From IMG/VR virus record IMGVR_UViG_3300001460_000132, positions 1-28,544 of that record: a DNA stretch of 28,544 nt; one strand, written 5' to 3'. A model generated the notes under the pieces. The model was not told where the DNA came from. It made no database searches and saw only the letters and a program-made list of their open reading frames with translations. The stretch comes from a virus. Positions within the stretch are counted from its first letter, which is position 1, and each line of letters opens with the position of its first letter. Shown here piece by piece: positions 1-28,544 of the stretch. A program made the translations under genes and the position numbers.

Positions 1-906
1 AGATATATTTGGGCAAGAAAATCTAGTACAACTTCATTTGATTCTAGTGCAGCATCACTTACTTATGCTATGATGTCATTAACCAATGATGGTAAATTAG
101 GAATTGGTACGACTTCACCTACAGCTAAATTAAAAGTTATTGGTGTAAATGATACTTGGACTTGTCAAATAGAAAACACTCAAGCTTTACCATATGGTTT
201 ATCTGTAAATACAACAGGCACAGCAGGCACAACATTTAATTCAGCATTTTATACTCATAGTGGTACTGGAATGTTTATTGTAAATAATGGAAAAGTAGGA
301 ATAGGAACTGCTTCGCCTCAATCTAAATTACATATAGGAGAAAGTGCAACTATAGGTAGCAACTTTACTACTGCTGTAAATAACTCACAATTATTTGTTC
401 ATAATGTAGGAGCAAATACTAATTCTAATGTAATATTTGCAGGTGGTGATACAGGTGCAACTGGAGGTACTGGAGCATACAGTTTTGGTCAAAATGGTCA
501 AGGTTATACACATTGGATATTTTATCATAAACCAATATCTACAAATCAAAGTAGTGTTGGTTCTATAAGTTCAACATCAACAGCTACTGCTTATAACACG
601 TCTTCTGATTATAGATTAAAAGAAAATGTAAAAGAAATGACTGGTGCTTTAGACAGAGTAAGTCAATTAAAACCTAGTAGATTTAACTTTATAGAAGATG
701 CAGATAAAACAGTAGATGGATTCTTAGCACACGAAGTGCAAGATATAGTGCCTGAAGCAATTACAGGAGAAAAAGATGCAGTAGATGAAGATAATAATGC
801 AATCTATCAAGGAATAGACCAGAGTAAATTAGTACCATTATTAGTAGGTGCTATAAAAGAACTAAAAGCAGAAATAGAACTATTAAAAACTCAAATAAAT
901 AATTAA
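1..906 (+). CDS. Tail fibre C-terminal part with S74 self-cleaving chaperone (5' partial)
   Basis: The frame is open from the first base of the window, so the gene starts upstream; about 301 residues are visible. The middle has two copies of a G-K-(L/V)-G-I-G-T-x-S-P motif (near bases 91-120 and 292-318), typical of repetitive phage fibre shafts. The C-terminus is an intramolecular chaperone of the peptidase S74 family: SSDYRLKENV at 601-630, then GFLAHEVQDIVPEAITGEKD and a final helix rich in Lys, Glu and Leu that would form a trimeric coiled coil. In this family the domain folds the fibre trimer and then cuts itself off just before the conserved Ser (probably codon 604-606). The job is host recognition at the tail tip. 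Placement before the lysis genes fits the end of a late operon. Confidence 0.9.
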   Translation, partial: RYIWARKSSTTSFDSSAASLTYAMMSLTNDGKLGIGTTSPTAKLKVIGVNDTWTCQIENTQALPYGLSVNTTGTAGTTFNSAFYTHSGTGMFIVNNGKVGIGTASPQSKLHIGESATIGSNFTTAVNNSQLFVHNVGANTNSNVIFAGGDTGATGGTGAYSFGQNGQGYTHWIFYHKPISTNQSSVGSISSTSTATAYNTSSDYRLKENVKEMTGALDRVSQLKPSRFNFIEDADKTVDGFLAHEVQDIVPEAITGEKDAVDEDNNAIYQGIDQSKLVPLLVGAIKELKAEIELLKTQINN

Positions 907-908
907 AT

Positions 909-1235
909 ATGGCAAATACTTATAATTGGACAATAAACGCATTAGATGCTAAAATCCACCAAAACGACTTAGACAATGTAATCTATACGGTGCATTGGTC
1001 TTTTATAGGTCAAGACGATTCAGAAGAACCTGTATCAGTAAGTTCAATAGGTACTTTAAGGGTACAATACAATCCTGAAGAACCATTTATAGAATATGCT
1101 GACTTAACTAAAGAAGATGTAGTTGGATGGTTAGAAGCAGGATTAGATGTTGACAGTATGAAAGAAATCTTAGATAGACAAATAGAATTAAAAAAGAATC
1201 CTGTAGATGAAACATTACGTCCTAACTGGAATTAA
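909..1235 (+). CDS. Small conserved phage protein, probably fibre-associated
   Basis: This 108-residue protein begins two bases after the fibre stop codon. It opens with NTYNWTINALDAKIHQNDLD and continues with VIYTVHWSFIGQDDSEEPVS, alternating hydrophobic residues that suggest a small beta-rich domain. The second half (LTKEDVVGWLEAGLDVDSMK) looks helical. I recall similar proteins with a 'W-x-I-x-A-L-D' start near fibre and lysis genes of marine phages, but no function is known to me. There is no signal peptide or membrane segment. Co-transcription with the fibre gene suggests a fibre accessory or virion role; this is inference. Confidence 0.75.
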   Translation: MANTYNWTINALDAKIHQNDLDNVIYTVHWSFIGQDDSEEPVSVSSIGTLRVQYNPEEPFIEYADLTKEDVVGWLEAGLDVDSMKEILDRQIELKKNPVDETLRPNWN

Positions 1236-1240
1236 TTTAA

Positions 1241-1248
1241 TATATTTG
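1241..1248 (+). promoter_or_regulatory. Possible Bacteroidota -7 box (TATATTTG)
   Basis: TATATTTG matches the TAnnTTTG consensus and lies 32 bases before the ATG at 1273, like the better promoters in this window. I see no TTTG or TTG at the expected -33 position. Two AATTTAATA words (1234-1242 and 1262-1270) flank it. It could give the lysis block extra transcription. Confidence 0.35.
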
Positions 1249-1272
1249 TAATATAACTATAAATTTAATAAA

Positions 1273-1521
1273 ATGTCAAAAATTAGTAAAGAAGAATTAG
1301 AATCATTATTAGAATCAGAAAAAAAGTTTTCTGCAATCAAACACGACTTAGGTACTTTAGAAGTACAGAAGCACGGACTGTTACACGCTTTTGCACAAGT
1401 GCAAGAAGAAAGTAACAAAGTAAAAGAAGAACTAGAAAATAAGTATGGTAAAATTAATATTGACTTAAAAGATGGTTCTTACAAAGAGATTGTTGAAGAA
1501 GCTGAAGAAGTAAAAGAATAA
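1273..1521 (+). CDS. Small coiled-coil protein, unknown
   Basis: The 82-residue product is almost entirely helical and charged (EELESLLESEKKFSAIKHDL near the N-terminus, EESNKVKEELENKYGKI in the middle, an acidic EEAEEVKE tail). This is the pattern of a short coiled coil. It has no membrane segment or signal peptide. The ATG at 1273 follows an A-rich leader and a possible -7 box. It lies between the fibre genes and the holin candidate, so a virion-accessory or lysis-timing role is possible, but I do not recognise the family with certainty. Confidence 0.75.
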   Translation: MSKISKEELESLLESEKKFSAIKHDLGTLEVQKHGLLHAFAQVQEESNKVKEELENKYGKINIDLKDGSYKEIVEEAEEVKE

Positions 1522-1525
1522 CGCT

Positions 1526-1669
1526 ATGGATTTTGCAGACATGAAGATATACCTTATAAATTCAATAGCCTTTATAGTTTCTTTAACTGAGTTAGAGGTA
1601 TGGCTAAAAATTATACTTCTTGTCTGTACAATTATTTATACTATTCAAAAAACTAATAAACTAAAATGA
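1526..1669 (+). CDS. Tiny two-helix membrane protein, holin candidate
   Basis: This 47-residue gene runs from the ATG at 1526 to a TGA at 1667-1669 that overlaps the next ATG (ATGA). It has two hydrophobic stretches, around residues 8-20 (YLINSIAFIVSL) and 26-41 (WLKIILLVCTIIYTIQ), separated by a short TELEV turn, and ends in a basic QKTNKLK tail. Size, hairpin topology and position at the head of a lysis cassette resemble small phage holins. Without homology this remains inference; it could be another small lysis-cassette membrane protein. The tight overlap on both sides supports it being translated. Confidence 0.65.
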   Translation: MDFADMKIYLINSIAFIVSLTELEVWLKIILLVCTIIYTIQKTNKLK

Positions 1670-1947
1670 GTAAAGAATTAAGCGAAGACAGTAAATTTGA
1701 AATTAGTATAAAAACACTTATTGGTATAGGGGTGGCATTATCTACCCTTATAGGAATGTGGTTTGCTTTACAAGCAGATATAGAGGAAGCTAAACAACTA
1801 CCAGAACCAGAAATTAGTAGAACTGAGTACGATTTAAAAGACCAGTTAATTAGAGAAACTATAATGAATACTGGAACTAAGGTAGAAGAAAACTCAAATG
1901 CTTTAAAGAAAATAGACGATAAGCTATTTGAAATAATTAGTAAATGA
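1666..1947 (+). CDS. Single-pass membrane protein with coiled coil (lysis cassette)
   Basis: The protein has 93 residues. A short polar N-terminus is followed by one membrane segment at about residues 16-35 (TLIGIGVALSTLIGMWFALQ). The rest is a charged helical region (IEEAKQLPEPEISRTEYDLK ... NALKKIDDKLFEIISK). One N-terminal helix plus a long soluble coiled coil is the layout of inner-membrane spanins, and the nearby lipoprotein at 2261 could be its outer-membrane partner. That pairing is inference. It overlaps both neighbours by four bases, so it is translationally coupled within the lysis operon. Confidence 0.7.
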   Translation: MSKELSEDSKFEISIKTLIGIGVALSTLIGMWFALQADIEEAKQLPEPEISRTEYDLKDQLIRETIMNTGTKVEENSNALKKIDDKLFEIISK

Positions 1948-2264
1948 AAAATATATTATGTGCAATATGTGTATTGGTTGCGGGCTTTGTATATAGTCAA
2001 AACGCAACAGTTTTGCAAATAAATGCAGAATGGAATAAAAAAAATAATTATGATTTAAGTGGTATTACTGGTGCTACAGTAAAGTTTAGTTACCTAAAAG
2101 ACCAACCTAAAGATATACAAAAAAGTATTATTGCTGTTCCTGTTATTGTTATTATGGATAAAAAAGGTAGAGTAAGAATGCAATATATAGCAGATATATC
2201 ATTAAAGATTAAAGTGGGGAATCTTGACATACAAAATAATGTCAATAGAATTAACAAATTATGA
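1944..2264 (+). CDS. Secreted thioredoxin-fold-like protein lacking CxxC
   Basis: This 106-residue protein has a clear signal peptide (MKNILCAICVLVAGFVYSQ, cleavage probably after VYS). The mature part has VLQINAEWNKKNNYD, which sits where thioredoxins have the strand and active site, then IIAVPVIVIMDKKGRVRMQY, which resembles the thioredoxin cis-proline loop and following strands. The active-site cysteines are absent, so no disulfide chemistry is expected. The product would be periplasmic or outer-membrane-facing. Its place between a candidate spanin and a lipoprotein suggests a structural or binding role in lysis. The fold call comes from motif resemblance only. Confidence 0.6.
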   Translation: MKNILCAICVLVAGFVYSQNATVLQINAEWNKKNNYDLSGITGATVKFSYLKDQPKDIQKSIIAVPVIVIMDKKGRVRMQYIADISLKIKVGNLDIQNNVNRINKL

Positions 2265-2602
2265 GAGTATTGCTGATATTATTATTTATTATAAGTTGCG
2301 GAACTTACACTCAAAAACCAACTATAAAACACGTTTTAGCTGTTACAAGTGAAGGTGATACATTATTATTACCAATAGACAAAATTCGTCCTAATATTTA
2401 TCGTAGTATATATCCTTTGTATGGTAGAAACTACGACCCTTATTACTATAACTACTGGCAATATAACAGTAATATTTATTCTAATAATAGAACTTATGAG
2501 TATAACACTAAAAGTACTAATAATACTTATAAATCTAAAGGGGAAACAAAAGACATTTCAAGGTTAGATGTAAATAAAAGTAAGGTTAAATTAAATAAAT
2601 AA
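2261..2602 (+). CDS. Lipoprotein of the lysis cassette, outer-membrane spanin candidate
   Basis: The N-terminus MRVLLILLFIISC-G is a lipoprotein signal with the lipid-acceptor Cys at residue 13. The residue after Cys is Gly, with no acidic surface-export motif, so it would probably stay on the periplasmic side. The mature part is low in complexity: a Tyr/Asn-rich stretch (YDPYYYNYWQYNSNIYSNNR) followed by a basic C-terminus. It overlaps the upstream stop codon and touches the endolysin start. A small lipoprotein beside an endolysin fits an o-spanin, but no spanin family is recognisable and this is inference. Confidence 0.7.
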   Translation: MRVLLILLFIISCGTYTQKPTIKHVLAVTSEGDTLLLPIDKIRPNIYRSIYPLYGRNYDPYYYNYWQYNSNIYSNNRTYEYNTKSTNNTYKSKGETKDISRLDVNKSKVKLNK

Positions 2603-3072
2603 TGAGCAAGATTAGCAAACATATTACCTACAAAGAAGCTACTAGAAGCGTCACAGCTCTTCGCTTAGGCATAGAAAACAAACCTAGTGAGTATGAACTT
2701 CAAAACATGGAATTAATCGCTGAGAAGGTGTTTGAACCACTTAGAAAAGCTGTTAACGGTCCAATTAAAATCAATTCATTTTTTAGATGTGAAAAACTTA
2801 ATAAAGCGATTGGCGGAAGTAGCAGAAGTCAGCACTGTCAAGGCAGAGCTATTGATATTGATGATGTTTATGGTTATGTTTCTAATTCTTATATGTATTA
2901 CTATATTAAAGATAACCTTGATTTTGACCAGCTTATTTGGGAATTTGGTACAGATACTGAACCTGATTGGGTTCATGTAAGTTATGTAGATAGCGATTCA
3001 AACAGGAAGAGATGTTTGCTAGCATATAAAGAAAGTGGTAAAACAAAATATAAAGATATAAGTCATGTCTGA
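2602..3072 (+). CDS. Peptidase M15 family endolysin
   Basis: The 156-residue protein carries the zinc peptidase motif SQHCQGRAIDI (His78, Asp85) and the matching WVHVSY motif (His125), with Glu114 in QLIWEF a likely catalytic residue. These are the hallmarks of the M15_3 (D-Ala-D-Ala carboxypeptidase-like, VanY/L-Ala-D-Glu peptidase-like) fold. Such enzymes cut peptide crosslinks of peptidoglycan. There is no signal peptide, so it needs a holin to reach the wall. IKINSFFRCEKLNKAIGGSS around residues 55-74 is the conserved first half of the domain. It sits between the lipoprotein and the 3TM holin and overlaps the latter by eight bases. Confidence 0.9.
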   Translation: MSKISKHITYKEATRSVTALRLGIENKPSEYELQNMELIAEKVFEPLRKAVNGPIKINSFFRCEKLNKAIGGSSRSQHCQGRAIDIDDVYGYVSNSYMYYYIKDNLDFDQLIWEFGTDTEPDWVHVSYVDSDSNRKRCLLAYKESGKTKYKDISHV

Positions 3073-3523
3073 TAAAAAGAAATTTAAAGAAACTACAGTT
3101 GGCAAATTATTATTTGGTGCTGCATCAATGATAAATCCTGCACTAGGTAAAGTATTAAGTGGTGTTACTTCACCAAAAGAAGCTTTAGCTGAAATAGGTA
3201 AATCTAAAATATCTAATGATGATAAAATAAAGCTACAACAAATGATTTATGACCAGCAAAATAAAGAAATAGAATCTATAACAAGTAGGTGGGAAGCAGA
3301 TTCAATGTCAGATTCATGGTTAAGTAAAAATGTAAGACCTTTAGTTTTAGTTTGGTGCATAGTTGTATTTAGTTTAGCTGGTATATTAGATAGTATAGAA
3401 AGCGTGCCTTTTCATATTGGAGCAACTTGGAATGATACATTTGAAAAAGTAATGATGGCAGTTGTATTGGCGTATTTTGGCGGTCGTACCGCAGAAAAAT
3501 CTACAAGTATATTTAAGAGTTAA
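3065..3523 (+). CDS. 3TM-type phage holin
   Basis: This 152-residue protein resembles the 'holin of 3TMs' family first described in gene-transfer agents. The diagnostic segment is RWEADSMSDSWLSKNVRPLV (residues 75-94), leading into a membrane helix (LVWCIVVFSLAGIL, about 95-108) and a second hydrophobic segment near residues 129-140 with FGGRTAEK after it. A weakly hydrophobic region near residues 14-35 may be the third. In the family it makes membrane lesions that release the endolysin or collapse the membrane potential. It is the last lysis gene, followed by a terminator. With the 47-residue candidate at 1526 the phage would have two holin-like proteins. Confidence 0.8.
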   Translation: MSDKKKFKETTVGKLLFGAASMINPALGKVLSGVTSPKEALAEIGKSKISNDDKIKLQQMIYDQQNKEIESITSRWEADSMSDSWLSKNVRPLVLVWCIVVFSLAGILDSIESVPFHIGATWNDTFEKVMMAVVLAYFGGRTAEKSTSIFKS

Positions 3524-3620
3524 TAAATAAATTCAATACACTATGAATTTAATAGGTATTTTTATATCTTTGTGAATTCAATAGGGTGCGAATATCTGTT
3601 GATTTTCTTTGTTTTCAATG

Positions 3621-3653
3621 AAAAGGGGTAACTAGATGTTGCCTCTTTTTTTT
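3621..3653 (+). terminator. Rho-independent terminator after the lysis operon
   Basis: Arms AAAAGGGGTAAC (3621-3632) and GTTGCCTCTTTT (3638-3649) pair over 12 positions with two G-U pairs around a TAGAT loop, and an eight-T run follows. It would end fibre/lysis transcription before the recombination block. Confidence 0.85.
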
Positions 3654-3657
3654 GTCT

Positions 3658-3688
3658 TTTGTCTTGCACATGACATATTTTATGTTTA
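3658..3688 (+). promoter_or_regulatory. Candidate Bacteroidota promoter for the ERF gene
   Basis: TTTG (3658-3661), a 19-base spacer and TATGTTTA (3681-3688) match the Bacteroidota -33/-7 layout with one mismatch in the -7 box. The ATG at 3699 is so close that the leader would be only a few bases long, which lowers confidence. Confidence 0.4.
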
Positions 3689-3698
3689 GGTTTGCTAC

Positions 3699-4262
3699 AT
3701 GGAAAATTTAACAAAGAAGTTGGTGAAAATTCAAGGGAGTTTGAAAGCACCAAAAAATCAAAGAAACAATTTCGGTAATTATAACTACAGAAGTTGTGAA
3801 GACATTTTAGAAGCAGTTAAACCTTTACTTATAAAAGAAGGGTTGTTATTGACTATCTCTGATTCTATTGCTCCAGAACCTTTATTTGTTAATGCAGTTG
3901 CTGAGATTACTGATGGTAAAGACAAAATTACTGTCAGAGCTCAAGCAGGTATTAACTTAAATAGAAAAGGAATGGACGTAGCTCAATGCTATGGAGCATC
4001 AAGCAGTTATGCTAGAAAGTACGCTTTAAACGGTTTATTTTTAATTGATGATACCAAAGATGCAGATGCTACTAATAATCACTCTAAGGTAGCTAAGAAT
4101 GCCTCTACAGACGTATTAGAGCCTGCTAAAGACTGGTTAGAAGAAAAAGGAGACAAATTTAATAAAGCTAAACAAGCTATTAAAGAAAAAGGTTTTACTA
4201 TCACCGATATTAGAAAAAAATATAAAGTAAGTAAGAAAGTAGAAAAATTATTATTAACCTAA
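3699..4262 (+). CDS. ERF family single-strand annealing recombinase
   Basis: The 187-residue protein has the ERF signatures: FGNYNYRSCEDILEAVKPLL (residues 25-44) and YGASSSYARKYALNGLFLID (98-117). ERF proteins are ring-forming single-strand annealing proteins used by phages for recombination and for circularising or repairing DNA ends. The C-terminal 60 residues are lysine-rich and helical (DWLEEKGDKFNKAKQAIKEK), as is common for the variable tail of this family. The next gene has a C-terminus like that of a single-strand binding protein, and a PD-(D/E)XK nuclease at 8746 could supply resected ends. It is the first gene after a strong terminator. Confidence 0.88.
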   Translation: MENLTKKLVKIQGSLKAPKNQRNNFGNYNYRSCEDILEAVKPLLIKEGLLLTISDSIAPEPLFVNAVAEITDGKDKITVRAQAGINLNRKGMDVAQCYGASSSYARKYALNGLFLIDDTKDADATNNHSKVAKNASTDVLEPAKDWLEEKGDKFNKAKQAIKEKGFTITDIRKKYKVSKKVEKLLLT

Positions 4263-4276
4263 ATTAAATTAAAATT

Positions 4277-4534
4277 ATGAATGAAAGAAAATTTGTAGGA
4301 AGTGGTAAAAAAGTTGGGAACTACGACCTAATTAACTTTACCATTAACGAAGAAATGACTAAAGATGCTTGGTTTGACTATAACGGTAAACGTTATTTAA
4401 AACTAACTATTGGTAACAAAAAAGAAGTTGACCAATATGGTAAAACCCACTCAGTATGGCTAGATGAATTTAAGCCAGACGAAAAAAAGGTTGAACAATC
4501 TGCTAAATTGCCTACACCAGATTTACCATTTTAA
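4277..4534 (+). CDS. SSB-like small protein partnering ERF
   Basis: The 85-residue product is not a recognisable OB-fold by eye. However, it has beta-rich stretches (YLKLTIGNKKEVDQYGKTHS) and ends in a short proline/acidic tail, PTPDLPF. That resembles the C-terminal '(D/E)xPF' tip by which single-strand binding proteins recruit partners. Position directly after an ERF gene, 14 bases downstream, is where phages often put SSB. The role is therefore inferred from context and tail. A terminator-like hairpin follows it. Confidence 0.6.
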   Translation: MNERKFVGSGKKVGNYDLINFTINEEMTKDAWFDYNGKRYLKLTIGNKKEVDQYGKTHSVWLDEFKPDEKKVEQSAKLPTPDLPF

Positions 4535-4542
4535 TTAATAAT

Positions 4543-4573
4543 TCCCTCATTACTTTGGTTTTGGGGGATTTTT
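4543..4573 (+). terminator. Weak terminator-like hairpin
   Basis: TCCCTC (4543-4548) pairs with GGGGGA (4563-4568), one pair being G-U, across a 14-base loop, and TTTTT follows. The stem is short, so it may only attenuate transcription after the ERF/SSB pair. Confidence 0.5.
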
Positions 4574-4583
4574 ATCTAACAAC

Positions 4584-4889
4584 ATGACACAAAGAAAAAA
4601 ATCAAAATACGTTAACATTAATTTAGCATTTATGAATACAAGTTTATCAATATCAGAAGCTACGGTATTATCTTATATAGATTCATTGTCAATACAAAGA
4701 GGTTATTGCTATGCCTCAAACGAAAGTATTTGTATGGCATTAAATTTAAATGATAGAACCTTATACAGGATATTAAACAAATTAGAAAACAAGAAATACA
4801 TAAACAGAATAACAAAAAGCTTAGGAAATGATGGCAAAGAACGTAAGATTTACGTTAGTCCAGATGCCAAGAATGTCAGTTGTATGTAA
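4584..4889 (+). CDS. Winged-helix DNA-binding protein (HTH_36-like)
   Basis: The 101 residues form one compact domain: a short N-terminal strand (KYVNINLAFMNTS), helices SEATVLSYIDSL and SNESICMALNLNDRTLYRIL (the latter a helix-turn-helix), then KLENKKYINRITKS and KERKIYVSP as the wing. This is the arrangement of the HTH_36 / replication-initiator N-terminal type found in phage replication proteins. The gene stops at 4889 and a palindromic repeat array starts at the very next base, before the primase-helicase. It is a natural candidate to bind that array, as origin binder or as repressor. Binding is inference. No replicative domain beyond the HTH is present. Confidence 0.75.
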   Translation: MTQRKKSKYVNINLAFMNTSLSISEATVLSYIDSLSIQRGYCYASNESICMALNLNDRTLYRILNKLENKKYINRITKSLGNDGKERKIYVSPDAKNVSCM

Positions 4890-4950
4890 TACATAGTGTA
4901 ATATATAAATAAATATTACATAGTGTAATATATTACATAGTGTAATATAA
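4890..4950 (+). repeat. Palindromic repeat array A (three copies, core TACATAGTGTA)
   Basis: The 16-mer TACATAGTGTAATATA occurs exactly at 4890, 4917 and 4934, with spacings of 27 and 17 bases. Each core is an inverted repeat, TACA and TGTA around TAG. In the third copy the arms extend to nine bases (TATATTACA and TGTAATATA). The same repeat, with about 17-base period, forms array B at 17117. A position between a winged-helix gene and the primase-helicase suits a replication origin (iterons) or an operator. Confidence 0.85.
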
Positions 4951-4972
4951 AATATATACAAAAAAAATTACT

Positions 4973-6697
4973 ATGCAAGAAAACTTTGAAAAAATTGGAA
5001 TCGTACCCAAAGGCAAATACTCTCAACAGAAGGTAAAGTGCCCAAAATGTAGTCATACTAGAAAAAACAAAAGAGATACCTCTTTGTCAATAAATTTAGA
5101 TGATGGTTTATACCATTGTCATCACTGCGGTTGGAACGGTTCTGTAAACCCTAATAATACTATGCAACAAAAAACATATACTTTACCAACTACAAATAAC
5201 TTAAAGAAGATAAATTCTAAAGCTATTAAGTTTCTTAATAAAAGAGGCATAACTAACAAGGTTATTGAAAACAATAAAATTATATCTACTAAAGATGGTA
5301 AAAGTATTGTGTTTCCATATTTAAAAAATAATGAGCTTGTAAATTACAAAACAAGAGGTATTGATAATAAAACATTTACACAATCTAAAAATGGTGAACC
5401 AATTATATTTAATTACGATAGGGTTGTAAGTCAAGATTTTGTGATACTATGTGAAGGTGAATTTGATTCACTTAGTTGGGAGGTTGCAGGTTTTACTTGG
5501 CATACTTCTGTAAATATGGGTGCACCAAATGCCAGAGACAAGAATTTAGACAAAAAATTAGAATGTATAACAAATTGTTATGAAGTGTTTGACAATGCAA
5601 AAGCAGTTTATTTGTGTACTGATAATGATGAAAACGGAAGGTATTTAGAGGAGGAGCTTATAAGAAGGATTGGTGCTGAAAAAATAAGATTAATAGATAC
5701 AAATCCCTATAAAGATGCCAATGAGGTTTTGCTAAATGAAGGTATGGAATCTTTACAACATAGATTTAAACACGCTAGAGTGCCTAAAGTAGAAGGTATA
5801 TTTAGTGTTGATGATATTTACGATAGTATGTTAGATGGTTATAAGAACGGTCAAGAAAGGGGTTCAACAACTCACATAAATTGTATAGATAGGGCATGGA
5901 CTTGGAGAAACGGAGAGGTAAACATTTGGACTGGCTATCAAAATGAAGGGAAAAGTATGTTTTTAAATCAATTATCTGTACTAAAAGCGTTTCATGATGG
6001 TTGGAAGTTTGCAGTATTCAGTCCAGAGAATATGCCAATAAATGATTTTTTCCATGACTTGATTGAATGTTATATAGGCAAAAGTTCAGACCCTTTTTAT
6101 GAGAATAATTATATGAGTGAAGCAGAGTTTAAAAAAGGTATAGAGTTTATGAAAAAACACTTTTTTATTATATATCCAAAAAAAAGTTATAAATTAGATG
6201 ATATATTTGAAAGAGCTAAGTTTTTAGTTAAGACAAAAGGAATACGTTCATTGATTATTGACCCATACAACACTGTACAACACAGAATGCAAAGAGGCGA
6301 AAGAGAGGATTTATATATTAGTAGATTTATGAGTGAACTTAAAAGGTTTGCCGTAGAAAATAAAATATCAGTTCATTTAGTTGCACACCAAGTTACACCA
6401 CAAAAAGATAATGATGGCAGGTATTTTAAGCCAGATGTTAATAGAATAAAAGGTGGTGGAACATTTGCTGATAAAAGCGATAATGTACTTTTTGTATGGA
6501 GACCAAATAGAGCTTTAGATTTTAGTAATACTCAAGTTACATTTGGCAGTCAGAAAATAAAGAAACAAAAACTGGTAGGTTATCCACAAGATATAGAAGG
6601 CATAACATACCACAGAAAGTCAAACAGATATTATTTTAACAATCAAACACCCTTTGATGAAGTTGATAATATCAGATGCGAAAAAGAGCAAGAGTAG
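4973..6697 (+). CDS. Primase-helicase (T7 gp4-like)
   Basis: The 574 residues show the full bifunctional layout. An N-terminal zinc finger uses Cys23, Cys26, Cys49 and Cys52 (CPKC ... CHHC). A Toprim domain has Glu161 in LCEGEFDSLS and Asp217/Asp219 in CTDNDENG. A RecA-like helicase domain has Walker A GYQNEGKS (residues 321-328), Walker B SLIIDPYN, the VHLVAHQVTP motif and GGGTFADKSDNVLFVWR. Such proteins unwind the fork and lay primers. Length is normal for the family. The start at 4973 follows repeat array A. The next gene overlaps its end by 22 bases. No DNA polymerase is seen in the window, so the phage may use the host's or encode one elsewhere. Confidence 0.93.
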   Translation: MQENFEKIGIVPKGKYSQQKVKCPKCSHTRKNKRDTSLSINLDDGLYHCHHCGWNGSVNPNNTMQQKTYTLPTTNNLKKINSKAIKFLNKRGITNKVIENNKIISTKDGKSIVFPYLKNNELVNYKTRGIDNKTFTQSKNGEPIIFNYDRVVSQDFVILCEGEFDSLSWEVAGFTWHTSVNMGAPNARDKNLDKKLECITNCYEVFDNAKAVYLCTDNDENGRYLEEELIRRIGAEKIRLIDTNPYKDANEVLLNEGMESLQHRFKHARVPKVEGIFSVDDIYDSMLDGYKNGQERGSTTHINCIDRAWTWRNGEVNIWTGYQNEGKSMFLNQLSVLKAFHDGWKFAVFSPENMPINDFFHDLIECYIGKSSDPFYENNYMSEAEFKKGIEFMKKHFFIIYPKKSYKLDDIFERAKFLVKTKGIRSLIIDPYNTVQHRMQRGEREDLYISRFMSELKRFAVENKISVHLVAHQVTPQKDNDGRYFKPDVNRIKGGGTFADKSDNVLFVWRPNRALDFSNTQVTFGSQKIKKQKLVGYPQDIEGITYHRKSNRYYFNNQTPFDEVDNIRCEKEQE

Positions 6698-6966
6698 ATG
6701 CTAACCAAAAAGAGATTGTCTTACAAATCAGAGAGACAGGATGCTCTGTCCTTCATACTCATCAATTAGGCAAGGGTGCACCAGATATTATAGTAGGGTA
6801 TGCAGGTAATAATTATCTTATAGAAATAAAAGATGGCGATAAGCCATTAGCACAACAAAAACTTACACCAGACGAAATAAGGTTTCAAGCTGAATGGCAG
6901 GGTAATTATCATGTTGTAAATTCATTTAGTAAACTTAGAGACATAATATTTAACAATGAGCTCTAA
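6676..6966 (+). CDS. VRR-NUC domain nuclease
   Basis: This 96-residue protein is a minimal VRR-NUC domain of the PD-(D/E)XK nuclease fold. Visible catalytic residues are Pro36-Asp37 in GKGAPDIIVGY and Glu50/Lys52 in YLIEIKDG; the family motif LTPDEIRFQAEWQ follows. Stand-alone phage VRR-NUC proteins of this size are thought to cut branched DNA structures such as Holliday junctions. It overlaps the primase-helicase by 22 bases and the sigma-like gene by 11, so it belongs to the replication operon. It probably resolves replication or packaging intermediates. Confidence 0.88.
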   Translation: MRKRARVDANQKEIVLQIRETGCSVLHTHQLGKGAPDIIVGYAGNNYLIEIKDGDKPLAQQKLTPDEIRFQAEWQGNYHVVNSFSKLRDIIFNNEL

Positions 6967-7525
6967 GATACTTGACATACTAGCTAAGAGGCATAATGAA
7001 TGGCTTAATATGGCAAAGAGTTTTAAATTAAACACTAATGATGCTAATGAGTTAGTTCAAGAGATGTATTTAAGAATGTATGATTATACAAAAGATGTAA
7101 AAAGAATTATGTATAATGAAACCGAAATCAACACATTTTATATATACATTACATTAAGAAATTTATATTATAGTAAGTTTACAAATTATAACAAGAATAA
7201 AAAAACAGTGTTATTTTCAGACATAGACACTGAAAAATTTAATTATATTATGAATCAAATAGTTTATGATGTTGACCAACATAATGATAATTACAAAAAA
7301 AAAGTTAACTTAGAGGTGTTGTACAATAAGATTGAAGGTGTAATAGAAGAATGGTATTGGTACGACAAGAAGCTTACTAAGTTATATTTAAATACTAATA
7401 TGAGTATGCGAGATATTAGTAAAGAAACTAAAATAAGTTTAAGTTCAATATTTAATACATTAACAAATGCCAAAGAAAAAATTAGAAAAGAAAGCAAAGA
7501 AGAGTACAAAAAATATAAAAGCTAA
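6956..7525 (+). CDS. Phage RNA polymerase sigma-70-like factor
   Basis: The 189 residues fit a minimal two-domain sigma factor. The N-terminal part (residues about 8-45, HNEWLNMAKSFKLNTNDANE then LVQEMYLRMYDY) resembles region 2, with the 'D/N-A-x-x-L-V-Q-E-x-Y/F' helix. The C-terminal 60 residues (TKLYLNTNMSMRDISKETKI then SLSSIFNTLTNAKEKIRK) form a region-4-like helix-turn-helix. A phage sigma of this kind would redirect host RNA polymerase to middle or late promoters. The linker is long and Asn/Lys-rich. Its own promoter motif is unknown; the over-represented AATTCAATA words are one candidate. The end overlaps the next gene by 59 bases. Confidence 0.75.
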   Translation: MSSKILDILAKRHNEWLNMAKSFKLNTNDANELVQEMYLRMYDYTKDVKRIMYNETEINTFYIYITLRNLYYSKFTNYNKNKKTVLFSDIDTEKFNYIMNQIVYDVDQHNDNYKKKVNLEVLYNKIEGVIEEWYWYDKKLTKLYLNTNMSMRDISKETKISLSSIFNTLTNAKEKIRKESKEEYKKYKS

Positions 7526-7871
7526 AGGACTTGGAGATACAGTCGAAAAGGTACTAGAAAAAACAGGAATTGCAAAAGTAGCTAAGTGGGTACTTGGCGA
7601 AGACTGTGGTTGTGATAAAAGAAAACAAATACTTAATGACCTATATCCTTATTATACTCCTGAATGTTTAACAGAAGAGGAATATAAATACCTAGACAAA
7701 TACTATACAGAATCTAAAAATACTATTCAGCCTGATGTACAGAAAAGTGTTTTAAAAATATACAATAGAGTATTTCACCAAAAGGCAACTTTAACAAGTT
7801 GTTCTTCTTGTTATAAGAAGACGGTGCATAATAAACTCAAAAATGTTTATAAAGAATATAACAATGACTGA
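7467..7871 (+). CDS. Conserved Cys-rich phage protein (GEDCGC type)
   Basis: The 134-residue protein has a very basic N-terminus, then AKGLGDTVEKVLEKTGIAKV and VLGEDCGCDKRKQIL. I recall this 'GLGDT...GEDCGC' block from Bacteroidota phages, without a known function. More cysteines follow (PECL, SCSSCYKK), so metal binding is plausible. The ATG at 7467 lies inside the sigma gene; no other ATG occurs before the conserved block, so the 59-base overlap seems real. Position between a sigma factor and a nuclease suggests a replication or transcription accessory role. Confidence 0.75.
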   Translation: MPKKKLEKKAKKSTKNIKAKGLGDTVEKVLEKTGIAKVAKWVLGEDCGCDKRKQILNDLYPYYTPECLTEEEYKYLDKYYTESKNTIQPDVQKSVLKIYNRVFHQKATLTSCSSCYKKTVHNKLKNVYKEYNND

Positions 7872-8271
7872 AAACAAAGGTCTAATCAGAAATCGAAAAC
7901 GTGTAAAACAAGTTATTGATTTTACTGGTATTCAAAATGGTAAGTTGCATCCCTCTGATATTGATGCCGTATTAGAGTTTGACAATGAAGTTCTCATTCT
8001 TATAGAGGTTAAGTATAAATTTAATAAGATACCAACAGGACAAAGGTTGTTATTAGAAAGGATATGTGATTCTTGGCATACTGATAAATCAGCAGTGCTT
8101 AAAGTAGAACATGATTTTGACAATGATGATTTGAATATACCACTTGAAAAATGTAAAGTATCTGGTATATATTATGATAAGCGTTGGACTTACTACAAAG
8201 AGCCAAAAGAGTTTAAGAAATATATAAATCAGATGGGCGAAAAATGGGATTGCAAAAAATGTAAATTCTAA
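7864..8271 (+). CDS. PD-(D/E)XK fold nuclease-like protein
   Basis: From the ATG at 7864 the product has 135 residues; an earlier in-frame ATG at 7843 would add seven residues and overlap more deeply, so the later start is preferred. Candidate catalytic residues are Asp32/Asp34 in LHPSDIDAVLEF and Glu48/Lys50 in LILIEVKY, followed by PTGQRLLLE (Gln60). This is the pattern of small restriction-endonuclease-like phage proteins. The C-terminus ends in WDCKKCKF, a possible half zinc site. Substrate is unknown. It overlaps the upstream gene by eight bases and is the last gene before a promoter-bearing gap. Confidence 0.75.
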   Translation: MTENKGLIRNRKRVKQVIDFTGIQNGKLHPSDIDAVLEFDNEVLILIEVKYKFNKIPTGQRLLLERICDSWHTDKSAVLKVEHDFDNDDLNIPLEKCKVSGIYYDKRWTYYKEPKEFKKYINQMGEKWDCKKCKF

Positions 8272-8285
8272 AGTACACAATAAAC

Positions 8286-8293
8286 TATATTTG
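8286..8293 (+). promoter_or_regulatory. Possible -7 box (TATATTTG)
   Basis: TATATTTG matches the Bacteroidota -7 consensus and lies 18 bases before the ATG at 8304. No TTTG or TTG is found at the right distance upstream, so this is weak. Confidence 0.3.
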
Positions 8294-8303
8294 TTATTTA
8301 TAT

Positions 8304-8450
8304 ATGCCACTACTAAAACCTAAAAAATACGAACAGAAAGCTAGTTTCATGGCAAGGTTCATGAACAATGCTAAAATGATTCTTGAATACCCAGACACTA
8401 AACAACGCTATGCAGTTGGTATGGATGTTTGGAAAAAGAATTTCATGTAA
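8304..8450 (+). CDS. 48-residue conserved phage small protein (MPLLKPKK type)
   Basis: The ATG at 8304 opens a 48-residue frame ending in a TAA at 8448-8450. It starts MPLLKPKKYEQKASFMARFM and continues with AKMILEYPDTKQRYAVGMDV. I recognise the general pattern 'MPLPKP-K-E-x-x-x-F-x-x-R-x-M ... P-x-x-K-Q-R-x-A-V' as a short module often encoded in phages, alone or at the start of protease-like capsid proteins. Here the Cys commonly present in that module is replaced by Phe (RFM). Function is unknown. It is followed at once by the consensus promoter of the lipoprotein gene. Confidence 0.65.
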   Translation: MPLLKPKKYEQKASFMARFMNNAKMILEYPDTKQRYAVGMDVWKKNFM

Positions 8451-8452
8451 TA

Positions 8453-8483
8453 TTTGTTTATATCAGTTTTTTTATTAACTTTG
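8453..8483 (+). promoter_or_regulatory. Consensus Bacteroidota promoter for the surface lipoprotein
   Basis: TTTG (8453-8456), a 19-base spacer and TAACTTTG (8476-8483) match the -33/-7 consensus fully. The -7 box is 26 bases before the ATG at 8502. This predicts expression by the unmodified host RNA polymerase, likely early in infection. Confidence 0.75.
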
Positions 8484-8501
8484 TGTTGAAAACAAAGAGA
8501 T

Positions 8502-8744
8502 ATGAGAACATTAATCTACACTTTATTTTTATGTACATTTTTAAGTTGCAGTGATGATTGCGACTTAACAACATACCCTTCAGCACCTTATAACGAACCT
8601 TATTATGTAGAATATGAAAATACTTTAGTTAAGTATATTTATTTATGCAGAGATGGTTATAACAATGAAGTTGTAACATATTATATGGATAGTGGATGTT
8701 GGGAATCTTATACTTCTTACCAATATAATTTAAACTGTAATTAA
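8502..8744 (+). CDS. Small lipoprotein with acidic surface-export signal
   Basis: The N-terminus MRTLIYTLFLCTFLSC-SDDCD is a lipoprotein signal with the lipidated Cys at residue 16. The residues just after it (Ser-Asp-Asp-Cys-Asp) are acidic, as in the lipoprotein export signals that send Bacteroidota lipoproteins to the outer face of the outer membrane. The mature part is about 65 residues, Tyr-rich with five Cys counting the lipidated one, and probably disulfide-bonded. It has its own consensus promoter. Small phage lipoproteins made early, such as T5 Llp, block the phage receptor; the same superinfection-exclusion role is inferred here. Confidence 0.7.
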   Translation: MRTLIYTLFLCTFLSCSDDCDLTTYPSAPYNEPYYVEYENTLVKYIYLCRDGYNNEVVTYYMDSGCWESYTSYQYNLNCN

Positions 8745-8745
8745 T

Positions 8746-9519
8746 ATGAAAGAACCAATTATCACACTAGACAACGAGATGCATGATAGACATGAACTCA
8801 CACAAAAAGCAATAGAAGATAGTTTCTATTATGGCTACTTAGCAAAAGCCTGTTTATCAAGTAGTGCAATAAGTCAACTACTTAAATCGCCATTAGAATA
8901 CTTAAATAAGATAAACCTGCCAACTGAATCTGATGCACTTGCACAGGGTTATTTATTTCATGCAAGTATATTAGAAGAAGATAAATTTAATGAGTGTCTA
9001 TTTTTAGATGTAGCAACAAAAAATAACAAAGAATATAAATTAGCTAAAGCAGAAAGATGGGATGTGTTTACTGTTAAAGACAGAGACAAAGCTTTAAGAT
9101 TAAGAGATAGATTTTATAATTGCAAACCTGCAAGTGAACTTATAGAAAACAGTAAGTTTGAAGTGCCTATGATTAATAATTTAATGGGCTATCCATTTAG
9201 AGGTAAAGCAGATATTTTAGGTCAACACTTAATAGATTTAAAAAGCACTGCATTTCTGTCTAAATTTAAATATAGTGCTAATACTTATAATTATGATAGT
9301 CAGTGTTATATTTATTGTAACCTGTTTAACAAAAGTTACAAAGATTTTAAGTATATTGTCATTGATAAATCTCCTACAAATGAATTAGGTATATTCAATG
9401 TCAGCGAAAAGTTTTATTATAGTGGAGAACAAAAAGTTGAATATGCAATAAAAGTATATGAAAAATATATTAAAAATGAATATGACCTTGAAAATTATTT
9501 AGTAGAGGCAACGTTATAA
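8746..9519 (+). CDS. PD-(D/E)XK exonuclease (RecE/Cas4-like)
   Basis: This 257-residue protein shows the RecB/RecE-type nuclease motifs in order: His72 in AQGYLFHASILEE, Asp156 in FRGKADILG, Asp164/Lys166 in HLIDLKSTA, and Gln186 in YNYDSQCYIY. The N-terminus has SSSAISQLLKSPLEYL, the usual first helix of exodeoxyribonuclease VIII-like phage enzymes. Such an enzyme resects double-stranded ends to feed a single-strand annealing protein, here the ERF protein encoded at 3699. It follows the lipoprotein gene by one base and touches the next gene. Confidence 0.85.
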   Translation: MKEPIITLDNEMHDRHELTQKAIEDSFYYGYLAKACLSSSAISQLLKSPLEYLNKINLPTESDALAQGYLFHASILEEDKFNECLFLDVATKNNKEYKLAKAERWDVFTVKDRDKALRLRDRFYNCKPASELIENSKFEVPMINNLMGYPFRGKADILGQHLIDLKSTAFLSKFKYSANTYNYDSQCYIYCNLFNKSYKDFKYIVIDKSPTNELGIFNVSEKFYYSGEQKVEYAIKVYEKYIKNEYDLENYLVEATL

Positions 9520-9708
9520 ATGGCAACAGAATACTTAGATTACTTAGACTGTTATGAAGACACTCTACACTGTCTAAAAAAAAGAGTAATAACAGAAAAA
9601 GAAATACCATTATTAATTGAGCAATATGAAAACGAAGAGCACTATGAATGTTGTGGTGCAATATTACACGCTTTAGAAGACTACAAAACTCAACAAAATT
9701 ATTTATAA
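9520..9708 (+). CDS. Small acidic protein, unknown
   Basis: The 62-residue product starts directly after the nuclease stop codon. It is acidic and Tyr/Cys-rich (YLDYLDCYEDTLHCL, EHYECCGAILHALEDYK) and mostly helical by composition. No family is recognised. The tight packing between the exonuclease and the DnaA-like gene suggests co-translation in the replication operon. An inhibitor or accessory factor of the nuclease is conceivable, but nothing in the sequence shows it. Confidence 0.7.
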   Translation: MATEYLDYLDCYEDTLHCLKKRVITEKEIPLLIEQYENEEHYECCGAILHALEDYKTQQNYL

Positions 9709-9710
9709 GA

Positions 9711-10130
9711 ATGATTACACCTAAAGAAATTGCAAACGAATTGATTAAATTGTCTAAGACAGATGTATTTAAAAAAACAAGACAAAGAGAATATGTGGAA
9801 ACAAGGTCTTTGTTAAATTATATATTATACAATTATAAAAGAATGGGGTTTACAAAAATTAAAGAGTTTTATAAGTCTAATAATTGGGATATGAATCATG
9901 CAACTATTATTTATTCTGTCAAAACATTTGAACAACATAAAATTTATAATACTGACTTATTAATTTGGTTAGAACATATAGTTGACAATATAAATAAAAT
10001 GGATAATTTTACTAAAAGAGAATTTATTAGAAGTAAAATAAACTCACTGTCTAACGTAGATATAGACGAATTAACTATGGTTATTAGTAATATGCCAGAC
10101 AAAAAATTAGTATATGAAGAACAAATATAG
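9711..10130 (+). CDS. DnaA domain IV-like DNA-binding protein without AAA+ domain
   Basis: I choose the ATG at 9711, two bases after the preceding stop, giving 139 residues; a longer frame to 9648 would overlap the previous gene fully. Residues 22-70 read KTRQREYVETRSLLNYILYN, a Gly-containing turn (KRMGFTKIKEFYK) and DMNHATIIYSVKT. This matches the DnaA C-terminal DNA-binding domain: a basic first helix with 'R-E-x-V-x-x-R', the helix-turn-helix, and the signature 'D/N-H-(A/T)-T-(V/I)'. The ATPase domains are absent. The rest is helical and of unknown role. It may bind DnaA-box-like sites to start or repress replication, or compete with host DnaA. Confidence 0.75.
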   Translation: MITPKEIANELIKLSKTDVFKKTRQREYVETRSLLNYILYNYKRMGFTKIKEFYKSNNWDMNHATIIYSVKTFEQHKIYNTDLLIWLEHIVDNINKMDNFTKREFIRSKINSLSNVDIDELTMVISNMPDKKLVYEEQI

Positions 10131-10452
10131 AAAGCTACTGTTAAAGGAATCTCCTAACTTATACAAGAGTTATGAAAAGATTGTTGAAGAGCAGTTTGAA
10201 TTATTTGCCAGAAAGCAATTAGATTATGGCATAGGTAATATAAGCACAGGTGCAAACCTAGAAACTAAACAAGGTAAAGATTTTGCTTTACATGGTTTGT
10301 GGTTTAGAATGAATGACAAAATAAGTAGATGGAAAAATCTAATCATTAAGAATCGCAAGGGTAATAATGAAACGTTAAAAGATACATATCAGGACTTAGG
10401 CAATTACTCTATTATATGCCAATTAATAAATAGAGGTTTATGGAAGGAATAG
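10114..10452 (+). CDS. DUF1599 / nucleotide-modification-associated domain protein
   Basis: The 112 residues match the DUF1599 pattern: FELFARKQLDYGIGNIS, then ALHGLWFRMNDKISRWKNLI and TLKDTYQDLGNYSIICQLI. Conserved acidic and basic residues in 'R-x-x-D-K-x-x-R' and 'D-T-x-x-D-L-x-N-Y' recall the all-alpha NTP pyrophosphohydrolase group. The family is often found in phages near nucleotide metabolism or DNA-modification genes. The exact substrate is not known to me. The gene overlaps both neighbours by 13-17 bases, linking the replication block to the terminase genes. Confidence 0.8.
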   Translation: MKNKYRKLLLKESPNLYKSYEKIVEEQFELFARKQLDYGIGNISTGANLETKQGKDFALHGLWFRMNDKISRWKNLIIKNRKGNNETLKDTYQDLGNYSIICQLINRGLWKE

Positions 10453-10799
10453 AAGACGATAATAAAAAGAAAAAAGACGGAAGAGCAAACAATGGTGCTT
10501 TAAAAGGAGTGTCAAGAGGACAAGGAAGACCACCAAAAGCAAGAGAAAAAAAGCTAGGTAACTATGCTTTAGGTGCTATGAAAAAAGTGTTTGGTAGTGA
10601 AGAGAAAGCTTGGCTCGAACTAGCTAAACAATCTAAAGATAGCTTTCCACACATGAGATTACTTTGGGAATATAAGTATGGTAAACCAAAAGAATTAAAA
10701 GAACTTAATGTTAAAACGGAAGTTAACATTCCAATCATTAACTTTGCTGACAAAGAAAAAACTATTGATATAGAATCAGAAGATATAAAAGATGAATAA
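10440..10799 (+). CDS. terS: Small terminase subunit
   Basis: The 119-residue protein has a basic, Gly/Arg-rich N-terminus (VSRGQGRPPKAREKKL), followed by KVFGSEEKAWLELAKQSKDS and FPHMRLLWEYKYGKPKE. This combination is typical of the small terminase subunits of many phages and would recognise the packaging site. The C-terminus is acidic (DIESEDIKDE) and may contact the large subunit. The stop overlaps the start of the large terminase by eight bases, which supports the assignment. Confidence 0.85.
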   Translation: MEGIEDDNKKKKDGRANNGALKGVSRGQGRPPKAREKKLGNYALGAMKKVFGSEEKAWLELAKQSKDSFPHMRLLWEYKYGKPKELKELNVKTEVNIPIINFADKEKTIDIESEDIKDE

Positions 10800-12009
10800 G
10801 TTAAATCTTAATCCTAAATACCAAGCTCTATTCAATTCTAAAAGTCGTTACTATGTAATAACTGGGGGTAGAGGTTCAGGAAAATCATTTGCTACAAATA
10901 CATTTTTAGTATTACTTACATACGAAAAAGGACATAGAATATTATTTACTCGTTATACAATGACCTCAGCAGGTATGTCTATTATCCCTGAGTTTATAGA
11001 GAAGCTTGAATTGATGGGAATACTTGACCAATTCACTGTAACCAAAACAGAAATTATTAATAATTTAACAGGCAGTTCAATATACTTTAGTGGTATTAGA
11101 ACTTCAAGTGGAGACCAAACGGCAAAGCTTAAATCTATACAGGGTGTAAGTTCTTTTGTTTTAGACGAAGCAGAAGAGTTAACAGACGAAGAGAGTTTTG
11201 ATAAGATTGATTTTAGTATTAGAGCAAAGAACGTAAAGAATAGATGTATATTAATTCTAAACCCTACAACAAAAGAGAATTGGATATACCAAAGGTTCTT
11301 TCAAAATAGAGGAGTTCCTGATGGATTTAATGGCACAAAAGAAAATATTACTTATATACATACTACATACTTAGATAACCTAGACCATTTGTCAGAATCC
11401 TTTGTGAATCAAATAGAGGATATGAAGGTTAGAAGACCTCTTAAATATAAGCATCAAATAATGGGTGGTTGGTTACAAAGAGCAGAAGGAGTTATATTTA
11501 CTCATTGGAATATAGGTAAATTCAATACGGAAATAGATTCAATATTCGGTTTAGACTTTGGCTTCTCTGTTGACCCCTCAGCTTTAATAGAAGGTGCCAT
11601 TGACAAAACTAGAAAAATTATTTGGTTTAAAGAACATCTTTATAAAAAAGGTTTAACTACTTCACAAATATATGATGCTTGTATTCGTAAGGCAGGTAAG
11701 AATTTAATTGTTGCCGATAATAGTGAGCCTCGTTTAATCAGTGAGTTAAAAACAAAAGGATTAACAGGTATAGTTCCTACAATAAAAAAGAAAGGTAGTA
11801 TTTTATCAGGTATTGCATTAATGCAAGATTATCAAATAGTAATTGATAGCAGTTCTATAAATTTAATTAGAGAGTTTAATAATTATTCTTGGAAGTTATC
11901 AGGCTCTATTCCTCAAGACAACTTCAATCATGGAATTGATGCCTCGAGATATGCAATTCAGTACTTACTTACTAGGTCTGTACCTCATGGCAATTACTTT
12001 ATTAGATAA
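10792..12009 (+). CDS. terL: Large terminase subunit
   Basis: The 405-residue packaging motor has an N-terminal ATPase and a C-terminal RNase H-like nuclease. Walker A is GGRGSGKS (residues 25-32), Walker B ends at Asp125-Glu126 in FVLDEAEEL, and the coupling motif is probably LILNPTT (154-160). Nuclease acidic residues are Asp255 (FGLDFGFSVDPSA), Asp309 (VADNSEP) and Asp383 (HGIDASRYAI). The sequence is of the Terminase_3 / PBSX type. It translocates DNA into the prohead and cuts it. Unusually, the next gene is not a portal: about 5 kb of small genes and control DNA separate it from the structural module. Confidence 0.95.
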   Translation: MNKLNLNPKYQALFNSKSRYYVITGGRGSGKSFATNTFLVLLTYEKGHRILFTRYTMTSAGMSIIPEFIEKLELMGILDQFTVTKTEIINNLTGSSIYFSGIRTSSGDQTAKLKSIQGVSSFVLDEAEELTDEESFDKIDFSIRAKNVKNRCILILNPTTKENWIYQRFFQNRGVPDGFNGTKENITYIHTTYLDNLDHLSESFVNQIEDMKVRRPLKYKHQIMGGWLQRAEGVIFTHWNIGKFNTEIDSIFGLDFGFSVDPSALIEGAIDKTRKIIWFKEHLYKKGLTTSQIYDACIRKAGKNLIVADNSEPRLISELKTKGLTGIVPTIKKKGSILSGIALMQDYQIVIDSSSINLIREFNNYSWKLSGSIPQDNFNHGIDASRYAIQYLLTRSVPHGNYFIR

Positions 12010-12024
12010 TTTTTTTTATATTTA

Positions 12025-12056
12025 TTTGGTCAGGTGGAAATAATTAACTAAGTTTG
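12025..12056 (+). promoter_or_regulatory. Bacteroidota promoter with GTCAGGTG element (first small-gene block)
   Basis: TTTG (12025-12028), a 20-base spacer and TAAGTTTG (12049-12056) fit the -33/-7 consensus. The spacer begins with GTCAGGTGGAAATA (12029-12042), which recurs exactly at 14695 and in variant form at 14003, each time with the GTCAG 20 bases before the -7 box. The ATG at 12079 lies 30 bases after the -7 box. Confidence 0.75.
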
Positions 12057-12078
12057 TGTATAACTAATAAAGAAAACA

Positions 12079-12282
12079 ATGAAAGCACTACTTAACAAAA
12101 CAATTAAAACTGCAATAGTATTAACCTATTGTGTAATGACATTATCCTTATTATATCTTGTCTTTACGTTTAACGACAACCTATTTAACAACGGAACATT
12201 AGGAATTCAAACCTTATTTCTTTGCCTATCCTTAACTGTTGTGGTTGGTTTAGTTTTAGATACTTATAAAAACAATAAGTAA
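12079..12282 (+). CDS. Two-helix small membrane protein
   Basis: The 67-residue protein has two membrane helices, about residues 11-30 (TAIVLTYCVMTLSLLYLVF) and 41-61 (LGIQTLFLCLSLTVVVGLVL), with a short polar loop FNDNLFNNG and a basic tail. It is the first gene of a promoter-led block after the terminase. No family is recognised. Small early membrane proteins in phages often act in superinfection exclusion or host membrane takeover; here that is only a suggestion. Its stop overlaps the next start (TAATG). Confidence 0.75.
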   Translation: MKALLNKTIKTAIVLTYCVMTLSLLYLVFTFNDNLFNNGTLGIQTLFLCLSLTVVVGLVLDTYKNNK

Positions 12283-12446
12283 TGACAGTAAAAGAACTAC
12301 AAAAACGAATTGCCAATATGCAAAAAAGATTAGATTGGCAAGATAACTACATCGACTATGTAAGAACAGCAGACGATGAATTGCATGATGCCTCAATGTG
12401 CCATGCTATGTATTTAACTAACTCATCTAAAACCTATGAATTATGA
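12282..12446 (+). CDS. Small helical protein, unknown
   Basis: A 54-residue frame starts at the ATG sharing its A with the previous TAA and ends at a TGA that overlaps the next ATG. The sequence (MTVKELQKRIANMQKRLDWQ then DNYIDYVRTADDELHD) is a charged helix likely to form a coiled coil. A second part with DASMCHAMYLTNSSKTYEL is Cys/His-containing. The overlaps on both sides are the main support for its being a gene. Function unknown. Confidence 0.65.
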   Translation: MTVKELQKRIANMQKRLDWQDNYIDYVRTADDELHDASMCHAMYLTNSSKTYEL

Positions 12447-12724
12447 CACAAAAAGAAAAGATTAAAAGCTTAGAGATACAATTAAAAGAAGCTAAAGCAA
12501 ATACATATATATATGAAACTAACCATTTACATTGTTCTGATGGAGAACTTCACATAGGGTTTGGAGATTATGGAGATAATGAAAAGTGGTTAGTATGGAA
12601 TGTAGATAGTTTGTTTAATGACTTGCCTTATATAATTAGTCAAGTAGTCAGAGAGCAATCTAAAATGCAAGGTAATCAGCTAAAAAACATTCAAGAAGTA
12701 TTAAAAGAAATTAACATTAAATAA
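12443..12724 (+). CDS. Small protein with N-terminal coiled coil, unknown
   Basis: The product has 93 residues. It starts with a helix (KEKIKSLEIQLKEAKANTYI), then a compact middle rich in Gly, Asp and Trp (CSDGELHIGFGDYGDNEKWL), and ends with a second helix (QVVREQSKMQGNQLKNIQEV). The start overlaps the previous stop codon (ATGA). I do not recognise the family. The two helices around a beta-like core could be a dimerising small regulator. Confidence 0.65.
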   Translation: MTQKEKIKSLEIQLKEAKANTYIYETNHLHCSDGELHIGFGDYGDNEKWLVWNVDSLFNDLPYIISQVVREQSKMQGNQLKNIQEVLKEINIK

Positions 12725-12730
12725 ATTATT

Positions 12731-12883
12731 ATGATAGAAAGCGAAACATTCGAGTATTACAGAATACAACAAAAGGTAAAAGCAATTAAGAATTCAGTAG
12801 ATATTTTAATTCAACATGGGTTTACAGTTGTAGATTTAGAAGGCAATATATTACGAAAGAACGAAACAGGACAAATAGAATGA
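12731..12883 (+). CDS. Small protein, unknown (50 residues)
   Basis: The ATG at 12731 follows the TTAATT-type leader common to this block (here AAATTATT). The sequence runs MIESETFEYYRIQQKVKAIK, then VDILIQHGFTVVDLEGNILR and a polar tail. A helix followed by an alpha-beta unit 'I-x-x-G-(F/Y)-x-V-x-D-x-x-G' is plausible. The stop overlaps the next ATG by four bases, which argues it is translated. Function unknown. Confidence 0.6.
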   Translation: MIESETFEYYRIQQKVKAIKNSVDILIQHGFTVVDLEGNILRKNETGQIE

Positions 12884-13017
12884 GAAAGTGTAACCGATGT
12901 TCGACAGTAATACAAAACAAAGCGAAGCAACTCTTTTGTTATAGTTGCAAAGGCTATAAGATGCCTTATGAAACTTATAGATTTTATTCACTAGCAAATC
13001 AATTCAATAAACAATAA
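12880..13017 (+). CDS. Zinc-ribbon mini-protein
   Basis: The 45-residue product has two CxxC knuckles, Cys4/Cys7 (KCNRCS) and Cys20/Cys23 (FCYSCKG), spaced as in a small zinc ribbon. The remaining C-terminus is Tyr/Phe-rich (YETYRFYSLANQFNKQ). Such mini-proteins in phages usually bind nucleic acid or a host protein; no closer assignment is possible. The ATG overlaps the previous stop codon. An AATTCAATA word lies at its very end (13001-13009). Confidence 0.65.
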   Translation: MRKCNRCSTVIQNKAKQLFCYSCKGYKMPYETYRFYSLANQFNKQ

Positions 13018-13022
13018 TAATT

Positions 13023-13184
13023 ATGGAAACAATAGAAATAGAATGTGATGTGTGTTATGAGCAAGGGTATGTACATACCTATAACACATTAAATAATAAA
13101 GATGAAATACAAAAATGTGATTGTTGTAATGTTTTTGAAAGTGACAAAAAAGCAAATGAGCATTATATTAATTTAGGATTTTAA
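13023..13184 (+). CDS. Second Cys-knuckle mini-protein
   Basis: The 53 residues hold Cys8/Cys11 (ECDVCYEQG) and Cys32/Cys34/Cys35 (KCDCCNVFES), an arrangement like a DnaJ-type or rubredoxin-like zinc knuckle pair. 'C-x-x-C-x-x-x-G' at the first knuckle supports zinc binding. The start has the TTAATAATTATG context typical of the block. It follows another Cys-knuckle gene by five bases. Function unknown. Confidence 0.65.
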   Translation: METIEIECDVCYEQGYVHTYNTLNNKDEIQKCDCCNVFESDKKANEHYINLGF

Positions 13185-13186
13185 TT

Positions 13187-13336
13187 ATGAGAGCAAAATT
13201 AATAAATGAAATACTTGATTTATCAGGAGATGAATTTGGTAGAGAAGAGTTAATTCAATTAGCAAAAGAAAAAAATTATCAATTAAGAATTAGATTGATT
13301 CGTATTAAACATGAAATATTAAACCAAAGAACATGA
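13187..13336 (+). CDS. Small basic helical protein, unknown
   Basis: A 49-residue frame from the ATG at 13187, two bases after the previous stop, to a TGA that overlaps the next ATG. The protein is helical with an acidic first half (INEILDLSGDEFGREELIQL) and a basic second half (NYQLRIRLIRIKHEILNQRT). The charge split is compatible with nucleic-acid binding, but nothing specific is recognised. Confidence 0.55.
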   Translation: MRAKLINEILDLSGDEFGREELIQLAKEKNYQLRIRLIRIKHEILNQRT

Positions 13337-13434
13337 ACGAACACACAGACGAAGAAATAGTTAATGTTTTATTTGGTGACTTTCCAAAAGTCGGAGAGCA
13401 AATATTAGAATACTTAGATAATCAAAATAAATAA
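13333..13434 (+). CDS. Very small acidic protein, unknown
   Basis: A 33-residue frame (MNEHTDEEIVNVLFGDFPKV then GEQILEYLDNQNK) lies between an ATGA overlap upstream and a two-base gap downstream. It is acidic and helical. The support is only the tight fit into the operon and a start context like that of its neighbours. Very short acidic phage proteins are sometimes inhibitors of host nucleases or polymerase, but there is no direct evidence. Confidence 0.45.
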   Translation: MNEHTDEEIVNVLFGDFPKVGEQILEYLDNQNK

Positions 13435-13436
13435 TT

Positions 13437-13649
13437 ATGAAAGTAAACAGAGTATATAAAACAGTTCGACCTATGAAAAGGTTTGGCAATTTAATAAAGG
13501 ACATATTATTTCCTACTGAATCCAAACATGGTTGGTGTAGATACCCTTTGTATGCCAAAACAAAAAAGCAAAAGGAATTGTATATGGCTATAATAATAGA
13601 ACACTTAGATAATAGAATAGAAATAAATCCAGAAATAGAAATTCAATAG
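13437..13649 (+). CDS. Small basic protein, unknown
   Basis: The 70-residue protein has a basic N-terminal half (MKVNRVYKTVRPMKRFGNLI) and a conserved-looking core KHGWCRYPLYAKTKKQKELY, followed by a helix (MAIIIEHLDNRIEINPEIEI). The ATG at 13437 has the TAATTATG context. No known family is recognised. The gene ends in an AATTCAATA word (13640-13648) that overlaps the stop codon. Confidence 0.6.
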   Translation: MKVNRVYKTVRPMKRFGNLIKDILFPTESKHGWCRYPLYAKTKKQKELYMAIIIEHLDNRIEINPEIEIQ

Positions 13650-13650
13650 T

Positions 13651-13821
13651 ATGACACATCAAGAAGACTTAAACAGAATTGAAATTAGACATCTTAGAGA
13701 AATGAATCAAATATTTAAAGCTGAAATAATAGAACTTAAAGATATAAATCAAACACTACAAGCCACTGTTGAATTGTATCTACAAAAACAACAAGAAGAA
13801 TATAGAAAGAGTAAAGTATGA
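13651..13821 (+). CDS. Small coiled-coil protein, unknown
   Basis: The 56 residues are one long charged helix (LNRIEIRHLREMNQIFKAEI then IELKDINQTLQATVELYLQK), with a heptad-like spacing of Leu/Ile, so a coiled-coil dimer is likely. It starts one base after the previous stop, and its TGA overlaps the next ATG. Function unknown. Confidence 0.6.
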   Translation: MTHQEDLNRIEIRHLREMNQIFKAEIIELKDINQTLQATVELYLQKQQEEYRKSKV

Positions 13822-13961
13822 AACTACTAACTTTCGAAATAAAAGAAGTAGGTCAAGAAGTTTATACTAAGCAATTCAATACGGATAGGTCAATTCAATA
13901 CACCATTCAACAATACTCAAGGCATCGCCAAATTCAATATATGAATTTAATAACGAAATAA
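13818..13961 (+). CDS. 47-residue protein rich in AATTCAATA words
   Basis: The frame starts at an ATGA overlap and encodes MKLLTFEIKEVGQEVYTKQF, then NTDRSIQYTIQQYSRHRQIQ and YMNLITK. The DNA carries AATTCAATA at 13873, 13892 and 13931 and AATTTAATA at 13944, read in more than one codon phase (QFNT, SIQY, QIQY, NLI). The segment could thus be a coding gene whose 3' half has been shaped by, or grown from, the same motif that fills the phage's gaps. Translation is supported only by the overlap. Confidence 0.5.
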   Translation: MKLLTFEIKEVGQEVYTKQFNTDRSIQYTIQQYSRHRQIQYMNLITK

Positions 13962-13999
13962 GTAAAAAATAATATAATATCAAAATAATTATAATATTG

Positions 14000-14030
14000 T
14001 TTGTCAGTTGCAGAATTAATTATATATTTG
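14000..14030 (+). promoter_or_regulatory. Bacteroidota promoter with GTCAGTTG variant (second block)
   Basis: TTTG (14000-14003), a 19-base spacer and TATATTTG (14023-14030) match the consensus fully. GTCAGTTG at 14003-14010 is a one-base variant of the GTCAGGTG element and sits 20 bases before the -7 box, as in the promoters at 12025 and 14686. It decides the start of the next gene: the ATG at 14052, 29 bases after the -7 box, and not the TTG at 14001, which is inside the promoter. Confidence 0.8.
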
Positions 14031-14051
14031 TGTAAACTTAAAATAAAAACA

Positions 14052-14486
14052 ATGAGAATATTAGAAACAAAACTTTACACCATTGATGAACACCCTGACA
14101 GAGAATTGTGTTTTGATTATATTAGAGATAATTGGCATGATTTAAATCAATATTCTGTTGATGAAGTAGCAGAAAGCATAATAGCATTATCCAAAGTAAT
14201 TGGAGGAAGCTACGATTATTCAATAGGACAATTTCAAGATAGGGGAGAATTTATCTCTTTTTATGATTATGACAAAGAAGAGTTAATAAAATTAAATGCT
14301 GATGACTGCCCATTAACAGGGTTAACATGGGATATAGATTTAATTCATGGTATGCAAAAAGATGATAAGAATAGAGTTTTAAGAGCATTACATAATGACA
14401 GCAGATATGTTTATTCAAATGAAGGATTATTAGAATTATGTTTTGCTAATGATTATGAATTTAATGAACAAGGTAAAGTAATTTAA
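14052..14486 (+). CDS. Acidic protein, unknown, single-gene transcript
   Basis: From the ATG at 14052 the product has 144 residues; the longer frame starting at 14001 would run through the promoter and is rejected. The protein is acidic and aromatic (YTIDEHPDRELCFDYIRDNW, GEFISFYDYDKEELIKLNAD), with a basic patch only near MQKDDKNRVLRALHN. I do not recognise it with confidence. It may be an acidic DNA-mimic-like or antirestriction-type protein, but this is a guess from composition. A full promoter before it and a terminator after it make it a single-gene early transcript. Confidence 0.75.
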   Translation: MRILETKLYTIDEHPDRELCFDYIRDNWHDLNQYSVDEVAESIIALSKVIGGSYDYSIGQFQDRGEFISFYDYDKEELIKLNADDCPLTGLTWDIDLIHGMQKDDKNRVLRALHNDSRYVYSNEGLLELCFANDYEFNEQGKVI

Positions 14487-14548
14487 TAGCAATTCAATAG
14501 ACGTAAATTTAATACCCTAGCAATTCAATAGATGTAAATTTAATACAC
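14487..14548 (+). repeat. Tandem duplication of a 31-bp unit
   Basis: The unit beginning TAGCAATTCAATAGA and ending AAATTTAATAC plus two bases occurs at 14487-14517 and 14518-14548 with two differences. Each unit holds one AATTCAATA and, 15 bases later, one AATTTAATA. The first unit starts directly after the stop codon of the preceding gene. Confidence 0.8.
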
Positions 14549-14591
14549 CCCACCTGTTCAGAAAATGCTTGTTTTCTGTTGGGTTCTTTTT
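14548..14591 (+). terminator. Terminator after the single-gene transcript
   Basis: CAGAAAA (14559-14565) pairs perfectly with TTTTCTG (14572-14578) around TGCTTG. An outer CCCA/TGGG pair may extend it, and TTCTTTTT follows at 14584-14591. Confidence 0.65.
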
Positions 14592-14685
14592 GGGCAATCT
14601 GCAAAGCTATAAACAAATAAAGCATAAAAACAAGATAATTCTTATAAAATATTTATTTTACAGAGGTATAGAAAAAATAATTGGT

Positions 14686-14722
14686 TTTGTTGTTGTCAGG
14701 TGGAAATATTTACATATATATT
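14686..14722 (+). promoter_or_regulatory. Promoter with GTCAGGTG element (third block)
   Basis: GTCAGGTGGAAATA at 14695-14708 repeats the 14-mer at 12029 exactly. TATATATT starts 20 bases after the G, where the other two promoters have their -7 box, so it is a weaker -7. TTTG (14686-14689) and TTG (14690-14692, 14693-14695) lie upstream. The ATG at 14750 is 35 bases after the -7 position. Confidence 0.6.
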
Positions 14723-14749
14723 AGCTAAATATTAATTAAAAACTATAAT

Positions 14750-15043
14750 ATGAAAAAAGTAAACATTGAATTAAGAGACAAAACAACTGACATTCTAAAA
14801 AAATATCTTCTTAAAGATGGTTTAATGTCAAAATTTGCTATTTGTTATTTCGTAAACCATGAGATGACAGAGGAAACTGCCAGATGTTTTATAGGTTTAG
14901 AGTTTTGGAAAAACAACCATAGCAAAAGAATAGATAATATCGACATGCAAATAACTTTAATGCATGATTTAAAAGGTATCATAAACAACGAAGAATGTTT
15001 TTTGCCTCGTTCAAATGAATATCAAAAATTCTGTACAATATGA
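14750..15043 (+). CDS. Small protein, unknown (97 residues)
   Basis: First gene of the third promoter-led block. The protein starts with a basic helix (MKKVNIELRDKTTDILKKYL), followed by MSKFAICYFVNHEMTEETAR and a Trp/His-containing part (GLEFWKNNHSKRIDNIDMQI). It appears to be a soluble alpha/beta protein. No family is recognised. Its stop overlaps the next ATG by four bases. Confidence 0.7.
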   Translation: MKKVNIELRDKTTDILKKYLLKDGLMSKFAICYFVNHEMTEETARCFIGLEFWKNNHSKRIDNIDMQITLMHDLKGIINNEECFLPRSNEYQKFCTI

Positions 15044-15240
15044 AAACAAACAGATTTAAAACTATTGAAGCTTTCTCAAATTACGCTTCCGAAAACTATC
15101 TTGACTTTTGGCACTGCCAAGATAAAGATATATTAAGAGCTTGGAATTATTATAATTCAGAAGATGCCAGGATAAATAATTTCTCATTAAATTATTGTCT
15201 TGATGTATCTCTTGAAATTTCACAATATAATTACTTATGA
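15040..15240 (+). CDS. Small aromatic protein, unknown (66 residues)
   Basis: The ATG at 15040 overlaps the previous TGA, and its own stop overlaps the next ATG. The sequence is rich in Tyr, Asn and Asp (TIEAFSNYASENYLDFWHCQ, YNSEDARINNFSLNYCLDVS). No domain, signal peptide or membrane segment is visible. Function unknown. The double ATGA coupling supports expression. Confidence 0.6.
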   Translation: MKTNRFKTIEAFSNYASENYLDFWHCQDKDILRAWNYYNSEDARINNFSLNYCLDVSLEISQYNYL

Positions 15241-15338
15241 AAAACCTATTTAAAATATTATCCGAGATTTTCGCGTTTGGTATGTTCGCCTTTGTTATTG
15301 GCGTTTGCCTTATCTTATTAATTAACTTATTTATATAA
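15237..15338 (+). CDS. 33-residue single-helix membrane peptide
   Basis: The frame starts at the ATGA overlap and encodes MKNLFKILSEIFAFGMFAFV then IGVCLILLINLFI. After a short basic start the whole peptide is one hydrophobic helix. It is followed two bases later by another gene with a membrane helix. Such peptides in phages can be antiholins, pore formers or partners of larger membrane proteins; none of these can be chosen here. Confidence 0.5.
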   Translation: MKNLFKILSEIFAFGMFAFVIGVCLILLINLFI

Positions 15339-15340
15339 CT

Positions 15341-15514
15341 ATGAAAACAAAAAGAATTAAAGAACTTAACACGATGTTTAAAGCACCTAAGAACGCACCT
15401 AAGCAACGCAAACCAATATTCGAAAGGTTTGTACTGCACCCCATGACAATAGCGTTAAGCGTGTATTTATTCATTATATTATCAACTATTATTTTAACCC
15501 TTAAACTATATTAA
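15341..15514 (+). CDS. Small membrane protein with basic N-terminus
   Basis: The 57 residues have a very basic, Pro-containing first half (KTKRIKELNTMFKAPKNAPK, then QRKPIFERF) and a C-terminal membrane helix (TIALSVYLFIILSTIILTL). The layout, cytoplasmic basic tail plus C-terminal anchor, differs from the preceding one-helix peptide. Codons with more G and C (CGC, GCG, GTG, ACG) appear than in neighbours. Function unknown. Confidence 0.55.
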   Translation: MKTKRIKELNTMFKAPKNAPKQRKPIFERFVLHPMTIALSVYLFIILSTIILTLKLY

Positions 15515-15516
15515 TT

Positions 15517-15906
15517 ATGAAAACAACATTTCAACCTAATTTAAATATTCTACTTTACAAATATGAATATGATTTTATTAAATGGATAGATAAAGAATGT
15601 AAAGAATACAGATATAATAGCGATAATTCCCCTATGTGGATACAATACAAGGGTTTTGATTGGGAATCTAAAGATAAAATATACTTTAAATCTAGTCAAT
15701 ACGAAAAAATGAATTTAACTATTGAAATAGATAAAAAAGATGTTGATTTATTTACTGGAGTTGCTTTTGATATAAAAAAATTAGATTATAAAGAAATTTA
15801 CAACCATTTCAGAGATTTAAAATATAATTACATAAGAAATAATTATCCAGAAATTTATAATCTTCATGATTCATGGAGGAAATTAAACTATAATAAAACT
15901 ATATAA
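15517..15906 (+). CDS. Unknown protein (129 residues)
   Basis: The ATG at 15517 has the TTAATTATG context. The protein is Tyr/Lys/Asp-rich (YEYDFIKWIDKECKEYRYNS, MWIQYKGFDWESKDKIYFKS, LTIEIDKKDVDLFTGVAFDI), probably alpha/beta and soluble. I do not recognise the family. It sits two bases before a gene of similar size and composition, with which it may act. Confidence 0.7.
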   Translation: MKTTFQPNLNILLYKYEYDFIKWIDKECKEYRYNSDNSPMWIQYKGFDWESKDKIYFKSSQYEKMNLTIEIDKKDVDLFTGVAFDIKKLDYKEIYNHFRDLKYNYIRNNYPEIYNLHDSWRKLNYNKTI

Positions 15907-15908
15907 CT

Positions 15909-16289
15909 ATGAAAACAAGAAACGATATTATTAAAGAATGGACAGAAACAATTGAAGACATTATAAAAGAAGTAAAAAAATATGAGTTTGAAGATAATGA
16001 GTGGTCGGATTTTATATTAGGTAATGACAAAGACGATTTTGTTGACAAAGTAAATGATTTAATTTGGGAGTATATAGACGGTAACCAAGACGTTATTTAT
16101 ACATATAATGCAAAAGAAATTTCTGGTATTATTGGCATTTATGACTGCTTTGATGAATGGGATTTAACAGGTGAACAATTTAAAAATTGGTCACAATGTG
16201 CATTCGCTAATATATATGATTTAATACACGAAAACATTTGTATTGATAAGCTTATAAGACAGGAATTAATTAACGATACATTAAATTAA
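15909..16289 (+). CDS. Acidic unknown protein (126 residues)
   Basis: The 126-residue product is strongly acidic and helical (IIKEWTETIEDIIKEVKKYE, DKDDFVDKVNDLIWEYIDGN, FDEWDLTGEQFKNWSQCAFA). No catalytic motif is visible. The acidic, Trp-containing pattern with a 'D-x-x-D-x-V-D-K-V-N-D-L-I-W-E' helix suggests a protein-binding or DNA-mimic role, which is inference. Two bases separate it from the preceding gene. Confidence 0.7.
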   Translation: MKTRNDIIKEWTETIEDIIKEVKKYEFEDNEWSDFILGNDKDDFVDKVNDLIWEYIDGNQDVIYTYNAKEISGIIGIYDCFDEWDLTGEQFKNWSQCAFANIYDLIHENICIDKLIRQELINDTLN

Positions 16290-16294
16290 ACATC

Positions 16295-16474
16295 ATGCAC
16301 CGACTAGAAAAAAACATATTGCACCATGCAAACAAAAGAAGAGAACAAAGAAAATATTTGGTTTGGATAGGTGGCACACATAACGCCTTTAATACATTAG
16401 ACGAAGCCACAACAGAACAACAAAGCTGGATAAATAAAGGTTATACAGACATTCAAATTGAAACAATAAATTAA
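16295..16474 (+). CDS. Small basic protein, last gene of the island
   Basis: A 59-residue frame from the ATG at 16295 encodes MHRLEKNILHHANKRREQRK, then YLVWIGGTHNAFNTLDEATT and a C-terminal EQQSWINKGYTDIQIETIN. The second half, 'V-W-I-G-G ... F-x-T-x-x-E-A ... W-x-x-K-G-Y ... I', looks like a compact beta-alpha-beta unit. No family is recognised. A terminator follows 37 bases after the stop. Confidence 0.6.
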   Translation: MHRLEKNILHHANKRREQRKYLVWIGGTHNAFNTLDEATTEQQSWINKGYTDIQIETIN

Positions 16475-16511
16475 ATTATATTAATCTTTTATCGTCTTTT
16501 ATTGATATTAC

Positions 16512-16535
16512 ACCCCTTTAATTAGGGGTTTTTTT
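16512..16535 (+). terminator. Terminator closing the small-gene island
   Basis: ACCCCT (16512-16517) and AGGGGT (16524-16529) pair perfectly around TTAATT, followed by a seven-T run. Confidence 0.85.
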
Positions 16536-16636
16536 ATATCTAACATTCTGTTACATTCCTAACAATTAGTTAGTTATGATTAATTAAATAGTCAATATGT
16601 ATATTTCTTTATCTTTATCAGCTAAAACAAGCCATA

Positions 16637-16674
16637 TAAAGCAATTTAAGCACCATTTAAAGCAGTTTAACACC
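16637..16674 (+). repeat. Imperfect direct repeat of about 18 bp
   Basis: TAAAGCAATTTAAGCACC (16637-16654) is followed by TAAAGCAGTTTAACACC (16658-16674), differing by one substitution and one missing base. Period is 21 bases. Function unknown. Confidence 0.6.
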
Positions 16675-16741
16675 TTATGTGGTACTATCTATCCATTTTA
16701 ATACTAAAGTGTCTTAAAACGTCTCTAATTCAATATATATA

Positions 16742-16754
16742 CCCCCTCTGGGGG
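16742..16754. other. Compact GC hairpin
   Basis: CCCCC and GGGGG flank TCT, a perfect five-pair stem in otherwise A+T-rich DNA. No long T run follows on the + strand, so it is not a clear terminator. Confidence 0.55.
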
Positions 16755-16863
16755 ATTTGAAATGTATCTTAGTATATTACTCCACTCTCTCTACACTTCA
16801 TACTTTCCATCTGACACTTGTATATCCCTTATGAATTCAATACCTTTATGAATCTAATAGGGT

Positions 16864-17097
16864 ATGGCTAGAAAAATAATACATGACCAGAATTATCTTA
16901 AGGCAATATCTTATTGCATGGATAATGGCATAAAGATATATGCAGTGCCAAAGAACAGCAAAGAGTACTTTGTAGAGGTTAATGATAATGGAAACATATT
17001 CCGTAGTCCTGAGGCATATAATCTAAAAAAGTGGAGCAATAAAATCATTGAGCTTTATGTATTCTACTACTACAAACATAACCCAACCGACAAATAG
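16864..17097 (+). CDS. Small protein between two control regions
   Basis: The 77-residue product reads MARKIIHDQNYLKAISYCMD, NGIKIYAVPKNSKEYFVEVN, then IFRSPEAYNLKKWSNKIIEL and a Tyr-rich tail. It looks like a small alpha/beta domain. I have a vague memory of similar proteins in marine phages but know no function. It begins right after an AATCTAATAGGGT word and ends just before repeat array B. This parallels the winged-helix gene that ends at array A, so a role tied to the array is possible. Confidence 0.7.
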   Translation: MARKIIHDQNYLKAISYCMDNGIKIYAVPKNSKEYFVEVNDNGNIFRSPEAYNLKKWSNKIIELYVFYYYKHNPTDK

Positions 17098-17116
17098 TCA
17101 GATTATATATGTTATA

Positions 17117-17233
17117 TATATATACATAGTGTATATATAGCATAGTGTAATATATAACATAGTGTAATATATAACATAGTGTATATATATATAGTGTAAT
17201 ATATAACATAAAGTATTATATTGCATAGTGTAT
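17117..17233 (+). repeat. Palindromic repeat array B (six copies, about 17-bp period)
   Basis: Copies of the array A core (variants of TACATAGTGTA) begin at 17123, 17139, 17156, 17173, 17188 and 17222; spacings are 16, 17, 17, 15 and 34 (two periods). The first copy is a near-perfect palindrome with ten-base arms (TATATATACA and TGTATATATA around TAG). Later copies vary in the left arm (AGCA, AACA, TATA, TGCA) but keep TAGTGTA. The array fills the gap before the structural module. No protein is encoded here; open frames through it are low-complexity Tyr/Ile/Met strings. Confidence 0.85.
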
Positions 17234-17333
17234 ATCATGTATAACATATACATACATAATATCATATATAACTGACATATATTCAGTTGGAGATATGTAA
17301 AGTACAAAAACAATATAAATTATTAATTATAAT

Positions 17334-18050
17334 ATGGCACTAAAACAAATCGAATTAGAAGTACCAACAACTCTATCTAACATTAAACTTTGGCAATACC
17401 AAAAGTATATGAAAGTCATAGAGCAGAACAAGACAGAAGATGCCGAAGACACAGAAAAAGTAAATGATTTCTTGAATATGAAACTTGTAGAAATATTCTG
17501 TAACGTATCATTAAGAGATGTAAGCAAAATACCTTTGAAAGAATACGAAAAAGTTTTAACTATACTAAACAAAGCATTTGAAGAGAAACCTAAGCTTATA
17601 CAAAGATTTAACTTGTTAGACGTAGATATGGGGTTTGTACCTAAGTTAGATGATATTACTCTTGGTGAATATGTAGATATTGAAACTAATATTACTGATT
17701 GGCAAAAAATGCATAAAGCTATGGCTGTATTGTATCGACCTGTTAATTTTAAGGCAAAAGATAAATACACAGTTGCACCATACAAGGTAAATGAAGAAAT
17801 ACAAGAACTGATGAAAGAGATGCCATTAGATGTAGCAATAAGTTCAATGGTTTTTTTTTACGCTTTAGGGAAGGAGTTACTGGGAGCTATACCGAAATAT
17901 TTGGAGCAACGTCTGAAGAAAGAGGATATGCAACAGCTAGAGATGCATTTGCAAAAAAGTGGGGTTGGTATCAATCAATTTATGCACTCGCTAAAGGTGA
18001 TGTCAGAAACTTCAATACAGTTGCCGAGCTTCCACTCTACCAGTGTTTAA
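17334..18050 (+). CDS. Tail assembly chaperone, zero-frame product (gpG-like)
   Basis: The 238-residue protein starts MALKQIELEVPTTLSNIKLW and is mostly helical and acidic, with LDDITLGEYVDIETNITDWQ in the middle and PLDVAISSMVFFYALGKELL near residues 167-186. I recognise this general type from tail-assembly chaperone genes of Bacteroidota phages. In tailed phages such proteins coat the tape measure during tail assembly and are made in a short form and a frameshifted long form. The gene opens the structural module after array B. From 17859 onward its DNA also encodes a second frame (see the frameshift product). Confidence 0.75.
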   Translation: MALKQIELEVPTTLSNIKLWQYQKYMKVIEQNKTEDAEDTEKVNDFLNMKLVEIFCNVSLRDVSKIPLKEYEKVLTILNKAFEEKPKLIQRFNLLDVDMGFVPKLDDITLGEYVDIETNITDWQKMHKAMAVLYRPVNFKAKDKYTVAPYKVNEEIQELMKEMPLDVAISSMVFFYALGKELLGAIPKYLEQRLKKEDMQQLEMHLQKSGVGINQFMHSLKVMSETSIQLPSFHSTSV

Positions 18051-18121
18051 ATTATTTAGCATTTGAAAAAGAAAAAACAGATATAGAACAACAAGAATTA
18101 AAAAAAGCATATAGACAATGA
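17334..18121 (+). CDS. Tail assembly chaperone, -1 frameshift product (gpGT-like)
   Basis: The -1 frame is open from 17795 to a TGA at 18119-18121 and holds no ATG, GTG or TTG codon, so it cannot start by itself. Its later part is clearly protein-like: AFAKKWGWYQSIYALAKGDV, then RNFNTVAELPLYQCLNYLAF and a charged helical end. A -1 slip on the T-TTT-TTT run at 17852-17858 would join 175 zero-frame residues to 87 residues of this frame (262 in total). This equals the G/GT arrangement of phage lambda and many siphophages. The stop overlaps the next gene's ATG. A missing T in the assembly would give a single long gene instead. Confidence 0.75.
17850..17860 (+). other. Slippery T9 run, probable -1 frameshift site
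   Basis: Zero-frame codons are GTT TTT TTT TAC, so the heptamer T-TTT-TTT (17852-17858) lets both ribosomal tRNAs re-pair after a one-base slip back. Reading then continues TTA CGC TTT in the -1 frame. Confidence 0.7.
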
Positions 18122-18609
18122 CAAGTTTTTACGACATACTAGACAAACTTAAAACCTACCTTCAAGGTAATACAAATGTTAATTCAGTTACTTTTGGTGA
18201 TATATTTGAAGTGGACTTAGCTAAACAAACTATATTTCCATTATCACATATAATTGTAAATAGATGTACATTTCAAGACCATGTAGTTCAATTCAATCTA
18301 CAAGTTATCTGTATGGATATTGTAAACGAAACTAAACTAGATAAAAAAGATTTAGATAACTATTTTCACGATATAAATAATAAGCAAGATGTACTTAACA
18401 CACAATTTGCCGTAGTTAATGGTTTACAGTCGGCACTTAGAAGAGGAGAATTGTTTTCTGAATTATATCAAATAGATACAGATTACAGTGCTAATATGTT
18501 TGAGGACAGGTTTGAGAATTTACTTGCTGGTTGGAGTTTAGATTTATCTATTACTGTTGCTAACAATCAAATATCAGATATTAATGCTAACGGTCAATCT
18601 CCTTGTTAA
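18118..18609 (+). CDS. Tail-completion / terminator-like structural protein
   Basis: The 163-residue protein starts at an ATG overlapping the frameshift product's stop. It opens MTSFYDILDKLKTYLQGNTN, has strand-rich middle parts (FPLSHIIVNRCTFQDHVVQF, NLQVICMDIV) and ends in FEDRFENLLAGWSLDLSITV. I associate this pattern with a virion protein common in Bacteroidota phages. The size and fold pattern resemble tail terminator or tail completion proteins, which cap the tail tube. That function is inferred from neighbours; structural role is more certain than the exact one. Confidence 0.65.
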   Translation: MTSFYDILDKLKTYLQGNTNVNSVTFGDIFEVDLAKQTIFPLSHIIVNRCTFQDHVVQFNLQVICMDIVNETKLDKKDLDNYFHDINNKQDVLNTQFAVVNGLQSALRRGELFSELYQIDTDYSANMFEDRFENLLAGWSLDLSITVANNQISDINANGQSPC

Positions 18610-19193
18610 TGAGTTTCAGATTAAAAAATACAGAATTGTTTTTAATTGGATATGCTAACAGGCTTATACGTTTGGCTAAATTAGAAATAGAGAAACCTAG
18701 ACAAAGAACATATAATAGTGTTAAGTTTGGCAGTAGAACATTAAATGAGCCGTTAGATTCATCTGGTAAATTAAAAGACAGTTTTGTTTTAGACAAGAAA
18801 ACAGTTAGGAAAAACAACTTCTTTGAATTAAATGTAAAAGGTAATGCTTATGGAGAAAAAGTGGATGAAGGAACAAAAGCAGGAACGAGCCCTTCTGTAC
18901 CACAAATAATCAGTTGGATAAACAACAAACCAGTTACATTGTTAGATTCTAATCAAAACAAATTATCTAATATAACAGAAAAAGGAAAAAATAGAATAGC
19001 AAATCAAATAGCACAAAAAATAAAAAGAGAAGGTATAAGACCAACTAACTTTTTGACTGACTTAGTAAATAAAGAAATAAATAATATAATGGGAGTTGCA
19101 CCTGAAATAACAAAAGATATTAGCAATAACATAGATGATTTTATGAAAATGCTTGGTTATTATAAAAGTGGAAATACATTTAAATTAAAATAA
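18609..19193 (+). CDS. HK97 gp10-like / virion morphogenesis protein
   Basis: The ATG at 18609 shares its A with the previous TAA; an upstream in-frame TTG at 18603 would add two residues and is less likely. The 194-residue product starts MSFRLKNTELFLIGYANRLI. A central segment, NAYGEKVDEGTKAGTSPSVP then QIISWINNKPV, resembles the 'Y-x-x-x-v-x-x-G-T-x-x' part of HK97 gp10-like neck proteins. A basic helical C-terminus (NRIANQIAQKIKREGIRPTN, FLTDLV) follows. It probably acts at the head-tail joint or tail end. The assignment is moderate. Confidence 0.6.
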   Translation: MSFRLKNTELFLIGYANRLIRLAKLEIEKPRQRTYNSVKFGSRTLNEPLDSSGKLKDSFVLDKKTVRKNNFFELNVKGNAYGEKVDEGTKAGTSPSVPQIISWINNKPVTLLDSNQNKLSNITEKGKNRIANQIAQKIKREGIRPTNFLTDLVNKEINNIMGVAPEITKDISNNIDDFMKMLGYYKSGNTFKLK

Positions 19194-19198
19194 TAAAA

Positions 19199-20566
19199 AT
19201 GTCAACAGTAATAAACACAAGAAGTCCATTCTACTTCAAAGTATCTAATGCAGCTTTGAGTTCTGTTAAATTAGAGCTTTATATTTGGACTGGTACACAT
19301 TCACAAAGAAATGCATCTTATAAAAGATACACTTTAACCAAAGAACAATTATTAGATGAATTAGATAGAGGTAGTGCAACTTCTACTACAGCTAATAAAT
19401 TAGTTGATAGTACACAAAACTTTAATACTACGGCTCAAGTAGGTAGTTTTATAAAAAACACAACAGATTCAACAACAGCAAGCGTTACTGCTATTGATAG
19501 CGACACAACTTTATCTATAAGCTCCAACATTATGGCTTCAGGAGAAAATTATATCTTGTTTGCTAAACCTTATGTTGTATTTGAATTAAGTGAGCTTGCC
19601 AGAGACTTTATGGAAACAGAGTATAATAACTACGCAACTGACACTTTATGGATAGATGCAGATATTACTATTAAGAATTCATCAGGTGCTATAGTACAGG
19701 TAAACTCCCAAAACATAAATACCTCTACTTTTTTAGGCATAGATGGATACGGTTACTTTGAAGACGGCACCAATCCTAGAAGTGTTCAATATAAAACACC
19801 TATGGTGCTTCAACACAATACTACGGTTTATTATAATGATGGTGCAGACATAAAGATTCCTATATATGCAGAAGCACAAACAGTAACAGCCACACTAACA
19901 ACTACATCAGGTGCAAATATAAATTGGGATAATGCTGATGATTTTTGGGATAGCTATAATTCTAATTGGGGTTCAGGTACAACTCCTGTAGTAATTACTG
20001 ATAATGGAAACACTAATCAAAAAATACAATATTTAATTATTACAGATAGCGAAGATTTAAATGATGGAGACATTGTAACTATATCTAGCAATAATTCTTC
20101 ATACTCTAATGTTGTTATAACACTTAAAAAAGTATGTGAGCCTAAATACACTCCACTAAATATAATATTTTATAATAAATTTGGTGCACTACAAAATCTG
20201 TGGTTCTTTAAAAAATCTATGACTAACATAAATATTACTTCACAACAGTTTAAAAATAATATTTTAGATATAGAGAACTCTGGTGGAGTACCATCTTATG
20301 CATTGAGCAAGCATCAAGAAAAGAAGTTTATGGCAAATGGAAAAGAATCAATAACTGTTAATTCAGGATTCTATACTGAAGACCACAATGAAGTAGTAAG
20401 AGAAATGTTACTTGCAGAACAGGTTTGGATTTATGATGGCACAAATACTTTGCCAATAAACCTTAAATCTAATACATTACAATTTAAAAAGTCAGTTAAT
20501 GATAAACTTATTAGTTATACTTTATCTTTTGACTATGCTTACGATAAAATAAATAATATTTTATAA
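19199..20566 (+). CDS. Large tail/baseplate structural protein with inserted beta module
   Basis: The 455-residue protein appears to be a virion structural protein of a type found in Bacteroidota phages. The N-terminal domain (NTRSPFYFKVSNAALSSVKL, ELYIWTGT) runs into YKRYTLTKEQ. It is then interrupted at about residues 57-121 by a Thr/Ser-rich module (TSTTANKLVDSTQNF ... TTLSISSNIMASGENYIL), and resumes with YVVFELSELARDFMETEYNN. The C-terminal half is beta-rich with NGKESITVNSGFYTEDHNEV and QVWIYDGTNTLPINLKS. The inserted part looks like a mobile tail-protein module. It stands directly before another large tail protein whose start touches its stop. Confidence 0.7.
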   Translation: MSTVINTRSPFYFKVSNAALSSVKLELYIWTGTHSQRNASYKRYTLTKEQLLDELDRGSATSTTANKLVDSTQNFNTTAQVGSFIKNTTDSTTASVTAIDSDTTLSISSNIMASGENYILFAKPYVVFELSELARDFMETEYNNYATDTLWIDADITIKNSSGAIVQVNSQNINTSTFLGIDGYGYFEDGTNPRSVQYKTPMVLQHNTTVYYNDGADIKIPIYAEAQTVTATLTTTSGANINWDNADDFWDSYNSNWGSGTTPVVITDNGNTNQKIQYLIITDSEDLNDGDIVTISSNNSSYSNVVITLKKVCEPKYTPLNIIFYNKFGALQNLWFFKKSMTNINITSQQFKNNILDIENSGGVPSYALSKHQEKKFMANGKESITVNSGFYTEDHNEVVREMLLAEQVWIYDGTNTLPINLKSNTLQFKKSVNDKLISYTLSFDYAYDKINNIL

Positions 20567-22794
20567 TGCAAAAAATAGTATTATACATAAAAAATAGTGA
20601 TGATGTCTATAAGAGAGTAGATATGTTTAATGATGAGACTATTTCATTAACATCTAAAATACAAGATGTAAGAGATATACAAAAAGTATTTACTGATTTT
20701 AGCCAAACATTTACATTACCTGCCTCTAAGACAAACAACAAACTATTTCAACACTGGTATAATTATAACATTGACAATGGTTTTGATGCAAGAAGCAGAA
20801 AAGATGCTATAATGGAACTGGACTTCTCTCCATTTAGAAGAGGAAAGATTTCTCTTAATAATGTTAAGATGAAAGACAACAAACCCTTTTCTTACGAAGT
20901 TATTTTTTATGGCAATACTATAAATTTAAAAGATTTACTTGGTGATGATGAGTTGAGCACTCTTGGTCAATTAGATGATTATACACATGATTATACAAGC
21001 TCTAATGTTAAGAATGGATTACAAACAGGATTATCGTCTGGTAAAATAATATATCCTTTAATATCTCATACAAAAAGATTTTATTATGATTCGGCTCAAT
21101 CTAGTCCTAATTATAGTGGCAATCTATATTATAACACAACACAAAACAATATTGGATTAGATTTTGATGATTTGAAGCCAGCTGTTAAATGTTTAACTAT
21201 AATAGAAGCTATAGAAGACAAATATACTACAGCTAACGATTATTCTTCCAATGTTGTGTTCACTAGAGATTTCTTTAGTTCAACCAAATTTAGTAATCTA
21301 TTTCTTTGGTTAAGTAGAAACAAAGGAGCTATAGGAGGAGACGAAAACCAAGAAGAAACATTAAGTCGTATATGTGGCTCATGGGGATATTCTTCTGGTG
21401 ACTTAGGTTTTAATATAAGTGGGGATACTTGGACTGTATCAACCTCAGGACACACAAGACGTTATGATGCACAGTTAACAATAACTACAACAGGTGCCAA
21501 CCAAACTAAACCTTATAGTGTTAAAGCTGTCGATTATGTTACTGGGAACACATTAGCACAATTAGCATTAGGTTCTGGTGCATCAAGAGATTTTACCGTT
21601 CAATTAATATCAACATTTGAATTAGTTAATTATCAAATTAAATGGATTGTTGAATCAAACACTAATGTTTCGTTTACTCCAACCTTAAATATGACAGAAT
21701 ACATATTAAATCCAATAACACAAACACCTACTAGCACAAATACTGCTGTGTTTAATATAGGTGGTACTGGAGCAAGTATAACTACAACTGGTGAAATAAT
21801 AATAACAGATAATGTTCCTAAAATTAAAACTATTGATTTTCTTACAGGATTATTTAAGATGTTTAATTTAACAGCATATTATATTGATGATGTAGCTGAC
21901 ACTGACTTTGGTAAAATATATGTAGATACTTTAGATAACTTTTATTTAGATGCAGTAAACAATCCTTCTGAAGGTAGTTATGATATAACAAAACATATAG
22001 ACACAAAGGATTTAATTATAGAAAGAGCTTTTGAATTTAATCAAATTAATTTTGAGTATGAAAAGCCATCTACTCTATTATCCATAAATCATCAAGAACA
22101 ATTTAATGAGATATTTGGTAATGAAGAAGTAAAACCTACATTTGTAGATAGAGGAACTAAATATGAAGTCAAAGTTCCTTTTGAACACATGAAGTTTGAA
22201 AGAATAATTGACACTAATCAAACAGGCACGAGCCCTTATACGGCAGTAACATCTCCTTCACCTTACATAACAGATATTCTTTGTGGCTATTCAGCAGATG
22301 GCGACTTTGAATCTAAAACAGATGTAACTCCAAATACTGGTAATTATTCTCCAGTATTAACTAAACCTTTAGTATTTTATGCTATACAAAAAACTGGATT
22401 ATCTTCTGGAAAAGGAATTAAATGGGTTTCAGATGGCACTCCTGTAGAAATAACACAATATTATAGACCTTCTAATACTAATGAAGATGGCACAACATCA
22501 ACTGCCGCTGCTTTTACAATTAACTTTGATGATGAAATAGATGAGTGGAATTTAACTAATTACAATGGAGGAACTAATTCTTTATTTAAAAAGTTCTACG
22601 CTAATTATATTAACGGAATCTTTGAGGAAAAGAAAAGAATATACAAGTTGAAAGGATACTTGCCAACAGATATATTAGTTAACTATAGGTTGAATGATGA
22701 GCTTGTGATACAAGATAGAACATTTACGATTAATTCTATAAGCACAAACTTCAAAACTGAGATAAGTCAATTAGAATTATTAAACAAATTATAA
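20566..22794 (+). CDS. Large tail protein (742 residues)
   Basis: This is the longest gene in the window. Its N-terminus has VLYIKNSDDVYKRVDMFNDE and FTDFSQTFTLPASKTNNKLF, followed by RKDAIMELDFSPFRRGKISL, a pattern I associate with Bacteroidota phage tail or baseplate proteins. The middle contains Thr-rich beta segments. The C-terminus (GYLPTDILVNYRLNDELVIQ, TFTINSISTNFKTEISQLEL) looks like a beta-sandwich ending. It probably forms part of the tail tip, made upstream of the tape measure gene. The start overlaps the preceding stop. Confidence 0.7.
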   Translation: MQKIVLYIKNSDDVYKRVDMFNDETISLTSKIQDVRDIQKVFTDFSQTFTLPASKTNNKLFQHWYNYNIDNGFDARSRKDAIMELDFSPFRRGKISLNNVKMKDNKPFSYEVIFYGNTINLKDLLGDDELSTLGQLDDYTHDYTSSNVKNGLQTGLSSGKIIYPLISHTKRFYYDSAQSSPNYSGNLYYNTTQNNIGLDFDDLKPAVKCLTIIEAIEDKYTTANDYSSNVVFTRDFFSSTKFSNLFLWLSRNKGAIGGDENQEETLSRICGSWGYSSGDLGFNISGDTWTVSTSGHTRRYDAQLTITTTGANQTKPYSVKAVDYVTGNTLAQLALGSGASRDFTVQLISTFELVNYQIKWIVESNTNVSFTPTLNMTEYILNPITQTPTSTNTAVFNIGGTGASITTTGEIIITDNVPKIKTIDFLTGLFKMFNLTAYYIDDVADTDFGKIYVDTLDNFYLDAVNNPSEGSYDITKHIDTKDLIIERAFEFNQINFEYEKPSTLLSINHQEQFNEIFGNEEVKPTFVDRGTKYEVKVPFEHMKFERIIDTNQTGTSPYTAVTSPSPYITDILCGYSADGDFESKTDVTPNTGNYSPVLTKPLVFYAIQKTGLSSGKGIKWVSDGTPVEITQYYRPSNTNEDGTTSTAAAFTINFDDEIDEWNLTNYNGGTNSLFKKFYANYINGIFEEKKRIYKLKGYLPTDILVNYRLNDELVIQDRTFTINSISTNFKTEISQLELLNKL

Positions 22795-22796
22795 CT

Positions 22797-22943
22797 ATGA
22801 TAAAATATGTCCTTGATTTATTAAATTCTTCTCAATGGTATGGAGCTGGAGAAAATATAGAGATTGCCAAAGGTAAATATGCAGGAGTAAAGGATTTTAA
22901 ACAAATGAAAGAACAACTAAAAAGATTAAGACATGGCAACTAA
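22797..22943 (+). CDS. 48-residue protein before the tape measure
   Basis: The ATG at 22797 lies two bases after the previous stop; the TAA at 22941-22943 overlaps the tape measure start by 11 bases. The sequence is MIKYVLDLLNSSQWYGAGEN, then IEIAKGKYAGVKDFKQMKEQ and a basic LKRLRHGN end. It is a helical small protein, unrecognised. Fitting exactly into the gap with overlap suggests a real, co-translated gene, perhaps a small tail assembly factor. Confidence 0.6.
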   Translation: MIKYVLDLLNSSQWYGAGENIEIAKGKYAGVKDFKQMKEQLKRLRHGN

Positions 22944-24705
22944 GAAAATACTTATACAAATACAGGTTGGTGCTAAAGATGCAAATATTGCTGTAGATAA
23001 TGTAACTAAATCTCTTGAAGGATTAAGCTCTGCACAAATGAAAGTTACCAAAGTAACTAAACAGGGTCGTGCACAATCAGGATTGAATAATGCTATACTT
23101 TTAGAAACTGGTCGTTTAGCTTCTGATGCTTCTTATGGATTTACAGCTATTGCTAACAACTTGTCTCAGGTTGTTACATTATTCTCTAGTTTTGCAGAAA
23201 CCAATGGAGGAGTTGTAGCATCACTTAAAGAATTAGGTAAGTCTCTTTGGGGTCTAGGAGGTATATTAATTGGTGTTCAATTATTAATTTCGTTTGGTCC
23301 TAAAATATTAGATTTCTTTACTGGAATGGATGCGGCAGCTAAAGCAGCAGCAAAATCAACAAAGGATTTAGCTAAGTCACTAGATTCTTTAAATGCAAAT
23401 ATGGTTGTAGCTGAAGAATATCTTGATTTATTAGATGATACAAATTTATCAGAACAAGAAAGAACCAATATAACAAAAGAATTAATTAAATTAGTTCCTG
23501 ATTTAACAGAGGAAGACTTAAAATATGGAAACAATTTAGATAATGTAAGACAAAAAATTAAACTATATGCAATAGCTCAAGCTTCAAGAATAGAAATAGA
23601 CAAATTAGTTGAAGACAATTCAGAATTATTAGCAAAAAGAAGAAGAATAGATACTATAAATCAAATAAAAGATGAAGAAGAAAGAGCAAATGCAATAAGA
23701 AAATATGCTGAAGAAAACGACTTCAACGAAAAACTGATTGGAGGTAGTTTTGGTGTACAAGGAAAACTAATAGAAGAATCAAACGAAGAGCTTGCCATAT
23801 CTTTTGCAAAAAGAAGCAAAACAGTTATTGATGAATCTAATAAAATTATAGATAAAATTGATGAATTAACTGGTACTGCATTTTTAGGTGGTAAATTAAA
23901 TGATAAAGATTTAGAAAAAGACAATGAATATACTTTAACTAAAATAGGTAATGTTGACAAGGAAATAAATGCAATTAGAAAACTAAGAGATTTAAGAAAT
24001 AAATATGTTTTAAGAAAAATAGAACTAGATAATGAAGACAATATATCTGAAGCTGAATCTATAGAAAAGAAAAGAGAAATGGCACTTAATGAACTAAATG
24101 ACTTAAAAATGTCAGAAGGTTTAAAAGGACAGGCTAGATATGATATAAATGCTTATTATAATGCTTTAATTATAAAAGACGAAGAAAACAAGAAAGAAGC
24201 ATTAAGGGCAATTAATCAAGAGATAATTTTAATTTATGCAGGAGCTATTGGCAGTATGGGTAAGCTTTTTAAACAAGGTAGTGATGCATCAAAAGCTGCT
24301 GCACTTATTGAGATAGCAATTAGAACTGGTGTAGGATATGTTCAAGGTTTAGATATAGCTCAAAAATCAGCTCAAGCAACAGGACCGTTAGCCGCTTTTT
24401 CTTTTCCTGTATTTTACGCAACACAAGTTGCTGCTGTATTAGGAGCAGCCGCACAAGCTAAACAAATATTATCTAGTGGAGGCAAATCAAATCCAAGTGC
24501 AAGTATTGCTGGAGCAGGTGGACAAAGCACAATGAATGTTGAAGCTCCTGACTTTAATGTTGTAGGAGCAGGTGGAGTAAGTCAATTAGCAACTACATTA
24601 GCAGGTGTAACAGGGCAACCGTTAAAAGCGTTTGTTGTAAGCAAAGATATAACATCAGCTCAAGAACTAGAAAGAAATATTACAAACACGGCATCAGTCG
24701 GTTAA
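22933..24705 (+). CDS. Tail tape measure protein
   Basis: The 590-residue protein is mostly helical, with a hydrophobic region at about residues 95-128 (SLWGLGGILIGVQLLISFGP then KILDFF) and an Ala-rich part (MDAAAKAAAKSTKDLAKSLD). A long charged coiled coil runs from about residue 200 to 400, and a Gly/Ala-rich end follows. The segment LLETGRLASDASYGFTAIAN is typical of Bacteroidota phage tape measures. It sets tail length; at the usual 0.15 nm per residue, 590 residues suggest a tail near 90 nm, which is an inference. Hydrophobic parts may enter the host membrane during DNA delivery. Confidence 0.8.
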   Translation: MATKKILIQIQVGAKDANIAVDNVTKSLEGLSSAQMKVTKVTKQGRAQSGLNNAILLETGRLASDASYGFTAIANNLSQVVTLFSSFAETNGGVVASLKELGKSLWGLGGILIGVQLLISFGPKILDFFTGMDAAAKAAAKSTKDLAKSLDSLNANMVVAEEYLDLLDDTNLSEQERTNITKELIKLVPDLTEEDLKYGNNLDNVRQKIKLYAIAQASRIEIDKLVEDNSELLAKRRRIDTINQIKDEEERANAIRKYAEENDFNEKLIGGSFGVQGKLIEESNEELAISFAKRSKTVIDESNKIIDKIDELTGTAFLGGKLNDKDLEKDNEYTLTKIGNVDKEINAIRKLRDLRNKYVLRKIELDNEDNISEAESIEKKREMALNELNDLKMSEGLKGQARYDINAYYNALIIKDEENKKEALRAINQEIILIYAGAIGSMGKLFKQGSDASKAAALIEIAIRTGVGYVQGLDIAQKSAQATGPLAAFSFPVFYATQVAAVLGAAAQAKQILSSGGKSNPSASIAGAGGQSTMNVEAPDFNVVGAGGVSQLATTLAGVTGQPLKAFVVSKDITSAQELERNITNTASVG

Positions 24706-24724
24706 TTATTAAAATAAATTCAAT

Positions 24725-25861
24725 ATGAAAATAGTAGAACTACTTATAGACGAAGAACAAGAATTATCTGGAATAGAAGCTATATCTATTGTAGATGAAC
24801 CAGCAATAGAAGAAAACTTTATTGCATTGTCTAAACAGCATGAGATAAAACTTGCTGAAGTAAATAAAGAAAAGAAAATATTAATGGGTGCTGCCTTAGT
24901 TCCTAATAAAAACATCTATAGAAAAAGTGGTGAAGATGAGTATTATATATTTTTTAGTGAAGATACAGTAAGACAAGCATCTCAATTATTCTTAATGAGA
25001 GGTAATCAAAATAAATCTACTTTAGAACATCAAGCTGAATTACATGGTTTATCTGTTGTTGAATCTTGGATTATAGAAGATGATGTGCATGACAAGTCAA
25101 GAAAGTATGATATGGATTTACCTATAGGTACTTGGATGGTTTCTATGAAAGTAAACAATGATGAGGTTTGGAATGACTATGTAAAAACAGGAAAAGTAAA
25201 AGGATTCTCTATAGAAGGTTATTTTACAGACAAAATAGCTATGAGCAAGATAAATGAGATAAACGATGAAGAGGAAGCTAAAGAAATACTATTAGAGATT
25301 GCGAATTCAATACTAGATAACAAATATGAACTTAAAACTTATAGTGATTATGGAAGTGGTGTTAGAAATAATGCTAAAAAAGGTATTGAGTTAAATAAAA
25401 GCGTAAACAATAAATGTGCAACTTCTGTAGGTAAAGTAAGAGCACAACAATTAGCAAGAGGAGAGAAACTAAGTATATCTACAATTAAAAGAATGTACTC
25501 ATATTTAAGTCGAGCAGAGACATATTATGATGAATCTGATAGCAAAGCTTGCGGAACTATATCTTATTTATTATGGGGTGGCAAAGCAGGGTTAAATTGG
25601 TCAAGAGGCAAATTAAGAGAATTAGGTGAAATAGAAATGGCATCTATGGTTGTAGATAAAGACCATGCAATTATAAACGATAGATTAGCATATTCAACCA
25701 AAGAGATGGCTGAAAAAATGGCTGAAGATTTAGATTGTAAAGGAATACACGAACACGACCTTGAAGGTAAAACTTGGTATATGCCTTGTGAACAACATAA
25801 ATTAGCGGAGGTAGGTAAAGATGGTGCAATAAGAAAAAGTCCTAAAAACAGTAAGAAATGA
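24725..25861 (+). CDS. XkdF-like capsid protease region fused to two further phage modules
   Basis: The 378 residues form three parts. Residues about 1-175 resemble the XkdF-like family (IEAISIVDEPAIEENFIALS, then NKSTLEHQAELHGLSVVESW and VKGFSIEGYF), which takes the place of a prohead protease. Residues about 210-305 form a module with CATSVGKVRAQQLARGEKLS, KRMYSYLSRAETYYDESDSK and ACGTISYLLWGGKAGLNWSR, known to me from many phages but unassigned. The last part (HEHDLEGKTWYMPCEQHKL) is a short Cys/His module also seen in phage proteins. It precedes the scaffold-like and capsid genes. An AATTCAATA word overlaps its start codon. Protease residues cannot be assigned firmly. Confidence 0.7.
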   Translation: MKIVELLIDEEQELSGIEAISIVDEPAIEENFIALSKQHEIKLAEVNKEKKILMGAALVPNKNIYRKSGEDEYYIFFSEDTVRQASQLFLMRGNQNKSTLEHQAELHGLSVVESWIIEDDVHDKSRKYDMDLPIGTWMVSMKVNNDEVWNDYVKTGKVKGFSIEGYFTDKIAMSKINEINDEEEAKEILLEIANSILDNKYELKTYSDYGSGVRNNAKKGIELNKSVNNKCATSVGKVRAQQLARGEKLSISTIKRMYSYLSRAETYYDESDSKACGTISYLLWGGKAGLNWSRGKLRELGEIEMASMVVDKDHAIINDRLAYSTKEMAEKMAEDLDCKGIHEHDLEGKTWYMPCEQHKLAEVGKDGAIRKSPKNSKK

Positions 25862-25992
25862 AAAAAACAAATGAAACAGTAGGAAATGCTGTACCTACAA
25901 ATAAAAAAAGAGGTTGCTTATGTAAAGACGGAACATACTCAAGAAAGTGTTGTGACGGAACTTTGAGAGGTCAAGGCATAGGTAAAATATAA
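25858..25992 (+). CDS. Stand-alone CLCKDGTYSRKCCDG mini-protein
   Basis: A 44-residue frame starts at an ATGA overlap. Its second half reads RGCLCKDGTYSRKCCDGTLR then GQGIGKI. I recognise this short Cys motif from Bacteroidota phages, where it occurs in small proteins near the capsid genes. Four Cys (residues 20, 22, 31, 32) suggest zinc or disulfide binding. Position between the protease-like gene and the scaffold suggests a head-assembly role. Too short for many gene finders. Confidence 0.7.
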   Translation: MKKTNETVGNAVPTNKKRGCLCKDGTYSRKCCDGTLRGQGIGKI

Positions 25993-26057
25993 AAATCTAA
26001 CAACCTTTTTACATGCAGTTATTTAAGTAAGATAAATTAATTTAATAATCGAAATTT

Positions 26058-26588
26058 ATGGAAAACACTAAAGCTACATCAATTTTGAACGACATCATGG
26101 AAAAACTATCATTAGTTAAAAAGGATGAAGTAAAAGAAGTTGAAGTAAAAGACAAAGTAAATCTTTCGGAACAAATTAAAGAAGAAGAGACATTATCTCA
26201 AGAATTAACAGAACTTGCCTGCCAAGAAGAAGTTAAAGAGGAATTATCTACTGAAGAAGTTGTTTCTGAAGAGTTACAAGAAGAAGTTCCTATTATAGAG
26301 GAAGCTTCTGAAGAAGTTGAGATGGATGAAATGAAATACGTTGGAAGAGACGAGTTTGATTCTAAAATCTCTGAATTAAAAAGAATGATTGAGGAAATGA
26401 AATTAGGTTACGGTGAAGAAAAACTATCTATGCAAAACAAAATAGAAAAGTTATCTTCTGAACCAGCTTCAGAACCAATATCACACAACCCTGAAGGGGA
26501 AGTAAAACAAAACTTTAAATCTTATGGTCAAAACAAAATAATGAGCACTAGAGATAGAGTAATGAACAGAATTGCTAATTTAAAATAA
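26058..26588 (+). CDS. Capsid scaffold-like acidic coiled-coil protein
   Basis: The 176-residue protein is very rich in Glu, Val and Lys (KDEVKEVEVKDKVNLSEQIK, EEVVSEELQEEVPIIEEASE), with a predicted coiled coil (RDEFDSKISELKRMIEEMKL) and a basic C-terminus (GQNKIMSTRDRVMNRIANLK). Acidic helix plus basic tail, placed between the protease-like gene and the capsid gene, is the usual form of a scaffolding protein. The basic tail would bind the capsid protein. Identification is by composition and context, as scaffolds have little sequence conservation. Confidence 0.75.
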   Translation: MENTKATSILNDIMEKLSLVKKDEVKEVEVKDKVNLSEQIKEEETLSQELTELACQEEVKEELSTEEVVSEELQEEVPIIEEASEEVEMDEMKYVGRDEFDSKISELKRMIEEMKLGYGEEKLSMQNKIEKLSSEPASEPISHNPEGEVKQNFKSYGQNKIMSTRDRVMNRIANLK

Positions 26589-26611
26589 ACTAAAACAAAA
26601 ACAATTAAAAA

Positions 26612-27571
26612 ATGGCTACTACTACATCAATTACAAGTACTTATGCTGGCGAATTTGCAGGCAAGTACATTTCTGCTGCTTTATTATCAGGTGTTACACT
26701 TGATAGAGGTGGTATCGAAATCAAACCAAACGTAAAGTATAAAGAAGTAATTAAAAAAATTGCTACTGATGCTAACGTAATTAAAGATGCAACTTGTGAC
26801 TTTACTGACACTGCTGCTATTACATTAACTGAAAGAATCCTTCAACCAGAAGAGTTCCAAGTAAACCTAGAGCTTTGTAAGAAAGACTTTAGAAGTGACT
26901 GGGAAGCTGTATCTATGGGATACTCTGCATTTGATAACCTACCTCCAAAATTCTCTGACTATTTAATTGGTCATGTTTCTGGATTAGTTGCTGAAAAAAC
27001 AGAAAACAACATCTGGTCTGGTGTTAACGCTAACGCTGGTGAATTTGATGGATTTGAAACTTTATTAGCTGCCGATGGTGACGTTATTGACGTTGCAAAA
27101 GCAGTTGTAACTTCTTCTAACGTAATTGCAGAGCTTGGAAAAATAGTTGACGCTATTCCTTCTGCTTTATACGGTAAAGAAGATTTATTTATCTATGTAT
27201 CTCAAAATATTGCTAGAGCTTATGTAAGAGCTTTAGGAGGGTTTGGAATACTAGAAAACGCTGCTGGTTCTGAAAATGTATCTAGTATTGGAGCTAACGG
27301 TGTTGCTAATCAAGGTACAATGTGGTGGCAAAATGGAGCATTATCTTTTGATGGTGTAAAATTATTTGTTGCTAATGGATTAGTTGACAATCACGCAGTA
27401 GCTGCTGAAAAATCTAACTTATTCTTTGGAACTGGTCTTTTATCTGACCACAACGAAGTTAAGTTGATTGATATGGCTGACTTAGACGGTTCTCAAAACG
27501 TAAGAGTTGTTATGAGATTTACTGCTGGAGTACAGTACGGAATAGGTTCTGATATAGTTCTTTATTCTTAA
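26612..27571 (+). CDS. Major capsid protein
   Basis: The 319-residue protein looks like a phage major capsid protein: SGVTLDRGGIEIKPNVKYKE near the N-terminus, CDFTDTAAITLTERILQPEE in the middle, VSQNIARAYVRALGGFGILE and a C-terminal MRFTAGVQYGIGSDIVLYS. The position after a scaffold-like gene supports this. Codon choice differs from neighbours, with more AAC, GAC, GTA and GCT, as expected for a very highly expressed gene. It has an A-rich leader (CAAAAACAATTAAAAA before the ATG). A strong terminator follows. The fold is probably HK97-like, by general knowledge of tailed phages. Confidence 0.8.
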   Translation: MATTTSITSTYAGEFAGKYISAALLSGVTLDRGGIEIKPNVKYKEVIKKIATDANVIKDATCDFTDTAAITLTERILQPEEFQVNLELCKKDFRSDWEAVSMGYSAFDNLPPKFSDYLIGHVSGLVAEKTENNIWSGVNANAGEFDGFETLLAADGDVIDVAKAVVTSSNVIAELGKIVDAIPSALYGKEDLFIYVSQNIARAYVRALGGFGILENAAGSENVSSIGANGVANQGTMWWQNGALSFDGVKLFVANGLVDNHAVAAEKSNLFFGTGLLSDHNEVKLIDMADLDGSQNVRVVMRFTAGVQYGIGSDIVLYS

Positions 27572-27593
27572 TAAAATAAATTAACCAAAAATT

Positions 27594-27629
27594 AGGGTAG
27601 GTAGGTAAATATCTGCTTACCCTTTTTTT
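27594..27629 (+). terminator. Terminator after the capsid gene
   Basis: AGGGTAGGTAG (27594-27604) pairs with CTGCTTACCCT (27613-27623), with two G-U pairs, around an eight-base loop, followed by a T run. It may partly uncouple capsid expression from downstream genes. Confidence 0.85.
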
Positions 27630-27648
27630 ATAATAAAAAATAAAACTT

Positions 27649-28206
27649 ATGGCTTGCGATTTAACATTAGGTAGAAAAGAACCTTGTAAAGATGTTGTTG
27701 GTGGTATAAAAGCTGTTTATTTTGCTGATTTTGGTGATTTTAGTGCTATTGTATATACGAGTGGTACTGACGTTATTGATACCTTTGGAAGTAATGTTAC
27801 TGTTTTACAGTATGACGTAAAAGGAAATTCATCATTTGAACAGAATATAACATCTTCAAGAGAAAACGGAACGACATTCTTTGAACAAACATTAAACTTA
27901 ACATTACACAAATTAACTAAAGAAGATAATAAAGAACTTAAGTTAATGGCTTATGGTCGCCCACATATTTTAGTGGAAGATTATAATCAAAATGTATTTG
28001 TTATGGGATTAGAAAACGGTGCTGATGTTTCTGGTGGAACAATAGTAACTGGTGCAGCGATGGGAGATTTAAGTGGTTATACACTTACGTTTAGCGGTAT
28101 GGAAAAAGTACCTGCTAACTTCCTAGAAAATAGTGGAGGTCAAACAGCAGCAGCACAAATTACTGCGGCTGGTGCATCTACTATTACACCTGGTTCAAAT
28201 TCATAA
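27649..28206 (+). CDS. Probable major tail protein
   Basis: The 185-residue protein begins MACDLTLGRKEPCKDVVGGI, an N-terminus I recall from abundant structural proteins of Bacteroidota phages, and continues with KAVYFADFGDFSAIVYTSGT. The body is beta-rich (SFEQNITSSRENGTTFFEQT, LNLTLHKLTKEDNKELKLMA), matching a tail-tube-like fold. The C-terminus is Ala/Thr/Ser-rich. It lies between two terminators, so it may be transcribed apart from the capsid gene. The major tail protein call rests on size, fold pattern and high-expression context; a capsid decoration or other virion protein remains possible. Confidence 0.6.
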   Translation: MACDLTLGRKEPCKDVVGGIKAVYFADFGDFSAIVYTSGTDVIDTFGSNVTVLQYDVKGNSSFEQNITSSRENGTTFFEQTLNLTLHKLTKEDNKELKLMAYGRPHILVEDYNQNVFVMGLENGADVSGGTIVTGAAMGDLSGYTLTFSGMEKVPANFLENSGGQTAAAQITAAGASTITPGSNS

Positions 28207-28212
28207 TAATTA

Positions 28213-28225
28213 AATTTAATAGGGT
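28213..28225 (+). other. AATTTAATAGGGT motif before a terminator
   Basis: This word matches AATTCAATAGGGT at 3575 and AATCTAATAGGGT at 16851 at all but one or two positions. All three lie in gaps between genes. Function unknown; a phage-specific control element is possible. Confidence 0.45.
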
Positions 28226-28230
28226 TAAAT

Positions 28231-28258
28231 AAAGGGGTGCTTCGGTATCCCTTTTTTT
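28231..28258 (+). terminator. UUCG-loop terminator
   Basis: AAAGGGGTGC (28231-28240) and GTATCCCTTT (28245-28254) pair over ten positions with two G-U pairs, closing a C(TTCG)G tetraloop, followed by a T run. Confidence 0.9.
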
Positions 28259-28294
28259 ATGAAAACAAATTAAAGATTATTTGTTACTTATAAT

Positions 28295-28544
28295 ATGGTA
28301 ATATTAACTACATCAACAGGTGCTCAGAACTTTAAGGTAATTCCCAGAAGCACACCAAGCTCGGTTACATTTCAATTAACCGATAAGTCTAAAAGAACTA
28401 CAAGTGCTGTTTCGGTTACTGTAGCTAATTCTAACGGTTATATGACGATTACAGGAAGCTTTTCTTTAGTTAAAGATAGGTTTTATTCATTTGAAATTAA
28501 AAGTGGCTCTACGGTAATATATAGAGGTTCTATTTTTTGTACAA
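28295..28544 (+). CDS. Structural protein, 3' partial
   Basis: The ATG at 28295 opens a frame that runs off the window; 83 residues are visible. It starts MVILTTSTGAQNFKVIPRST, then VTFQLTDKSKRTTSAVSVTV and a beta-rich stretch with FSLVKDRFYSFEIKSGSTVI. The Thr/Ser-rich, strand-rich pattern suggests a virion protein of a type placed after the tail tube gene in Bacteroidota phages. More of the gene lies outside, so function is left open. Confidence 0.65.
   Translation, partial: MVILTTSTGAQNFKVIPRSTPSSVTFQLTDKSKRTTSAVSVTVANSNGYMTITGSFSLVKDRFYSFEIKSGSTVIYRGSIFCT

Follow-up and report, generated by a model that had tools for sequence, protein, structure and literature searches.

Comparison with 272 related loci strongly supports a programmed -1 recoding at a run of nine T, or ten in some relatives, in the gene at 17334..18050 (plus strand) of the window, by which we mean the whole stretch of 28,544 nucleotides of viral DNA analysed here. 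The gene lies in the tail module of marine flavobacterial phages and would give rise to a short protein and to a longer one that differs from it in part. Given the strict length of this run, the frame switch probably takes place during transcription rather than during translation.

The recoded gene and its relatives

The 17334 gene reads ATG...GTT TTT TTT TAC... and terminates with a stop codon at 18048-18050. Its zero-frame product of 238 amino acids, delimited as an open reading frame and recognised by its relatives and by a match to PHROG 32199 (E 2.7e-21), consists of a conserved body of 175 residues and a zero-frame tail of 63 residues past the T-run. The run itself occupies 17851-17859 (plus strand) and contains the heptamer T_TTT_TTT at 17852-17858, in phase for a -1 slip. 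The -1-frame extension LRFREGVTGSY...KAYRQ (17858..18121, plus strand; 87 codons followed by the stop TGA at 18119-18121) forms the C-terminal part of the predicted long product of about 262 amino acids and includes the peptide WGWYQSIYALAK. As a preliminary description of this DNA had noted, the -1 frame is open from 17795 to 18121 (108 codons and the stop TGA) and lacks ATG, GTG and TTG throughout; its placing of the heptamer, which we find within the T9, and its figures of 63 zero-frame residues past the run and about 190 nt of overlap likewise agree with the sequence.

The next gene (18118..18609, plus strand) belongs to PHROG 30964, a family without function, and its place in the gene order is conserved. 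In the ATGA at 18118-18121, its start codon overlaps the stop of the -1 frame, a junction which the zero frame does not join, and expression of this gene may be coupled to the long form.

Loci were gathered by protein similarity to either half of the gene, and 272 distinct loci with both halves were left after removal of duplicates; the T-run itself was therefore not a criterion of selection. The sample comprises metagenomic phages, prophages, the cultured Nonlabens phage P12024L (L161), the genome of Flagellimonas onchidii (L322) and the genome contigs L321-L327, L331 and L332. The second half lies in the -1 frame in all of them (272/272), as it did in the smaller sets of earlier passes (106/106, then 209/209), and among the 272 loci a fused or +1-frame second half is absent. 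The T-run is still intact in relatives whose identity falls to about 32%. Phylum- and family-wide scans of bacterial genomes added few prophages; two were new, L331 and L332, both with T9.

Homopolymers are error-prone in sequencing, and the frame relation could stem from an error of assembly or homopolymer length, or from decay of the gene, the real gene being continuous with T10 at this site. Such a continuous gene, which the preliminary description had named as evidence against recoding, was looked for in the relatives and did not turn up in any of them. The -1 relation extends across cultured, prophage and metagenomic loci, isolate genomes included, and therefore excludes an assembly error, while the substitution pattern described below is that of constraint in both frames; the probability left to this explanation is negligible.

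Alternatively, the -1 segment might be a separate protein that arises from internal or coupled initiation. GenBank shows an ATG-started ORF (gene 41) in P12024L, and some ATG, GTG or TTG precedes the W-x-W motif of the -1 frame in 71/272 loci. Against this, 201/272 loci have no start codon before the motif, and ATG is present there in only 8, which also bears on the separate gene with its own start that had been raised earlier as counter-evidence; moreover, conservation of the -1 frame starts at the T-run (LxFR), and the conserved T9-T10 would have no role. We consider a separate protein very improbable.

The direct relatives of the gene are genes 40-41 of the Nonlabens phages P12024L and P12024S, which are hypothetical genes of the PHROG 32199 family. 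P12024L shares the -1 relation, the T9 and the downstream gene order with our locus; unlike it, the two phages have the region annotated as two genes, are about 32% identical to it and possess a zero-frame tail of only 25 codons. In P12024L, GenBank presents the -1 half as a short gene in its own right (gene 41, L161:12528-12695), and homology runs upstream to the T9 of that locus. Because conservation extends that far, gene 41 is probably mis-started. The present comparison corrects the annotation of the -1 half, which is a separate hypothetical gene in P12024L and would be missed or mis-started in related metagenomic phages.

Dual coding past the run

Substitutions were counted by codon position in 42 close relatives, as changes per site at zero-frame positions 1/2/3. 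The counts are 1.82/0.88/5.28 upstream of the run, 2.26/2.65/3.06 in the first half of the overlap (17859..18050, plus strand), 0.81/4.16/2.41 in its second half and 0.48/3.19/2.00 past the zero-frame stop. Judged by these counts, the gene passes from single coding to dual coding and on to coding in the -1 frame alone; the dual constraint covers the first 31 codons or so of the overlap, and the later part is mainly constrained in the -1 frame. Of the programmed -1 frameshift put forward in the preliminary description, the -1 recoding with dual coding is thus upheld by the constant -1 relation and by constraint in both frames past the run, the dual part lying mainly in those first codons.

The openness of the overlap is more than chance, since resampling in both directions gave the same low value: with the -1 amino acids fixed and the codon usage of the window, 0.8% of resamplings left the zero frame free of stops over 62 codons or more, and swapping the roles of the frames again yielded 0.8%. 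The zero-frame tail measures 48-90 codons in nearly all loci and extends beyond the examined stretch in three; in four loci it has only 7, 25 (two loci) or 40 codons, and it is therefore usual, but dispensable. A slip at the A6 run within the overlap (17953-17958) was rejected as a candidate: the run is in the wrong phase, its length varies from 2 to 7 among relatives, and the dual-coding constraint begins earlier.

The T-run and the mechanism of the frame switch

The T-run has a length of 9 in 237 loci and of 10 in 35, and no other length is found among the 272 distinct loci. A lone T9 is unremarkable, as about 30% of the synonymous encodings of VFFY yield one. What stands out is its constancy: the in-phase T_TTT_TTT is present in 272/272 loci and a different heptamer is never used, and the two Phe codons of the slip site, which are never TTC, show 0 TTT/TTC changes on a tree on which five other conserved Phe codons show 42, 40, 13, 30 and 40. 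With C in place of T at 17858, the codon at 17856-17858 would become TTC and neither protein sequence would be altered, as Phe is kept and the Leu codon TTA becomes CTA. The flanks of the heptamer behave in a compensatory manner. The T before it is missing in five loci (3 origins on the tree), all of which have 2-3 T after it, and the T after it is missing in four loci (2 origins), all with 2 T before it; 0/100,000 shuffles, which ignore relatedness, reproduced this compensation. A missing flanking T is thus always offset on the other side, which argues that the total length is conserved and not the heptamer alone. In 131 kb of coding sequence upstream in these genes, a further run of eight or more T does not occur.

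The preliminary description had assumed a ribosomal slip as in lambda G/GT, i.e. -1 frameshifting at T_TTT_TTT by tandem slippage of Phe-tRNA on a normal mRNA. This mechanism is used by lambda and many tailed phages (PMC5009743). The heptamer is in phase in every locus, the two Phe and the neighbouring Val/Leu and Tyr codons encode conserved residues, and any run of at least nine T contains an in-phase T_TTT_TTT, so that a ribosome could slip here too; the extra T's would then be present for protein or tuning reasons. Several observations speak against it. The third base of the A-site Phe codon is never C in 272 loci even though C is silent in both frames, and a motif with C at this place, U_UU.U_UU.C, is among the efficient ribosomal shift motifs in E. 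coli (PMC4066793), so that a purely ribosomal site should have drifted to TTC. No locus makes use of an alternative heptamer, and a flanking T that is absent on one side is always paired with extra T's on the other. Furthermore, we found no conserved RNA structure downstream of the run that could act as a stimulator (RNAalifold, z-scores at chance; the model covers nested structures, with pseudoknots outside it). Downstream stimulators are common at ribosomal -1 sites, but not obligatory, and at lambda-type sites a strong structure is unnecessary. Since it is a homopolymer of 9-10 T that is conserved and not a slippery site of 7 nt, a ribosomal slip is not the best fit, and we regard it as a serious, though less probable, alternative.

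Transcriptional slippage at the T-run is favoured over ribosomal shifting, because TTC is lacking at the slip codons, the flanks compensate each other, the run has 9-10 T and no conserved RNA structure was found downstream; on this sequence evidence we consider it reasonably likely. The RNA polymerase of bacteria is known to slip where nine A or T follow one another, and its RNA-DNA hybrid measures 9-10 bp (PMC5009743), a length which the conserved run matches. Transcriptional slippage at T9 is known from Thermus dnaX (PMC5009743). In E. coli, the polymerase slips more readily on T-runs, and slippage can be detected from T7 upward (PMC6260861). This last point counts against slippage to some extent: measurable slippage of the E. 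coli enzyme at T7-T8 sits badly with a hard floor at 9, and to account for such a floor, the flavobacterial polymerase would have to be stiffer or a set rate of slippage would have to be under selection. Polymerase and ribosome slippage may both contribute.

Under transcriptional slippage, one gene would yield two proteins with a common N-terminal body of 175 residues. Standard expression would produce the short form of 238 residues. Slippage of RNA polymerase at the T9, rather than or more than slippage of the ribosome, would provide a minority of mRNAs with one extra U (or two fewer), normal translation of which would continue in the -1 frame and lead to the long form of about 262 residues; on mRNAs minus one U, translation would break off after a few codons. 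A one-base deletion leads into the +1 frame, and this frame has a stop within 11 codons in 272/272 loci. At window positions 17859-17873 and in the relatives, a +1 stop lies two codons past the run in 233/272 loci (TTTAG/TTTAA); this early stop is partly explained by a conserved Leu codon. As the loci represent 272 natural variants of one slip run, a length rule for slippage by the RNA polymerase of Bacteroidetes becomes directly testable. An A9 run is also present at window positions 7295-7303 inside the 6956-7525 gene; it could be a second slippage site or a product of chance.

Comparison with known systems and identity of the product

The gene resembles lambda G/GT in being a tail-module gene with a short form and a longer -1 form, which share the N-terminal body, and in a -1 part without a separate start. 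A sequence or family relation to G/GT is undetectable, however, and lambda has a mixed heptamer such as GGGAAAG in contrast to the T9-T10 run; the long overlap (about 190 nt) and a position not adjacent to the tape measure gene are further differences. With Thermus dnaX (9 T) and Shigella mxiE/spa13 it shares a homopolymer of about nine A or T. In these bacterial genes, mRNAs of several lengths give two products by standard translation, whereas in the 17334 gene, which belongs to a phage structural module, slippage is inferred from the sequence; and its run keeps a length of 9-10 in hundreds of phages. Within an open-access collection of papers, we found no tail assembly chaperone gene for which transcriptional slippage is described. 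If slippage is true, the short/long logic of these chaperones has two solutions in tailed phages, one by the ribosome and one by RNA polymerase.

The body of the protein corresponds to PHROG 32199 and, in some relatives, the -1 part to PHROG 38404, both families without function. The conserved gene order runs from terL (in many relatives) through the 17334 gene and the genes at 18118, 18603, 19199 and 20566 to the tape measure gene; the 17334 gene thus comes first in a conserved block whose last member is the tape measure gene, with four genes in between. The gene at 18603..19193 (plus strand) is tail completion- or neck-like, with a match to HK97-gp10_like below the cut-off (E 0.065), and the P12024L gene at the same position (L161:13244-13729) matches PHROG 5, 'tail completion or Neck1' (E 4e-4). 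The tape measure protein (22933..24705, plus strand) was recognised via its homologues in L322 and L161, which match PHROGs 339 (E 8.6e-9) and 9483 (E 5.6e-12).

Position and product logic make a tail assembly chaperone the best reading and a likely one, the membership being putative. The label given in the preliminary description is plausible in terms of position and analogy; family evidence for it is absent. On the other hand, whichever mechanism applies, the recoding could be real and yet the protein could serve flavobacterial phages as a different assembly factor, of the head-tail or neck type. The gene directly follows terL in many relatives, four genes ahead of the tape measure gene; Pfam and NCBIfam contain no chaperone family that it matches, and PDB sequence and fold searches gave no meaningful match. 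However, where a tailed phage has a recoded short/long pair in its tail module, the pair is typically a tail assembly chaperone (PMC5009743), the block which the gene begins ends with the tape measure gene, and in a fold search of BFVD one protein annotated as a tail assembly chaperone was weakly matched (E 0.067, prob 0.82). A non-chaperone assembly factor appears unlikely, if by no means far-fetched. Jointly, two forms that originate by RNA polymerase slippage and act as short and long tail assembly chaperones are, as far as sequence comparison can tell, slightly less likely than not; like gpG and gpGT of lambda, they would bring the subunits of the tail tube onto the tape measure protein.

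Weak matches to PHROG 166, 'tail protein', occur in 13/68 members (best E 0.0014). AlphaFold2 predicts the zero-frame product with a pLDDT of 85 and a long helix (165-208) that spans the shift point, and the -1 part as all-helical with a pLDDT of 86. Several viral proteins in BFVD, 226-280 aa long, resemble the two models alike, among them A0A6J5N0W0, A0A516L5A8 and A0A6J7WDG4 (226-267 aa), and these double matches suggest distant relatives with both parts in one frame. Gp10 of Flavobacterium phage 6H was rejected as a relative, its fold match being poor (TM 0.3). Just upstream of the 17334 gene, at window positions 17100-17290, very AT-rich imperfect tandem repeats (ataacatagtgtaatatat) are present.
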